The notes below the pieces were generated by a model. It made no database searches. It was not told the DNA's origin and saw only the letters and a program-made list of their open reading frames with translations. Below are positions 1 through 64,000 of a stretch of 64,000 nucleotides of DNA, one piece after another (positions within the stretch are counted from its first letter, which is position 1; each line of letters begins with the position of its first letter). The stretch covers positions 3,534,001-3,598,000 of the forward strand of contig NZ_LR884459.1 in the NCBI RefSeq assembly GCF_904848165.1, given 5' to 3'. A program made the translations under genes and the position numbers. Source of the DNA: Psychrobacter arenosus (GTDB taxonomy: Bacteria > Pseudomonadota > Gammaproteobacteria > Pseudomonadales > Moraxellaceae).

Positions 1-2
1 AT

Positions 3-1007
3 TTGGTCAATAAGCTCATCGTACCACTCACCTTTACCATCAGTTTTACCCTCGTTTTTGCGCTCGTATCCGGTGCTTATCCTTATATTGATGCGGTGGC
101 CTCATCGACACGGGCTATCGTTTGGATTGGCTTAGTCATTGTGACGTTATGGCTGGGTATTCGCACCATTAACTTTTTTGCCAATCGTTATCAAGACTTA
201 CAGATAGACAGTTTGGATGAAGAGCAGTTTCATACCGAGCGCCGCCACCGGACTTATTTATCGATATTTCGCCGTATCTTTATCTTTGCCATGATTTTGG
301 GGGGCTTTTGGATTGGGTTGAGCGAGTTTACCAATATCGAAGGCTTGGGCAAAACCTTATTGACCTCCGCGGGGATAGCGGGGGCGGTCATTGGTATCGC
401 TGCCCAGCCTATTTTAGGTAATATTATCGCCGGCGTCTTGGTCGCGGTCACGCAGCCGGTACGTATTGGCGATACGGTCATTTTAGATGGCGATTGGGCG
501 ACGATTGAAGATTTGGGCTATACCTATGCCGTCTTATTGACATGGGATGAGCGCCGTTTGATTGTGCCCATGCGCTATTTTGTCACCGAAGTCTTAGAAA
601 ACTGGTCGCATACGGACGTCCATCAAACTTGTGTGGTCTATCTGTATGTTGATTATGGCGCTGATACGGCTCAGATTCGTGACAAGTTTATAAGGGTAGT
701 CAAAGACCATGAGCTATGGGATGGTGAGACCGAGCCTGTTTTGCTGGTGCATTCTGTGACAGAGTGGACCATTAAGCTACGCGGCACAGTAGCTTCTAGC
801 AATCCAAACGATGCCTTTGCCCTAGAGTGTGCAGTGCGCGAAACCATGCTGCACTATCTCAATACAGAGCAAGGTGCTTATCTGCCCACAGAGAGAATTA
901 CGGTTAAATCGCCTGAAGCGCGTCGTGATGCAGCGACTAATAATGCCGAGGCTACGGCTAACGCTTCTAAGGATAACCATAACAGCCAAACGTCGCTCAA
1001 ATACTAA
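3..1007 (+). CDS. MscS-family mechanosensitive channel, 5' end cut by the window
   Basis: The reading frame is open to the left edge, so the true start lies outside; the TTG at base 3 is not a credible start. Hydrophobic segments at about residues 4-25, 37-60 and 88-108 are followed by the glycine/alanine-rich pore helix (GIAGAVIGIAAQPILGNI) and the beta domain typical of MscS (PVRIGDTVIL, then WDERRLIVPMRYF). Family members are inner-membrane channels that open under membrane tension and release solutes during osmotic downshock. The visible part is 334 residues and ends in a polar Asn/Ala-rich tail, which is not conserved in the family. The specific subfamily cannot be assigned because the N-terminus is missing. 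Confidence 0.85.
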   Translation: MVNKLIVPLTFTISFTLVFALVSGAYPYIDAVASSTRAIVWIGLVIVTLWLGIRTINFFANRYQDLQIDSLDEEQFHTERRHRTYLSIFRRIFIFAMILGGFWIGLSEFTNIEGLGKTLLTSAGIAGAVIGIAAQPILGNIIAGVLVAVTQPVRIGDTVILDGDWATIEDLGYTYAVLLTWDERRLIVPMRYFVTEVLENWSHTDVHQTCVVYLYVDYGADTAQIRDKFIRVVKDHELWDGETEPVLLVHSVTEWTIKLRGTVASSNPNDAFALECAVRETMLHYLNTEQGAYLPTERITVKSPEARRDAATNNAEATANASKDNHNSQTSLKY

Positions 1008-1009
1008 AC

Positions 1010-1069
1010 CTTAGCACTTAGAGCTTAAACCACCTAACACCTTAGCACTTAGAGCTTAAACCACCTAAC
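1010..1069. repeat. 31-bp tandem duplication
   Basis: Two adjacent copies with period 31 of a segment beginning CTTAGCACTTAGAGCTTAAA and ending CCACCTAAC lie just behind the MscS stop codon. The copies are essentially identical, so the duplication is recent. The rest of the gap up to guaB (1070-1375) holds no gene; it carries the guaB promoter. Confidence 0.85.
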
Positions 1070-1259
1070 GGTTAGCCTGATGCGCCTTTATAAAAAGGCT
1101 GTAAAAAGCCGCCCAGGAGCGAGTAGCGTGAGTTAATGATTTGGCTTATTCCTTTATAACCTTAGCAGTAGCAAGGGGTTATCGGCATAACTTTCAGTAT
1201 AGGTTATGTCAAACTAACGGCAAAATCTAAAAATATGTCATGCGATTAAGCCCATAGTT

Positions 1260-1268
1260 TGTTATAAT
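1260..1268 (+). promoter_or_regulatory. extended -10 promoter of guaB
   Basis: TGTTATAAT is a perfect extended -10 element about 107 bp before the guaB start. No good -35 hexamer is visible at the right distance, which fits an extended -10 promoter. Confidence 0.6.
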
Positions 1269-1366
1269 ATGGCGTTATTTAAATGGGTCAGCGACTCGTT
1301 ATTTTGAATCTATTGGTATTCATTAACAGCCGTCGGCTCATTCCCAAATAACCATAACCACGCTAA

Positions 1367-2848
<1,482 letters not shown>

Positions 2849-2969
2849 GCTTCGTTTAGTCGTTTAAAAGTACTAATGGTCACTAAGCCTACCACTATCA
2901 GTCTAAAAGTAAGCGCTTTTGAGTTTATAGCAGATGGTAACGGCCTTTAGTGACAAATTACCCTAGAGA

Positions 2970-3007
2970 ACAGCCAACAAGTTAAGTGCTTTGTTGGCTG
3001 TTTTTTT
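2970..3007 (+). terminator. intrinsic terminator after guaB
   Basis: An 11-bp stem, ACAGCCAACAA and TTGTTGGCTGT, with a 10-nt loop is followed by seven T. The remainder of 2849-3260 shows no gene. Confidence 0.9.
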
Positions 3008-3260
3008 ATACAATGACTTTATAGGGGGTATAACCCTTTAAGTGTTAATTCCACTGCCATGATTTATAAGGGTTAAATAGCCCTTGGCTACGGTTGCTAG
3101 CTGACTTGTAAAAGGGCAGCAGTTACCCCTAAAATTTTAAGCCATTCTTAGCGGACGGCCCTTAATGGGCTAGTAGTCTGCTATTGCGTTATAACATTGA
3201 TTGCCCTGTCTTTAAAAGGCTAGGGCAGTCATTAACCGTATAAAAAAAGGACAATTATTT

Positions 3261-4625
3261 ATGAGTTATTTTGGTACTGATGGCATCCGTGGTCAATTTG
3301 GACAGGCGCCTATTACGCCTGACTTTATGCTCAAGCTCGGCTATGTCACGGGCCAAGTGCTCATTGAAAGTAACACCTATCCGGGCCGCAAGCCTTGCGT
3401 CCTCATTGGTAAAGATACCCGTCTATCTGGTTATGTTATTGAAGCAGCACTGCAGGCAGGCTTTAACGCGGCGGGTGTGGATGTTTATATGCTCGGTCCA
3501 TTGCCTACCCCAGCCATTGCCCATTTAACCCGCAGCTTTAATGCCGATGCAGGGGTAGTGATTTCAGCATCGCACAATCCGTATCAAGACAATGGCGTCA
3601 AGCTATTCTCTGCCGATGGCCGTAAACTATCGGACAGTATGCAAGAAGCAATCAATACTAAGCTTGATGACATTATGAATGCTGATAGCGGTACAGAATT
3701 GATGCCGATTGAGAACCCAGCAGAGTTGGGCAAAAACCGCCGCGTAGACGATGCTAAAGGTCGCTATATCGAATTCTGTAAGGGCAGTTTTCCTTATCAA
3801 TATGACCTCAATGGTATGACCATTGTCATCGACTGTGCTAATGGAGCCGGTTATAGCGTTGGGCCACGCGTCCTGCGCGAACTGGGCGCAAACGTCATCG
3901 CCTTGCACAACACGCCAAATGGCGTAAATATCAATGATGAGTGCGGCTCTACCCATCCGGATAGTCTGCAAGCCGCAGTACAAGCGCATAATGCGGATGT
4001 CGGTATTGCCCTTGATGGGGATGGCGACCGGATTATTATGGTCGATGAAAATGGCAATGTGGTCGATGGCGATGGCATTCTCTATGTCTTGGCTACTCAA
4101 ACCGACAGACCGGTGGCAGGCGTGGTCGGTACCTTAATGAGCAATATGGCCTTAGAGTTGGCGTTTAATGCAGCCGGTATTGGGTTTGAGCGAGCGAATG
4201 TTGGCGACCGTTATGTCATGCAGAAACTTGAGGCGAATGATTGGCTAATAGGCGGTGAGCCTTCCGGTCATATCTTATGTTTAGATAAGAGCCGTACTGG
4301 GGATGCTATCGTAGCTGCGTTGCAAGTGTTGGCGGTGATGAAACAAACGGATAAGACGTTAGGGCAGCTAACCGAAGGCTTCAAACTGTTGCCGCAAGAG
4401 CTGGTCAATGTGCGTTTAAGCCGGATGCAAGACCCTTATGATAATGCGGCAGTTGCTGAGATGATCGCAGCTTATGAAAAACAACTGGCGGGCCGTGGTC
4501 GCTTGTTAATTCGTAAATCGGGTACAGAGCCGGTCATCCGCGTGATGGTCGAGTCAGACGATAAGATTGAATGTGATATGGTCGCCAATAAACTGGCTGA
4601 TAAAATTCGTGCCGAGTTGGGTTAA
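3261..4625 (+). CDS. glmM: phosphoglucosamine mutase
   Basis: Interconverts glucosamine-6-phosphate and glucosamine-1-phosphate on the way to UDP-GlcNAc for peptidoglycan and LPS. The 454-residue protein starts [11 protein letters not shown], carries the phosphoserine loop [14 protein letters not shown] with the active serine at residue 102, the Mg-binding DGDGDR motif, the sugar-binding GGEPSGHI loop and the phosphate-binding [12 protein letters not shown] near the C-terminus. All catalytic elements are present. An AAAAAAGGACA ribosome site precedes the ATG. The next gene, pdxH, follows after 67 bp without an obvious terminator, so the two may be co-transcribed. Confidence 0.98.
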
Positions 4626-4692
4626 CCTGCCAACCTGTTTTCATAGCGCTTACCAGCAACCCCTGTATGTCTGTCCGTTTTAGGAGCCGTTT

Positions 4693-5343
4693 ATGAGTAC
4701 CGATTTTTCTGATCAACGCTTGTCTTATGAAAAGGGTGAGTTAGACGCTAGCGCCTTACCTGAATTGCCTTTACCACTATTACAACACTGGGTCGCAGAA
4801 GCGATAGAGCAGGGCGCACCAGAGCCTTATGCGATGAGTCTAGCCACTTGTGGTAGCGATGGTCAGCCGGGCGTTCGTATTGTACTAATGCGTGAGATTA
4901 CCGAGGCCGGTGTGGTTTTTTATACCAATTACGACAGTGCTAAAGGTCAAGATATTGCGGACAATCCACAAGCAGAAGTGTTGTTCTTTTGGCATGAGAT
5001 GCAGCGCCAAGTGCGTATTCGCGGCAAAGTGGCTAAAGTCGCGGCAGCTAAGACCGATGCCTATTTCCATAAGCGCCCGCGCGATAGTCAACTCGCCGCT
5101 TGGGTGAGCGAGCCACAAAGTGGGGAAGTGGCGTCTAGAGAGGTTATGGAAGCAAACTTTGCAGAGTTGCTTGAGCGTTTTCCTGAAGGCACTGATATTC
5201 CGACGCCTGAATTTTGGGGTGGTTATGAGCTAGTCGCTACGGAGATTGAGTTTTGGCAGGGTCGAGCCAATCGTATGCATGACCGTATTGTCTATACTAA
5301 ACAGGCCGATGGCGCTTGGTCTACAAGTCGTTTATTGCCTTGA
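4693..5343 (+). CDS. pdxH: pyridoxamine/pyridoxine 5'-phosphate oxidase
   Basis: FMN enzyme that makes pyridoxal 5'-phosphate (vitamin B6) from PNP or PMP. The 216 residues match the family length of about 210-220. Recognisable segments are EPYAMSLATCGSDGQPGVRIVLM (FMN/phosphate binding; shown only in part elsewhere), FYTNYDSAKGQDI, FFWHEMQRQVRI, the conserved WVSEPQSG loop, FWGGYELVATEIEFWQGRANR and the C-terminal end RLLP. The start has a TAGGAG ribosome site. It follows glmM on the same strand; the functional link is not obvious. Confidence 0.96.
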   Translation: MSTDFSDQRLSYEKGELDASALPELPLPLLQHWVAEAIEQGAPEPYAMSLATCGSDGQPGVRIVLMREITEAGVVFYTNYDSAKGQDIADNPQAEVLFFWHEMQRQVRIRGKVAKVAAAKTDAYFHKRPRDSQLAAWVSEPQSGEVASREVMEANFAELLERFPEGTDIPTPEFWGGYELVATEIEFWQGRANRMHDRIVYTKQADGAWSTSRLLP

Positions 5344-5386
5344 TTGATTAAGATTGCTTGGTTCATTACTTTTTTCGGCGCCAATA

Positions 5387-5424
5387 AAAAACACCATTCT
5401 GTCATAGGATAGAGGGGTGTTTTC
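5387..5424 (+). terminator. hairpin terminator after pdxH
   Basis: AAAACACC pairs with GGTGTTTT across a loop of about 20 nt; a T-run is part of the 3' arm. It could act in both directions. Confidence 0.6.
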
Positions 5425-5472
5425 ATTGAGGACGCATTAATAATGGTTGGTTGAATTAGCAAAGATAAATCC

Positions 5473-5531
5473 ACCCCAGCCCCTAAATCCTCCCCAACCC
5501 TCCTTTAGAAAAGGAGGGGGCGATTTTTTAT
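5473..5531. repeat. C-rich/G-rich REP-like hairpin element
   Basis: A pyrimidine-rich run (ACCCCAGCCCCTAAATCC) continues into CCTCCTTTAGAAAAGGAGG, an inverted repeat followed by GGGCGATTTTTT. This kind of short interspersed element is common between genes of Moraxellaceae. The rest of 5344-5697 is AT-rich without a gene. Confidence 0.5.
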
Positions 5532-5697
5532 GAATAATGTAGGTGTTTAACTTTACCTATAAATAAAAGGTAGTTGAGATTAATTTTTATAAAACTGGCA
5601 AAAAACTTAATGAATTAGACTCAATTTTATAACTCATCTTTTTGATATTTTTCTCCAGCTGATAGTTTTCTTAATTAACAGTAACTATCAATGGGTT

Positions 5698-7023
5698 CTA
5701 ATTACTCTTAACCACACCCTTAGACTGAGTATCCACGCTAGCCACAACCGACATGCCCGGACGCAGTTGCTCTAGATTGTTCTGGTTGGGGTCGAGGTCG
5801 ATGCGCACAGGGATTCTTTGTGCCACTTTGATATAGTTGCCGGTTGCTGGATTCGCCGCCGCTGCACTTAGCTCACTACCGGTGGCTGGCGAAAGGCTGC
5901 TGACATGCCCAGTGAAGTTTTGACCACCTAGACCATCCACTCGTATCGTCGCCGCTTCACCTACCTGGATGTTTTTGACCTGGGTCTCTTTAAAGTTAGC
6001 AATCACCCATACCCCATCCAGGACGATATACATTAATTGTGTGCCGGCATTGACGAACTGTCCTGGCTTGACAGTCACTTGACTGAGCTGCCCCGACTCT
6101 GGCGCTTTGATGATGGTGTTTTCTAAACCAATTTGGGCTTGTTTAGCGGCAGCTTCCGCACTTTTCACTTTTGCATCTAGTGAGGATTTGCTGCCCGTAG
6201 TCTTAGTAGCGGCTTCAACGGCTACTTCGACATTGGCTTTCGCTTGCTCGACCCCGGCTTGTGCTTGCGCCAATTGCGCCTTGGTATGCATTACTTCTGC
6301 TTCTGACACCGCCCCAATCTCTAATAAGCCTTGATAACGGGCGACGTCCGCTTGGGCACTAGCGACTTTTACTTTCGCACTATTTAAGTCTGCCATACGC
6401 GCATCAATCTGAGCTTGGCTTGCTCCCGTGTCTTGCGAGTTGGACGCTAAATCCGTTAAAGAGATATCAATATTCGCTTGGGCTTGCTGCAACTGCTGCG
6501 CAAAATTACGGTCATCTATTTTGACTAGCACATCCCCAGCTTTTACTGACTCAAAATCGCCAACCATCACGTCGGTTACGTAACCTGAGATTTGTGGGCT
6601 AATAATGGTCGTTTTGCCTTTAATAAAGGCGTTGTCGGTCTGCTGCACGGTAGGAATAAATGGCGGTAGCTTCCAGGCGTATAAAATAATTAGCGTACCG
6701 ATAAGTAGCAAACTGATAAGAGCGATTAGACTAATTAAAGATTTTTTCTTCGGCGACCATCCGGTAGCAGAGGGGATAGGCTCCTTACGGGGTGCTGTAG
6801 CATCGTCTTTCACATTGGGATCAATCTCTGAGCCCTCGCTATCTATGACAGTCTCTGCTGGATCAGCTTCCTCTTTATTAATAGGTATACTGACCGCGGC
6901 CATATCGCTATCCGAACGCTCTACGGGCTGCTGCTCGGCAGGCGAACTGTGCGGCTGAGCCAAATCTTGTGCCTGGTTCTGTGCCTTGACTGCAGCGGAG
7001 TCCTCTTTAGGCGTTTGGCTCAT
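5698..7023 (-). CDS. EmrA-like HlyD-family membrane fusion protein
   Basis: Periplasmic adaptor that links an inner-membrane MFS pump to an outer-membrane channel for drug export. The 441-residue protein has a long polar N-terminal arm (about 1-90, Ser/Glu/Pro/Ala-rich), one membrane anchor (about 92-117, SLISLIALISLLLIGTLIILY), a lipoyl half-motif (QTDNAFIKGKTTIISPQISGYV), an Ala/Gln-rich coiled-coil hairpin (about 165-300) and the second lipoyl half (IIKAPESGQLSQVTVKPGQFV). The arm is longer than in E. coli EmrA. It follows the EmrB-like gene after 113 bp, on the same strand, so the two form an export unit. The substrate is unknown. Confidence 0.88.
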   Translation of the reverse strand: MSQTPKEDSAAVKAQNQAQDLAQPHSSPAEQQPVERSDSDMAAVSIPINKEEADPAETVIDSEGSEIDPNVKDDATAPRKEPIPSATGWSPKKKSLISLIALISLLLIGTLIILYAWKLPPFIPTVQQTDNAFIKGKTTIISPQISGYVTDVMVGDFESVKAGDVLVKIDDRNFAQQLQQAQANIDISLTDLASNSQDTGASQAQIDARMADLNSAKVKVASAQADVARYQGLLEIGAVSEAEVMHTKAQLAQAQAGVEQAKANVEVAVEAATKTTGSKSSLDAKVKSAEAAAKQAQIGLENTIIKAPESGQLSQVTVKPGQFVNAGTQLMYIVLDGVWVIANFKETQVKNIQVGEAATIRVDGLGGQNFTGHVSSLSPATGSELSAAAANPATGNYIKVAQRIPVRIDLDPNQNNLEQLRPGMSVVASVDTQSKGVVKSN

Positions 7024-7136
7024 GGAAATCTCCTAGTAATGATAATGAATATAATAAGATGAATGTAATAGCTTATGCGATGTCTGATGTAATATCTGAT
7101 TGTAATAACGAGGTTGATTATACCGCTAGCAGGCGG

Positions 7137-8768
7137 CTATTTAGCTTCTTTACCTTCGCGCATTTTGGCCAATGCAGCCAATTCTTTAGCCAGTGGGTTT
7201 AGCTTTTTATAACGATAGTAAGCATAATTTATGGACAGTATGATGGCGGTAATAGTGCTGACCACGGCAATTATAAAGAATAAATCGCTATAAGCGGCAA
7301 CGGTAGCCTGCTGCTTAATGCCCTGCAATATCTGCGGCGTAGGAGTAGGATTAGCCACCATGGAGCTCACCATGTCCGCATAATACGCTTGCGTGCGTAT
7401 CGTAGTGAAAGCTTGAATGCCAGCGGCTCCGGCTAAACCACCAACGGTCTGTGAAATACCAAAAATGACAGAGAAACTAATAATGTAGGCCGGTCCATTC
7501 GCAATAGCACGGAACATTCCTTCAAATACCAACGGCCCCATAAAGTAAATAGCAGCAAAGGCAATCAAAAACTGACTGAAATAAAACATTTCGGGCGTGG
7601 AATTCAGAGAGGCACTGGTGTCGAGCCATGAGCCAATAGCAATCAACGCCACCGCAAAGATGACGGGGCGTCGCAGCTCCATAGCATTGGTACGCCAAGC
7701 GCTAATTATTAAAGACAGCGCACTAGCGGCCAAAATAATGCCGTAAAAACCAATCAATTGATCATTGCCATAGCCCAATACGCTGAGCAGTCCAGCCGCA
7801 CCCACCGTCTGCTCGGAGAGCAATAACCGCACGGCCGCCCCAGTAACCATAAAGGCAATAATCGTGCGACTGCGCATCCAACGCACTTGGAGCATGGGTT
7901 TTTTGCGGTGGGTTTCAATCCACATGCCGATGCTGATACAGACAAAAGCTATCAATAACGGCAGGCTCAGCCAAGGCGTATCCCACCAAAGAATACGGCC
8001 TTGTACTAAAAAGACGGCCAACGCCGCTAACCCAATGGCAATAAAACCAAAGCTGACAAAATCTAATTTTTCAAAGACTTTCTCGGTCATGCCTTGGGGC
8101 AAATCAAGCAAACTAATGGCGCTAAAACACACTAGCGATAAGCCGAACTGAAACATAAATAAAGTATCAAGTTGACCATCAATGGCGAGATAAGGCGTGA
8201 TAATACGCGATAGCGGCACGCCAAATTGTAATAAACCAAAACCTAAAATCAAGCCGCTAATACGCTTTGCCGTGGGCATCCCTTGCAGGCAATAGAATAT
8301 CGATAAAATAGTCATGGCACTAGCCACGATACCACTTAAACCGCGGGCAACAATCTCTAAATAATAAGCATCTAACCAGACAAACAGCGGCACAGTGTCG
8401 GATAGGAATAAATCACTACTGGTGAACCACTGCAGAGCATTGGCAAACAATAAAATGGGTAAAGCGGCCTTGGTAAATAAGGCAATCCCAAACTGCTGGC
8501 GGATTTTATAGAGCAATACGGTGATACAAGCATTGGTAATATTATAGGCCACGGATATCCAGCCACCTTCTACTGGAGTTAGACCAAATTGACCTTGGAT
8601 TTGATTTAGGTTGGCCACCAATAAACCATTTTGAAAGCCAGCGGTCAGACCAATTAAAATACCAACAGCTAGGTACCAAAATTTACGCGAGGTGGGATGA
8701 TCGGGGTTGGCAGGGGAGCCGACCATGATAGGCTGTTCGTGGGGCTTAAATTGATAATCCGTACTCAT
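7137..8768 (-). CDS. EmrB/QacA-type (DHA2) MFS drug transporter
   Basis: Proton-driven inner-membrane exporter that works with the adaptor encoded just downstream. The 543 residues contain about 14 hydrophobic segments, as in the DHA2 family; the first, about 29-50, contains LAVGILIGLTAGFQNGLLVANL and the last lies near residue 515. The motif GGWISVAYNITNACITVLLY after TM1-2 is typical. The order transporter first, adaptor second is reversed relative to E. coli emrAB. No regulator gene is adjacent; the nearest upstream gene lies more than 500 bp away. Confidence 0.87.
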   Translation of the reverse strand: MSTDYQFKPHEQPIMVGSPANPDHPTSRKFWYLAVGILIGLTAGFQNGLLVANLNQIQGQFGLTPVEGGWISVAYNITNACITVLLYKIRQQFGIALFTKAALPILLFANALQWFTSSDLFLSDTVPLFVWLDAYYLEIVARGLSGIVASAMTILSIFYCLQGMPTAKRISGLILGFGLLQFGVPLSRIITPYLAIDGQLDTLFMFQFGLSLVCFSAISLLDLPQGMTEKVFEKLDFVSFGFIAIGLAALAVFLVQGRILWWDTPWLSLPLLIAFVCISIGMWIETHRKKPMLQVRWMRSRTIIAFMVTGAAVRLLLSEQTVGAAGLLSVLGYGNDQLIGFYGIILAASALSLIISAWRTNAMELRRPVIFAVALIAIGSWLDTSASLNSTPEMFYFSQFLIAFAAIYFMGPLVFEGMFRAIANGPAYIISFSVIFGISQTVGGLAGAAGIQAFTTIRTQAYYADMVSSMVANPTPTPQILQGIKQQATVAAYSDLFFIIAVVSTITAIILSINYAYYRYKKLNPLAKELAALAKMREGKEAK

Positions 8769-9109
8769 AAGGCGTAAATACTTATTTGGGTAATAAGAAG
8801 GTGATAATGCAAAAACAGAGGGTTGCCATGACAGATGGGCTGATAATTAAAATAGCCTAAGCAGGCTGAGGCTTTAATTTTTTTGGACTAGCTTTTTTTA
8901 TTTAGTGACTTTTAGTTTCAGTGACTTTAAGTTTTAATATCTTTAAGGTCTAGTAGATTTGAATTTTAGTAGCTTTAAGTCTTAGCGATTATGAGTGCAA
9001 AGTGTGCAATTGGCTCAAACGGGTTGGTAGAGGTTCATTATAGACCCATACAATTCTAGGCAATACGAAAAATATTGGATATTATACCGTGCTAAAGGGA
9101 CGTAATTAC
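8769..9109. other. intergenic region with degenerate repeats
   Basis: No gene is seen. Between about 8895 and 8985 there are loose iterations of a unit like AGTGACTTTTAGTTT / AGTGACTTTAAGTTTT / AGTAGCTTTAAGTCTT, probably decayed tandem repeats. The EmrB promoter should lie near the left end, but no clear hexamers were found. Confidence 0.4.
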
Positions 9110-9164
9110 AATAAAAAACGGCATTCTTCTGCGCCAATAAGACGCCAAGAATGCCGTTGGAGAC
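9110..9164 (-). terminator. intrinsic terminator of the DJ-1/curA/yqhD operon
   Basis: AACGGCATTCTT and AAGAATGCCGTT form a 12-bp stem; read on the minus strand it is followed by a run of six T. It lies about 105 bp beyond the DJ-1-like stop codon. Confidence 0.85.
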
Positions 9165-9230
9165 AGCATAACTAGCTACCTTCTGCTAACTACGACTGCC
9201 CAGCCTTATTATCCACTAAAAAATCTTAGC

Positions 9231-9275
9231 TGATTAGCGCTTACTGATTAGCGCTTATTGATTGCCGCTTACTGA
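9231..9275. repeat. 14-bp tandem repeat at the 3' end of the DJ-1-like gene
   Basis: Three units of TGATTAGCGCTTAC (the third with GATTGCCGC) and the start of a fourth, running through the stop codon of the minus-strand gene. Each unit contains TTA, that is, a stop in the minus-strand frame. Confidence 0.75.
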
Positions 9276-9958
9276 TTGTCTTTGCTATCGAGTTTATTTA
9301 ATAGCTGTTTCGCGGTATCAGCTGAAGAGCCTGGGTTTTGCCCCGTGATTAACAGGCCATCTTCTACCACATACGACTCCCAATCCGCGGCTTTTTCATA
9401 CTGGCCGCCATTGTCTTTTAGAGCATCTTCCAATAAGAACGGCACCACGTCGGTCAGACCAACGCCTGCTTCTTCGCTATTGCTAAAGCCGGTGACTTTT
9501 TTGCCTTTCACTAAATACTCGCCATCTACTTTGACATTTTTTAGCGCGGCAGGTGAATGGCAGACGAAGGCCACAGGTTTATCTTGCTGCACAAAGTTTT
9601 CAATTAAGGCGATAGAGTTTTGATCGACGGCTAAATCCCATAAAGGACCATGGCCGCCAGGATAGAATACCGCATCAAAGTCTGCCGCATTGACTTCAGC
9701 CAAGACCGTAGTATGAGCTAAATCAGCTTGTGCAGCAGTATCTGCTTTAAAGCGTTTGGTAGCTTCGGTCTGTGCATCTTCAGCATCGCTTTTTGGGTCG
9801 AGGGGCGGTTGACCACCTGCAGGAGAAGCTAAAGTCACTTCAACACCAGCATCTTTAAAAGTGTAATACGGCGCGGCAAATTCTTCTAACCAAAAGCCAG
9901 TCTTCTCCCCCGTATCGCCAAGACGGTCATGCGAGGTTAATACCATTAAAATTTTCAT
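9269..9958 (-). CDS. DJ-1/PfpI-family protein (Hsp31/glyoxalase III-like)
   Basis: Class I glutamine-amidotransferase-like fold; relatives are glutathione-independent glyoxalases or chaperones acting on reactive carbonyl compounds. The 229 residues start MKILMVLTSHDRLGDTGEKTG and show the GFWLEEFAAPYYTFKDAG segment, the acidic/His region FYPGGHGPLWDL, the nucleophile elbow AFVCHSPAAL with the catalytic cysteine, and the C-terminal TGQNPGSS motif. It is the last gene of a probable three-gene operon (yqhD-like, curA-like, this gene), spacing 47 bp, which fits aldehyde detoxification. The exact activity is not proven by sequence. Confidence 0.87.
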   Translation of the reverse strand: MKILMVLTSHDRLGDTGEKTGFWLEEFAAPYYTFKDAGVEVTLASPAGGQPPLDPKSDAEDAQTEATKRFKADTAAQADLAHTTVLAEVNAADFDAVFYPGGHGPLWDLAVDQNSIALIENFVQQDKPVAFVCHSPAALKNVKVDGEYLVKGKKVTGFSNSEEAGVGLTDVVPFLLEDALKDNGGQYEKAADWESYVVEDGLLITGQNPGSSADTAKQLLNKLDSKDNQ

Positions 9959-10005
9959 TATCAGTCCTTTTTATCCATTATGGTTATACAGTATTAATAA
10001 TCAAT

Positions 10006-11067
10006 TTAAGCAGAATCTGCAATTTTAACCACAGTCTTACCAAAATTAATGCCATCTAACATGTCGATAAAGCCTTGTGGCGCTTGCTCTAAGCCGTCAA
10101 CCATATGCTCTTTGGTTTTAACTTTACCGGTAGCTACCCAGTCGCCCATAGTCTGTAAGAATTCTGGGAAATGATTGCCGTATTCTTCAAAGATAATAAA
10201 GCCTTTCACAGTGAGGCGCTGACGGAGAATCATGGACATGAGCAGGCCTAAACGGTCTTTGCCTTCGGGCGTTTCAGTAGCGTTGTACTGTGAGACCAGC
10301 CCACAAACAGGGATACGGGCATGGGCATTCAATAGCGGCAGCACGGCATCAAAGACTTTGCCACCCACGTTTTCGTAGTAGATGTCGATACCATTCGGGC
10401 AGGCAGCAGCCAATTGCTCAGCAAAGTCATCAGCATAATGGTCTAGGCATTTATCAAAGCCCAATTCATTGACAGCATATTCGCATTTTTCTTTACCACC
10501 AGCGATACCGATGACGTTAAGCTCTTTAATCTTACCGACTTGGCCAACGGTAGCGCCAACAGGACCAGTAGCGGCAGCCACCACTAGAGTTTCGCCGGCT
10601 TTTGGTTTACCGATATCGGTTAAGCCCATGTAGCCAGTAAAGCCGGGCATACCGAGTACGCCTAAACCATAAGAAGGGTTGGGCATGTTGTTATCGAGCT
10701 TGACCACGCCCTCGCCATTACTGACGCTATAATCCTGCCAACCTGAATTCGACACGACCAAATCACCTTCGGCAAAGCCATCGACGTTGGAGGCAACGAC
10801 TTGCGCTACAGTACCACCCGTCATCACATCACCGACCTGTAAAGGGTCCGCATAGCTTTTGGCATCGCTCATACGACCGCGCATATACGGGTCTAATGAT
10901 AAATAAAGCGTGCGTAGCAGCATTTGGCTGTCATTCGGGGTAGGGATGGCTGCTGTGGCAAATTCGAAGTTTGCTGCTGTAGGCTTGCCATGAGGACGGC
11001 TGGCGAGTTTAATCTGACGGTTTTGTTGGTCGTTTTGTTGGACGGCTTGTTGAGTAGAAAAGTTCAT
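10006..11067 (-). CDS. NADPH-dependent medium-chain reductase, CurA-like
   Basis: Zinc-free MDR-superfamily oxidoreductase related to leukotriene B4 dehydrogenase and E. coli CurA, which reduce alpha,beta-unsaturated carbonyl compounds with NADPH. The 353 residues show RTLYLSLDPYMRGRMSD near residue 60, the nucleotide-binding motif AATGPVGATVGQVGKI, DIYYENVGGKVFDAV and the C-terminal GKTVVKIAD. No structural zinc cysteines are visible. It lies 58 bp after the yqhD-like gene and 47 bp before the DJ-1-like gene on the same strand, so the three are probably one operon for reactive carbonyls. Confidence 0.88.
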   Translation of the reverse strand: MNFSTQQAVQQNDQQNRQIKLASRPHGKPTAANFEFATAAIPTPNDSQMLLRTLYLSLDPYMRGRMSDAKSYADPLQVGDVMTGGTVAQVVASNVDGFAEGDLVVSNSGWQDYSVSNGEGVVKLDNNMPNPSYGLGVLGMPGFTGYMGLTDIGKPKAGETLVVAAATGPVGATVGQVGKIKELNVIGIAGGKEKCEYAVNELGFDKCLDHYADDFAEQLAAACPNGIDIYYENVGGKVFDAVLPLLNAHARIPVCGLVSQYNATETPEGKDRLGLLMSMILRQRLTVKGFIIFEEYGNHFPEFLQTMGDWVATGKVKTKEHMVDGLEQAPQGFIDMLDGINFGKTVVKIADSA

Positions 11068-11125
11068 AATTATTCCTTATTAATTTTTCGTTTATTTCAT
11101 TTATATAGGAGCGTAGGCTTAGGGT

Positions 11126-12334
11126 TTAGACCGCACGTTGTAAGATTCGACGCGACACTTCTAAATCGTTGCTGCGGTGCTCACCCAATTTGACCATCTT
11201 ATGCGCTTCTAATTGTTTAATGATAGGCTCGATAGCACTCTCATCCAGTTCAGCATCGGTGAGGCTCACAGGTAGGCCCAATTCACGGAAAAAGGCTTCA
11301 GTCTTAGCAATAGCTTGCTCAATCAGGGTCTCTTCATCGACCGCATTTTCCGCATCAGTATCTAAGTTCCAGACATTGCGAGCGTATTGCAACAGCTTGT
11401 CTTTTTTGCTGTCTTTCAATTCGCGCATCACTGATGGCAATACGATGGTTAGGGTGCGGGCATGATCGATAGCGTGTAGTGAGGTCAACTCATGACCAAT
11501 CATGTGGGTGGTCCAGTCTTGTGGCACACCAGTGCCAATAAGGCCGTTTAGCGCCATGGTCGCAGTCCACATCAAGTTTTTACGGGTATCCATATTGGTT
11601 GGGTCGTTTTTGACCGCGATACCTTCTTCAATAAGAATTTTTAGCAGACCTTCGGCAAAGGCGTCTTGCACCTTGGCATTGACCGGGTAGGTGAGGTACT
11701 GCTCCATGACGTGGACGAAAGCATCCGCGACGCCGTTCATAACTTGGCGCTCAGGCAAGGTCAAAGTCTTGGTCGGGTCAAGAATAGAGAATTTAGGGAA
11801 AACTAACGGGTTACCAAAGGGGAGTTTGGCACTGCGCTCACTATAGTTGATGACGCCACCAGAGTTCATCTCAGAGCCCGTGGCCGGGATAGTTAATACG
11901 GCACCCAATTCGATAGCAGTATCTAGACTTCTGCAACCACTGGTTAGCGCCTCCCAAGCTTGCTCACGCGATACGGTGGTGCTATCCGCTTCAGTAAGGC
12001 CTGCGACCAAGGCGACAAATTTGCTGCCATCAATCACGGAACCACCGCCCACAGCCAATAGGAAATCGATGTTGTGTTCGTTAACCATGTCGGCGGCTTT
12101 CAGCAAAGTGGTGAACTCAGGGTTGGCTTCGATACCGCCAAACTCAAAGACACTACGCTCGCCATTGCTAGTTAAAGCATTTTTGACTTCATCTAAAGTG
12201 CCCGTACGTTGGGCAGAGCCACCGCCATAAGTAATAAGGACGCGGGCATTATTAGGAACTAAATCTGCTAATTGCTCGATTTGACCTTCGCCAAAGACGA
12301 TACGGACGGGATTGTAATATTGAAAGTTATTCAT
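11126..12334 (-). CDS. yqhD: iron-dependent alcohol dehydrogenase, YqhD-like
   Basis: Group III (metal-dependent) alcohol dehydrogenase that reduces many aldehydes with NADPH. The 402 residues begin MNNFQYYNPVRIVFGEGQI, contain the nucleotide-binding ITYGGGSAQRTGTLDEV and AVGGGSVIDGSKF, and the metal-binding stretch GVADAFVHVMEQYL...GHELTSLHAIDHARTL with the expected Asp and three His. First gene of the minus-strand operon with the CurA-like and DJ-1-like genes. A TetR-type palindrome lies 129 bp upstream, identical in 16 of 17 bases to one before the divergent aldehyde dehydrogenase gene, which suggests aldehyde-responsive control. Confidence 0.9.
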   Translation of the reverse strand: MNNFQYYNPVRIVFGEGQIEQLADLVPNNARVLITYGGGSAQRTGTLDEVKNALTSNGERSVFEFGGIEANPEFTTLLKAADMVNEHNIDFLLAVGGGSVIDGSKFVALVAGLTEADSTTVSREQAWEALTSGCRSLDTAIELGAVLTIPATGSEMNSGGVINYSERSAKLPFGNPLVFPKFSILDPTKTLTLPERQVMNGVADAFVHVMEQYLTYPVNAKVQDAFAEGLLKILIEEGIAVKNDPTNMDTRKNLMWTATMALNGLIGTGVPQDWTTHMIGHELTSLHAIDHARTLTIVLPSVMRELKDSKKDKLLQYARNVWNLDTDAENAVDEETLIEQAIAKTEAFFRELGLPVSLTDAELDESAIEPIIKQLEAHKMVKLGEHRSNDLEVSRRILQRAV

Positions 12335-12391
12335 AAATTTCCTAAAGAGGTTAGTGAATTTGATAATGAGTTTTGGGTGATTATTTTTGCG

Positions 12392-12403
12392 GGTCTATAG
12401 ACC
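12392..12403. promoter_or_regulatory. 12-bp palindrome near yqhD
   Basis: GGTCTATAGACC is a perfect palindrome that contains the same AGACC/GGTCT half-sites as the two larger operators. It lies 58 bp upstream of the yqhD start and may be a second regulator site. Confidence 0.45.
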
Positions 12404-12462
12404 GTATGATTATTAAATAAACCACTGAATAGGTCGTTTAACTTGACGCTATTGTATATCAA

Positions 12463-12479
12463 TTAGACCGGTCGTCTAG
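12463..12479. promoter_or_regulatory. candidate TetR operator upstream of yqhD
   Basis: TTAGACCGGTCGTCTAG is an imperfect palindrome (TAGAC...GTCTA) that differs at one base from the site at 13602-13618. The remainder of the gap 12335-12756 holds only loose TAATGATGC/TAACTATGC-type iterations near 12658-12735. Confidence 0.7.
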
Positions 12480-12756
12480 TAAAAAATAGATAATTTTACA
12501 AAACTAACATACTTGTGAGTAAGAGCCGTTATTATTGGTATAGCTCAGATAGAGAGTAGGAGATGTGACGGCTATTAAATATGACCGCTGTTAAATAAGA
12601 GGTAAAAAATAAAGAGCATCAACCCCTATTTAAACAGTCAGATAGGGATATAGCTGATAACTAAGTTAGTAATGATGCTAATAATGATGCCAGTAACTAT
12701 GCTATTAACTACGCCAGTAATGACGGCGCCACTATTGGCTGATTATCGGTTAGAGA

Positions 12757-13407
12757 CTAGCGACCTAATTCAGTCGTGGTCATTTGCCACACCTCAGCGA
12801 GAGGGGTATTAGACTGATTGGTTTTTGCCATTAAGCTAGCACCGAGCCAAGCGTAATACCAACGTTTTGCTAAGCTTTCTGCCGCAATATTGGCAGGGCG
12901 TGGTACCGAACCCTCTTCCCAACCGGCTTTAATCTGTGTGCTCAACCAAGCAATCACTCGTTGGTAACCGCTAGCGAGTACTTCTCGCATAGGCTCTGAG
13001 ATATCAGCGACCTCGGCACTGAGCTTGACCACTAAACAGCGGCCTTCATCGCAGCCATATTGTTGCGTGTCATACCACTGCTCAAAGTAATCATAAATCT
13101 TTTGCTGTGCGCTTACCTCTTGAGCGGCAATAGTCTCTAAGCGTTGTCTATATTTTTCAAAGTACTGGGCGATGATGGCCTCACCAAAAGCTTCTTTCGA
13201 AGTAAAGTAATAATAAAACGAGCCTTTTGGTACGCCAGCACTGTCTAGTATTTCTTTGATGCCCACACCGGTAAAGCCTTTTTTCGCAATCAATTGATAA
13301 CCCGTATTTAACAGATGGGCTTTGGTGTCTTTAGGGGCAGGATTGGCGGTGTTTGCAGTAATTTTCTTAGGGGTTTCAGGGACTAACTTGGTTTCGGCAA
13401 TAATCAT
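12757..13407 (-). CDS. TetR-family transcriptional regulator
   Basis: A helix-turn-helix repressor. The HTH covers about residues 25-70 of the shortened form (LLNTGYQLIAKKGFTGVGIKEILDSAGVPKGSFYYYFTSKEAFGEAI, quoted here in spirit: GVGIKEILDSAGVPKGSFYY is the core); the C-terminal ligand domain is TetR_C-like with CDEGRCLVVKLSAEV. The longer frame to 13512 adds 35 residues without family character, so I take the ATG at 13407 (216 residues), with AAGGAG about 12 bp upstream. It lies between the yqhD operon and the aldehyde dehydrogenase gene, each preceded by the same palindrome, so it is the probable regulator of both. AcuR/NemR-like repressors sensing electrophiles are the closest functional parallel; this is inference. 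Confidence 0.85.
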   Translation of the reverse strand: MIIAETKLVPETPKKITANTANPAPKDTKAHLLNTGYQLIAKKGFTGVGIKEILDSAGVPKGSFYYYFTSKEAFGEAIIAQYFEKYRQRLETIAAQEVSAQQKIYDYFEQWYDTQQYGCDEGRCLVVKLSAEVADISEPMREVLASGYQRVIAWLSTQIKAGWEEGSVPRPANIAAESLAKRWYYAWLGASLMAKTNQSNTPLAEVWQMTTTELGR

Positions 13408-13601
13408 AGAAGGGCAATGCTCCTTATAGGAGAGATCAGATAAATTATAAACTGGCTTTAGTAGGGGGCAGAGTATACCTGTTATGTAGGGATAACTTTT
13501 ATCGTTATGCATTTATAAGGTGTCGTTAGCTCTAGCGCTTACGTACGCTCAACACTATTTTAGGAGAATACTACCCTGTCCTAATTTAACTTATGGTAGC
13601 A

Positions 13602-13618
13602 TTAGACCAGTCGTCTAG
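13602..13618. promoter_or_regulatory. candidate TetR operator upstream of the aldehyde dehydrogenase gene
   Basis: TTAGACCAGTCGTCTAG, 16 of 17 bases identical to the site before yqhD. It sits between the divergent tetR and aldehyde dehydrogenase genes and could control both. Confidence 0.7.
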
Positions 13619-13708
13619 CAAGGCGCTTATGGTAAGGTTAAGTGAATAACAGCTTGAACTACCCCTTGCTAAGACTGAGAACTTTAATAACAAAACCTAA
13701 GGATAATT

Positions 13709-15193
13709 ATGTCAAACGCTAATAAAACCTCAGCATCCTATAAAGACTTTAATCTGCAATACATTGCCGGTGAGTGGCAAGAAGGTCAAGACGATAGCGT
13801 CAATACCGATACCAACCCTTATAATGGTGAGACGTTGGTAGCAATTAAACAAGCCACGAAAGACCAGTTAAATGAAGCGTTTGCAGAGGCAAAAAAAGCG
13901 CAGGTAGAATGGGCACAAAAAACGCCAGCTGAACGTGCGCAAGTGCTTTATAACGTGGTTAATATCTTTGATCAACGCCAAGACGAGATTATCAATTGGT
14001 TGGTAAAAGAGTCGGGCAGTACCCAAGTGAAGGCCATGGTAGAGTGGGGCAGTGCGCGAGCCATTACTTTAGAGGCGGCTAGCTTCCCAAGTCGAGTACA
14101 CGGTGAGATCCGTCCGTCCAACATCCCAGGTAAAGAAAACTTTATCTACCGCGAGCCTATCGGGGTCATCGCTGTGATTAGCCCGTGGAACTTCCCCCTT
14201 CATCTTACCCAGCGCTCTATTGCTCCAGCTCTAGCCTTAGGTAATGCAGTCGTACTGAAACCGGCCAGCGATACCCCAGTGACGGGTGGTTTGCTATTGG
14301 CCAAAATATTTGAAGAAGTGGGTCTGCCTAAAGGTTTGCTCAATGTGGTCGTCGGTGCGGGTAGTGAAATTGGTGATGCTATCGTCGAGCATGATGTGCC
14401 GGGTTTGGTCTCATTTACCGGGTCAACGGACGTGGGCAAACACATTGGTAAGCTGGCCAATGGCGGTGACTATATTAAACAAGTCGCGCTAGAGTTGGGT
14501 GGCAACAGTCCGTTTGTCGTCTTAAAAGATGCGGACTTAGAGCAAGCGGTACGTGCTGCCGCCTTTGGTAAATTCTTACATCAAGGTCAAATCTGTATTG
14601 CCATTAACCGTATTATCGTCGAAGACAGCCTTTACGATGAGTTTGTGAGCCGCTTTAAAGCGCATGTCGAAACCCTTAAAGTCGGTGATCCAGCGCAGCC
14701 AGATACTGCCGTCGGTCCTATCATTAATAAGCAACAACTGGAGTCGTTAAAAGAGAAGATTGCTAAAGCTCAAGAAGAGGGCGCGAAGATGATTCTTAGC
14801 GGTGAGATTCAAGGGCAGGTGGTACCGCCGCATATCTTTACCGAAGTTACTCGCGAGATGGATTTATCTAAGAATGAGGTATTTGGGCCTTTAGTCGGTA
14901 TTATCCGTGCCAAAGATGAGGCAGACGCGCTATCGATTGCCAATGACTCCATGTATGGTCTATCGAGTGCCGTATTTACCAAAGATATGGCGACAGGGTT
15001 ACGTTTCGCACGCGGTATCAAAGCGGGCATGACCCATATTAATGATATCTCAGTGAATGATGAAAGCTTTATGGCCTTTGGTGGCGAGAAAAATTCTGGG
15101 ATTGGCCGCTTTAATGGTGAGTGGATACTAGAAGAGTTCACTACGGTGCATTGGATTTCGGTGCAGCATCAGCCTCGCGATTATCCCTTCTAA
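13709..15193 (+). CDS. NAD(P)-dependent aldehyde dehydrogenase
   Basis: Oxidises an aldehyde to the carboxylic acid. The 494 residues have the full ALDH fold: cofactor motif [32 protein letters not shown], the general base in [12 protein letters not shown], the catalytic cysteine in [13 protein letters not shown], and [19 protein letters not shown]. It is closest in style to benzaldehyde/vanillin-type dehydrogenases, but the substrate cannot be read off. AAGGATAATT precedes the ATG. It is divergent from the TetR gene and has a copy of the operator found at the yqhD operon, so aldehyde oxidation and reduction appear to be induced together. Confidence 0.92.
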
Positions 15194-15255
15194 TTCCTTT
15201 CTAATCCCTTCTAATAGTGTCAAATTAGCAGTTTTTTGAGCCTATTCTTGATAAG

Positions 15256-15290
15256 CAAATTGGTCATCCTTGTGATGGCCTTTTTTTATG
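15256..15290 (+). terminator. terminator after the aldehyde dehydrogenase gene
   Basis: GGTCATC pairs with GATGGCC (one G-T pair) and is followed by seven T. The rest of 15194-15508 shows no gene. Confidence 0.7.
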
Positions 15291-15511
15291 CCTAATCGCT
15301 TTAGGTTCTGCATTAAAAAATTCTAATAGCGGTCAATGGAGTAACAAATCACCTTACTACTGCCTATTAAAAATAATAAACGGGCAATTTAATAAAAGTA
15401 AAGTATAGGGGCTGCAGTAATTACCTTAATAATTTACTCACTAATAAAAAGTCATTTGCCCATCCTCTTGCTAGACATAATTTTTGCTGCGTCAATTATA
15501 GGAATACTGTG

Positions 15512-16735
15512 ATGAACGCTTTATATAGCGCTGTAGTAGTCGTTGCGGTAATGAGTGTCTTTATAATAGGTTGTGAGGACAGCAGACTAGTTACTAGCAA
15601 GCGTATCAGCCAATTGCTAGATAAGACCGCTGCCACATGGCCGGCTATAAACCATCTAGCGGAACAGGCAGGCAGCAATAAAATAGGCAGTAAAGAGCTA
15701 GACTATAAATTGACCAAAGCCAAGTTTCCTGTGGCCGCTAGCCATCATCGGCAACAGGCAGTAAGCGTAATAGAGGAGTTAAATAAGCGCCGGCAAGCGT
15801 GTGGTTTTGGTGGGTTACAAAAGAATGAAGCGCTGATGGCTTTGTCTGAACACCATGCGCAATATCTTCAGCACGTTTTTGTGCAGGCCGGCAGTCTGCC
15901 CAGTCAGTACTCGCCCCATTCTGAACAGTCAGTGCCTGAATTGGCAGAAGTAACAGGTCAGCAAAACCCTTATTATACGGGTGATGATTTAGCAGCGCGT
16001 CTTCAGACCGCCAACTACCCGTATCGTGAGCACCGGGTAGGAGAGAGCCTAAGTATCCGTTTGCTTTACGAGTCGAAGGGTATAGGAGAGGTGAATACGG
16101 ACACTATAACCTCAGAGATGCTAGGGTCACTGCTCGCCGCACCCTATCATCTAGCCACTCTAATGTCATCTACCTTTAATCAAAATGGCACTAGTGTCAT
16201 TAGCTTTGTGCCTCATCATAAAGACTATACCAAAGCACGTGGTTTTGTCTTGGTCAGCACTAATGGCGCTAGCAGTAACCTTCCGCTACTCGACCAGCTG
16301 TTAACTTATCCTTGTGAGGGTAGCCGTGATACTGCTCGTATGCTCGATAATGAATCGCCCAATCCAGTGCAAGGGCTGGGTCGTGATTTACGTGCGGACC
16401 CTGTCGGTCAACCGCTCTATATCACTTACCCCGCTGCTAAAAAGATTCAGGTGAGTCATATTAACTTTATCGAGGTTGCTAGCCAACAAAAGATACCCAC
16501 TTATCTATTAGACGCAAGCACTGATCCGCATGATCATACTACAGCGCAACTGCCTGCCAATAGCGCTTTTATTATTCCGCTAACGGATAGCTTTAATAAT
16601 TGCACTGCGACTAAGCGCTCAGGACATAATAATTGCGGCCTTAATGCTAATACTAGGTATCGGGTTAGTTTTACCGTACAGGTTGATGATGGCAGAACCC
16701 TACAGCGCTCCATTGACTTTATGACGGGCAGCTAG
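15512..16735 (+). CDS. lipoprotein with a CAP (SCP-like) domain
   Basis: The start is the ATG at 15512 rather than the preceding GTG. A short hydrophobic leader (ALYSAVVVVAVMSVFIIGC) ends in a lipobox, so the mature protein is probably lipid-anchored at the outer membrane. A central domain (about residues 90-270) has CAP-like features: LNKRRQACGFGGLQKNEALMALSEHHAQYL, an internal RVGESLSIR segment and LGSLLAAPYHLATLMSS. CAP proteins often bind or cleave proteins or lipids outside the cell; this one has no assigned role. The C-terminal 120 residues look like a beta domain. No operon partner. Confidence 0.65.
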   Translation: MNALYSAVVVVAVMSVFIIGCEDSRLVTSKRISQLLDKTAATWPAINHLAEQAGSNKIGSKELDYKLTKAKFPVAASHHRQQAVSVIEELNKRRQACGFGGLQKNEALMALSEHHAQYLQHVFVQAGSLPSQYSPHSEQSVPELAEVTGQQNPYYTGDDLAARLQTANYPYREHRVGESLSIRLLYESKGIGEVNTDTITSEMLGSLLAAPYHLATLMSSTFNQNGTSVISFVPHHKDYTKARGFVLVSTNGASSNLPLLDQLLTYPCEGSRDTARMLDNESPNPVQGLGRDLRADPVGQPLYITYPAAKKIQVSHINFIEVASQQKIPTYLLDASTDPHDHTTAQLPANSAFIIPLTDSFNNCTATKRSGHNNCGLNANTRYRVSFTVQVDDGRTLQRSIDFMTGS

Positions 16736-16811
16736 GCGGATTCAGCCGGTTTATAGTAGGCGAATCGAGTCATTCCTACGGTAATAGGGCTGTTCTTTAT
16801 TAGAAAAAGGC

Positions 16812-16840
16812 AGCTGTTTATTAGTAAAAACAGCTATTTT
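16812..16840 (+). terminator. terminator after the CAP lipoprotein gene
   Basis: AGCTGTT and AACAGCT form a stem around TTATTAGTAAA; a run of six T follows. It overlaps the 3' end of the convergent small gene. Confidence 0.65.
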
Positions 16841-17067
16841 TTCTCATGAAACCCTAACAGCATCTCAATCTCTTCTAGACTCATATGCTTGACCAGCAAT
16901 TGGTCTTCGACTGGAAGTCGGTTGGTATGCTCCCGCACCATAAGATGGATAGCGCGCGCGACTTCTGAGGTTGAGGCATAATACATTTGTGGGTCTTCTT
17001 GATTGAGTTTTTCTATAAACTTATCGAGGATTTTACGTTTTCTGTTGGCGTTGTTTTCTTCAGTCAT
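16834..17067 (-). CDS. small conserved-looking hypothetical protein
   Basis: A 77-residue charged, soluble protein, rich in Glu, Lys and Arg with regular helix-forming stretches (KRKILDKFIEKLNQEDPQMY; SLEEIEMLLGFHEKK). I do not recognise the family. Codon use resembles neighbouring genes, and it sits alone between convergent and same-strand genes. No catalytic motif, signal or membrane segment is visible. Confidence 0.55.
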   Translation of the reverse strand: MTEENNANRKRKILDKFIEKLNQEDPQMYYASTSEVARAIHLMVREHTNRLPVEDQLLVKHMSLEEIEMLLGFHEKK

Positions 17068-17199
17068 AGTGGTCTCAGTAGTAATAGAAAGACATTATAG
17101 TAATAGGCTGCTTAAGCCTAGGTTTAATTAAAATAGCTATCAATATAGCTGTGATATAGAACTTTGCAGTAAATGAGCAGGGTTAAAAAATGAATACCG

Positions 17200-19170
17200 T
17201 TAAAGTAAATTGGCGGCATCGTAAGCCGTTTTGATAGCGTAAGCTATATCCGCTACTTGCTGGCAGTCACCGACTTTAATCACTTCAATACCTTGAGCAT
17301 CAAAAATAGTGGTATCAAAATCAACAGGTCGGGCGCCACTGGCGGTCACGACAAAATCGCAAGGGATAGGGACTACTTTACCCTGTTTATCAATACATTG
17401 CAGGGCAGTATTGGTTGCGGAATTACTAGCGGTAATAGTTTCAATATGGGTTTCAACATGGGTTTCGATGCGGGTTACAGTAAGCCCAGAATATTGAGCG
17501 ACCCCATAGGTTTTAAAGGTGGCCAATACGCTCGGTAATACAGTAGCACCAATGTCCGCCCCAATCTGCTCATTTATATCGACGATAGACACTTGGCACC
17601 CTAGCTCAGCCAGATATTCCGCCGTCTCACAGCCGACAATCCCGCCCCCAATAATAGCTACCCGGCCCGCTACCTGTTGCTCGCCTGCTAAGACTTGCCA
17701 AGCATCACAAACAGTAGCACTGTCAATACCGGAAATGGGGGGTATAAAGCTACTAGCTCCGACCGCTATAATGACCGCATCAGGGGCTAACGCCAATACG
17801 CTTGCCGGCGTGGCATCATGCGCAAGCGTAATCTGTACGCCTAGCGCGTGGTTCGCTTGAGTCAAATCTTCAATAGTCCGGCGTATTTCAAGCTTACGTG
17901 GGGGGACTGAAGCGATGTTTAATTGCCCACCAAGGTAGGCGTTTTTTTCTAATAAAGTAACCTTGTGGCCTTTTACCGCCGCTACTCGCGCAGCTTCTAA
18001 GCCGGCAGGCCCGCCACCGATGACCACGACATGTTTCTGCTGCTGTGCAGGCGTGATAAAACGTACCGCTTCAAAACCATTTTCCGCATTGACTACGCAA
18101 GCAATAAACGAGCGATTGAGTACGGTATCGACGCAGCCTTCATTACAAGAGATACAGCGGCAGATATCTTGGGGTCGTCCAGCAGCCGTTTTATTCACCC
18201 AATCAGAATCCGCCAGTAGGGCACGACCGATGCCTATCATATCGGCCTTGCCTTCAGTAAGCATATTTTCCGCCATCTGTGGGTCGATAATACGCCCCGA
18301 GGTACTGACGGGGATAGTGACCGCCTGTTTAACGGCATGGGTAATATCCGCAAAAAAACAATACGGCTGCACGCCCATCGGCGGGATGGTATCTGCTAGA
18401 TTACCCGTATGGTTCGCCTGCGCCACATGCAGCATATGCACACCTGCAGCCTCTAACCATTTTGCAAACACTGGCGCTTCAGACAGAGGCACACCACCTT
18501 TGCCGCGTTCAGGCGTAATCACGGGCAGTTTGTATTCTATCAGCAGCTCAGGTACAGCGTCTTTAAGCGCCTGCACCAGTAGTAAGGCAAAACGAGTACG
18601 ATTCTCCAGCGAGCCACCAAACTGGTCGCTACGTTTATTCATAAGCGAGCTACATAGAGCGCCGACCAAACGATCGCCATGGATATGAATCACATCTACA
18701 CCCGCTGTCCGCGCACGACGAGCACAGGCGCACATCTTCTCAATGATGATCATTAGGGCGGCTTCGGTCACGTCATTGACGAAATGGGCCATATCATGAT
18801 GCAGTTGTGCGCGCACCTTATGCATCTCACCGGCGTCAAATAAGGCGTTTAGGGCGTCGCAGTCATACTCAGGATGGAATATCTGTACACCAAGCTTCGC
18901 CCCATAAGCATGCACATTATCCGCAAGTCGGCGGAAACTTTCGATTTGGCTATCGTCATAGAGTTTAGGCGTCACCGCAAAGCTACGAATGGGTGCGACA
19001 TCACCGAGCACAATATAGCCGGTGCCACCCTGCGCCAAACGGGTATAAAAGGCTAGGCTCTGCGGGCTAATATTACCGTCAGCATCTTCGTAACCTGTGG
19101 TAAGTGGGGGAAATAATACGCGGTTTTTAAAGACAGTATGACCAATAGTAATCGGTTGTAAGACTTGCAT
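17200..19170 (-). CDS. FadH-like flavin oxidoreductase (Old Yellow Enzyme plus NAD(P)/FAD domain)
   Basis: Multi-domain iron-sulphur flavoprotein of the 2,4-dienoyl-CoA reductase/trimethylamine dehydrogenase group, 656 residues. The N-terminal OYE barrel (about 1-330) contains HIHGDRLVGALCSSLMNKRSD and SENRTRF-like FMN contacts; a cysteine cluster follows (CRCISCNEGC and a further C in FIACVVNAENG), which binds the 4Fe-4S centre; then a Rossmann FAD/NAD domain (VVVIGGGPAGLEAARVAAVKG and VAIIGGGIVGCETAEYLAELG). The usual OYE catalytic Tyr/His region is altered (HIHGDRLV where most have HGAHGYL), so the substrate may differ from dienoyl-CoA. It stands alone on the minus strand. Confidence 0.82.
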   Translation of the reverse strand: MQVLQPITIGHTVFKNRVLFPPLTTGYEDADGNISPQSLAFYTRLAQGGTGYIVLGDVAPIRSFAVTPKLYDDSQIESFRRLADNVHAYGAKLGVQIFHPEYDCDALNALFDAGEMHKVRAQLHHDMAHFVNDVTEAALMIIIEKMCACARRARTAGVDVIHIHGDRLVGALCSSLMNKRSDQFGGSLENRTRFALLLVQALKDAVPELLIEYKLPVITPERGKGGVPLSEAPVFAKWLEAAGVHMLHVAQANHTGNLADTIPPMGVQPYCFFADITHAVKQAVTIPVSTSGRIIDPQMAENMLTEGKADMIGIGRALLADSDWVNKTAAGRPQDICRCISCNEGCVDTVLNRSFIACVVNAENGFEAVRFITPAQQQKHVVVIGGGPAGLEAARVAAVKGHKVTLLEKNAYLGGQLNIASVPPRKLEIRRTIEDLTQANHALGVQITLAHDATPASVLALAPDAVIIAVGASSFIPPISGIDSATVCDAWQVLAGEQQVAGRVAIIGGGIVGCETAEYLAELGCQVSIVDINEQIGADIGATVLPSVLATFKTYGVAQYSGLTVTRIETHVETHIETITASNSATNTALQCIDKQGKVVPIPCDFVVTASGARPVDFDTTIFDAQGIEVIKVGDCQQVADIAYAIKTAYDAANLL

Positions 19171-19317
19171 AGCGTGACTCTTTTACTTTGGTTGGCTAGC
19201 CGCTGAGGGTGGGGCATAGCGAACCCTAGATAAGAGCGTGCTCTTGCCTAGGGCAGTATGATGAGGGATGAATAATTAAGAAGAGAGGCTTAGTAAATAT
19301 TAACGCAATAGCTCAGG

Positions 19318-20064
19318 TTAAGCCTTCTCAAGTTTTGGGCGGGCTTTATCAATAGCGGTCAATAGGGCGGTGGTAAACTCTCCAGACCTAAAGACCACCA
19401 ATCCTGAGTGCGCCGCACAGAAATTAATGACTTCACACCAATCCTGCGCCAGCTGAGTCGCCCAGTCACAATATTGCTGTCCAGCATCAGAGGCATCGAT
19501 TAAGGCTTGTTTAGTAGTCGGATGTAGATGTAATTCGGGCAGCACCGCTTTTAGCAGCTTGGTAGGCGGGCTAATGAAAGTGTCGTCTACATGGATACTG
19601 CGGCTGGCCGGATGATAGACCAACAAAGAGCCGGCATGAACTTTATCGTTGGGGGAGATGTAGTAAATCCCTTGCGGTAAAGAAAACTCAAGCTCAGGGT
19701 AGCGTTGTGCCACGGCAGCGCTCTCTACTAAGTCTGCTGACCACTGCACTTCAGGAACCTGCGTCGCATGACGGCTGCTGCCATAAAAAGTAGCCTGCGG
19801 AAAGTCTTTGGCCATCTCAGCACAGTGCGTGGTATGAAAGGGATGCACATTTAAGACCGCTTCTACATCCGCGCCGTTATTGGTCAAGGCCATCACCTGA
19901 TCGCGCGCTTCACCACTCATTTTATAGCTGTCTAGAAAAATGAAACGTCCTGACTCTAAACGTACCAACGAGCATTGCGTGCCAACATCAAGGATACCGC
20001 CTATACGAAAAGTGCCTTCAATATTCCAAAATCCTGCGCCCAAATCATGAATTTTATCAGTCAT
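19318..20064 (-). CDS. metallo-beta-lactamase-like protein of unknown role
   Basis: The 248-residue protein has an MBL-style N-terminus (CSLVRLESGRFIFLDSY) and the metal-site analogue LNVHPFHTTHCAEM, in which HxxHxxH replaces the canonical HxHxDH, followed by HPASRSIHVDDTF. Related proteins are annotated as MBL-fold hydrolases or DUF families, but the substrate is unknown. It is cytosolic, without a signal peptide. The gene lies 147 bp upstream of the FadH-like gene on the same strand and could be co-expressed. Confidence 0.6.
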   Translation of the reverse strand: MTDKIHDLGAGFWNIEGTFRIGGILDVGTQCSLVRLESGRFIFLDSYKMSGEARDQVMALTNNGADVEAVLNVHPFHTTHCAEMAKDFPQATFYGSSRHATQVPEVQWSADLVESAAVAQRYPELEFSLPQGIYYISPNDKVHAGSLLVYHPASRSIHVDDTFISPPTKLLKAVLPELHLHPTTKQALIDASDAGQQYCDWATQLAQDWCEVINFCAAHSGLVVFRSGEFTTALLTAIDKARPKLEKA

Positions 20065-20348
20065 TTTTATTCTTCCTTATTAGATAATAGGGTACCAATA
20101 ACGGCTGGCCAATATCGGCTTACTGCTTGGTTATAAGTATGGTATGAAATAGAGTATGGCTATTTAACGTCTAAAAGTCTGTTATAGAAAAGATGTGGCG
20201 TTTACTAGCGCTCCACGGTATAGCCACTTAATAATAAAAACTTACCACCCATATACTTAAGGGTATTTCTGTCGTTATAATTTCCTTAGTTGTGTTATGT
20301 AGCACAATATTTATTATTCACCTTACCCACTACTTTGCAGGTCTTACT

Positions 20349-21149
20349 ATGAAACGTTTTGCCACTTTAGGCTTGTCTGCTGCTATGGCCGCTATGTTAG
20401 TCACTGGCTGCACCAATATGAGTATGGATAGTGATAGCAACCATGCAGCCGATACCGTCCAGGTCGTCGCTGCGGATAAAGCGCCTGTACCACAACAGGG
20501 CTTTCGCTTTAGTGACGCGGAAAACTTCGACATCGCTAATAAGGACAAACTCTCTTGGCGAGTATTCTATGACAAGCCATCTACAGGCGCGGATGCCAAA
20601 TGGTTTGATGCGGTCAAGCGCGGTGACCTAGCTACGGTCAAATATATGGTGGCACATGGTCAAGGTTTAGAAGCCAAAGACACAGGCAGCCTTGAGCAAA
20701 CGGCGCTAGGTTGGGCAGCATTTATTGGCTATGAAGATATGGTAGATTATTTAGTCGCACAGGGAGCCGATCTCTATGCCACCGATAAAGGCGACGTCTA
20801 TAATGTCATGAAGTCTGCTGTATTGGGCAAAAATACCAATGTCGTCAAAAAGGTACATAAGCTGTTAAATGCAGATAAGCCAGTCGATCTGAATGACCAA
20901 ACGGTAGAGAGCGATGGTGAGACTTTAATCATGGTAGCGGCGAGTAATAATCGCATTGAGACGGTAAAGTACTTGCTAGCACAAGGCGCCAAGCCAAACT
21001 TAGTGGCGACCACTAAAGATAAAAAAATGGGCTCATATAATCAAAGTGCTTATTCGTATGCATGTACGCGTGACCATGTCGAGATGCAAAAAATACTGGC
21101 GGCCAATGGGGCTATTAACCACCGTACGGGTAAAGCTAGTTGTGAGTAA
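20349..21149 (+). CDS. ankyrin-repeat lipoprotein
   Basis: Start taken at the ATG at 20349, since the upstream 19 residues of the longer frame are not part of a signal peptide. The leader MKRFATLGLSAAMAAMLVTGC ends in a clear lipobox. The mature part contains four to five ankyrin-like repeats (AKWFDAVKRGDLATVKYMVAHGQGL; TALGWAAFIGYEDMVDYLVAQGADL; ETLIMVAASNNRIETVKYLLAQGAKPN; YACTRDHVEMQKILAANGA), shown here in part. Such proteins mediate protein contacts in the periplasm. It is monocistronic and followed by a terminator. Confidence 0.85.
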   Translation: MKRFATLGLSAAMAAMLVTGCTNMSMDSDSNHAADTVQVVAADKAPVPQQGFRFSDAENFDIANKDKLSWRVFYDKPSTGADAKWFDAVKRGDLATVKYMVAHGQGLEAKDTGSLEQTALGWAAFIGYEDMVDYLVAQGADLYATDKGDVYNVMKSAVLGKNTNVVKKVHKLLNADKPVDLNDQTVESDGETLIMVAASNNRIETVKYLLAQGAKPNLVATTKDKKMGSYNQSAYSYACTRDHVEMQKILAANGAINHRTGKASCE

Positions 21150-21212
21150 GGGGGTTGTATTTAGGCATTGATTAGATGTTGTGATCATTTGCTAACATTG
21201 TTGATGAAATTG

Positions 21213-21248
21213 AAAAGGTCACTAGCTGTTTGTTAGTGGCCTTTTTTT
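21213..21248 (+). terminator. terminator after the ankyrin lipoprotein gene
   Basis: AAAAGGTCACTA pairs with TTAGTGGCCTTTT; seven T follow. Confidence 0.85.
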
Positions 21249-21426
21249 AGAATAGAGGTAAATAATATTGAAAATTATATGCACTCTCTATTTTTATTAC
21301 CAACTATATGATGTGGTCTTCAGTACAAAGCAGTATCTAAAAAAATATTACTTATACCGTTTAAGGATATTGTCGAGAATAAAAAAATTGGTTATATTTA
21401 GCGTTTTGGTTGTAGTGGATGTTGAT

Positions 21427-21837
21427 ATGACTAGTTATATTGACAACAACCTAACCAATGGAGAGGTTGTTGTACAAAAAGCAAAAGTAAGTTGGTGGTC
21501 ACAAGATAAACTAATATTTTTAGGAATAATCTTATTATTAGCTTACGGTATAGGGCTAATATTTTTGATAGCTGCTTACATTAATGTAACCCATACTGAG
21601 ATTGCTCTGACAAATAAACGCCTGATAATGAAAAAAGGCTTTATAAAACGAGATACTGTAGAGTTGAATTTAAGTAAAATAGAAGGACTAGTAGTCAAAC
21701 AAAGTATGACTGGACGTTTACTAAATTACGGAACATTAATTGTTTCAGGTACAGGTGAATTAAAGACCCCTCTACCTTCTATATCAGAGCCAATGGAGTT
21801 TAAAAAAGCGATTAATGAATACTTAGAAAACAGATAA
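21427..21837 (+). CDS. PH-domain membrane protein
   Basis: I take the ATG at 21427 (136 residues; MTSYIDNNLTNGEVVVQ). A longer frame begins at a TTG at 21268 with an AGAGG behind it, but its extra 53 residues look like translated AT-rich spacer. The protein has a short N-terminal stretch, a hydrophobic pair (about 27-58, LIFLGIILLLAYGIGLIFLI) and a bacterial PH-like domain (THTEIALTNKRLIMKKGFI; SKIEGLVVKQSMTGRLLNYG; LIVSGTG), the arrangement of YdbS/YdbT-type proteins. The gene and its flanks are much more AT-rich than the neighbours, which suggests transfer. Function unknown. Confidence 0.75.
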   Translation: MTSYIDNNLTNGEVVVQKAKVSWWSQDKLIFLGIILLLAYGIGLIFLIAAYINVTHTEIALTNKRLIMKKGFIKRDTVELNLSKIEGLVVKQSMTGRLLNYGTLIVSGTGELKTPLPSISEPMEFKKAINEYLENR

Positions 21838-21854
21838 GTATCAGCTTGTAAACT

Positions 21855-21887
21855 AAAAAAAACCTTATCTTTCGATAGGGTTTTTTG
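21855..21887 (+). terminator. terminator after the PH-domain gene
   Basis: AAAACCTTATC, TTTC loop, GATAGGGTTTTTT. Confidence 0.85.
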
Positions 21888-21929
21888 CATTTTATTTGTA
21901 AATCTTCATTGAACTATATATATAGAATA

Positions 21930-23003
21930 TCATCGCCAAATTTTATCCAAAACAGCAAACCAATTTTTCGCCATGATCTTTTCAATGAGAGGGTCAGAGA
22001 AGTGTCGTTGTTGCAGGCGCTCAACCAACCTATAGAGGTGAGTCGCATCCGCCAAATCATCCGGCAGTAGACAGCCATCAAAATCAGAGCCAAAACCTAC
22101 GTGGTCTTCGCCTAAATGATCAATTAGATAATCGAGATGGTCTACAATCACATCGAGGGAGGTTTGCGTGTTGCGTTGCCCATCCGCGCGAAGAAAAGCC
22201 ACATCGAAGTTTACACCTACCATCCCATCGCTTTGTTTAATGGCCGCCAGTTGCTGATCGGTCAAATTTCTGGCTTGTTGACATAAAGCGTGAGCATTGG
22301 AATGGGTCGCGACAATGGGTTGATTGACCAGCTCTAAGGCATCCCAAAAAGCCCGTTCATTCATGTGTGAGACATCGATTAGCATATGCTTTTCACTACA
22401 CGTCAGAATAAGGTCTTTGCCTTGCTGGGTGAGGCCAGAGCCTATATCAGGAGAATGCGGAAAGGGCGCGTTTAAGCCATCTCCAAAAATGCTTTTTCTA
22501 TTCCAGAGGGGGCCAATACTTCTAAGCCCTGCGTTATAGAAAACCTCCAATAACTCAGGTTGAATGGCTAAAACTTCCGCTCCTTCCATATGTAGGACTA
22601 TAGCTAATTTCTGCTGCTGCTGGCAGGCTTGGATTTGCGCTAAGGAAGTACAAATTTGAATCTGCCCGTCAGAGTGTGCCTGAAGTTGTTGCGCCAGCGC
22701 CAATTGCTCACAGCAAATATCAATGATTTGCTGAGGGCTAAAGTCAGCAGTTGAGCCTGATTCTGAGTCGGAGCCTGAGGGCGGTGATAACTTGTCAGGA
22801 TGGTTGTTTTTAACATAAGCATAGGGCGGTAGGAAAATCGAAAATAAGCCGCCCAGCCAACCTGCTTTGCGGCAACGCTGTAAATCCATATGTCCGGGCA
22901 GCGTGCCATGAATAAAATCATGGACGGGATCTGCGTTTGGACTGAGCCAAAGCCGGGTCAATAGATCATTGTGGCCATCAAAGATAATAGGCTGAGCAGT
23001 CAT
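21930..23003 (-). CDS. M19 membrane dipeptidase-like protein in the pqq operon
   Basis: Zinc dipeptidase of the renal dipeptidase family, 357 residues. The signature FDGHNDLLTRLW (metal ligands H and D), GLFSIFLPPY, VLHMEGAEVL with the bridging Glu, IDVSHMNERAFWDALE, VATHSNAHAL, and FGSDFDGCLL are all present. It starts two bases after the pqqE stop, so it is the last cistron of pqqABCDE. No pqqF or pqqG protease gene lies in the operon; the dipeptidase could help remove residues from the excised Glu-Tyr dipeptide precursor, but this is inference from position only. Confidence 0.85.
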   Translation of the reverse strand: MTAQPIIFDGHNDLLTRLWLSPNADPVHDFIHGTLPGHMDLQRCRKAGWLGGLFSIFLPPYAYVKNNHPDKLSPPSGSDSESGSTADFSPQQIIDICCEQLALAQQLQAHSDGQIQICTSLAQIQACQQQQKLAIVLHMEGAEVLAIQPELLEVFYNAGLRSIGPLWNRKSIFGDGLNAPFPHSPDIGSGLTQQGKDLILTCSEKHMLIDVSHMNERAFWDALELVNQPIVATHSNAHALCQQARNLTDQQLAAIKQSDGMVGVNFDVAFLRADGQRNTQTSLDVIVDHLDYLIDHLGEDHVGFGSDFDGCLLPDDLADATHLYRLVERLQQRHFSDPLIEKIMAKNWFAVLDKIWR

Positions 23004-23005
23004 AG

Positions 23006-24160
23006 TTAGTCCGTTACCGTACGAATAGGAATCAATTGCTCTTGACTCAATAGTTTGGAGTTTTTTGGATTGCGAAAGCGCAGTTCCTCGAAAGGTACAG
23101 GCGTCTCACTGTTCACACGTGCTTCCTCAATCAGATAGTGATAAGGCGATTTTCCACACACTGGATCGGCATTTTTGGCATCTCCCGTCAGCATAAACGC
23201 TTGGCAACGACAGCCGCCGTAATCACGCCCCTTTTCAGGACAGCTCTGGCACAGGTCAGTCATCCAATCCTCACCGCGAAACTGATTAAAGCTCGCAGAT
23301 TCATACCAAATATCCGCAAGCTGAGTGTCTCGTACGTTGGGGAACTGTATTGGCATTTGGCGGGCAGCGTGGCAAGGTAGGGCAGTGCCATCAGGGGCGA
23401 CGGTTAAGAAGATTTTACCCCAACCATCCATACAGGGTTTCGGACGTTCTTCGTAATAATCCGGCACCACAAAAATGAGTTTGCATTTAATATTTAATGC
23501 TCTGATTTTTTCACGATACTCATTGGTAATGCGTTCCGCTCTCACCACTTGGTCTTTGGTGGGCAGTAGCCCTTGTATATTCTCATAAGCCCAACCATAA
23601 AATTGACAAATAGCCAGTTCCACCGTATCGGCTTCAAGCTCCAAACACAGCTCGATAATCTGGTCAATTTGATCAATATTCTGCCGATGAATGACAAAGT
23701 TCAGCACCATTGGGTAGTCGTACTGCTTGACCAAACGGGACATCTCATACTTTTGCTCAAAGGCATGTTTGGAGCCCGCTAAAGCATTGTTCACCGTCGG
23801 ATCACTGGCTTGAAAACTAATTTGTATGTGGTCAAGACCAGCTTCTTTTAATCGCGCAATGCGAGAGGCGTTTAATCCCATACCTGAGGTGATTAAATTG
23901 GTATAAAACCCTTTGTTATGAGCATAAGCGACTAATTCTTCTAAATCTTGACGAACCAGCGGTTCACCGCCAGAAAAACCAAGCTGTACAGCGCCCATCT
24001 GCCGCGCCTGATCAAAGACATCAAACCACTCTTGCGTCGTCAGCTCTTTTTTATACTGAGCATAATCAACAGGATTAGAGCAATAAGGACACTGTAATGG
24101 GCAGCGATAGGTCAGTTCAGCCAATAGCCATAACGGCAGTCCTACGGGCGCAGTCATCAC
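23006..24160 (-). CDS. pqqE: PqqE radical SAM enzyme, PqqA Glu-Tyr crosslinker
   Basis: Radical SAM protein that forms the C-C bond between the conserved Glu and Tyr of PqqA, the first step of PQQ formation. 384 residues; the SAM cluster C20-x3-C24-x2-C27 sits in [22 protein letters not shown] follows; a SPASM domain near the C-terminus holds further cysteines ([43 protein letters not shown]). The start overlaps the end of pqqD by four bases (ATGA), indicating translational coupling. Confidence 0.97.
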
Positions 24161-24450
24161 AAATCAATCCAATGTTCACGTTGAGCCACTAGCATATATT
24201 CAATGATATCTTGCTCAATTTCAGGAATATCACCAAACAGGGCTTGCACCTTTTCAATAATATCGGCAATGGACGCCTTACCATCGATATGTTGCCCAAT
24301 AATACTAGCGCTTTCGTTTAATTTGATCATGCCTTCAGGGTATAACAAGACATAGGCATTCTGTGCCGGCTCAAATTGAAAGCGATAGCCATGACGCCAC
24401 ACGGGGACAATGGAGAGATCTAGGTCAGGTAAACTAGCGGGTAAACTCAT
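24157..24450 (-). CDS. pqqD: PqqD peptide chaperone
   Basis: Small RiPP-recognition protein (97 residues) that binds PqqA and presents it to PqqE. Typical features are [31 protein letters not shown] (conserved RFQ...YPEGMIKLN), an Ile-rich helix and the end [12 protein letters not shown]. Its ends overlap pqqC and pqqE by four bases each, so expression is coupled. Confidence 0.96.
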
Positions 24451-25214
24451 TTAAACAATCCTTTATGCCAAACATTGTCAGAGGTGACGCTTTGGTAAGG
24501 GGCTTGATTATGCACATAAGCCAAGCTCAAGGCATCTAAGATGGTCCACAAAATATCCAGTTTAAATTGTAGGATTTCCAACATGCGCTCCTGTTGTTCA
24601 ACCGTTTTGAATGAGTCTAAGGTGATGGTTAGACCATGCTCAACATCACGGCGAGCTTGACTTAAGCGCGAGCGAAAATACGTGTAGCCTTGCTCTTGAA
24701 TCCAAGGGTAATGTTTGGGCCAAGACTCTAAGCGTGACTGATGAATCTGCGGGGCAAATAACTCGGTCAATGAGCTACTAGCGGCTTCTCGCCATGACGA
24801 ACGGCGAGCAAAATTCACGTAGGCATCCACGGCAAAACGCACCCCAGGCAACACCAACTCTTCGGAAATCACTTGCTCACGCGTAAGACCTACCGCTTCT
24901 GCCAGACTTAGCCAAGCTTCACGACCACCCCCATCAGGATATACACCGTCTTGGTCAATCATGCGCTGAATCCATTCTTGACGCACCCGCTGATCCGGGC
25001 AGTTCGCCATAATCGCGGCGTCTTTTAAGGGAATGTTAATTTGATAGTAGAATCGATTGGCTACCCAAGCTTGGATTTGCTTTTGGCTCGCCTGTCCTTC
25101 ATGCATCATGATATGGAAAGGGTGGTAGATATGATAATACTGACCTTTGTTCAAAATCGCTTGTTCAAACGCCTCTACGCTAAGGGCGGTCTTCTCTTCT
25201 TGTATGGTGTTCAT
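24447..25214 (-). CDS. pqqC: PqqC pyrroloquinoline-quinone synthase
   Basis: Cofactor-free oxidase that carries out the final ring closure and eight-electron oxidation to PQQ. 255 residues, all-helical like heme oxygenase. Conserved parts: [57 protein letters not shown], and [19 protein letters not shown] near the C-terminus. It lies 11 bp behind pqqB and overlaps pqqD by four bases. Confidence 0.97.
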
Positions 25215-25225
25215 ATTACTTCGCC

Positions 25226-26137
25226 TTACAGTTCAAACTGCATACCATCAAAAGCCACTTCAACACCGTGTCTTTTTAATTCAGCAGCCTGTTCAGATTC
25301 TTCATTCAATATCGGGTTGGTGTTATTGATATGAATTAATATTTTGCGGGAATTTTCGAGTTGATCTAAATAATGCAATGAGCCGTCTTCACCACTAATG
25401 TGTAAATGACCCATATCTTGACCAGTTTTAGTCCCGACACCGCATTCTTGCATCTCATTGTCAGTCCATAGCGTGCCATCAATCATGACGCAATCAGAAG
25501 CTTGCATAATCTGCATAACCTCATCGTCAATCTTGCCTAGACCTGGCGCATAAAAGAGTTGTTTTTGTGTTTTTAAATCTTTGACAATCAGAGCGATATT
25601 ATCACCATCATGGGGATCATTACGATGCGGCGAGTAGGGGGGTGCTGAGCTTCTAATAACCAGCGGTGTGAATTCTAACTGGCTAAAACCGTCAATGTTA
25701 AAGGTATGTTTTGGATCAATTTGATGGTATTGCAGACCGCCATTCCAATGCTGCAACATGTTGAAAATAGGAAACCCTGTCGTGAGATCTTGGTAGACCA
25801 TGTCGGTACACCAAACCGGAATCGGACAACCTTCGCGCAGAGTGAGTAGCCCAGTCGTATGGTCAAGCTGACTGTCCATCAACACCACATTCGTAATGCC
25901 TGTATCTCTCAATTGGCGAGCGGGTTGTGCTGCCTTAAATTCAAATAATTGCTGGCGAATATCAGGGGAAGCGTTAAATAGAATCCAATCTATGCCATCT
26001 TCTGATATGGCTATCGAGGATTGGGTTCGGGTTTTTGCTTGAATCGTGCCTTGACGGACGCCATGACAATTATGGCAATTGCAATTCCACTGGGGAAAAC
26101 CACCACCAGCCGCTGAGCCTAAAACATGAATATACAT
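25226..26137 (-). CDS. pqqB: PqqB, MBL-fold oxygenase/hydroxylase of PQQ synthesis
   Basis: 303-residue metallo-beta-lactamase-fold protein that hydroxylates the Glu-Tyr derived intermediate. It starts [28 protein letters not shown] with the CNCHNC structural zinc site, then [22 protein letters not shown] (metal ligands), and ends with [17 protein letters not shown]. First enzyme gene behind the terminator that separates it from pqqA. Confidence 0.97.
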
Positions 26138-26156
26138 AAATTAATTTTTCCAAAAA

Positions 26157-26188
26157 ATAAAAGCCCTAATCATTTAGGGCTTTTATTT
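26157..26188 (-). terminator. intrinsic terminator between pqqA and pqqB
   Basis: AAAAGCCCTAA and TTAGGGCTTTT pair around ATGA/TCAT, followed on the minus strand by ATTTTTT. It lies 20-50 bp behind the pqqA stop codon, so a part of transcripts would end here and pqqA would be made in excess over the enzymes. Confidence 0.85.
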
Positions 26189-26207
26189 GATTTAGTTCTA
26201 GTAAATT

Positions 26208-26282
26208 TTAACGCGCTTCGAAATACATAGTGACTTCGAAACCAATACGGATGTCTTGAAAAGCTGGTTTAGTCCATTTCAT
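26208..26282 (-). CDS. pqqA: PqqA precursor peptide
   Basis: 24-residue substrate peptide for PQQ: starts [20 protein letters not shown] and ends FEAR. The Glu16 and Tyr20 of the conserved E-x3-Y motif supply the whole PQQ carbon skeleton. Its small size makes it easy to miss. The ATG at 26282 is preceded on the minus strand by CGGAGCACTCCC with a GGAG ribosome site. First gene of pqqABCDE plus dipeptidase. Confidence 0.97.
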
Positions 26283-26345
26283 GGGAGTGCTCCGGGTCAT
26301 GTCACTGGTTAATAAGTGAGGTAAGTAAAGGTAATAATCAATGGT

Positions 26346-26370
26346 ATTATACTCTTACCTATACTGTCAA
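26346..26370 (-). promoter_or_regulatory. candidate pqqA promoter
   Basis: On the minus strand a perfect TTGACA (26370-26365) and a perfect TATAAT (26351-26346) are separated by only 13 bp, shorter than the optimum of 17. Outside it an 8-bp inverted repeat, CTTACCTA (26354-26361) and TAGGTAAG (26391-26398), overlaps the -35/-10 spacer. The unusual spacing suggests activator dependence. Confidence 0.5.
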
Positions 26371-26399
26371 ACTCGTAGGAATATACTTGGTAGGTAAGT

Positions 26400-26502
26400 T
26401 GTAAGACTTTAGTTACTTGGTCTTACAGTAGTCGTTAGGCTTTGCTTGTAGTAAAAGTTGGCATATGATTTTTTAAAGCTTTTACTGCGAGCATTGCTCT
26501 TG
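26400..26502. other. intergenic inverted repeats between pqqA and the CRISPR tail
   Basis: GTAAGAC/GTCTTAC (26401-26426) and AGTAAAAG/CTTTTACT (about 26449-26485) form two hairpins. No gene is seen. Confidence 0.5.
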
Positions 26503-26549
26503 CCTTGCACCCCTAAAAAGGTCTCCCAGACCTTTTCTTAACGGGGCTC
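26503..26549 (-). terminator. structured CRISPR trailer, copy A, with intrinsic terminator
   Basis: Read on the minus strand: GAGCCCCGTTAAG, then a 9-bp hairpin AAAAGGTCT-GGG-AGACCTTTT, then TAGGGGTGCAAGG. The hairpin plus T-run is a good terminator for the array transcript. An outer stem (GCCCC with GGGG-T-GC) can also form. A related element is at 26742-26785. Confidence 0.6.
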
Positions 26550-26688
26550 AACCTGGGCGGTGTGGAAGCTACGCAAACTGGGTATGAGCGAATGTCACAG
26601 TTTATAAATCACCTAGGCGGTGTGGAAGGATTCCATCCTACCGAGATCTCAAGTATTTCATTCCTAAACTATCTGGGCGGTGTGATTC
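26541..26688 (-). CRISPR. three decayed repeats beyond the distal end of the main array
   Basis: Degenerate repeats at 26541-26568, 26601-26628 and 26661-26688 keep the GGGCGGTGTG core and the 60-bp period (32-nt spacers). They are separated from the main array by 94 bp without a repeat. They are the oldest part of the array in the direction of transcription. Confidence 0.8.
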
Positions 26689-26741
26689 TATTGATATTTA
26701 CTAGGAAGTATAACTTCTGAAAATTCTATTTAAAGAATTTT

Positions 26742-26785
26742 CCTTGCGCTGCCTAAAATTGACATGCAATTTTTTAACGGCGCTC
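26742..26785 (-). terminator. structured CRISPR trailer, copy B
   Basis: Minus strand: GAGCGCCGTTAA, hairpin AAAATTG-CATGT-CAATTTT, AGGCAGCGCAAGG. It shares the flanks GAGC-CCGTTAA and GCAAGG with copy A, while both stems differ in sequence but stay paired. It begins at the last, partly decayed repeat of the main array (26783-26810). Confidence 0.55.
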
Positions 26786-29700
26786 ATAAGTCACCTGAGC
26801 GGTGTGGAAGTGCAATGGTGAGCAAGCCGAACAAGCCGATGATTTCTAAGTCACCTGAGCGGTGTGGAAGCTCATTTGAGCTTAAAAGGGCGCTCAGGCA
26901 TGTTTCTAAGTCACCTGAGCGGTGTGGAAGAAGACTTTGTCGATGAGCTGATAGCAATGATTTTTCTAAGTCACCTGAGCGGTGTGGAAGTGGGGCACAC
27001 TCACACAAGACGACATCGACGCTTTCTAAGTCACCTGAGCGGTGTGGAAGCCTCACGATAAAGGCGCAGTCATACCGATTAATTTCTAAGTCACCTATAC
27101 GGTGTGGAAGACAGCAATCAAAGCAGGTAAGGCATCTGCTGATTTCTAAGTCACCTATGCGGTGTGGAAGTTTGATGATTCAATTGCGCTTGTTTAAACT
27201 CATTTCTAAGTCACCTATGCGGTGTGGAAGCAGCGTATCTTAAACAAATCAAACAAGATGGGTTTCTAAGTCACCTGAGCGGTGTGGAAGGGCGACTATA
27301 GAGCCATCAGGTATACCTGTATTTTCTAAGTCACCTGAGCGGTGTGGAAGGCACAAGGCCGGCACCATCATACAACCGGTACTTTCTAAGTCACCTGAGC
27401 GGTGTGGAAGTTTGGTACCGGATTTAGCAACATTAAGCACAATTTCTAAGTCACCTGAGCGGTGTGGAAGGCAAGGATAGGGTCGATATGATAAGGGTTT
27501 GCTTTCTAAGTCACCTGAGCGGTGTGGAAGAAAAATATAGCTGAGTATTATTATTATGCTGTCTTTCTAAGTCACCTGAGCGGTGTGGAAGCATATCACT
27601 GTGCCTTGGGGTTGGGTTTCAAATTTCTAAGTCACCTGAGCGGTGTGGAAGCGACAAAAGAAATAGGAATAACAATATCAGCATTTCTAAGTCACCTGAG
27701 CGGTGTGGAAGCAAGACCCTAAGACACCTGCAAGCGGTCAATGTTTCTAAGTCACCTGAGCGGTGTGGAAGGCTACTGCAGGACAGCTAGGCGTAGCAGA
27801 GCATTTCTAAGTCACCTGAGCGGTGTGGAAGAAATATTTATGGCACGCCAATTCCGAATGAATTTTCTAAGTCACCTGAGCGGTGTGGAAGTAAACATAT
27901 AACGGGGGTCCTCAATGGCCTTATTTCTAAGTCACCTGAGCGGTGTGGAAGACTTGGTTCGGCAGATTGATGATACGGTCGTATTTCTAAGTCACCTGAG
28001 CGGTGTGGAAGAAATATTTATGGCACGCCAATTCCGAATGAATTTTCTAAGTCACCTGAGCGGTGTGGAAGTAAACATATAACGGGGGTCCTCAATGGCC
28101 TTATTTCTAAGTCACCTGAGCGGTGTGGAAGACTTGGTTCGGCAGATTGATGATACGGTCGTATTTCTAAGTCACCTGAGCGGTGTGGAAGAGGCTCGCA
28201 CGGATTTACAGCCATGGATAACATTTCTAAGTCACCTGAGCGGTGTGGAAGTTCATACTTTTTAGATTTGGTCGGCTTAGTCTTTTCTAAGTCACCTGAG
28301 CGGTGTGGAAGATAAACAACAAAGACCTAAAGCTAGTAAAAAAATTTCTAAGTCACCTGAGCGGTGTGGAAGCGTACATATCGTCCATATATCTCGTATA
28401 TATCTTTCTAAGTCACCTGAGCGGTGTGGAAGGTATTAAAATTCAGAAAAAAACTAGGATTATATTTCTAAGTCACCTGAGCGGTGTGGAAGATGAAACG
28501 TGTGGCGACCCCTCTACGTTATGTTTTCTAAGTCACCTGAGCGGTGTGGAAGTCTCTAGGTTCATTATTTAGCTTCTGTAGTTATTTCTAAGTCACCTGA
28601 GCGGTGTGGAAGAGGGCAATGCTATCCATATCATTTGCAATGGTTTTCTAAGTCACCTGAGCGGTGTGGAAGTATTAGAGTTTATCGAATAACTGAACTT
28701 ACGATTTCTAAGTCACCTGAGCGGTGTGGAAGTTGGATGTTTAAGCCTTCTAAGACGGGCAATATTTCTAAGTCACCTGAGCGGTGTGGAAGGATTATAC
28801 CCACGCTCGTAAAAGCTCGCTTTGTTTCTAAGTCACCTGAGCGGTGTGGAAGCTTACCCTAAGCATCTGCCTGACCTACAAGCTTTTCTAAGTCACCTGA
28901 GCGGTGTGGAAGTAAATCATATGGAAGATTTTAGCAAAATTATTTTTCTAAGTCACCTGAGCGGTGTGGAAGGGGAGGATGTGGCGTGAGTAGTTTACCG
29001 TTAATTTCTAAGTCACCTGAGCGGTGTGGAAGGATAACAACGGCACTAAGCAGTATAAGACTGATTTCTAAGTCACCTGAGCGGTGTGGAAGTTGCTACC
29101 AACCTCATAAGCGGCGCTGCTAGTTTTCTAAGTCACCTGAGCGGTGTGGAAGATGACTTTATCCCAATGGTGGTATTAATCACATTTCTAAGTCACCTGA
29201 GCGGTGTGGAAGAATGAAGTTGATTAAAAACTGGCGAGAAATGTTTTCTAAGTCACCTGAGCGGTGTGGAAGAGTGGACGGAAACTGTGCCTGAGTGGAC
29301 GAACTTTCTAAGTCACCTGAGCGGTGTGGAAGATCCTGGAATCCTTTGGATAATCTTACCCACTTTTCTAAGTCACCTGAGCGGTGTGGAAGCGTGGCTG
29401 CGACTGCTTATCTGCTTAACTGGTTTTCTAAGTCACCTGAGCGGTGTGGAAGTGCTTACACTGCTAGAGCTGCTATCACTTCGTTTTCTAAGTCACCTGA
29501 GCGGTGTGGAAGCGCAAAACTATATAGCAACTGTCGATGAAGCATTTCTAAGTCACCTGAGCGGTGTGGAAGATTTGATGCAAGAGTTTGCCGTCCAACT
29601 GTCATTTCTAAGTCACCTGAGCGGTGTGGAAGCATTATCCCAACTGCAATCAGTTGTACCGTATTTTCTAAGTCACCTGAGCGGTGTGGAAGTAAGCGCA

Positions 29701-32700
29701 CAATCAAAGCATCAAAGGACTTTATTTCTAAGTCACCTGAGCGGTGTGGAAGGTGCGGTAGCTGAGTACTTGACAACGTACCGATTTCTAAGTCACCTGA
29801 GCGGTGTGGAAGTCTATCGATTGCGCTGTTTTGCCAGTCTGTACTTTCTAAGTCACCTGAGCGGTGTGGAAGGACAATCCAAACACGCCTAGATTGCGTT
29901 ATGTTTTCTAAGTCACCTGAGCGGTGTGGAAGTGATAATCTAGTAAAAACGTCATTGCAAAGCATTTCTAAGTCACCTGAGCGGTGTGGAAGAGGTCAAC
30001 GATTACAGCGTCTTTATGGCAGCATTTCTAAGTCACCTGAGCGGTGTGGAAGACTTGAAGAAATTGACAATCACTTGACCAAAATTTTCTAAGTCACCTG
30101 AGCGGTGTGGAAGGTTAATGCAAATGCGGCATCATTGGTACATGATTTCTAAGTCACCTGAGCGGTGTGGAAGTGGTACAAAAAAACCACCGCTAGGGTG
30201 GTTGTTTTCTAAGTCACCTGAGCGGTGTGGAAGCATTCAACGCGCTATCAGCGGCAATGACTTGATTTCTAAGTCACCTGAGCGGTGTGGAAGTTACAAC
30301 AAAAAGACGGTCAAAAAAGAAGAGTTTTCTAAGTCACCTGAGCGGTGTGGAAGTCAGGCGTAGCGTTGCCTGCCGTACTTGCACTTTTCTAAGTCACCTG
30401 AGCGGTGTGGAAGTCTCCAAGAAAACCACAAGACCTTCCTTGCCATTTCTAAGTCACCTGAGCGGTGTGGAAGTTTTAATAAGCGTATAATAAGATACTT
30501 AGAAATTTCTAAGTCACCTGAGCGGTGTGGAAGGAAAGGTTGCGCGCAAAGGCTGGAATGGCACTTTTCTAAGTCACCTGAGCGGTGTGGAAGTGACCAG
30601 CACGCCAGCTAGGAAGAACCATAGCTTTCTAAGTCACCTGAGCGGTGTGGAAGCACCCATAGTTTCTAGGTTGTTGCGCTCAACCTTTCTAAGTCACCTG
30701 AGCGGTGTGGAAGCATGTGTTTTGGCTATCTGCTCGATGCAATCATTTCTAAGTCACCTGAGCGGTGTGGAAGGCACTGTTTTTAACGCCAGGTATTCAC
30801 GGTATTTTCTAAGTCACCTGAGCGGTGTGGAAGCATTACCACTTGCATAGGGGTTTTGGTTTACATTTCTAAGTCACCTGAGCGGTGTGGAAGACATAAA
30901 GCTAGTAAAAAAAGGCGAATGGTACTTTCTAAGTCACCTGAGCGGTGTGGAAGCATTACCACTTGCATAGGGGTTTTGGTTTACATTTCTAAGTCACCTG
31001 AGCGGTGTGGAAGACATAAAGCTAGTAAAAAAAGGCGAATGGTACTTTCTAAGTCACCTGAGCGGTGTGGAAGATATTCATTTCCTTAAAATCGACATTA
31101 ACTAATTTCTAAGTCACCTGAGCGGTGTGGAAGCGCGATGGCTATGCGACCAATGAGCGTATTACTTTCTAAGTCACCTGAGCGGTGTGGAAGAAATACT
31201 CTAATAGATTAACTGGTTTTTGTGTATTTCTAAGTCACCTGAGCGGTGTGGAAGGCATCAGCAGCAGCTCAATAAATTCTTATGGCTTTCTAAGTCACCT
31301 GAGCGGTGTGGAAGAGCTTTTATAGATACCTTTGTTTTGCGCTTTATTTCTAAGTCACCTGAGCGGTGTGGAAGCGTAGCTTTAATAGCAACTACCCTGA
31401 CAAACTTTTCTAAGTCACCTGAGCGGTGTGGAAGGTCTCAAAATAAAAGTAACCGTACTTGTGGTATTTCTAAGTCACCTGAGCGGTGTGGAAGCCTCGC
31501 TCTTTAGCACCAAGTCGTAAGACTCATTTCTAAGTCACCTGAGCGGTGTGGAAGGTTTGGTTAGATACTTTGGAACACAAGACAAGTTTCTAAGTCACCT
31601 GAGCGGTGTGGAAGTCGTCACGCTCGATTAGTGAGTTTTGCCAGTTTTTCTAAGTCACCTGAGCGGTGTGGAAGGTTGACGTAAACAGTCATATAAACTT
31701 TCTTCTTTTCTAAGTCACCTGAGCGGTGTGGAAGAACAGCGATTTTTTATACGGCTACTACGCTTATTTCTAAGTCACCTGAGCGGTGTGGAAGTTAGAG
31801 GTTGGCGAAGCGCTAGACGAGAATAATTTCTAAGTCACCTGAGCGGTGTGGAAGTTGCTAAATAAGAATTTAAATTGAATGGAGATTTTCTAAGTCACCT
31901 GAGCGGTGTGGAAGTCACTATCTTTTTGCACAATGTACCGAGCGCATTTCTAAGTCACCTGAGCGGTGTGGAAGTACGGATTTGAATGATGGCTTGCTGC
32001 TCGACTTTTCTAAGTCACCTGAGCGGTGTGGAAGGTTGACGTAAACAGTCATATAAACTTTCTTCTTTTCTAAGTCACCTGAGCGGTGTGGAAGATATTC
32101 AAACGATGTCTGACCATCCACATCGCTTTCTAAGTCACCTGAGCGGTGTGGAAGGTTGACGTAAACAGTCATATAAACTTTCTTCTTTTCTAAGTCACCT
32201 GAGCGGTGTGGAAGGGTTACTTTTATTTTGAGACAAAAGAGCTACTTTTCTAAGTCACCTGAGCGGTGTGGAAGGTAGCTAGCAATTATGACATTTATAA
32301 GAAATTTTTCTAAGTCACCTGAGCGGTGTGGAAGACCCGATGCTGTCTCGTCAGTTGACCACTGGATTTCTAAGTCACCTGAGCGGTGTGGAAGATCACG
32401 ATGCACACGCATAAGGAGAACAACATTTTCTAAGTCACCTGAGCGGTGTGGAAGTTTTATTCTCCTCTTTAATGGATGAGTTGGCTTTTCTAAGTCACCT
32501 GAGCGGTGTGGAAGTAACGTCCAGCCACGATAATCGTTGTACTCTTTTTCTAAGTCACCTGAGCGGTGTGGAAGGATTTATCCTTTACTGCGTGTGATTT
32601 AAGCGATTTCTAAGTCACCTGAGCGGTGTGGAAGTTCATCTTCGGTCAATTCGTGGTCGGGGTCTTTTTCTAAGTCACCTGAGCGGTGTGGAAGTAATGG

Positions 32701-32935
32701 AGCTTGGCGAGCGCGTGCAACGTGAATTTCTAAGTCACCTGAGCGGTGTGGAAGGAAATCAAAGGGGCTTTAACACAACAAACTAATTTCTAAGTCACCT
32801 GAGCGGTGTGGAAGAAAACTAAAGGCGCTGAGCTTGGCGAATTAGTTTTCTAAGTCACCTGAGCGGTGTGGAAGGGCGACAGGGCTTAACTTACAACGTA
32901 CTAAGGATTTCTAAGTCACCTGAGCGGTGTGGAAG
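26783..32935 (-). CRISPR. type I-F CRISPR array, 103 repeats and 102 spacers
   Basis: 28-nt repeat, in crRNA sense CTTCCACACCGCTCAGG continuing TGACTTAGAAA; CACC/GGTG form the Cas6f stem around a GCTCA loop and the 8-nt handle is CTTAGAAA. Spacing is 60 bp (32-nt spacers) with five 33-nt spacers. Nearly all repeats are identical. The distal one (26783) is decayed at one end, and three near the distal end (27083, 27143, 27203) have loop changes (GTATA, GCATA). The handle orientation and repeat decay show transcription on the minus strand, from the leader at the right, away from cas6f. Spacers 27832-28011, 30832-30951 and one triplicated spacer are duplicated (see findings). Confidence 0.98.
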
Positions 32936-33111
32936 AGGAGATTTTATCCTCAAAAAGTCGTTATAACAAGGCTTGGAGAGTAAAAGCCTTATTTTACCCT
33001 CCATTTTTCACATTGTTATAACTTATTGATTTAATAGTAAGTTTTTAAATAGCTCAAAAAAAGGGTTTTTACGCCGATCTTTGGGTAATTCGTCATTACC
33101 AATTTGTTAGC
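32936..33111 (-). promoter_or_regulatory. CRISPR leader
   Basis: AT-rich, gene-free stretch between the cas6f stop and the first repeat. It carries nested inverted repeats: GTTATAACAA (32960-32969) with TTGTTATAAC (33013-33022), AAGGCTT (32968-32974) with AAGCCTT (32984-32990), and GGAGAGTAAAA with TTTTACCCTCC (32975-33003). A TAAAAT (32991-32996, minus) may be the -10 box. It should hold the array promoter and the integration signals. Confidence 0.8.
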
Positions 33112-33717
33112 TTACCAATGGGGCACGGTTACGCCAGTAGTCATAGTATTAAGACCATAGGTATTAAACGCTCCTTTAACTGGGCTATCTACCACTTCTT
33201 GAAGGATAGATAGTCTATAAATCACGTCATTAGTTTCACTCTTTAGATTAATAAACGGCACTTTCAACTCAGGTTTGCGTTTTTTGACAGTGACCATAGC
33301 GTCTTCATAGCTAACCCCTAGCTTTTCAGCGAGAGTGTGCGCCTGAATCTCCATTGGCTTAAAGCGATAACGTTTTACCACTGCATGGCCCGTTGCCTTA
33401 TTACCAACCTCACTGATGCTTTTTACATGCACATAGTCACTAAGGCGAGACAACCATTTGTGCAAATCAAGTGTTTCTAAATCTGCCTGACTTGGGGCGA
33501 AGACTCGTAGTTTATGTCCCAGCTTAGAGGATTGCTCCTTTTTATCATCGTAGTGGTAGTCAGGGAAGCTTACCCCGATACTGTCGATGCCGTGTTCATT
33601 CTTGACCTCAGCAAGTGCTATATGCAACTGTGTATAGAGCTTTTGCCATATAAAGTAGGGCGAGATATCGGGGTCGGGTATTAGGGTAATCTCTTGGTAG
33701 TGAGTAAGCTGACTCAT
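33112..33717 (-). CDS. cas6f: Cas6f (Csy4) crRNA endoribonuclease
   Basis: Cuts the pre-crRNA at the base of each repeat hairpin and stays bound to the 3' end of the crRNA in the Csy complex. 201 residues, near the 187 of Pseudomonas. The catalytic histidine is expected at H32 in YTQLHIALAEV. Conserved VKRYRFKPMEIQAH follows; the C-terminal part contains VPFINLKSETN. Last of the minus-strand csy1-4 genes and next to the leader, 4 bp after csy3. Confidence 0.95.
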   Translation of the reverse strand: MSQLTHYQEITLIPDPDISPYFIWQKLYTQLHIALAEVKNEHGIDSIGVSFPDYHYDDKKEQSSKLGHKLRVFAPSQADLETLDLHKWLSRLSDYVHVKSISEVGNKATGHAVVKRYRFKPMEIQAHTLAEKLGVSYEDAMVTVKKRKPELKVPFINLKSETNDVIYRLSILQEVVDSPVKGAFNTYGLNTMTTGVTVPHW

Positions 33718-33720
33718 AGA

Positions 33721-34725
33721 TTACTCCTTACCACTGGCACCAAATACGCCACCACGAATGAGTACCGCCATCACATAGTGCTGCTGCTCGACGTCGGGTG
33801 TTTCTCCTTTCAATATCCAATTATCGAATAGGCTATAAAAGTCCATTTTCGCTTTAGGCTGACGGAAAGCTGTGCCTAAGGTAGTCACTGCGCCGTAAGG
33901 TTCGATAGCAATAGGGAACTCGGCGTCGGGATACCAAGTATCGATAGTGCGGATAGCATTACCAATCTTTTGGGAGTGCATGCCTGCTTTACCATTGATT
34001 TGGTAAAGTTCTTTACTCTTAGTCTTGCCAGTATCTAAAACCAGCTCTTGAGAAGGATAAACCTCCTGACCATATCCCATCTTCGCTGCGCCTTTTACGT
34101 AAAGAATAACAAAGGCTTCTCCTGTTAGACCTTTCTCAATTAGATTGGCTAACTCAGTGAGCTGTTCGTTAGAGTCGTCAAAGTCACGTAAAGATAAGGA
34201 CTTACCGGCGAAATTTAGCTCGTGCTTATTGCCCGCTACTTCACAAGTGACTTCAACGTCGATGCTCTCTGCTCCTACGCGATTGCGCCATAACCAACGA
34301 GCGTTAGCGATATTGGTCGCGTAACGACGAGCAAGCTCACTGACTCCTTGAGTATTTAAATAGTCTTGTACAGTAGCCTCCAACGCTTGCTGATACTCGC
34401 TGTCATTGCATACATTAGGTTTACCTGTGAATGGCAGGACTTTGCAACTCCAAGTCACTACTAAGGTATCGTTTGCTTCATCAAGAGCAGCAGAATCAAC
34501 ACGCTGTAAATTGGCTTTTTCAATCTCAGCGTCTAGTTTTGCAGGGTCAATTTTATTAGCGTTCTTAAGACGATTACTGATGGTGCCGCGTACGGACTTT
34601 TCTTTAATAGTCACTGGAGTCGATTTTGCTTGCAAGTTCTGGCTGTCACGCTGCGCGAAAAAAGCGTCAGAGATATCTAGGTTGCGCTCAAAAGCCAATA
34701 CAGATGCGGTTTTTAAATTGCTCAT
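33721..34725 (-). CDS. cas7f: Cas7f (Csy3) backbone subunit
   Basis: Forms the six-copy helical backbone of the type I-F Cascade around the crRNA spacer. 334 residues; typical stretches are SVLAFERNLDISDAFF, ARYATNIANARWLWRNRVGAE, YPSQELVLDTGKTKSKELY and the C-terminal HYVMAVLIRGGVFGASG. Family length is about 330-340. Located between csy2 and csy4. Confidence 0.96.
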   Translation of the reverse strand: MSNLKTASVLAFERNLDISDAFFAQRDSQNLQAKSTPVTIKEKSVRGTISNRLKNANKIDPAKLDAEIEKANLQRVDSAALDEANDTLVVTWSCKVLPFTGKPNVCNDSEYQQALEATVQDYLNTQGVSELARRYATNIANARWLWRNRVGAESIDVEVTCEVAGNKHELNFAGKSLSLRDFDDSNEQLTELANLIEKGLTGEAFVILYVKGAAKMGYGQEVYPSQELVLDTGKTKSKELYQINGKAGMHSQKIGNAIRTIDTWYPDAEFPIAIEPYGAVTTLGTAFRQPKAKMDFYSLFDNWILKGETPDVEQQHYVMAVLIRGGVFGASGKE

Positions 34726-34782
34726 AGTTATTTTCCTTTATTAATAACAGTGGATTGTTTTGGTTTTAGTTAGATAAAAATA

Positions 34783-35760
34783 TTAATGATCGTACTCTTG
34801 GGTGACTAGATAGAGCGACTGCTCAGCGTCATAGTCATAACGCCAAAAGGCGTTGGCTATGTCATGCGCGCTGTCGATACCCCCTAAACGCTGTGGATAT
34901 ACCCATTTTCCTAAGCTATAAATAGACTCAACATATTGACTGGTATATTCCGGATTGCGTACATTTTGCATCTCACCTGCCTCATATAACTCAGAGATAC
35001 CTTGATAGCCTATTGGCATAGGTACTAGCCAACCGTGACCTGACTTGCGAGAAGTGGTCAGCCATTTGGTATCACCATTTTTTTGTGTTTCTGGAATATG
35101 ATGCAGGGCACATACTTCAATTAAAGCATCTAAAGGGGTAGCTTCAGGTTTTTCTTGTTGGATTTCCTGGATAATCTCTGCAAAGTCATCTTGTGCGTCT
35201 ATCAATACAAAGGCGGGCAGTAACTGGGGAACAATGGTATCTAAATCATCGTCATCGAAGAATTGCACCGGTTGAAATCGATCGATACCTTGGACACTAC
35301 CGCCTGCCATACGCTGTTGCCAAACCCATTGATGGCTCCGTTTAATCAGGCTTTGTTGCTCTTCATCGCTTAAGCGGTTTTCAGCTAAAACTTCCACAGC
35401 TAAAGTAACCACCAGACGACATTTACCTTCTTCTATAATAGAGGCGGTCTTACCGTCTTTTTTGATCGGATTACGACTCTGGTTAAAGGTGTAATTGTTA
35501 TAATTTTTATCGCGATACATTTGCGGTTGGCAGTCATGACAGGCAATTAGAACGCCGCCCAGTGATAAGTCAGCTAAGTCGTCTGTAGTCGCTAGTTTGC
35601 GCGACATAGCATGAAAACTACCCAAAAACCCAGTAATAGCAGGAAAGCCGTAAGTTAGTGGACTAGAGATGGTGTTCGCTCCCTCAACCACCAACTTTTT
35701 AAATAATAAGTAGCCGACAATGTCTTTTGTCTGCTCATGATTGTTATCTAGGCGACTCAT
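34783..35760 (-). CDS. cas5f: Cas5f (Csy2) subunit
   Basis: Binds the 5' handle of the crRNA with Cas8f at the foot of Cascade. 325 residues; the conserved SPLTYGFPAITGFLGSFHAM and the C-terminal PQRLGGIDSAHDIANAFWRYDYD are visible. It overlaps the csy1 stop by four bases (coupled translation) and is 57 bp before csy3. Confidence 0.95.
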   Translation of the reverse strand: MSRLDNNHEQTKDIVGYLLFKKLVVEGANTISSPLTYGFPAITGFLGSFHAMSRKLATTDDLADLSLGGVLIACHDCQPQMYRDKNYNNYTFNQSRNPIKKDGKTASIIEEGKCRLVVTLAVEVLAENRLSDEEQQSLIKRSHQWVWQQRMAGGSVQGIDRFQPVQFFDDDDLDTIVPQLLPAFVLIDAQDDFAEIIQEIQQEKPEATPLDALIEVCALHHIPETQKNGDTKWLTTSRKSGHGWLVPMPIGYQGISELYEAGEMQNVRNPEYTSQYVESIYSLGKWVYPQRLGGIDSAHDIANAFWRYDYDAEQSLYLVTQEYDH

Positions 35761-37142
35761 AGAAATACTCCTCTGCCAGCTCGCTCATATAGTTTAGTCA
35801 TAGCTTCTATCTCGCGCTCCCATTCGAGGTGCTCAGCATCGGCAAACTCTCTCTTAATCTCTTTAAACTCGTCTTGTAGTAGTGAATTAAGCCAACGTGC
35901 GAAGTTATGAATAATCTGTTGATGCCAAGCAGCGCTACTGTCTTCACGTTTGGCTTTAAAGTCTGCTTGTCCGTCTAATTCTGCGCGTAATGGGTCTAGC
36001 CAGTACTTCTCGCAATCATCTAGCTCGTAATCTTTAGACCATCCTACAGGCATAGTGCTGCGTAGATGCTCTGCTGATTCAAAGATATAATTTAATATTT
36101 CATCAATAGCCTGTTTGCGAGCATCACGAATGTCTACGATATTGCGCTGGTCTTTGACGGCTTTAAATACTTTGGAGAGAGCAGGTTTGGCCTTATGCGC
36201 CAAAGCGCTACCAAAGATAGAGTTGGCAAATTTTGAAGGTTTAAAAGTATCGGTACGAGTTAGCATGGGCGGTGGCATAGAAGGTAATAAGTAATTTCGT
36301 CCCCCTTGTTTGCTCATCAGTAAGCTAACGTTTTGTGGTTTAGTACCGCCCAACTGTAAAGTAGCCAAATTATTTAGACTGACATAAGGCTGTTGCTCCG
36401 CAGTTTTTTTAAATCGATTGTCGCGAGCGCTTTTATTCTCTTCCGAAAACTTAACGTGATTGATGCGCTGATAAACTTCATGAGTCAATACAGAAGGGTA
36501 GAGTGGTACGGTAGTGATGTAATCTAGATGCGCTAAAGCTACACTGCTATAAGCATTGGTCGGCCATAAAGTTTGTTTGTTGCGTTCGTGAGTGATTGGC
36601 TGGGTAATCAGGTTTTGTAAGGCTGTTTTAAAGACTTGGTGATACTCTTTTGCCGTCTGTTGCTCTTTTGCTAGCGAGTTAGTAAAGTCAGCATTATCTG
36701 ACAGAATAAGATCACGAATTTTAGTCTTCTCATTCACGGCAAAGTCAAAAAAAGCAGCAAGGGGCAGGGCAGCAGCATTACCATTGGCATCAATATAATG
36801 ACTTTGAATAGAGTGGGTGCCGACTAAGGTCTCAGAGATATCATTAGTTTCAGTAAAGCTGATGTTGTCACCTTTCGCATCCGGATGTACCCCCTTAGAG
36901 ATATGGGTGCCGAAATTCAACTGTTTCGCCATTCGGTTGGCCGCATCAGCCACCCAATTGCCTACACTATATTTTTCTTTAGCTTCAGCCAAAGTAGTTG
37001 TAAGCACCGAAGCGCCGTCACTATCACCGTCCTCAATGGCCTTAGCGAGCTGTTTTTGCTCTTTGTCAGTTTTCTTATCATAAAGGCTGCTCAAAAAGGC
37101 ATGAACAGCCACCTTGGCAGAAATGTGATTTTGATTTTCCAT
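35757..37142 (-). CDS. cas8f: Cas8f (Csy1) large subunit
   Basis: Large subunit of type I-F Cascade, which recognises the CC/GG PAM and the 5' handle. 461 residues from the ATG at 37142 (the longer frame starts at a GTG that would overlap the AGGAG ribosome site). Features: QKLQ-rich N-terminus, WPTNAYSSVALAHLDYITTVPL, LGGTKPQNVSLLMSKQGGR (typical of Csy1), LNYIFESAEHLRSTMPVGWS and the C-terminal MTKLYERAG. First gene of csy1-4, with its own promoter at 37198-37226. Confidence 0.93.
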   Translation of the reverse strand: MENQNHISAKVAVHAFLSSLYDKKTDKEQKQLAKAIEDGDSDGASVLTTTLAEAKEKYSVGNWVADAANRMAKQLNFGTHISKGVHPDAKGDNISFTETNDISETLVGTHSIQSHYIDANGNAAALPLAAFFDFAVNEKTKIRDLILSDNADFTNSLAKEQQTAKEYHQVFKTALQNLITQPITHERNKQTLWPTNAYSSVALAHLDYITTVPLYPSVLTHEVYQRINHVKFSEENKSARDNRFKKTAEQQPYVSLNNLATLQLGGTKPQNVSLLMSKQGGRNYLLPSMPPPMLTRTDTFKPSKFANSIFGSALAHKAKPALSKVFKAVKDQRNIVDIRDARKQAIDEILNYIFESAEHLRSTMPVGWSKDYELDDCEKYWLDPLRAELDGQADFKAKREDSSAAWHQQIIHNFARWLNSLLQDEFKEIKREFADAEHLEWEREIEAMTKLYERAGRGVFL

Positions 37143-37173
37143 AAACACTCCTATATTTTTTAGTTGTATATTT

Positions 37174-37227
37174 ATAGATTAAAGTTGACTCCTGTTAAAT
37201 CTAATCTATTCACCTGAGTTAGTCAAC
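37174..37227 (-). promoter_or_regulatory. csy1 promoter with two interleaved inverted repeats
   Basis: On the minus strand TTGACT (37226-37221) and TAGATT (37203-37198) have 17-bp spacing. Two perfect inverted repeats interleave here: ATAGATTA (37174-37181) with TAATCTAT (37202-37209), and GTTGACT (37184-37190) with AGTCAAC (37221-37227). They cover the -10 and -35 boxes, so a repressor could control cas expression here. Confidence 0.6.
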
Positions 37228-37341
37228 ACCTATTTAATACCATTTATAAATAACAGCCACACCTCTTCGAAATTATTAAAATTGTCCTGTATACTTTGAA
37301 TAACCCCGTCAATTAAACTTTAGCCGTAATGGGATGAAATC

Positions 37342-37635
37342 ATGATCTTTGAGTGGGACGACCATAAAAACCGTTCAAACATTCAAAAGCATCATTTGTC
37401 CTTTGACGATGTAATTGGGGTTTTCTTTGATCCTTTTTGTCTTAGAAAGCTAGATTACAGGTTTGATGAAGAAGAGCGCTGGCAAGCCCTAGGTGCCAGC
37501 AATGGTATAACTATAGTGCTAGTAGCGTATTCTCATCGCGATAACGAAGATAATGAAATTATTCGTATAATCAGTGCACGTAAAGCCGATAGCCAAGAGA
37601 GGCGGACTTATGAATATGGTAAGAAAGGTTATTAA
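37342..37635 (+). CDS. brnT: BrnT-family toxin embedded in the cas locus
   Basis: 97-residue RelE-fold RNase toxin of the BrnT (DUF497) family. The signature FEWDDHKNRSNIQKHHLSFDDV, the RWQALGASNG block and IRIISARKADSQERRTYE are intact. It runs opposite to the cas genes and its start is about 200 bp from csy1, so the two share a divergent promoter region. It overlaps brnA by 26 bases. Family members inhibit translation by RNA cleavage. Confidence 0.9.
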   Translation: MIFEWDDHKNRSNIQKHHLSFDDVIGVFFDPFCLRKLDYRFDEEERWQALGASNGITIVLVAYSHRDNEDNEIIRIISARKADSQERRTYEYGKKGY

Positions 37636-37894
37636 TCACCCACCACAGCTTTCCTCAGAGCAGCTAGATAGACTTGCCAAACTCGAGGAGATGCCCGATA
37701 GTCATATTGATTATTCAGACATTCCGTTAACCTCTGATTGGCAAGATGCTATTCAAGGGTCTATAGGGGCTCCTGCCCATTTACTGGATAGTGACGTACT
37801 AGCTTGGTTAGCTACTCAGGATGATGCAACCAAGCGCCATGTTAGTGAAGTCATTCGTCATATCATGTTGTTACAGCAAGACAATTTCTCTTAA
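37610..37894 (+). CDS. brnA: BrnA-family antitoxin
   Basis: Antitoxin partner of BrnT. I take the ATG at 37610 (94 residues, MNMVRKVINHPPQL), with GAGAGGCGG ahead of it, rather than the upstream ATG at 37574 that lies inside the toxin frame. It has the usual BrnA N-terminal linker and the C-terminal ribbon-helix-helix (LLDSDVLAWLATQDDATKRHVSEVIRH in part: DSDVLAWLATQDD). It neutralises the toxin and normally represses the brnTA promoter. Confidence 0.85.
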   Translation: MNMVRKVINHPPQLSSEQLDRLAKLEEMPDSHIDYSDIPLTSDWQDAIQGSIGAPAHLLDSDVLAWLATQDDATKRHVSEVIRHIMLLQQDNFS

Positions 37895-37946
37895 TTCTAT
37901 TTATTCTATTTAACGCTAAGGGATAAATTACACAATAACTGCCCGT

Positions 37947-37961
37947 TATAATCTTTATAAT
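37947..37961 (+). promoter_or_regulatory. tandem TATAAT boxes before the mini-array
   Basis: TATAAT at 37947-37952 and 37956-37961 lie 9-23 bp before the first degenerate repeat on the plus strand. No good -35 at the correct distance is visible. Confidence 0.45.
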
Positions 37962-37969
37962 GCAAGCTT

Positions 37970-38105
37970 CTTTAACACCATTTAGGTGACTTAGAAAACC
38001 CAATAGGGCGGCTTTGTTTAAAAATACGGCTTTACCACCATTTAGGTGACTTAGAAATATTTCATACCGTCTATATTATTTATCACCGCATAGGTGGCTT
38101 AAAAC
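37970..38105 (+). CRISPR. degenerate three-repeat mini-array opposite to the main array
   Basis: Repeat 1 (37970-37997) and repeat 2 (38030-38057) keep the CTT start, CACC/GGTG stem and exact CTTAGAAA handle but have an ATTTA loop; repeat 3 (38078-38105) keeps CACC-GCATA-GGTG and has a decayed end (GCTTAAAAC). Spacer 1 (37998-38029) is exactly 32 nt and starts ACCCAATAGGGCGG; spacer 2 (38058-38077) is only 20 nt, TATTTCATACCGTCTATATT. The orientation is plus, opposite to the main array. It looks like a small crRNA-like unit between brnA and cas2-3. Confidence 0.85.
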
Positions 38106-38111
38106 TTTCTT

Positions 38112-38141
38112 AAAAGGCATGGGTAACCCTATGCCTTTTTT
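38112..38141. terminator. bidirectional terminator between mini-array and cas2-3
   Basis: AAAGGCATGGG pairs with CCCTATGCCTTT; runs of A before and T after allow it to end both the mini-array and the cas2-3 transcript. Confidence 0.8.
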
Positions 38142-38152
38142 GTTTCTAAAAG

Positions 38153-41100
38153 CTAATCACGTATAAACCCAAAGTACTCATGAAAGTGCCAGCCTCGGTT
38201 GTTACTCGGCGTCATACGATCCAGTGAAGCAGACGCATAGCTAATAGCTAAGGAGCGCAAGCTTTTTTCGGGTTGTTTGGCCTGTAGTTCTAGCAAAGCT
38301 TCTTTTAACGAAGTGGCTAACCAAGGGTAAATACTCGGATGATTGAACTCAAAATCTAGAGGCTGAACGACTTTATTTTGCGAATTGGCTCTATTTAATC
38401 CTTTATCAAACACCTCTTCAGCAGGGTAAGCGTCAAAGCCCTCAGAGGGAATATCCGTATCTTCATCATCGTGTACCAAGCGTGGGATGAGCAACCAATC
38501 TTCCTGCGGGCTGCCCGCTCGAAAAGGACTAATTTGCTGTAAATGGGTATGAGTGCGATTGGCAGTAGCCCCAGATTCCCAATAAGCATTCACATAATTT
38601 AACTTGGTATTATTCAGCAAGTCTTTCATAACCTGATGCTCGAGGTCGCTTAGCGTCTCAACCGTTTTATTGTCACTAGTGAGTATGCGTGGCCTAGCAT
38701 CGATGTGCTCGAGCTGTGCTGGGCTAATCAGTTTATTTAAGTCATAACTTTTAGGCTGGATACTGACGGTCTCAAATCCAGGACGGGTAAAGACAGGCTG
38801 CTTAGCCCCTTTTTGTTTGAAGTAACCAAGGTTATATTGCAGCAAGAAGATATTAGGGGTGGTGGCGACTTTATCGGGGCGATGCCGCCATACTCGGCCC
38901 GCCAATTGAATAATTGAGCGCATGGAAGAGGGCTCGACGATAGCCCAATCATAATCGTGATCGCGTCCTACTTCTGCTACCGGCGTTGCGAGCACCATAA
39001 AAATATGTTTTTGCGCAGGGTGGCTAGCGAGCGCCTGCTGTATTTCTGGATGCTCAAAGAGTGCTATCTCACTATCGCCGCGAGCTAGAATACGGTCGAG
39101 TTTATTCTCTAAACTGTTGCGTAGTACTAAAAGCTGCTTGGCATGATAGCTCACCACATGCAGTACCGTATCGTCAGGTAAGTGAATAGTCTCTGGTCGA
39201 AATAATTGCTTGGCAATGGCATTAATATTGTTGACGTTGGCAATACGCACCAGCCCGATGCTTACCTGTTGCGAAGTTTTGGAGGAAGTTACGTGGTGGT
39301 CATTGTGCAAGGTAATAGCGCCATCGACGATTACTTGCGCCAGTTGACTATAGAATTGCGTTTGTGATTCTTTACTGTAGGACAATTCAAGAGGCAATAT
39401 CTCAGCCTTACGGCGGATAGGCTGCTTGGCAAGATAACTGGCTCGCCGGGTGCTAAAGTTATTGTGCGCCTCATAAAAGTTACTGCTGGCATTGCACTGC
39501 TGCGAGGTTACAGATTTTTCTTGCTCATCAAACCAAGCACAGACGACATTAGGTGAGGGTTTATTTTGGCTTTGATTGAAGAGTTTTCGCCCTTCCAGAT
39601 AGGCCTCAAAAAGCCCTGTTACTAAGTCTGGCGTCAGCGTAGCAGAAGACAGTAATACCCGTGTCCCCATAAGTCCAGCTAGATGAACAAGGCGAGATAA
39701 GGCAGGTAAGTCAGCCTGATCAAAGTCGTCCGGCTCATCGAGAATAAGGTCGCTGCTAAGTAGGCGCAGCATAGGGGCGATATACTTGCCGCCGCGCTTG
39801 CACTCGCTAGCTTGGATAATATGATCAACAGTACAGGTCACAATAGGAGCAAAGATTAGGTCACGCGCTTTAGGGCTAGCTATGACAGTACCAAAATTAA
39901 GCTCATCATAATCTTGGTAATCAATATCGCTGTCTATAATCTCGTCTATCAAATCTTCGCTAGACTCACTGCCAAAAGTTTCAGAGTCATGGTCCGGGTT
40001 AGAGTCTTTATTGTATTCCGCTAAGATATGGCTAAACTCGCCTGCTTTATTGTCATAAGCCAACTCAAATAATTTCTTATGCGCAGTACCACCGACCAAT
40101 ATAGCTAGCTGATTGCCCTGCAATTTTAGGTTGTTACGAAAGCTCAATCCCGTTTGTAAAGTCAGGACGCGCAGTCCCAAAGCTATGGTAAAGCGAGCGC
40201 CTTTTTTAGGGTCAGCAAGAGCATACATAATGCGAGCGTTACCAATAGTTTTACCAGCACCTGTAGAGGCCATATTTATGCCAAAAAAGCCATGCTCGCA
40301 GGTGGTCTCTTGCAAGCCCAAAGCAGCCTTAAAAGCAGCGTTTTGCCATTTAAAGCGAGCAACTCCCGTAGGTTTCGCTAGAGGATCGTGATTCTTAAGG
40401 CGAGGCATTTCGCCAGCAATAATGGGCAAGGCACGGGCAAATTGCGCTGTAAAAGACCCCACACCCAATAAGTGTTCTTCTAACGATTGCTTCACCGTAG
40501 GCTTATCTTTGGTTCGGTCGGTATTGGCTGCAAGCTTTGCAAAGGTGCTGTTTACTTTTAGGCAGCGGCTATCGTCTTCTTTCAAGCTAGAATAATTATG
40601 GTCGCCAACCATCAGGGATAGTCGCGATAAATGCAGCAGTAAAGGGTCACTAATGGCTTGCTGAGTATCCATAGCTTGTTGGCTTAGTTGGATAAGGGTG
40701 TGGTCATTTAAAGCTTTTTTTGACCAACGCTTTATATCCTTTTGCCACAGTGGGCTATGAATGACTGAGTGCTCAAATTGCCAAAAGTTTTTGAGTTGTG
40801 TAGGAGACATTTCTTCAAGCGATTTTGGGTTTTTTACCCAGTAATCTACCGGCTTAAGATAGGTATAAAATTTGTTTAATGCCCATTTAATCTCTAAAGA
40901 TTTGCTACGCTGTCTTTGTATCGCTTTTGGAGAGTAGAATACGTCTTTAGCAGGTGGCAGACGATGGTGGGTCACGATAAGCCAGGCCACCCATTGAGCT
41001 AGAGGAGGTAACTTACTGATTTCAGTTTTATCGGGATTGGCAGCGATTAATAACTTTTCGATAGCTTGGTTATCCAACCAATCACTGAGGTTTTGAAAAC

Positions 41101-41614
41101 GATTTAGCCAGTCTGCATCCGTGTTGCAATCTTGCGTTAGTATTTCGAATAATTTTAACGAGATCCATTCATGGCGATAGGGGTCACCTAAACGACTGCC
41201 TTCAATGAGTTTCTTTTGAAAACCCACAGTTGATTTGCCAATGTCATGGAGTAAAGCGGCAAGCGTAGCGATAATTTGAATACTGCTAGCATATGTCCAA
41301 TCATTCTCCCATTCCGCGTGCAATAAGTTCCGCCGCGTAGAATTCACAGGCACAATCCCAATCTCATTAAACTTACGCTTATTACCCACGATCCAAACCA
41401 ATTCAGACTGCTTACGAGTCTTGATGCGATGACAACTTACCGCCGTAGACTTAGTTGCCGACTTACGCAGCAACTGTTTGATAGTAGCCAGACCATCTTC
41501 TGTAATAGCCGTTTGCCAAACATTGCTACCGATACGATTAGCAAAAGCATCTAATATTCGCCGAGTACGTTTAAGCGAGTTCTTTTCGCATTGCGAGACA
41601 AAGGTGACAATCAT
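38153..41614 (-). CDS. cas2-3: Cas2-Cas3 fusion, nuclease-helicase of type I-F
   Basis: 1153 residues. The N-terminal Cas2 domain (about 1-95, MIVTFVSQCEKNSLKRTRR) works in spacer integration with Cas1; an HD nuclease follows with LLHDIGK (H123, D124); then an SF2 helicase with Walker A STGAGKT at about 450-456 and DEPDDFD at about 625, and motif RVWRHRPDK near 900. This fusion is diagnostic of type I-F. In most I-F loci it directly follows cas1; here the Phd/VapC pair separates them, and BrnTA plus the mini-array separates it from csy1. Its own promoter would be near 41646 (TTGACA on the minus strand). Confidence 0.96.
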   Translation of the reverse strand: MIVTFVSQCEKNSLKRTRRILDAFANRIGSNVWQTAITEDGLATIKQLLRKSATKSTAVSCHRIKTRKQSELVWIVGNKRKFNEIGIVPVNSTRRNLLHAEWENDWTYASSIQIIATLAALLHDIGKSTVGFQKKLIEGSRLGDPYRHEWISLKLFEILTQDCNTDADWLNRFQNLSDWLDNQAIEKLLIAANPDKTEISKLPPLAQWVAWLIVTHHRLPPAKDVFYSPKAIQRQRSKSLEIKWALNKFYTYLKPVDYWVKNPKSLEEMSPTQLKNFWQFEHSVIHSPLWQKDIKRWSKKALNDHTLIQLSQQAMDTQQAISDPLLLHLSRLSLMVGDHNYSSLKEDDSRCLKVNSTFAKLAANTDRTKDKPTVKQSLEEHLLGVGSFTAQFARALPIIAGEMPRLKNHDPLAKPTGVARFKWQNAAFKAALGLQETTCEHGFFGINMASTGAGKTIGNARIMYALADPKKGARFTIALGLRVLTLQTGLSFRNNLKLQGNQLAILVGGTAHKKLFELAYDNKAGEFSHILAEYNKDSNPDHDSETFGSESSEDLIDEIIDSDIDYQDYDELNFGTVIASPKARDLIFAPIVTCTVDHIIQASECKRGGKYIAPMLRLLSSDLILDEPDDFDQADLPALSRLVHLAGLMGTRVLLSSATLTPDLVTGLFEAYLEGRKLFNQSQNKPSPNVVCAWFDEQEKSVTSQQCNASSNFYEAHNNFSTRRASYLAKQPIRRKAEILPLELSYSKESQTQFYSQLAQVIVDGAITLHNDHHVTSSKTSQQVSIGLVRIANVNNINAIAKQLFRPETIHLPDDTVLHVVSYHAKQLLVLRNSLENKLDRILARGDSEIALFEHPEIQQALASHPAQKHIFMVLATPVAEVGRDHDYDWAIVEPSSMRSIIQLAGRVWRHRPDKVATTPNIFLLQYNLGYFKQKGAKQPVFTRPGFETVSIQPKSYDLNKLISPAQLEHIDARPRILTSDNKTVETLSDLEHQVMKDLLNNTKLNYVNAYWESGATANRTHTHLQQISPFRAGSPQEDWLLIPRLVHDDEDTDIPSEGFDAYPAEEVFDKGLNRANSQNKVVQPLDFEFNHPSIYPWLATSLKEALLELQAKQPEKSLRSLAISYASASLDRMTPSNNRGWHFHEYFGFIRD

Positions 41615-41672
41615 TATTTAATTTCCATAATTTGCTTATTGCTCATGTCAAACGCCAGTCTTAAAGTGGTGC

Positions 41673-41678
41673 TATAAT
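41673..41678 (+). promoter_or_regulatory. -10 box of the phd/vapC operon
   Basis: TATAAT 38 bp before the antitoxin start, with the ribosome site TAGGAGGC at 41702. The gap 41615-41715 also carries a TTGACA on the minus strand (41651-41646) for cas2-3, so it is a divergent promoter. Confidence 0.5.
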
Positions 41679-41715
41679 AAAATACGTCAATGCCACTCAA
41701 TGTAGGAGGCAAGTC

Positions 41716-41982
41716 ATGCAGCAAGTTACCAGTCAAGAGTTTAGACAGAGTCCTGATAAAATATTACAGCAGGCAGACAATGAGCCTGTTCTAATTACCC
41801 AACATGGTATACCTGAACGAGTAATAATGAGCTTTGAGCAATATCAAGCTATTAATGCGGTCAAAAAAGATACTAAACCATTTGTTAGTGCAGCAGATGC
41901 CCTCAGTGGCTCACCTGAAGTTGCGGATATTGATTTTGATCCGCCACGCGTTGAAATAGGCTTTCGATCTGTCGAGTTTTAA
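41716..41982 (+). CDS. Phd/YefM-family antitoxin
   Basis: 88 residues; starts MQQVTSQEFRQSPDKILQQADN, then EPVLITQHGIPERVIMSFEQY, the typical Phd/YefM DNA-binding fold; the C-terminal part (SGSPEVADIDFDPPRVEI) is the toxin-binding tail. It ends one base before the toxin start. It would repress its own promoter together with the toxin. Confidence 0.9.
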   Translation: MQQVTSQEFRQSPDKILQQADNEPVLITQHGIPERVIMSFEQYQAINAVKKDTKPFVSAADALSGSPEVADIDFDPPRVEIGFRSVEF

Positions 41983-41983
41983 T

Positions 41984-42400
41984 ATGTATTTACTTGACAC
42001 TAATGTGATTTCCGAAATTCGTAAGGTAAATTTAGGCAAAGCAAATGCCGGTGTCGCTGAATGGACGAGGCAAGCCTCTCAGTCCTTGATGTATGTTAGT
42101 GTTATCTCTTTAATGGAAATAGAGCAGGGTATTTTAAGACTGGAGCGTAGAGATACGGTTCAGGCTTCCCTGTTAAAAAACTGGTTCCATAATACGGTTC
42201 TGCCTTCCTTTGATGATAACGTGGTTAACATTGATCAAAGAGTAGCGTTAGCTTGCGCTGCCTTGCATGTCCCTGACAAACAGCCGGCTAACGATTCCCT
42301 TATTGCGGCGACCGCCCTAATTCATGACTTAACCTTAGTGACTCGTAATACCAAAGACTTTGAACACATTGGGGTCAGGTTATTTAATCCTTTCACCTAA
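41984..42400 (+). CDS. vapC: VapC-type PIN-domain toxin
   Basis: 138-residue PIN ribonuclease. Acidic active-site residues are in MYLLDTNVISEIRK (D5), EIEQGILRLERRD and ANDSLIAATALIH; VTRNTKDFEHIGV is the conserved C-terminal end. The module lies opposite to cas1 and cas2-3 and separates them. Toxins of this family usually cut tRNA or rRNA. Confidence 0.92.
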   Translation: MYLLDTNVISEIRKVNLGKANAGVAEWTRQASQSLMYVSVISLMEIEQGILRLERRDTVQASLLKNWFHNTVLPSFDDNVVNIDQRVALACAALHVPDKQPANDSLIAATALIHDLTLVTRNTKDFEHIGVRLFNPFT

Positions 42401-42428
42401 AATACTAGCGTCCTCTATTAGTTTGTTT

Positions 42429-43424
42429 TTATTCATCCCAATCCTTCTTAATAGCCAAAGTCTTCACGGCTTCGAACATATAGTCCAAAGCTTTATGCCG
42501 AGTGAACATATTCAAGCACTCTTGACGAAATTCTTGCTCGCTTAAGTTTTCGCTAGCGCAAATAAACGCCAAGGGCAGTACCAAAGCATCTTTGACAATA
42601 TCGGCAATATCAAACACCAATGCGCCGCGCCGGGTCTTACCATGCATGACAGCGAAGCCATGGGGGATCCCGAGTACCCAAGCGGTCGTCGCGCCTAGCC
42701 CATAAGCCAGATAGTTGCCATGATTGAGGAAGCCATTGGCTTTATCTATCCCTTCATGGTCACGACTAAAGCCAGAATAGCCGGTATTTTCAGCTGCCAA
42801 GCGATAGAGCTTTTTCGTTAAACGTGCTTCTAACTGCAACAGATGCATCGTCTCTTGCTGCTCATTGATTTGGCGGATATTATCAGTCAGCAATGATTGT
42901 ATGGCTTCGCTCCGACTATCAAAACCGTGCTGTCTAAGGTCTGGATCTTTGCTCCAAATGGCTTGTAGATAGTCTAGGCGGGCATGTTGCATCAGCTTAG
43001 CTGCGGCCAAGCGCTTGTCATCATCCCACCACCACTGCATCCAGCCTTGCATATATTCCGTAGGGCGATATTCACTCTGCGGCGTCATCCACTCGACATG
43101 GACTTCGCGCTCTGTCCCCATAAATAAAGGCGTGCCGCCACCGCCACAAAACCCGACTAATACGCCGGCTTGTGAGAGCAGTCGCATGGCCGCTTGGGTG
43201 ACAGACGTACCGGTGCCTAATAAGAGGCAAGTCGTATTGGCAATAGGAATGTTGTAGTAGAGGTTGGCTTTATCATCTTCGGTCAGATACAGCACGCGAC
43301 CGTCTTTCTGCATTACCCGACAATGTGAAAGGTAATAGATATTAGCGCGCTTAGAATGCAAGATAGTTTTAAGGTCGGAGGAAACAAAACTATTATCGGT
43401 ATAAGGATTGTTAGATTTGGACAT
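42429..43424 (-). CDS. cas1: Cas1 integrase of type I-F
   Basis: 331 residues. Integrates new spacers with the Cas2 domain of Cas2-3. Typical I-F stretches: LKTILHSKRANIYYLSHCRVM, GTGTSVTQAAMRLLSQAGVLVGFCGGGGTPLF, DHEGIDKANGFLNHGNYLAYGLGATTAWVLGI and HGKTRRGALVFDIADIVKD with the catalytic Glu/His/Asp group. Family length about 320-330. Its 3' end faces the vapC gene (convergent, 28 bp apart). Confidence 0.97.
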   Translation of the reverse strand: MSKSNNPYTDNSFVSSDLKTILHSKRANIYYLSHCRVMQKDGRVLYLTEDDKANLYYNIPIANTTCLLLGTGTSVTQAAMRLLSQAGVLVGFCGGGGTPLFMGTEREVHVEWMTPQSEYRPTEYMQGWMQWWWDDDKRLAAAKLMQHARLDYLQAIWSKDPDLRQHGFDSRSEAIQSLLTDNIRQINEQQETMHLLQLEARLTKKLYRLAAENTGYSGFSRDHEGIDKANGFLNHGNYLAYGLGATTAWVLGIPHGFAVMHGKTRRGALVFDIADIVKDALVLPLAFICASENLSEQEFRQECLNMFTRHKALDYMFEAVKTLAIKKDWDE

Positions 43425-43858
43425 ATTATTATCACTAATTATTGTTATAGCTGATTATTTATATTTATTTAGATGATACTAACTGTGTTATTAGTTGACA
43501 ATAGTTAGTTAAATAATAAGCGACAGCAGCTGTCGCAGAGTTTAATTATTTTTACTATAGTTCTAAGATAGTGGCTATAAATAAGAGTAATAATTATCAT
43601 GCTGTTGTATAACTCACATCACTTAACTAGGCACAAATCATGCCAAAATATTAATAACCACGCAAAACCCTACAAAATCCCAAGTTGTAAATTTTGTCTC
43701 TATGTTATTATTCCAACCCTATTGAGCAGCGTATCTCTAAGCGATTATTGGCGCAAAATCGCCCTTTATCTCTTTGATAATTCGCAAAAGTGCTGCTTTC
43801 ACTACCTTTACTTTCTTCCTTTATCCCTATTGGCACCCGTAGCCAGGTTCGGTCATCA
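43425..43858. other. cas1 upstream region with a palindrome
   Basis: No gene is seen. GCGACAGCAGCTGTCGC (43520-43536) is an 8-bp perfect inverted repeat 96 bp upstream of cas1. The rest is AT-rich and should contain the cas1 promoter and that of the divergent MFS gene. Confidence 0.5.
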
Positions 43859-45115
43859 ATGTCTTCTTCTTTAAGTTCCACCCCACAAGCCGCAGAGGCT
43901 TTGCCATCCGCAGTCGATACAGTCAAGCCAGCCCCCTTTCAGCCGCCCACCCTGATTATTAAAATCACTTTTATGCTGATAGGGATGTTTGCGTTTTTGC
44001 AGGTCTATTCGGTACAGTCGATTCTGCCCGTATTGATGATTGACTTAATGGCGACCGAGGTGCAGGTCGGCATGGTAGTAGGGGCTACGGTCTTGGCTGT
44101 GGCGTTGATGTCGCCTTTTTTAGGCATGCTATCTGATGCTATAGGGCGTAAGAAAATTATCGTTGGCGCTATCTTATTTTTAGCTGTGCCTACCGCGCTG
44201 ATGGCTAGCAGTACCAGCATCGAGACCATGACAATATGGCGGTTTTTGCAAGGGTTGTCCGTACCGGGTATCACCGTGGTGACCATTGCCTATATTGGTG
44301 AGGAGTATGAGGGCAACGCTTTAGCTGAGCTCATGTCCTATTATGTGGCAGGCTCCGTACTTGGTGGCTTTATGGGGCGCTTCATTTTAGGGCATTTGCA
44401 CGAGTGGATAGGCTGGCGTAGTGCTTATTACGTGATGGCAGGTCTCACTTTAATAGGGGCATTATGGGTCGCCAAGTCGCTACCCGCCTCGCAGCACTTT
44501 GTGCCCAGTCCCAAGTTTCGCACTGCCTTAGCGACTTTAGGACGGCATCTAACCAACCGTTATGTCTTATCTGCCTGTTTATTAGGGTTTTGTGTGCTGT
44601 TCTCTTTGGTCGGCTGCTTTACCTTTATCAACCTGCATTTATCGGAAGCACCTTATCAATTAAGTACAGGGCAGTTGGCGAATATTTTTGCCGTCTATTT
44701 GATCGGTGTGGTTATTACTCCGTTATCGACCAAAATTGTGCGCCGTTTTGGGTCAGCGCGTACCGTGATTGCTGCGGTTATCATCTCTATGGTCGGGGTG
44801 TTATTAACCTTGGCTGCTCCTTTATGGCTCATTATCGTAGGCCTCACTATTATGTCTTCAGGGGTATTTATTACCCAGTCGGCGACCATCAGCTATATCG
44901 CGTCCAATGTCACAGAAGGGCGCTCATTAGCCTCGGGACTGTATTATATGGCTTACTATGCAGGCGGGACGCTCGGGGCGTGGGTATGTGGTTTGGCTTA
45001 TGCGCAGGGGGATTGGCTGTGGACCGTTTGGGTGCTACTGGGTTTGCAAGTGTTAGCTTTATTGATTGCCAGTATCGGCATGGTGAAGACCCCGCGTACC
45101 GTTGCTGCAAGGTAA
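43859..45115 (+). CDS. MFS transporter, 12-TM DHA1-like
   Basis: 418 residues from the ATG at 43859; the longer frame to 43790 adds a 23-residue stretch without family character. About 12 membrane segments; the motif GMLSDAIGRKKIIVGAILF follows TM2, and YYVAGSVLGGFMGRFILGHL is the motif C-like region, which is typical of drug/H+ antiporters. Substrate unknown. It ends in a hairpin terminator. Not linked to the CRISPR genes. Confidence 0.83.
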   Translation: MSSSLSSTPQAAEALPSAVDTVKPAPFQPPTLIIKITFMLIGMFAFLQVYSVQSILPVLMIDLMATEVQVGMVVGATVLAVALMSPFLGMLSDAIGRKKIIVGAILFLAVPTALMASSTSIETMTIWRFLQGLSVPGITVVTIAYIGEEYEGNALAELMSYYVAGSVLGGFMGRFILGHLHEWIGWRSAYYVMAGLTLIGALWVAKSLPASQHFVPSPKFRTALATLGRHLTNRYVLSACLLGFCVLFSLVGCFTFINLHLSEAPYQLSTGQLANIFAVYLIGVVITPLSTKIVRRFGSARTVIAAVIISMVGVLLTLAAPLWLIIVGLTIMSSGVFITQSATISYIASNVTEGRSLASGLYYMAYYAGGTLGAWVCGLAYAQGDWLWTVWVLLGLQVLALLIASIGMVKTPRTVAAR

Positions 45116-45156
45116 AACCCGTAGTGGCTATCTTTACAAAGCTGGGTTTTTTACCT
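45113..45156 (+). terminator. terminator of the MFS gene
   Basis: AGGTAAAACCC pairs with GGGTTTTTTACCT across a loop of about 21 nt; the stop codon lies in the 5' arm. Confidence 0.6.
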
Positions 45157-45352
45157 ACTATCAAAGGATAATGTGGCTTTTCTATTCATCTACGTTGGCA
45201 CAGTTGCTGGAGCTGGCGTAGTTAATATACGTCGCTATAGCAGGCAGACTAGCCCGAATTATTAACGCCATAGCCCTTACTACTGTTATATTTTCTCAGC
45301 GTTATTATTTTAATAATTATAATGCTCAACCAAATTTAAGGTCACCCTCTCT

Positions 45353-47023
45353 ATGTCAAATCATTATAGTAGCGCCCCATCCGCTTACGCCTATCCATTG
45401 ATTATCAAGCAGCTGTTAAACCGCGCCAAGACGGTATCTACAGAGCAAGAAATCGTTTACGCCGATAAGAAACGCATGACTTACGCAGACTTCTTTCAGC
45501 GTATCGGTCAGTTTGCCAATGTTTTAGCCGGCCTTAACTTGGATAAAGGGGATGTGGTCGCCGTCATGGATTGGGACAGTCACCGTTATCTTGAATCCTA
45601 CTTTGCCGTGCCGATGTCCGAGTACGTGATTCAGACGGTCAATATTCGCCTGTCACCAGAAAAAGTGCTCTATACCATCAACCATGCTAAGCCTAAAGTC
45701 TTGATGGTGAACTCTGAATTTGCGCCTTTAGTCAAAGATTACCAATTTGAAAACTCGTCTATCGAGCACATCATCTGGTTAGATGACAATGGCGTGTCTT
45801 ATGAAGGCGTGTTTGGTCACAATGAAAATCGCGTAATTGGTGAATACGAGGCGCTATTGGCAGCGGCGAGTCCTGAGTTTGAGTTCCCAGACTTTGATGA
45901 AAATACCATTGCCAGTACTTTCTATACCTCAGGGACGACCGGCGACCCTAAAGGGGTGTTCTTTACCCACCGTCAATTGGTGCTGCATACGTTAACCGAA
46001 GCAGCCTCCCTGGGCGTATTGCCCCAAAAGCAAGGGGTGAGTTTTGGTGATGTTTATATGCCGATGACGCCGATGTTCCACGTCCATGCTTGGGGTTTCC
46101 CCTTTACCGCGACTATGATTGGGCTGAAGCAAGTGTATCCCGGTCGCTATGCGCCAGATACCTTGATGGACCTTATTATCAATGAAAAAGTCAGCATCAC
46201 CCATTGCGTACCGACTATCTTACAGATGGTGATAGGCGAGGCGCAAAAACGTGGCGTTGGTTTTGACGGTCTGAAAATGATCATTGGTGGTTCACGTCTG
46301 ACAGAAGGCGTCGCCAAAGCAGCGCTTGAGAGCGATATCGAGGTCTATACGGGTTATGGTATGTCTGAGACGGCACCGCTTATTAGCCTTAGCTCGTTTA
46401 GTATCAATGAGCCAGAGATGACTTTAGAGCAAGATATCGAGCGCCGCTGTATGACGGGCAATCCAGTGATGATGGTCGATGCCCAAATTTGGGATCAAGA
46501 GCAAAACTCACTGCCTCATGATGGCGAGCAAACGGGTGAATTGGTATTGCGCGCACCATGGCTCACGCAGAGCTACTTTAAAAATGATGATGCCGGTCGC
46601 GAGTTGTGGCAAGGCGGCTATATGCATACCGAAGATATCGCCTATATGACCGCCAGCGGTACGATTAAGATTACCGATCGCCTCAAAGATGTGATTAAGT
46701 CAGGTGGGGAGTGGATATCCTCCTTACAAATCGAGACTATTTTATCGCTACATCCTTCGGTGGCTGATGTTGCCGTGATTGGCGTGCGCGATGAGCAGTG
46801 GGGCGAGCGTCCGTTAGCAGCTATCGTCTTAAAGCCTCATTGCAAAGATACGACGGTAGAGGATATCAAAGCTGTCGCTGAGCAAGCTGTAGAAAAAGGG
46901 ATGATTCCAAAATACGGCGTACCTAGTAAGTTCTTGCTAGTAGATGATTTGCCTAAGACGTCAGTGGGCAAACACGATAAGAAAGTGATGCGTGAACTCT
47001 ATGCAGATCAAACAGGCATCTAA
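45353..47023 (+). CDS. fatty acyl-CoA ligase (AlkK/FadD-like)
   Basis: AMP-forming CoA ligase, 556 residues. P-loop STFYTSGTTGDPKGVFFTHR, YMPMTPMFHVHAWGFP, GYGMSETAPLISLSS, the hinge GYMHTEDIAYM...TDRLKDVIKSGGEWIS, and the catalytic lysine near the C-terminus (LPKTSVGKHDKKVMRE). Its closest group is medium/long-chain fatty-acyl-CoA synthetase. A TATAAT at 45318-45323 lies upstream and a terminator follows at 47070. It may supply acyl-CoA to the downstream catabolism. Confidence 0.9.
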   Translation: MSNHYSSAPSAYAYPLIIKQLLNRAKTVSTEQEIVYADKKRMTYADFFQRIGQFANVLAGLNLDKGDVVAVMDWDSHRYLESYFAVPMSEYVIQTVNIRLSPEKVLYTINHAKPKVLMVNSEFAPLVKDYQFENSSIEHIIWLDDNGVSYEGVFGHNENRVIGEYEALLAAASPEFEFPDFDENTIASTFYTSGTTGDPKGVFFTHRQLVLHTLTEAASLGVLPQKQGVSFGDVYMPMTPMFHVHAWGFPFTATMIGLKQVYPGRYAPDTLMDLIINEKVSITHCVPTILQMVIGEAQKRGVGFDGLKMIIGGSRLTEGVAKAALESDIEVYTGYGMSETAPLISLSSFSINEPEMTLEQDIERRCMTGNPVMMVDAQIWDQEQNSLPHDGEQTGELVLRAPWLTQSYFKNDDAGRELWQGGYMHTEDIAYMTASGTIKITDRLKDVIKSGGEWISSLQIETILSLHPSVADVAVIGVRDEQWGERPLAAIVLKPHCKDTTVEDIKAVAEQAVEKGMIPKYGVPSKFLLVDDLPKTSVGKHDKKVMRELYADQTGI

Positions 47024-47069
47024 TCTCCACAAGTTCTAACACACCTCAAAGATTTGCCCTAATATACAG

Positions 47070-47102
47070 TTAAAAGCCATGAGGATGCTCGTGGCTTTTT
47101 TT
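47070..47102 (+). terminator. terminator of the acyl-CoA ligase gene
   Basis: AAAAGCCATGAG and CTCGTGGCTTTT with a GATG loop, then T-run. Confidence 0.9.
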
Positions 47103-47187
47103 ATGGCAGCTTTTATCTCAGCTTGCATGACTGTCCAATAATTTAGGGTAATATAGCGATATCCCACAGTTTAATTGTGGAAAAATA

Positions 47188-47216
47188 TTGACCTTTACTA
47201 GCGACTCTGCTAAATT
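47188..47216 (+). promoter_or_regulatory. promoter of the prpE-like gene
   Basis: TTGACC (47188-47193) and TAAATT (47211-47216), 17-bp spacing. The same -35 hexamer occurs before mmsA. Confidence 0.6.
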
Positions 47217-47228
47217 TAAAAGATAATT

Positions 47229-47251
47229 AAATGATACAATATGTATCGTTT
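47229..47251. promoter_or_regulatory. palindromic operator before prpE-like gene
   Basis: The core GATACAATATGTATC is a perfect inverted repeat with a 3-nt centre, flanked by AAAT and GTTT. It starts 12 bases after the -10 box. A relative sits at the same relative position before mmsA. Confidence 0.7.
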
Positions 47252-47413
47252 ATAAATTTCTCTCTCTGTTTATGATAACTAGCAAACGCTAACTTTTTAA
47301 ATGTTTTTATTAATAGTTATTGGTTGCTCAGAAAAGTTCGTTATCATAAGGTATGGCAAGGATTGCCATTAGCCATTCCTATTCCCACAATCTCTCAGCT
47401 AAGGACAGCTTCT

Positions 47414-49441
47414 ATGAGTCAGGATAATTCGTTCACCAGTTCCTCTTTCAATATCGATACCACCAATCAATCCTTTGCCGACCTTTATCAAAACTCTATG
47501 AGTGACCCTGAGAGTTTCTGGAAACGCCAAGCTGAGCGTATCTACTGGCATAAAGCGCCTGATAAAATCTTGGATGACAGCAACCTACCTTTTGCTAAAT
47601 GGTTCGTTGGTGGCGAGACCAATACTTGCTATAACTGTGTCGACCGTCATCTTGCAGATAGAGCGGAACAAGATGCCTTTGTCTGGGTGTCCTCAGAGAT
47701 TAATCAAGAATTATTAGATAACCATCCCCACGTAGCCGATGCCTTTAAGCGTCTGGGCAATCACGTTGAATTTTATACCGATTACGCCAAACGTCGCTTG
47801 ACCTATAACGACCTTTATAAAGAAGTGAATTACTTCGCAGACGTATTACAGCGTCACGGAGTAGGCCATGGCGATCGCGTGGTTATCTATATGCCTATGA
47901 TCCTAGAGGCCGCCTATGCCATGCTGGCGTGTACCCGTATTGGGGCGATTCACTCGGTAGTCTTTGGCGGTTTTGCGGCGCATAACTTAGCTGTGCGTAT
48001 GGATGATGCTGAAGCGAAGATGGTCATCACGGTCGATGCCGGTCTACGTGGCGGTAAAGTGATTAACTATAAAAACTTGGTCAATCAAGGTGTAGAGCAA
48101 GCCAAAGTGAAGCCTGAGCACGTGCTGGTGATAGACCGCGGCATCATGCCTTTTGAGCCGCAAGCTATCGATGTCGATTATGCCGAACAGCGCACTATTA
48201 GCTGTGAAGCGGGCGCTATCGTTGAGCCAGTTTGGGTGGAATCCAATGAGCCGTCGTATCTTCTATATACTTCTGGTACTACGGGCACGCCAAAAGGGGT
48301 ACAGCGCGATACGGGTGGTCATGCAGTAGCACTGGCGACCTCAATGGACTATGTCTATGACGCCAAACCGGGTGAAACCTTTTGGGCAATCTCAGATATC
48401 GGCTGGGCAGTCGGCCACTCGTATACCGTCTATGCGCCACTACTTGCCGGTCTGACCAGTATTATGTATGAAGGGTTACCGCATCGTCCAAACCCTGGCA
48501 TTTGGTGGCGTATCGTTGAGGCGAATAAGGTCAATATTCTATTTACCGCGCCAACAGGCGTGCGGATGTTGAAAAAACAAGACGAGACTTGGTTGACCCG
48601 TTACGATACTAGCAGCGTCAAATCGTTTTTCTTAGCCGGTGAGCCGCTCGATGAGCCGACAGCGGAATGGTTGTCTGGTCATTTAGGCGTGCCTATTTTA
48701 GACCATTATTGGCAGACAGAGACCGGTTGGCCTATTTTAAGCCATGCGCCGAAGTTTAACCATAAACCGCATAAGCAAGGCTCGCCAGGCTATCCAATGT
48801 ATGGCTATAACGCGCAAGTGATTAATGAAGAAACGGGTGAGCCGTGTCAAGCGGGTGAAAAGGGGCTGTTGGCGATTCAAGCGCCGTTGCCACCGGGCTG
48901 TCTCAGTACCGTCTGGCGCAATGATGAGCGCTTTATTAAGAGTTACTTTAATTTGGTAGGGGGTCGTCAGTATTCGACTTCAGACTACGCTATGGTGGAT
49001 GAAGACGGCTACTATTCAATCCTCGGCCGTACCGATGATGTGATCAACGTGGCAGGCCATCGCTTGGGTACCCAAGAAATCGAAGGCGCTATCAGTGAGC
49101 ATCCTGAAGTAGCAGAATGTGGGGTAGTGGGGATTCACGATGAGCTCAAAGGCGAGCTGCCCATTGCTTTCTGTATCCTACGCGATCCTACTATCGTCGA
49201 TGAGACCGAAAACCGTTTCCGTATCGAGCAGCAAATCATTGGCACCGTGTCCAAGTCTTTAGGCGCTATTGCTCGACCCGCGGCGGTTTACTTCCCGAAA
49301 GCTCTACCTAAGACACGTTCAGGTAAGATTTTACGCCGTGCTATTCGCGCCTTGGCGGAAGGAAAAGAGCCGGGTGATATGTCAACTTTGGATGATCCAA
49401 CGGCTATCGATGCGGTCAAGGCGGCTATTGAGCATTACTAA
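47414..49441 (+). CDS. prpE: propionyl-CoA synthetase (PrpE-like)
   Basis: AMP-forming acyl-CoA synthetase that activates propionate (or acetate). Start at the ATG at 47414 (675 residues), with AAGGAC upstream; the longer frame to 47324 lacks similarity. Motifs: CTRIGAIHSVVFGGFAAHNL, LYTSGTTGTPKGVQRDTGGH (family-specific for PrpE), LDHYWQTETGWPI, the hinge YYSILGRTDDVINVAGHRLG, and the acetylatable lysine in LPKTRSGKILRRAI. Propionyl-CoA is also the product of the neighbouring valine pathway; the operator is shared with mmsA. Confidence 0.88.
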   Translation: MSQDNSFTSSSFNIDTTNQSFADLYQNSMSDPESFWKRQAERIYWHKAPDKILDDSNLPFAKWFVGGETNTCYNCVDRHLADRAEQDAFVWVSSEINQELLDNHPHVADAFKRLGNHVEFYTDYAKRRLTYNDLYKEVNYFADVLQRHGVGHGDRVVIYMPMILEAAYAMLACTRIGAIHSVVFGGFAAHNLAVRMDDAEAKMVITVDAGLRGGKVINYKNLVNQGVEQAKVKPEHVLVIDRGIMPFEPQAIDVDYAEQRTISCEAGAIVEPVWVESNEPSYLLYTSGTTGTPKGVQRDTGGHAVALATSMDYVYDAKPGETFWAISDIGWAVGHSYTVYAPLLAGLTSIMYEGLPHRPNPGIWWRIVEANKVNILFTAPTGVRMLKKQDETWLTRYDTSSVKSFFLAGEPLDEPTAEWLSGHLGVPILDHYWQTETGWPILSHAPKFNHKPHKQGSPGYPMYGYNAQVINEETGEPCQAGEKGLLAIQAPLPPGCLSTVWRNDERFIKSYFNLVGGRQYSTSDYAMVDEDGYYSILGRTDDVINVAGHRLGTQEIEGAISEHPEVAECGVVGIHDELKGELPIAFCILRDPTIVDETENRFRIEQQIIGTVSKSLGAIARPAAVYFPKALPKTRSGKILRRAIRALAEGKEPGDMSTLDDPTAIDAVKAAIEHY

Positions 49442-49497
49442 GCTTGAATGAATAGCTAAGCTTGATTGCATAAGTGTTGGTTGGTAAATAGTGAACA

Positions 49498-49763
49498 GTA
49501 GGGTGGGTTAGCGACAGCGTAACCCACCTTTTTTTTTATCAAAAAATAACCTGTAGCGTGGGTAAGGGGTAACACTCACGGAATTATAGGCAATGGTTAT
49601 TGCAATGGTTCATATTAAATGGACCGTAGCGTGGGTGAAACCCACGGACATGAATGTTGAGCAGATTTCAAAATTAACACCTGCTGGGCTAAAGTGTCAG
49701 CCTACCTGCAAACCGTATTTATATTCTGTAGTAGCGCATGGTTAGCGATAGCGTAACCCACGG
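49498..49763. repeat. cluster of four REP-like inverted repeats
   Basis: Units at 49498-49528, 49553-49581, 49624-49648 and 49730-49763 each contain GTAGCGTGGGT or GGTGGGTTAGCGACAGCG with complementary AACCCAC(GG). They are imperfect copies of a short palindromic element. The first is followed by a T-run and could act as the prpE terminator. The rest of 49442-50063 holds the mmsA promoter region. Confidence 0.75.
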
Positions 49764-49888
49764 CATGGTTTAAAAGCATGACCATAGTTGAATTACCTTA
49801 ATTTCATTCAATAAAATCTCCCGCTGTTAAATAAATCGTTCTATTACCCTCCTTTCTAAATGCGCACGCATAAATTTATAAAATTGAC

Positions 49889-49918
49889 TTGACCCGCAAT
49901 TTATAACCTTGCTATAGT
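49889..49918 (+). promoter_or_regulatory. promoter of the mmsA operon
   Basis: TTGACC (49889-49894) and TATAGT (49913-49918), 18-bp spacing; the -35 is the same as that of the prpE-like gene. Confidence 0.6.
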
Positions 49919-49931
49919 CAGTTATCGACAA

Positions 49932-49954
49932 TAATGATACAAAATTTATCGTTT
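49932..49954. promoter_or_regulatory. palindromic operator before mmsA
   Basis: TAATGATACAAAATTTATCG continuing TTTT; related to the prpE-like operator and placed 13 bases after the -10 box. Half-sites GATACA and TTTATC. Confidence 0.65.
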
Positions 49955-50063
49955 TATAAGGATTTGGTATTATTGGGTTATACAGCTTTAGGGTTGCTAA
50001 CCTATAGTCTTTCTTTATAAAATCAGTACCCGCTATTCCACTAGCTCAAGATAAGGACATCTT

Positions 50064-51551
50064 ATGCATCACGTCAAACAGCTCATCAATGGTCAATTCG
50101 TTGATTCTACTACCGAAGAATGGTTAGATTTAACCGATCCTGCTACCCAAGAAGTTATCGCTAAAGTGCCGCAAACCACCGATGATGAAATCAATCAGGC
50201 GGTAGCGGCGGCTAAAGAAGCGTTTAAAACTTGGCGCAAGACGCCTATCACTACCCGTGCCCGCGTTTTCCTGCGCTATCAAGCGCTTATCCGTGAGCAT
50301 ATGGAAGAGTTGGCAGAGATTTTAACTGCTGAGCAAGGCAAGACGCTTGCAGATGCACGTGGTGATGTGTTCCGTGGTTTAGAAGTGGTAGAGCATGCCT
50401 CAGCCGTAGGTAACCTTCAAGTTGGTGATTTCGTTGAAAACGTCGCCAATGGTGTGGACACTTACAGCGTTTGGCAGCCGCTAGGCGTTTGTGCAGGTAT
50501 TACCCCGTTTAACTTCCCAGCGATGATTCCGCTATGGATGTTCCCGATGGCAATCGCTACGGGCAACACCTTTATCCTAAAGCCTTCTGAGCAAGATCCG
50601 ATGGTCACTATGCGTCTGGTAGAGCTGGCTATTGAAGCTGGTATTCCTGAAGGCGTCTTAAACGTCGTTCATGGCGGTAAAGCTACGGTTGACGCTATCT
50701 GTGATCACCCTGATATTAAAGCCGTCTCTTTCGTTGGTTCAACCAACGTGGGCAAACACGTCTATGAGCGTGCCGGTCAAGCGGGCAAACGCGTCCAGTG
50801 TATGATGGGTGCAAAAAACCATGCGGTAATCCTACCGGATGCCAATAAAGAACAGACCCTAAACCAATTAGCCGGTGCAGCATTTGGTGCGGCAGGTCAG
50901 CGTTGTATGGCACTGTCTGTAGTCGTGCTAGTAGGCGAGGCGGGCAATTGGGTGACCGATATTAAAGCCAAAGCTGAAAGTTTAGTGGTCTCAGCGGGTA
51001 AGCATGATAAAGATTTAGGCCCAGTCATCAGTCCTGCGGCAAAAGATCGCGTTGAGCGTTTGATTGCGACCGGTGTGGAAGAAGGCGCAAGCCTGCTGTT
51101 AGATGGTCGTGGTATCGTGGTCGAAGGCTATGAAAAAGGCAACTTTGTCGGTCCAACGATCTTTGACCATGTGACCACCGAGATGCAAATTTATTCTCAA
51201 GAAATATTTGGTCCTGTATTATGTATCATGCGGGCGGAATCACTGGATGAAGCTATCGAGATTATCAACGCCAATCCTAACGGTAATGGCACGGCAATCT
51301 TTACGCAATCTGGCGCCGCTGCGCATAAATTCCAACAGGATATCGATGTGGGTCAGGTCGGTATTAACTTACCAATCCCTGTGCCACTACCTATGTTCTC
51401 TTTCTCAGGCTCACGGGCGAGTAAATTGGGCGATTTAGGACCGTATGGCAAGCAAGCTGTCCAGTTCTATACGCAAACCAAGACTATTACCGCACGCTGG
51501 TTTGACGATGAGGCGAGTAAAGGTAAGGTCAACACGACTATCTCTATGTAA
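50064..51551 (+). CDS. mmsA: methylmalonate-semialdehyde dehydrogenase
   Basis: CoA-acylating dehydrogenase that converts methylmalonate semialdehyde to propionyl-CoA and CO2, the last step of valine degradation. 495 residues; conserved [25 protein letters not shown] segment, [25 protein letters not shown], the catalytic cysteine in GQRCMALS and [15 protein letters not shown]. First gene of mmsA-acd-ech-hibch-mmsB; preceded by TTAAGATAAGGAC with an AAGGAC ribosome site. Confidence 0.95.
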
Positions 51552-51656
51552 TCATTATAGGACTTGCCACCGAGAGGCTGGTTATCTGAGTCAGCATAAA
51601 TCGCACGCACAGATAATCAGCAATGGGGCAGTCGCACACTACTCAAGGGTAATAAA

Positions 51657-52829
51657 ATGGATTTTAGTTTAAATGAAGACCAGTTAGCCTATCAGCAAGC
51701 CGCACGCCAGTTCGCACTGAATGAGCTGAAGCCACATGCTGCTGAATGGGATCGTCAAGGGCATTTCCCGGTCGAAGTCATTAAACGCACAGGCGACTTG
51801 GGCTTTTTAGGGTTATACACCCACCCTACTTACGGTGGTCTCGGCTTACCTCGTTTAGACTCTGCCATTGTGTTTGAAGAGTTGGCTTGGGGCGATACCT
51901 CAGTGTCGGCCTATATCAGTATCCATAACATGGTGTCATGGATGATTGGTGAGTTTGGTAGTGAAGACGTTTGCGAGCGTTTTTTACCAAAAATGATGAC
52001 CGGTGAATGGTTATCGAGTTATTGCCTAACTGAGCCTAATGCGGGCTCTGACGCTGCTTCCTTAACCACAAAAGCGGTGAAGCATGGCGAAGGTGCAGAC
52101 AGCTACTATCTATTGAATGGCGAAAAGGCTTTTATTTCTGGCGCAGGCGCGACCGATGTGTTGGTGGTGATGGCGCGTACGGGTGGCCCAGGCCCTAAAG
52201 GCGTTTCAGCTATCGTTGTGGATGCTCATAGCGAAGGTATCAGCTTCGGTAAAGACGAGATAAAAATGGGCTGGAAAGCGCAGCCAACGCGCAGCATCCA
52301 TTTTAAAGATGTCAAAGTACCCGCAGCCAATCTATTGGGTGAAGAAGGGCACGGTTTCCGCTTTGCTATGAAAGGCCTAAATGGTGGTCGTATTAATATT
52401 GGTATCTGTGCGGTGGGTACAGCGCAAGCGGCATTAGAGACGGCCAGTAATTATGTGCAAGAACGCCGTCAGTTTGGCCAGCCTATCGGTGAGCTACAGT
52501 CGGTACAGTTTAAGCTTGCAGATATGTTGACTCAGACGATTGCTGCCCGCCAAATGTTATATTTAGCCGCTAATAAAGTCGATAAAGGCGATCCGCAAGC
52601 GACTGCGTATTGTGCTATGGCGAAACGTATCTCTACAGACTTAAGCTTTGAAGTTGCCAACCAAGCGCTGCAGTTGCATGGCGGCTATGGTTATTTGAAT
52701 GAATATCCGCTTGAGCGTCATGTCCGCGATTTACGCGTGCATCAAATCTTAGAGGGTACCAACGAAATTATGCGAGTCATTGTTTCTAAAGCCATGGCGC
52801 AAGATGATGCTTTATTATCGTTACGCTAG
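51657..52829 (+). CDS. acyl-CoA dehydrogenase, probably isobutyryl-CoA dehydrogenase
   Basis: FAD enzyme that converts isobutyryl-CoA to methacrylyl-CoA in valine degradation. 390 residues; YCLTEPNAGSDAASLTT, the QFGQPIGELQSVQFKLADM segment, and GGYGYLNEYPLERHVRDLRVHQILEGTNEI with the catalytic Glu are typical. Placement between mmsA and the enoyl-CoA hydratase supports the isobutyryl substrate; the family alone would allow other short branched acyl-CoAs. Confidence 0.9.
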   Translation: MDFSLNEDQLAYQQAARQFALNELKPHAAEWDRQGHFPVEVIKRTGDLGFLGLYTHPTYGGLGLPRLDSAIVFEELAWGDTSVSAYISIHNMVSWMIGEFGSEDVCERFLPKMMTGEWLSSYCLTEPNAGSDAASLTTKAVKHGEGADSYYLLNGEKAFISGAGATDVLVVMARTGGPGPKGVSAIVVDAHSEGISFGKDEIKMGWKAQPTRSIHFKDVKVPAANLLGEEGHGFRFAMKGLNGGRINIGICAVGTAQAALETASNYVQERRQFGQPIGELQSVQFKLADMLTQTIAARQMLYLAANKVDKGDPQATAYCAMAKRISTDLSFEVANQALQLHGGYGYLNEYPLERHVRDLRVHQILEGTNEIMRVIVSKAMAQDDALLSLR

Positions 52830-52933
52830 GTAGATAAACGATTTAATAGAGTTTAGGAATTAATGGCCTAAGCTCTATTATTAAGGCTGCACTTTATAAA
52901 TAAAATAGAAAATTTTGCACAAAAGGATTTGTC

Positions 52934-53716
52934 ATGACTGACTATAACAATATGAATTTATCTATCGATGGCTCGGTAGCGACGCTAACTTTGAATAACC
53001 CGCCGGCGCATACTTGGACGCTAGACAGCTTAAATGCACTGAAAAAGCTAGTAGCAGATTTAAATAATAATACCTCTGTGTATTCGCTAGTCATTCACGG
53101 TGAAGGCGAGAAGTTCTTTTCCGCCGGTGCTGATTTAAATACTTTTGCTGATGGCGAAAAGGGCAACGCTATTACTATGGCGATTGCGTTTGGCGAAGCA
53201 TTTGAAGCGTTGTCTAATTATCGCGGTGTCAGTATCGCTGTAATTAACGGTTATGCGATGGGCGGCGGTCTAGAGTGCGCTTTAGCTTGTGATATTCGTA
53301 TTGCTGAAGCCCATGCTGTCATGGCACTGCCTGAAACTAGCGTGGGTCTATTGCCTTGTGCAGGTGGCACGCAAAACCTTCCGTGGATGGTCGGTGAAGG
53401 CTGGGCAAAACGCATGATTTTATGTGGCGAACGCGTCGATGCTGAGACGGCTTTACGGATTGGTCTGGTGGAAGAAGTCACTGAAAAAGGGGCAGGTTTA
53501 GCAGCTGGACAAGCGCTCGCACAAAAAGTCGCGAAGCAATCACCCGTTGCGGTCAGCTACTCTAAAGGTCTGATCCAAGCGGCAAGACAAAATCCACCCA
53601 TGCAGAATCTAATTTGTGAGCGGGAAGCTTTCGTTAAATTATTCGATACAGCAGATCAGCAAGAGGGCGTACAAGCTTTCTTAGAAAAGCGTAAGCCTAC
53701 TTGGCAGAATAAATAA
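52934..53716 (+). CDS. enoyl-CoA hydratase
   Basis: Hydrates methacrylyl-CoA to 3-hydroxyisobutyryl-CoA. 260 residues with crotonase motifs: GEGEKFFSAGADLNTFADG, NGYAMGGGLECALACDIRIA and ALPETSVGLLPCAGGTQNLP, the latter with the catalytic glutamate. 105 bp after the acyl-CoA dehydrogenase and 37 bp before the hydrolase, in the valine operon. Confidence 0.9.
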   Translation: MTDYNNMNLSIDGSVATLTLNNPPAHTWTLDSLNALKKLVADLNNNTSVYSLVIHGEGEKFFSAGADLNTFADGEKGNAITMAIAFGEAFEALSNYRGVSIAVINGYAMGGGLECALACDIRIAEAHAVMALPETSVGLLPCAGGTQNLPWMVGEGWAKRMILCGERVDAETALRIGLVEEVTEKGAGLAAGQALAQKVAKQSPVAVSYSKGLIQAARQNPPMQNLICEREAFVKLFDTADQQEGVQAFLEKRKPTWQNK

Positions 53717-53753
53717 TACCGTCCATTCATATATCCAATAGGGTAAACGAATA

Positions 53754-55022
53754 ATGAGTAAAACCATGACAGATGATGCACAAGCTACTAAGAAGGCAGC
53801 AGACGCGCCTTCGGTCTTAATCCAAACATATCCTACCGACTGTGGTCATGTGATTGGCGAGATGACTTTAAACTCGCCCGCTTCGCTAAATGCGCTAAGC
53901 ATTGATATGTGCCAGCGGATGAGTGAGCAGTTAAGCCAATGGCAGAATGATGACAAGGTAGTGGCTATCTTACTGCGCGGTGCCGGTGACAAGGCGTTCT
54001 GTGCGGGTGGCGATATCCGCAAGCTGTATGACAGTATGGCGGAGCATGACCCCAGTACGCCCAATCCTTATGCCACGGCATTTTTTGGTAATGAATACGA
54101 TTTATACCGCCAGATGCACTTTTATACCAAACCGCTGATTTTATGGGGTAATGGTATCGTCATGGGTGGTGGTATGGGCTTAATGGCGGGCTGTAGTCAT
54201 CGTATTATTACGGACACTACCCGTTTTGCTATGCCTGAAATTACCATTGGTTTATTTCCTGATGCAACGGGCAGTTGGTTCCTCCAGCGGATGCCCGCCA
54301 AGATTGGTTTGTTCCTCGGGTTAACAGGCGCACAATGTAATGGTGCCGATGCCTTGTTAGTGAATTTAGCGGAATATGCCGTCGCTAGCGATAGTTATGA
54401 GGCGGTAGTTTCGGCTTTAAAGACTGCCGATTGGCGTGCAGAGCAGGATGAAGTTATAGCAACCCAGCGTAATTTAGAAGCGACGGCCAGTCATGCCTTA
54501 GCTACGCTAGCTAATTCGCAACAAGAGCAACTGTCGTTAAAACCTAGCAAGCTCATCGAATATTGGCAGCCTATTCAGGCGCTAATGACCAGTGGTGGGC
54601 TAGCCGATATCGACGCTATCTTACAAGATGATGCGAAGCTTGCGGCTATCGATGCCGACTTTGCTGCCGAGACTTGGACGCAAAGAGCGGTGGGTACTTA
54701 CCGTAATGGTTGTCCCGTTACTGCCGCCTTAACTTATGAGATATTCCACCGAGTTGGCGCGTTATCCCTAGAGCAAATCCTCTATCTTGAGACCAATATT
54801 GCTGCCAACTGTGCTAATAACCCTGACTTTAGAGAAGGGGTGCGGGCATTGTTAATTGATAAAGATAAAAATCCCCAGTGGTCGAGAACCTTAGCAGAGT
54901 GCCTCACCCCCGAGGGTCAAGACTATATCAATAGCCATTTTGACTCGCCTTATGCAGCAGGCGAGCATCCTTTTGCTGACTGGCTAACGGAACAAGCTGT
55001 CGCTGTCCAAGCCGTACGCTAA
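53754..55022 (+). CDS. 3-hydroxyisobutyryl-CoA hydrolase
   Basis: Crotonase-fold thioesterase releasing free 3-hydroxyisobutyrate. 422 residues, longer than a hydratase, as expected for HIBCH. GAGDKAFCAGGDIRKLYDS, GNGIVMGGGMGLMAGCSHRI and MPEITIGLFPDATGSWFLQR are diagnostic; the C-terminal extension follows. Position between the enoyl-CoA hydratase and mmsB completes the pathway. Confidence 0.92.
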   Translation: MSKTMTDDAQATKKAADAPSVLIQTYPTDCGHVIGEMTLNSPASLNALSIDMCQRMSEQLSQWQNDDKVVAILLRGAGDKAFCAGGDIRKLYDSMAEHDPSTPNPYATAFFGNEYDLYRQMHFYTKPLILWGNGIVMGGGMGLMAGCSHRIITDTTRFAMPEITIGLFPDATGSWFLQRMPAKIGLFLGLTGAQCNGADALLVNLAEYAVASDSYEAVVSALKTADWRAEQDEVIATQRNLEATASHALATLANSQQEQLSLKPSKLIEYWQPIQALMTSGGLADIDAILQDDAKLAAIDADFAAETWTQRAVGTYRNGCPVTAALTYEIFHRVGALSLEQILYLETNIAANCANNPDFREGVRALLIDKDKNPQWSRTLAECLTPEGQDYINSHFDSPYAAGEHPFADWLTEQAVAVQAVR

Positions 55023-55266
55023 CTTTTTAAGGGACGAGTTTAACCGTTCCTTAAAAAATTTAAGCCATCCGTTCTAGCAGTTATTTTTACCAATCAGTTT
55101 TATTAATAACGTCTAGGCTTAGGGTTATCCGCTAGGCCTGGCCTCACTACGACATTTTTTAGCGCCAGACCTGTTTTTATTTACCAGCAGTTCTAATTTT
55201 CCATTCTTAATTTATAGGCATTCGTGGTTTGCGAAGGCCTTAACCCCTTCATCAAGGAGTGATGAC

Positions 55267-56205
55267 ATGACCAACAACGCTAGCGCAACACCCTCTAAAA
55301 TAGCCTTTATTGGTTTAGGTAATATGGGCGCTCCCATGGCCAAAAACTTGCTTAAACATGGCTTTGACGTGACCGTATTTGATTTATCCGATGCCGCCTT
55401 AGCCAGCCTAAAAGAAGCGGGCGCCAAGACCGCCACATCGCCACTACAGGCCGCTGAAGAGACTGAGGTAGTGATTACTATGCTACCGGCAGGCAAACAC
55501 GTTAAGAGCGTCTATTTAGGCGATGGGAGCGAGAATAAAGGGTTGCTGGCTGCCTTACCTAAAGGTACTTTAGTGATTGATAGCAGTACGATTGCTGCAG
55601 CTGATGCTAGAGTAGTCGCGCAAGCCGCTGGTGAGCATGGGGTAGCATTTTTAGATGCGCCGGTTTCTGGGGGTACTGCAGGGGCAGCAGCAGGGACTTT
55701 AACCTTTATCGTAGGCGGCGATGCTGAAGTATTTGCGCGCGCCAAGCCTATCTTAGCCGCCATGGGCAAAAATATCTTTCATGCCGGCGATCACGGCGCA
55801 GGACAGGTGGCCAAAATATGCAATAACATGCTGCTCGGTATTTTAATGAGCGGCACGGCAGAAGCGCTAAACCTAGGGATTAAAAATGGTTTAGATCCTG
55901 CGGTTCTATCCGACATTATGCTGCAAAGCTCAGGGCGTAACTGGACGCTTGAAGTCTATAACCCTTATCCTAATGTGATGGAGACTGTGCCAGCTAGCAA
56001 AAATTACGCGGGAGGCTTTATGAGTGCGCACATGCATAAAGACTTACATCTAGCGCTACAAACCGCAGCAGACACTGGGGTAGAGGTGCCTATGGGCAGC
56101 CAAGCGACTGAGCTGTACGATGAGCATATAGAAAATTATGCGGAGCAAGACTTCTCCAGCATCATTGGCCGTTATGCTCCTGAAGTCCTGTCTGACGTTA
56201 AATAA
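55267..56205 (+). CDS. mmsB: 3-hydroxyisobutyrate dehydrogenase
   Basis: NAD-dependent oxidation of 3-hydroxyisobutyrate to methylmalonate semialdehyde. 312 residues; Rossmann motif IAFIGLGNMGAPMAKNLLKH, substrate motif DAPVSGGTAGAAAGTLTFIV, catalytic lysine in GQVAKICNNMLLGI. 244 bp after the hydrolase; could be transcribed with it or from its own promoter. AAGGAG precedes the ATG. Confidence 0.95.
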   Translation: MTNNASATPSKIAFIGLGNMGAPMAKNLLKHGFDVTVFDLSDAALASLKEAGAKTATSPLQAAEETEVVITMLPAGKHVKSVYLGDGSENKGLLAALPKGTLVIDSSTIAAADARVVAQAAGEHGVAFLDAPVSGGTAGAAAGTLTFIVGGDAEVFARAKPILAAMGKNIFHAGDHGAGQVAKICNNMLLGILMSGTAEALNLGIKNGLDPAVLSDIMLQSSGRNWTLEVYNPYPNVMETVPASKNYAGGFMSAHMHKDLHLALQTAADTGVEVPMGSQATELYDEHIENYAEQDFSSIIGRYAPEVLSDVK

Positions 56206-56251
56206 CCCGGCTTGAATTAATAAATACGTCAAATTTTACCCTAGTTTAGAC

Positions 56252-56284
56252 CTAAAAAAGCACTCTTCATTGAGTGCTTTTTTG
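56252..56284 (+). terminator. terminator of the valine operon
   Basis: AAAAAAGCACTC and GAGTGCTTTTTT with a TTCATT loop. Confidence 0.9.
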
Positions 56285-56359
56285 CGAGCTGTGTCTTTAT
56301 TTAACCCAACAGCCGCTTTACCTTTTTTATCTAGGTTGACTTAAACCCGTAAGAGAGTG

Positions 56360-57121
56360 TTACTCGCTTTGCAAATCATAGACTAAAGCTTGAATGTCGG
56401 TAGCCGCTTCTTGCAGTCGTGGTACGTAAGTTAATAGGTCATCTAAAGATACCCTTACTGTCGGTGCGTGCACGTATAGGGAGGCTAAGTAACGACCTTT
56501 TTTATCTGTAATGGGTACAGAGACTGCGACCATTTCCGAAATAAACTCTTCATTATCAATACCAATACCGGTTGCCGCAATTTGATCAAGCTCGATATTT
56601 AATTTATCAATATCAACGATGGTATTTTTAGTAAATTTATCTAACGGCAGATTATTTAGCATTTTACTGCGACTGCGAGGTGATAATTGGCTTAAATACA
56701 GCTTCCCTGTTGCCGTACACCACATGGGAGACTTAGCGCCGATAGGTAAGTAGATTTGTAGCGGTAACGAGGTCTGAGCGCGATTGCTGTAGACCATATC
56801 CATGTCATGAGGGACACCAATACCACAAGTTTCCTTAATGTCATGGACGAGCTTTTGTAATATGACTTGGCGCTCGGTGGAAAACTGCCGTTGCTGCCAC
56901 AATTCAACGCTTAAGTTGCGCACCCGTTTGCCGGCGATAATGCCGCCTGTAATATCCACAGCGACAAAACCCTCATCCACTAGCTGTTGAATCAGTCTAT
57001 GAATGGTGGGTTTAGGAATATCCAGCTGCTGAGCCAATTCCAACGGTGTCAAAGGTTTTGGCGCATACGATACCGCTTCGATAATTTGTAATACGCGGGT
57101 GATAGAGGAGACTTTAGGCAT
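56360..57121 (-). CDS. IclR-family transcriptional regulator
   Basis: 253 residues. N-terminal winged HTH (about 1-65; ALEL... core LAQQLDIPKPTIHRLIQQLV) and a GAF-like ligand domain (GIGVPHDMDMVYSNRAQTS; VSVPITDKKGRYLASLYVHA). It is convergent to the valine operon and so lies at its end; IclR regulators usually act on nearby catabolic genes, so control of the valine/propionyl operators is a reasonable guess, not shown. Confidence 0.88.
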   Translation of the reverse strand: MPKVSSITRVLQIIEAVSYAPKPLTPLELAQQLDIPKPTIHRLIQQLVDEGFVAVDITGGIIAGKRVRNLSVELWQQRQFSTERQVILQKLVHDIKETCGIGVPHDMDMVYSNRAQTSLPLQIYLPIGAKSPMWCTATGKLYLSQLSPRSRSKMLNNLPLDKFTKNTIVDIDKLNIELDQIAATGIGIDNEEFISEMVAVSVPITDKKGRYLASLYVHAPTVRVSLDDLLTYVPRLQEAATDIQALVYDLQSE

Positions 57122-57556
57122 AGTTGGGACTCAATACTCGATAGATTACAATTTAATATAACGGATTAACGCCAGTAGCACCATTATACATTTAACAGAA
57201 TAGGATAGGTTATATCTGCATCATACAGGTCTGAATAAGTATGTTTTTTTTCTAACTCTATTCTAAATCTAAAGCGGTTAACACGTAAAATTAAAGCTTT
57301 ATCTGACGCAGTTATGTGAGTAACGTAAACCAAAATGTAACACGAAGTAACATCTTTGCTTAGTGTAGCGATTTTATTACAAGATATATGCAATGGTTAC
57401 ACAACGGCAAATAAACTATGGGGGTTAAGGGGGTGACATTTGTTTCAAAAATTGTTTTAATCTGCCCAACAAAATGATTGATTCTAACTGATCACCATTC
57501 TAAAGCTGAGGTCTCATTAATCATTTTAGGGCCTGTTTATTTTTTTGGAGAAGTAT

Positions 57557-58399
57557 ATGAAAATTATCAAATTATCTGCCATCGCTGTTGCTGTTGCCGC
57601 TTCTACTGCTGCCATGGCTGCTGAGCCTGTAGTTCTTGTTGATGCTGACGACGTAGTAGTTGCTGAGCCTGTTGTAGTTGCTCAACCTGTTGCAACTGGT
57701 TATCAGTACAATTCTGACGCTGGCATCATCCGTAACACTACTGGTGCTGTTGTTGGTACTACCCGCACTTTATTTGACACTGTAACTCATCCAGCAGCTG
57801 TAAGCGCTGAAGTGGGTACTTTAGGTTACGGCGCAAACATCGCTTGGGGCCTAAACGAAAACACTGAACTACAAGCCGGTTGGGCTGGTGGCGACGTAGC
57901 TGACCTATTTGGCGGCGACTTCGATGCTCATGACGTAAACTACGAAGTCGAAACAGATTTCAGCAACCCATACATGGGTGTACAGTTACGTCCAGCAGCA
58001 AACTGGTTTACTATGGGTGCTGGTATCATCGTTCCTGACAACAGCATCGATGTAACTGCTAATCCAAATGGCGACAACGGTGGCGTTTACAAAATTGACG
58101 GTCAAGAGTACTCGGCTAATGATATCGGTACTTTAAAAGGTACTTTAGAGCATCGTAACAAATTAGCTCCTTATGCTACTATCGGTTTCCGTCCAAACAT
58201 CAACAATCATTGGGGTGTATTCGGTGAGCTAGGTGGTGCATATCTAGGTAACACTGACGCTACTATCGAAGTAGACGGCAATGCTGCTAATCCAGCTTTA
58301 GCTGCTGAAGCGGCAAAGAAAGCTGAAGCAGAGCTTGAAGATAAAAACTACGCTAAATGGTTACCAATCGTTAAACTTGGTGCTACTTACCGTTTCTAA
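57557..58399 (+). CDS. outer membrane beta-barrel protein
   Basis: Start at the ATG at 57557 with TTTGGAGAAG behind it (the frame's TTG at 57545 overlaps this site). A signal peptide (MKIIKLSAIAVAVAASTAAM, cleaved at AMAA) precedes a 260-residue mature protein with alternating beta strands (GYGANIAWGLNENTELQAGW; YMGVQLRPAANWFTMGAGII) and a terminal aromatic F (LGATYRF), typical of BamA-recognised porin-like proteins. It resembles YfaZ-like/Omp25-like proteins, without firm assignment. Gap 57122-57544 holds no gene. Confidence 0.75.
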   Translation: MKIIKLSAIAVAVAASTAAMAAEPVVLVDADDVVVAEPVVVAQPVATGYQYNSDAGIIRNTTGAVVGTTRTLFDTVTHPAAVSAEVGTLGYGANIAWGLNENTELQAGWAGGDVADLFGGDFDAHDVNYEVETDFSNPYMGVQLRPAANWFTMGAGIIVPDNSIDVTANPNGDNGGVYKIDGQEYSANDIGTLKGTLEHRNKLAPYATIGFRPNINNHWGVFGELGGAYLGNTDATIEVDGNAANPALAAEAAKKAEAELEDKNYAKWLPIVKLGATYRF

Positions 58400-58433
58400 G
58401 CATTGCTAATATCTTAAGCACTGCTAGTAGTTA

Positions 58434-58463
58434 TAAAAAAGCGTCCTTCGGGGCGCTTTTTTT
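58434..58463 (+). terminator. terminator of the outer membrane protein gene
   Basis: AAAAAAGCGTCC, TTCG tetraloop, GGGCGCTTTTTTT. Confidence 0.95.
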
Positions 58464-58534
58464 GTTTCTGATTCTTGACTATAAAGTATGGCTACAATCG
58501 GTTGGGTTTGACAAGTGGCTTATTAATAACAGGT

Positions 58535-59257
58535 TTAAGCTAAGCTGACAAGTCGTGAATATGGCGACAAGTAAATATAGTAATCGCTATTATCTACACG
58601 AATCGGTAGTGAAAGTTTGATACAGCCATAGTATTCTTCATTAAATAATGTCTCTGTTATAGAAAACGGGTAGGCGGTCTGAGAGCTATAAGGCATTAGG
58701 ATATTGAGTAACTCAGGGATGTACGGCGCTAACGAGCGGCCAAGTGTTGGTATCAGTAAGCCTTGCTCAACTTTGACGATACACTCTTTAATTTGCCATA
58801 AATACCGGCACAGCACTTGTGTTAAATCGGGCGCAATACCTTCTAAAAGTGCCAACTCATCGGGATGATAAAAACGCTGCACCGTCTGCCAACGCACTGC
58901 GCTTAATTCGATATCAATACCACAAGGTCGGTTAGCATTTAGTGCTACTGCGACATAGTCGTGCGAATGAGTAAAACACAGATAATCGCCATGTTTTTTT
59001 AAGCGATAAGGAAATTGACTGTCATCAAGCTCATCGACTCGGTTTGCCTGTATTAATAGCTGGTGGCATAGCGTCCTTACCGCCATTCTTTGAGCGGCTA
59101 AAGGGGTTTTATTGGTAGCCGTATTTTTACTGGCTACGTTATTAGCAGCTACTGGCTTTTCTTCTATTAGCTGGGCAACACCCCACCAACACGTTGCGTT
59201 TATTTGCAAGAAGCTAGGATTGATTAGACTCGGTGGTATTAAGGTAGGGTTTGGCAT
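58535..59257 (-). CDS. 4'-phosphopantetheinyl transferase superfamily protein
   Basis: Transfers the phosphopantetheine arm from CoA to carrier proteins. Start at the ATG at 59257 (241 residues); the longer frame to 59335 begins in the 3' flank of pal. Sfp/AcpT motifs are visible: CGIDIELSAVRWQTVQRFYH (Mg-binding Asp) and LWQIKECIVKVEQG (WxxKEAxxK). Such enzymes activate ACPs of siderophore, polyketide or lipid pathways; none of these lies nearby. Confidence 0.8.
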   Translation of the reverse strand: MPNPTLIPPSLINPSFLQINATCWWGVAQLIEEKPVAANNVASKNTATNKTPLAAQRMAVRTLCHQLLIQANRVDELDDSQFPYRLKKHGDYLCFTHSHDYVAVALNANRPCGIDIELSAVRWQTVQRFYHPDELALLEGIAPDLTQVLCRYLWQIKECIVKVEQGLLIPTLGRSLAPYIPELLNILMPYSSQTAYPFSITETLFNEEYYGCIKLSLPIRVDNSDYYIYLSPYSRLVSLA

Positions 59258-59357
59258 AATGGCTATTATTGCCTTATAACAGGTAGGAGGTAAAAATAGG
59301 GTTAAAAATAGAGTGCAGCAGGTAGGTCTAGCCACTAACGAATAAAACTCCGCATAA

Positions 59358-59398
59358 AAAAACCCCAGTTAGATAGTAATACCTTAACTGGGGTTTAT
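59358..59398 (-). terminator. terminator of pal
   Basis: AAACCCCAGTTA pairs with TAACTGGGGTTT and, on the minus strand, precedes a T-run. Confidence 0.85.
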
Positions 59399-59438
59399 AA
59401 ACTAGTTTAACTTTACTAGTTTGAACTAAATATCTAAA

Positions 59439-59990
59439 TTAGTAAGACAATTCAGCGCGACGGTTTTGCTGATAAGACTGCTCGTCATTACCTGTAGCGA
59501 TAGGGCGCTCTTCACCATAGCTGATCACTTGTACGTTGCCACCAGTAACGCCTTGCGACGCTAAGTAAGTACGTACAGCTTGGGCACGACGCTCGCCTAG
59601 CGCCATGTTGTATTCACGGCTACCACGCTCATCAGTGTGACCTGCTACTAGTACGCTAGCAGAAGGGTTGCTGGCTAATAGGGCAGCATGTTGGTTAAGT
59701 ACAGCGGCGGCTTCGCTGCTGATATCGCTGCGATCGAAGTCAAAATAGACAGTCGCTTGGATGTTTTGTGCTGCATCTAAGATAGCGCCTGAATTGCTAA
59801 CGATAGCGCCACCCGTGTATACACCTTGACCACCTGGGATACCTAGCGGAGCAACGACAACTTCTGAAGTGCCCGTGCGTTTGTTGGCACAACCAGTAGC
59901 GAATACTACAGAGCTGGCTAGCACCGCAAGGGCGGCAACTTTAGTGGCTTGCTTAGAGGTTTGGCGGATAGATGACAAGGCTGATAACAT
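59439..59990 (-). CDS. pal: peptidoglycan-associated lipoprotein
   Basis: Outer-membrane lipoprotein of the Tol-Pal system. 183 residues; leader MLSALSSIRQTSKQATKVAA and lipobox ATGC (C34); OmpA-like domain with VYFDFDRSDISSEA, VAGHTDERGSREYNMALGER (peptidoglycan-binding Asp/Arg) and VISYGEERPIA. TolB and the other tol genes are not adjacent, although tolB usually precedes pal. Confidence 0.95.
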   Translation of the reverse strand: MLSALSSIRQTSKQATKVAALAVLASSVVFATGCANKRTGTSEVVVAPLGIPGGQGVYTGGAIVSNSGAILDAAQNIQATVYFDFDRSDISSEAAAVLNQHAALLASNPSASVLVAGHTDERGSREYNMALGERRAQAVRTYLASQGVTGGNVQVISYGEERPIATGNDEQSYQQNRRAELSY

Positions 59991-60306
59991 ATAAAGCTCC
60001 TAAACTTCCAGCGAGGGAAGCGAATTGTTGTGACAATATGAGTCCAATAAAATCGGTAACAGTTACAGCGTAATATCATTATTAATTGTCGCCGTACTGC
60101 AATGATAAGCATAGTAAATCTAATGTTACGTTATGTAAGTAGCATTACTGTAAATGATGACAAAGTTGGCTTTGCTTTACAAGCTTTTTCACCAACAATC
60201 ATCGTTTTAATAGACCTAAGCAGTCTTTATATCTTTGTATACTCAGACAATTTCAGCACTTTCTATTGCAAATAATAACCATAAATTAATCAAAAATAAG
60301 TGCGCT

Positions 60307-60948
60307 TTACCAACGGTATTTTCCCCAGTTTTCTGGGTTCGCCCAATAATGCGCGTTGAGCCAATGCGGGCGTGGTTTATAATCAAAAAGATTAAACTGC
60401 CAAGCTCTTAGCTGGTGTAATGGACCTTGAGTGGCCGCGCTGTCATTATCCGACGAGTCAGTAGTTGTACTCACCACGTCGAGTGGCGAGCCTTCTAAAT
60501 GCACAAAACCGTAAGCGACTAAGTCTATCGAGTCTGCCAATACAATAAGCGTGTACTCGGCATAAAGGTCGCGGCTGTGCATCAGAGTAGCGAGATAAGT
60601 TTTAAACTCAGCATCCCTTAATGACGGTAGCCAAAAGCAAATTAACTCGTAACGCTCTGTTGGCGGGGATTGCTTCAGCATATCAATATTAATTAATTCG
60701 ACCCCCTGATCTTTTAGCTCGGTCTGTGCTTGCGCATAATCGGCACTCTCAGTGACCCATAGTATTTTACGTTGCAAACGTTCTGTACCTTCGTTACCTT
60801 CTGCTGTTAGCATTGCTGGCGTTTGAGGGCTTGATTTATCAATAGTGGGCTTATTAGTATCTAGCAATAAACCATCGATATAATGCTCAAACTGTACCAA
60901 TAAGCTTGGCGAGGTAGGCGTAGTGGCGTTATCTTGAGAGGTGGTCAT
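60307..60948 (-). CDS. hypothetical protein
   Basis: 213 residues, soluble, no signal peptide. The N-terminus has a Thr/Ser-rich start and SLLVQFEHYIDGLLLDTNKP; the C-terminal end LNAHYWANPENWGKYRW is rich in aromatic residues. Middle part contains ILWVTESADYAQAQTELKDQ. Codon use resembles neighbours. Family not recognised. 315 bp upstream of pal; the gap 59991-60306 holds no gene. Confidence 0.6.
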   Translation of the reverse strand: MTTSQDNATTPTSPSLLVQFEHYIDGLLLDTNKPTIDKSSPQTPAMLTAEGNEGTERLQRKILWVTESADYAQAQTELKDQGVELINIDMLKQSPPTERYELICFWLPSLRDAEFKTYLATLMHSRDLYAEYTLIVLADSIDLVAYGFVHLEGSPLDVVSTTTDSSDNDSAATQGPLHQLRAWQFNLFDYKPRPHWLNAHYWANPENWGKYRW

Positions 60949-61325
60949 AAAATACCGGTTCCAAATAAGAGCGTTCGTAGCGAATTAGTGGGGCGCTGCC
61001 CTTGAAATTTGCGCAGTTGCGCCAACTATTACAGGGGAGGAATAAAGCACATTATAGCGGCCTTAGTCAAAAATTTATAACAGCAACTATAAGACTTTAA
61101 GCCTGCATGCTAGCATAGTTTTATGCCATAAATGCGCTTTAGCAGACAGACGTTTTTAGCCTACTGTCTATGGCCTTTTTCTTATTTTAGGCGATTTTTT
61201 AAGCCCTTTACTGAGTGCAGGGCGCAAGCTTTTATTCCTATAAATTTACTTATTTTTATAATTATCATTTTGTTTAGCATTATTTTATAAATATTGCTGT
61301 CATCATCTAATAAAGGACCCTGCTC
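60949..61325. other. upstream region of pepN and hypothetical gene
   Basis: AT-rich, no gene. A TAAAGGA ribosome site precedes the pepN ATG. Divergent promoters would lie here; none is clear. Confidence 0.5.
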
Positions 61326-64000
61326 ATGTCAGAGGCTAACAACGATACCCCAATCATCGATACCCCAATCATCGATACCCCAATCATCGATACCCCAATC
61401 ATCGACGCCAATATGGCTGACGTTCCCCCAACCAATCCCGCCACGCCTCCGACTAAGATATTCTTAAAAGATTATCAGCCGCCAAGCTATGACGTTGATA
61501 CTGTGTATTTGGATATTAAGTTATTTGATGATCATGCCTTAGTGGACACGACTTTAACAATGACCCGTCAAGCGGCTGGTGCGCTCACATTATACGGTCA
61601 GGATATGGAGCTACTGGCGATTAGCGTCAATGGTGAGCCATTAGCCAGCAGTGCTTATGATTTGGATGCCGAACATCTCACTATCCATGACACGCCTGCT
61701 GCCGTTACTTTACAGACGCAAGTGAAGATTCTACCCCATACAAATACAGCGCTAGAGGGCTTATATATCGCGGGCGAAGGTGATGAAACTATGTTCGTCA
61801 CCCAATGCGAGCCAGAAGGGTTTCGTAAAATTACTTTTTACCCTGACCGTCCCGATGTGCTAGCGACTTTTACTACGCGTCTAGAAGCGGATAAGCGTTT
61901 TCCGACCTTGCTAGGTAACGGCAACTTGGTTGAGCAGGGTGAAGTAGCCGGTGAGCCAGACCGTCATTATGCTATTTGGGAAGACCCGACCAATAAACCC
62001 AGCTATTTATTTGCCTGTGTAATCGCCGACCTTGATGTGCTGACCGATCATTATACGACTTCTGAAGGACGTGAAGTGTTACTTGAGCTTTATGCGAAAA
62101 CCAGCGATATTGATAAATGTCACGTGGGCATGCAAGCGCTAAAAGATGCTATGCAATGGGATGAAGACAATTATGGCCGTGCCTACGATTTAGACCGCTA
62201 TATGATAGTCGCGGTGAGCCAGTTCAATATGGGGGCAATGGAGAATAAAGGACTCAATATCTTTAATACGTCTTGTGTGTTATCTAGCCCAGAGACAACC
62301 ACCGATGAGCGCAGCTTTAATGTAAAGGCCGTCATCGCTCATGAATACTTCCATAACTGGACTGGCAACCGCATTACTTGTCGCGATTGGTTCCAATTGT
62401 GCTTAAAAGAAGGTTTTACGGTCTTCCGCGATCAGTCTTTCTCTGCCGATCAGCAGTCAGCCGCAGTACAACGTATTGACGATGTGTCTATGCTACGTGC
62501 GCATCAGTTTAGTGAGGATGCAGGGCCACTTGCGCATCCCGTACGACCAGAGAGCTTTGCTGAGATTAATAACTTCTATACCACTACGATATATGAGAAG
62601 GGCGCAGAAATTGTCCGTATGATTGCCAATACGTTGGGCGCAGAGCGTTTCCGTCAAGGCAGCGACGAGTATTTTCGCCGTTACGATGGTCAAGCTGTCA
62701 CGGTAGAAGACTTTTTATCCGCTATGAGTGTCACTGATGTTAGTGTTGAGCCCTTCTTAGCTTGGTATCGCCAACCGGGTACGCCCACGGTCTCTGGCAG
62801 CTATGACTACGATAATGTAGCGCAAACCTTAACCATTACATTAGCGCAGTCTACTCGTCACGTCGCTGGCTTTGATGCGCCAAAGCCGTTGCCAATCCCA
62901 GTAGCGACCGCCTTGTTTGATCGCGATAGTGGGGCGATTATCGCAGAGCAAATGTTGTTGTTAGACTCGGCAGAGCAAAGCTATACTTTTGACAATATCG
63001 CAACGGCTAATGGGGAAGCGCCGGTTATCTCGTTGCTACGAGACTTTAGCGCACCCGTACAGTTACAGTTTGATTATAGCGATGATGACTTAGCCTTTTT
63101 GATGACCCATGAAACCAATGGCTTCAACCGCTGGCAGGCGACGCAAGTCTTGGTCAATAAAATCTTGCTGCAAGCGCAACCTGCTGAGCGTTATCTAGAA
63201 GCGTTATCAGCCACTTTGCCGACCTTGATTGCTGAAGACCCTATGCTAGCCGCGCGTCTGTTTGATATCCCGTCACAGCGTGAACTGGCGACGGCTATTA
63301 GCCAAGACTATGATCCTACAGTGATGAAGCAAAAACGCGAGGGACTGTATGAGCAAGTGGCGAACCATCTGCAAGCACAGTGGGGTGAGTGGTATCAATC
63401 GCTACCGCTTACAGAGTTTGTAGATACACCAACGGCTCGCGGTCAGCGTGCTTTAAGAAACGTCATTTTAGATATGGCCTTAACAGCAGGTATTAGCGAG
63501 GCTCAGGATTGGGCTATGCACCAATATACCCACGCTAGCTGCATGACCGAACGTTTGGGCGCGCTAAAAGCATTGGTCAATCATCAGCACCCAGAAGCCG
63601 CCAATACTTTGGCAGATTTCTATCAGCGTTTTAATGACGAAGACTTGGTTATCGACTTGTGGTTTAGCGTACAAGCGTCGGCGGAAGAGGTGACGGCAGC
63701 TGAGGTTGCGGCGCTACTGGACCATGCTGACTTTGATTGGGGCACGCCGAACCGTGTGCGTGCGGTCATCGGTGCCTTTGCCGCTCAGCCTGAGGTATTG
63801 TGGACGACCGAAGGTTTGCAGCTGTACACGGATGTCGTGGCTAAATTAGATAAGCCGAATCCTGTGTTGGCCTCACGTCTGCTGCAAGTGCTGGCGCGCT
63901 GGTATACGCTAGTGCCTGAGCGTAAAGCGATAGCGCATGAGCAACTGCTCACCCTGCGTGATAAAGCTACCTCTAAGCACGTGTTAGAGAGCTTAGGCAA
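61326..64000 (+). CDS. pepN: aminopeptidase N, 3' end cut by the window
   Basis: M1 zinc aminopeptidase that removes N-terminal residues from peptides in the cytosol. 891 codons are visible in frame, so little more than the last residues can be missing. QCEPEGFRKITFYPDRPDV, the exopeptidase loop GAMENKGLNIFNTSC and the zinc motif HEYFHNWTGNR (HExxH, first His at residue 339) are present. The N-terminal extension carries a perfect 15-bp tandem repeat (61344-61403) encoding DTPII four times. Confidence 0.95.
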   Translation, partial: MSEANNDTPIIDTPIIDTPIIDTPIIDANMADVPPTNPATPPTKIFLKDYQPPSYDVDTVYLDIKLFDDHALVDTTLTMTRQAAGALTLYGQDMELLAISVNGEPLASSAYDLDAEHLTIHDTPAAVTLQTQVKILPHTNTALEGLYIAGEGDETMFVTQCEPEGFRKITFYPDRPDVLATFTTRLEADKRFPTLLGNGNLVEQGEVAGEPDRHYAIWEDPTNKPSYLFACVIADLDVLTDHYTTSEGREVLLELYAKTSDIDKCHVGMQALKDAMQWDEDNYGRAYDLDRYMIVAVSQFNMGAMENKGLNIFNTSCVLSSPETTTDERSFNVKAVIAHEYFHNWTGNRITCRDWFQLCLKEGFTVFRDQSFSADQQSAAVQRIDDVSMLRAHQFSEDAGPLAHPVRPESFAEINNFYTTTIYEKGAEIVRMIANTLGAERFRQGSDEYFRRYDGQAVTVEDFLSAMSVTDVSVEPFLAWYRQPGTPTVSGSYDYDNVAQTLTITLAQSTRHVAGFDAPKPLPIPVATALFDRDSGAIIAEQMLLLDSAEQSYTFDNIATANGEAPVISLLRDFSAPVQLQFDYSDDDLAFLMTHETNGFNRWQATQVLVNKILLQAQPAERYLEALSATLPTLIAEDPMLAARLFDIPSQRELATAISQDYDPTVMKQKREGLYEQVANHLQAQWGEWYQSLPLTEFVDTPTARGQRALRNVILDMALTAGISEAQDWAMHQYTHASCMTERLGALKALVNHQHPEAANTLADFYQRFNDEDLVIDLWFSVQASAEEVTAAEVAALLDHADFDWGTPNRVRAVIGAFAAQPEVLWTTEGLQLYTDVVAKLDKPNPVLASRLLQVLARWYTLVPERKAIAHEQLLTLRDKATSKHVLESLG
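61344..61403 (+). repeat. four perfect 15-bp tandem repeats in pepN
   Basis: GATACCCCAATCATC repeats four times in frame (DTPII x4). Copy-number change would keep the frame. Confidence 0.98.

Follow-up and report, generated by a model that had tools for sequence, protein, structure and literature searches.

A mini-array in the type I-F CRISPR-Cas locus of Psychrobacter arenosus that probably guides repression of csy1-4

The type I-F locus and its mini-array

We analysed a window of 64,000 nucleotides from the genome of Psychrobacter arenosus (3.70 Mb, one contig), which holds a type I-F CRISPR-Cas system consisting of cas1, cas2-3 and csy1-4, as recognised by Pfam/NCBIfam profile matches. The genes and the main array are arranged as follows:

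26601-32930, minus strand: main CRISPR array, 103 repeats with at most two mismatches from the core motif
33112-33717, minus strand: csy4 (cas6f), the processing nuclease (PF09618, TIGR02563)
33721-34725, minus strand: csy3 (csy2 and csy3 supported by PF09615 and PF09614)
34783-35760, minus strand: csy2 (same support)
35757-37148, minus strand: csy1 (cas8f), first gene of the csy1-4 operon (PF09611, TIGR02564)
37342-37635, plus strand: brnT (PF04365)
37610-37894, plus strand: ORF in brnA position
38153-41614, minus strand: cas2-3 (PF21384, PF22590)

The plus strand of the interval between cas2-3 and csy1 carries brnT, the ORF in brnA position and a mini-array. The ORF is called brnA by position only and gave zero Pfam or NCBIfam matches above cut-off. 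Elsewhere in the locus, the main array contains a 180-base tandem duplicate (27803-27982 and 27983-28162, 100% identical), and a pair encoding a Phd-type antitoxin and a PIN-domain protein lies on the opposite strand between cas1 and cas2-3 (41716-42400).

The mini-array is a real feature, comprised of three repeats (R1 to R3) and two spacers:

37947-37952 and 37956-37961, plus strand: two TATAAT hexamers upstream of R1, putative -10 of a mini-array promoter
37970-37997, plus strand: R1, CTTTAACACCATTTAGGTGACTTAGAAA, I-F-like, with CACC/GGTG stem and CTTAGAAA handle
37998-38029, plus strand: spacer 1, 32 nt
38030-38057, plus strand: R2, 96% identity to R1, CTTAGAAA handle
38058-38077, plus strand: spacer 2, 20 nt, TATTTCATACCGTCTATATT, the guide matching the csy1 promoter region
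38078-38105, plus strand: R3, terminal and degenerate, 71% identity to R1, stem kept, handle CTTAAAAC
38112-38139, plus strand: terminator-like hairpin with T-rich tail, 3' of R3

An earlier, sequence-only reading had described three degenerate repeats that all keep the CACC/GGTG stem, with the CTTAGAAA handle intact in R1 and R2 only, and the sequence bears this out. The lengths that it gave for the spacers (32 and 20 nt) are correct, as is the framing of the unit by TATAAT boxes (37947-37961) and a terminator, seen here as a terminator-like hairpin (38112-38139). We also confirmed that the two arrays differ in orientation, the mini-array lying on the plus and the main array on the minus strand: the repeat core has 102 reverse-strand matches in the genome with up to three mismatches, and those listed all lie within the main array, while the zero-mismatch matches listed for the 22-nt core are R1 and R2 only. 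A TATAAT-like box directly 5' of the first repeat was seen by eye in several relatives. The predicted fold of the whole unit draws the R1 stem only, with R2 and R3 folded otherwise, which speaks weakly against a CreR-type unit. An Rfam search of the window returned zero families at the gathering threshold.

Guide and target upstream of csy1

Spacer 2 matches 15 of the 20 positions of a site in the divergent promoter region of csy1 and brnT, with mismatches at positions 6, 12, 14, 19 and 20. The site directly follows CC, the type I-F PAM, and is located about 80 bp from csy1. Looking for CC-flanked seed matches at the promoters of csy1, cas2-3, cas1, brnT and vapC had been proposed in the sequence-only reading, and the match found goes beyond what that reading reported. 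The elements of this region are:

37198-37226, minus strand: predicted csy1 promoter, TTGACT-17-TAGATT, by consensus match; -35 two bases from the PAM
37229-37230 and 37231-37250, plus strand: CC PAM and spacer 2 target
37267-37295, plus strand: predicted brnT promoter, TCGAAA-17-TATACT, by consensus match; -35 16 bases from the target

Among the 6,319 CC sites of the window, this site ranks first in effective identity as well as in seed run; every sixth base is left out of both measures. A genome search with CC plus the first 18 guide bases, leaving positions 6, 12 and 14 open (the last opened after the match had been seen), gave one exact match, which is the 37231-37250 site; the other matches carry at least two mismatches, and their number within three mismatches equals that of the reversed control (26 vs 26). 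Within the 193-bp csy1-brnT gap, 15/20 at CC was reached by none of 874 main-array spacers from the window and its relatives (best 13), and by 11 of 20,000 shuffles of spacer 2 itself. A local scan for consensus promoters returned 5 matches vs 4.0 expected; since such matches are common in such DNA, the comparative promoter test given below weighs more.

For the comparison we searched the genus and found Csy1 in 20 of 105 genomes, the window's genome counted. Long loci were taken from 15 strong Csy1 relatives, giving 16 Psychrobacter loci together with the window; weak csy1 matches (G079, G031, G043, G026 and a second one in G039) were left out of this set. A divergent mini-unit is present in ten of the 16 csy1 loci, and its last guide matches a site next to CC upstream of csy1; the unit search detected no such unit in the remaining six. 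The sequence-only reading had advised looking for the unit in relatives, and this recurrence of a similar layout means that the arrangement in the window is not due to chance. The unit of L035 was missed by the first pattern and recovered in the plain-identity search described below. In L030 and L031 the guide target lies upstream of a gene inserted before csy1 (L031 by eye). In L030 this is a DUF2188 gene (9938-10171) between the target and csy1, with the target at its predicted promoter; L031 looks alike by eye. Additionally, L041 carries a HigB-like toxin and an HTH protein directly 3' of the mini-array (10218-10863), and L043 and L044 are alike by eye.

Guides mostly differ among loci, and the targets change along with them. 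Across 14 loci, namely ten from Psychrobacter including the window, L111 from Acinetobacter and three of Moraxella type, the identity of a guide to its own target is 15.1 of 18, vs 8.1 when guides and targets are paired crosswise. A few relatives share guides, which also match crosswise (L030/L031, L035/L036 and L115-L117).

The search was then widened to 76 regions upstream of csy1 (16 Psychrobacter, 40 family and 20 named others), in which each guide was compared with its own region by plain identity, without PAM and without skipped positions. The family sample rests on Csy1 matches in 72 genomes, including 20 of the genus; 40 from outside the genus and four further regions were sampled, and a second region of G191 (L187), which lay on the wrong side, was left out; of 32 named loci, 20 entered the 76-region statistics and 12, from Psychrobacter, Moraxella or Acinetobacter, were scanned apart. 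A best match of at least 16/20 was found for 24 of 59 solitary or mini-unit guides (22 at CC), and main-array spacers reached it in 11 of 995 cases, one of them at CC. With the threshold set to the level of the window itself (15/20 with CC), the counts are 25/59 vs 3/995.

The mismatches in these pairs are not evenly spread. In 27 CC-flanked pairs, positions 6, 12 and 18 are mismatched in 46 of 81 cases, vs 26 of 405 at the other positions of 1-18; Fisher's test gives p 4e-24, a value that is too small because the loci share ancestry. With one pair per guide cluster the contrast persists (35/63 vs 19/315). None of the 27 pairs is mismatched at positions 1-5, and similarity fades past about position 20. 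In type I complexes, every sixth base of the crRNA is flipped out. The set consists of 26 automatically chosen pairs (at least 14/20), in which the choice of site did not favour the 6/12/18 phase, plus L036, whose best plain-identity site (17/20) is TC-flanked and whose CC site (16/20) was entered by hand; six CreTA-type loci are among the 27. At 15/20, the pair from the window is one of the weakest in the set, and the guide of L039 is likewise mismatched at position 14.

In 9 of the 14 loci, a promoter-like pair scoring at least 8 of 12 with 17-base spacing lies 0-2 nt from the PAM toward csy1, against a background of 164 of 3,427 positions for a pair of that score. L111 scores 7 at this place, while L039, L041, L043 and L044 score 5 or 6. 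These 14 loci are free of the 33-bp mini-ORF discussed below, and a promoter-like pair adjoining the PAM is the layout expected of CreR, that is, of repression of the cas operon.

Guides of this kind extend beyond the family. In a class-level sample, Csy1 occurs in 32 of 369 genomes, and 33 further regions (29 from this sample and 4 of the family, G567 and G676 being left out) gave 8 of 21 guides with a CC-flanked best match of at least 15/20, seven of these eight from outside the family. Some of the class-sample guides are probably CreTA, for example that of L160, which has a similar mini-ORF. Four family loci (L138, L144, L145 and L188) combine a unit with a target next to CC that lies 339-487 nt ahead of a gene resembling cas2-3, as judged by its N-terminus; a 33-bp ORF between target and gene is absent in three of the four.

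Spacer 1 behaves differently from spacer 2. It has zero strong local matches in the window, and with up to three mismatches it gave 10 matches in the genome vs 6 for the reversed control, none below two mismatches and one of the two-mismatch matches being the mini-array itself. Neither search offers a convincing target for a second regulatory guide. As a phage spacer it also lacks a source in the collections searched: its exact 22-mer is absent from viral contigs, and phage and plasmid collections gave matches at E of 3 or worse only. The earlier proposal of a regulator resembling CreR or CreA is thus supported for spacer 2 only, by its promoter match and, strongly, by the comparison with relatives. 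In L036 (P. urativorans, 10249-10380, with csy1 set on the minus strand) an extra 32-nt spacer lies on the promoter side of the regulatory spacer, flanked by near-identical repeats, and its exact 21-mer is absent from viral contigs. It is a fair guess that spacer 1 was acquired, with duplication of the first repeat.

Comparison with known systems and alternative readings

CreR RNAs are crRNA-like RNAs that regulate cas genes (Liu et al. 2023 Cell Host Microbe, as cited in passages of PMC13131331 and PMC12737573). Two of their features are present here: a crRNA-like unit with repeat hairpins beside a cas operon, and a guide partly complementary to a PAM-flanked site at the predicted promoter of the cognate cas genes, so that autorepression of the effector operon is predicted. 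On the basis of these likenesses and of the comparative data, the mini-array is probably a type I-F CreR-type unit that makes the Csy complex repress csy1-4; most likely, its guide turns down the production of the CRISPR complex itself. The window unit differs from the described CreR in several respects: it belongs to type I-F, its target is at csy1, its guide is 20 nt long, it contains an additional spacer of 32 nt, and BrnTA separates the guide gene from the target. A passage of one review names types I-B, I-E and V-A for CreR (PMC13131331), and another review passage names type I and V-A. Neither a type I-F CreR nor a Psychrobacter mini-array is named in titles or abstracts among the matches listed, and the primary CreR paper may list I-F.

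The closest relative by position is the I-F CreTA of Acinetobacter sp. WCHA45, shown by experiment according to passages of PMC10097628. There the guide gene occupies the cas3-csy1 gap, and a 20-nt guide at a CC PAM pairs except at positions 6, 11 and 18; creT, divergent from creA, is a toxin RNA with a 33-bp mini-ORF and a Shine-Dalgarno sequence. The same passages report that changing any of positions 2-5, 7-9 or 13-17 abolished CreA function, that 10, 12, 19 and 20 could be changed, and that position 1 mattered in part. For type I-B CreA, a passage of PMC8501985 describes changes at base 6 or 12 as harmless and bases 1-5 and 7-11 as needed. The window unit shares with WCHA45 the cas3-csy1 gap, divergence from csy1, the 20-nt guide, the CC PAM and the mismatch at 6, which could suggest that its guide represses a small RNA toxin near the target. 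The WCHA45 target, however, is downstream of the promoter of the mini-ORF toxin RNA, whereas that of the window lies at the promoter predicted for csy1. In six of seven other family loci, the stretch between target and csy1 holds a mini-ORF of 33 bp with a Shine-Dalgarno sequence (e.g. MFSTHLIRRV); among them is L121, whose mismatches fall exactly at 6, 11 and 18 as reported for WCHA45. Such a mini-ORF is absent in the roughly 80 bp between target and csy1 of the window, as well as in nine other Psychrobacter loci, L111, the three Moraxella-type loci and L126. We therefore give very little probability to a CreTA in the window, although a toxin RNA lacking such an ORF may be present. Conversely, we do not take all I-F units for CreR, because the CreTA mini-ORF is found in six loci of the Acinetobacter type.

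Near the window's target no creT-like mini-ORF was found, but brnT faces it too. This raises a CrePA-like reading, in which the guide mainly regulates brnT, and BrnT is set free once the Csy complex is lost or inhibited. The likeness lies in a protein toxin gene beside the target of a crRNA-like guide; the target has the predicted csy1 promoter on one side and that of brnT, whose -35 is 16 bp away, on the other, and brnT itself lies between target and mini-array with the same orientation as the latter. CreP, however, typically has a KilA-N domain and is repressed by CreA (in a passage of PMC12737573), whereas here an ORF in brnA position accompanies BrnT, and the place of the target suits csy1. 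Moreover, relatives without BrnTA have similar target positions upstream of csy1, and in the five BrnT genomes that also have a sampled relative's csy1 locus (G016, G051, G063, G066 and G078) BrnT and csy1 are on separate contigs. Homologues of BrnT were found in 35 of the 105 genomes of the genus, and reading of the 15 relatives revealed no BrnTA in their csy1 gaps. In our view BrnTA was inserted later, separating the target from the guide gene, and brnT is very improbable as the main target. As to whether the brnT promoter arrived with the BrnTA module, blastn of the csy1-brnT gap against 29 BrnT loci returned one 17-base match only. A combined arrangement, speculative and on balance unlikely, would have one guide set the supply of csy1-4 and hold down brnT, so that inhibition of the complex by an anti-CRISPR would raise Cas and free a type II toxin. 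On this view the mini-array between cas3 and csy1 would serve as an evolutionary socket whose role alternates among control of cas genes (in Psychrobacter and Moraxella), an RNA toxin (in Acinetobacter CreTA) and a protein toxin (in the window). A remnant or second defence array with phage-derived spacers, whose promoter match is coincidental, would accord with the 32-nt spacer 1 that found no regulatory target and with nearly identical R1 and R2, as after spacer acquisition; yet the recurrent position, the short last spacer, the co-variation of guide and target, the period-6 mismatches and the failure of spacer 1 to match the phage, plasmid and viral collections searched make it highly improbable. 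Degenerate I-F repeats outside the main array could also be a Racr-like RNA anti-CRISPR, a solitary repeat acting as decoy, which is exceedingly unlikely for a mini-array inside a cas locus whose guide recurs with a self target in relatives.

Proposed mechanism and its meaning

As a type I-F CreR, the mini-array would be transcribed from its own promoter and cut by Csy4 at the repeat hairpins, releasing a crRNA-like RNA with a CUUAGAAA handle, a 20-nt guide starting UAUUUCAUACC... and a terminal hairpin. This short RNA would load a shortened Csy complex, which may occupy the site that follows CC next to the -35 of csy1 and obstruct RNA polymerase, making the csy1-4 operon self-repressing. As the match is short and imperfect, with identity ending at about nucleotide 18, it would allow binding without a full R-loop or cleavage by Cas2-3. 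Competition from crRNAs or anti-CRISPRs for the Csy complex would relieve the repression, and such release of CreR repression is described in passages of two reviews (PMC12737573, PMC12948488). The window guide is mismatched at position 14, which WCHA45 CreA needs; binding here could therefore be weak, and weaker than that of the tested WCHA45 guide.

These findings suggest that RNA-guided self-repression also occurs in type I-F systems of several genera, encoded at the genomic place that the known toxin-guarding I-F guide occupies. The mismatches at every sixth base form a signature by which natural regulatory guides of type I systems may be found from sequence only, and the pairs predict that positions 6 and 12 matter little, while most of 1-5 and 7-11 matter. 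The mismatch at position 14 in the window further raises the question of how much pairing such repression needs.
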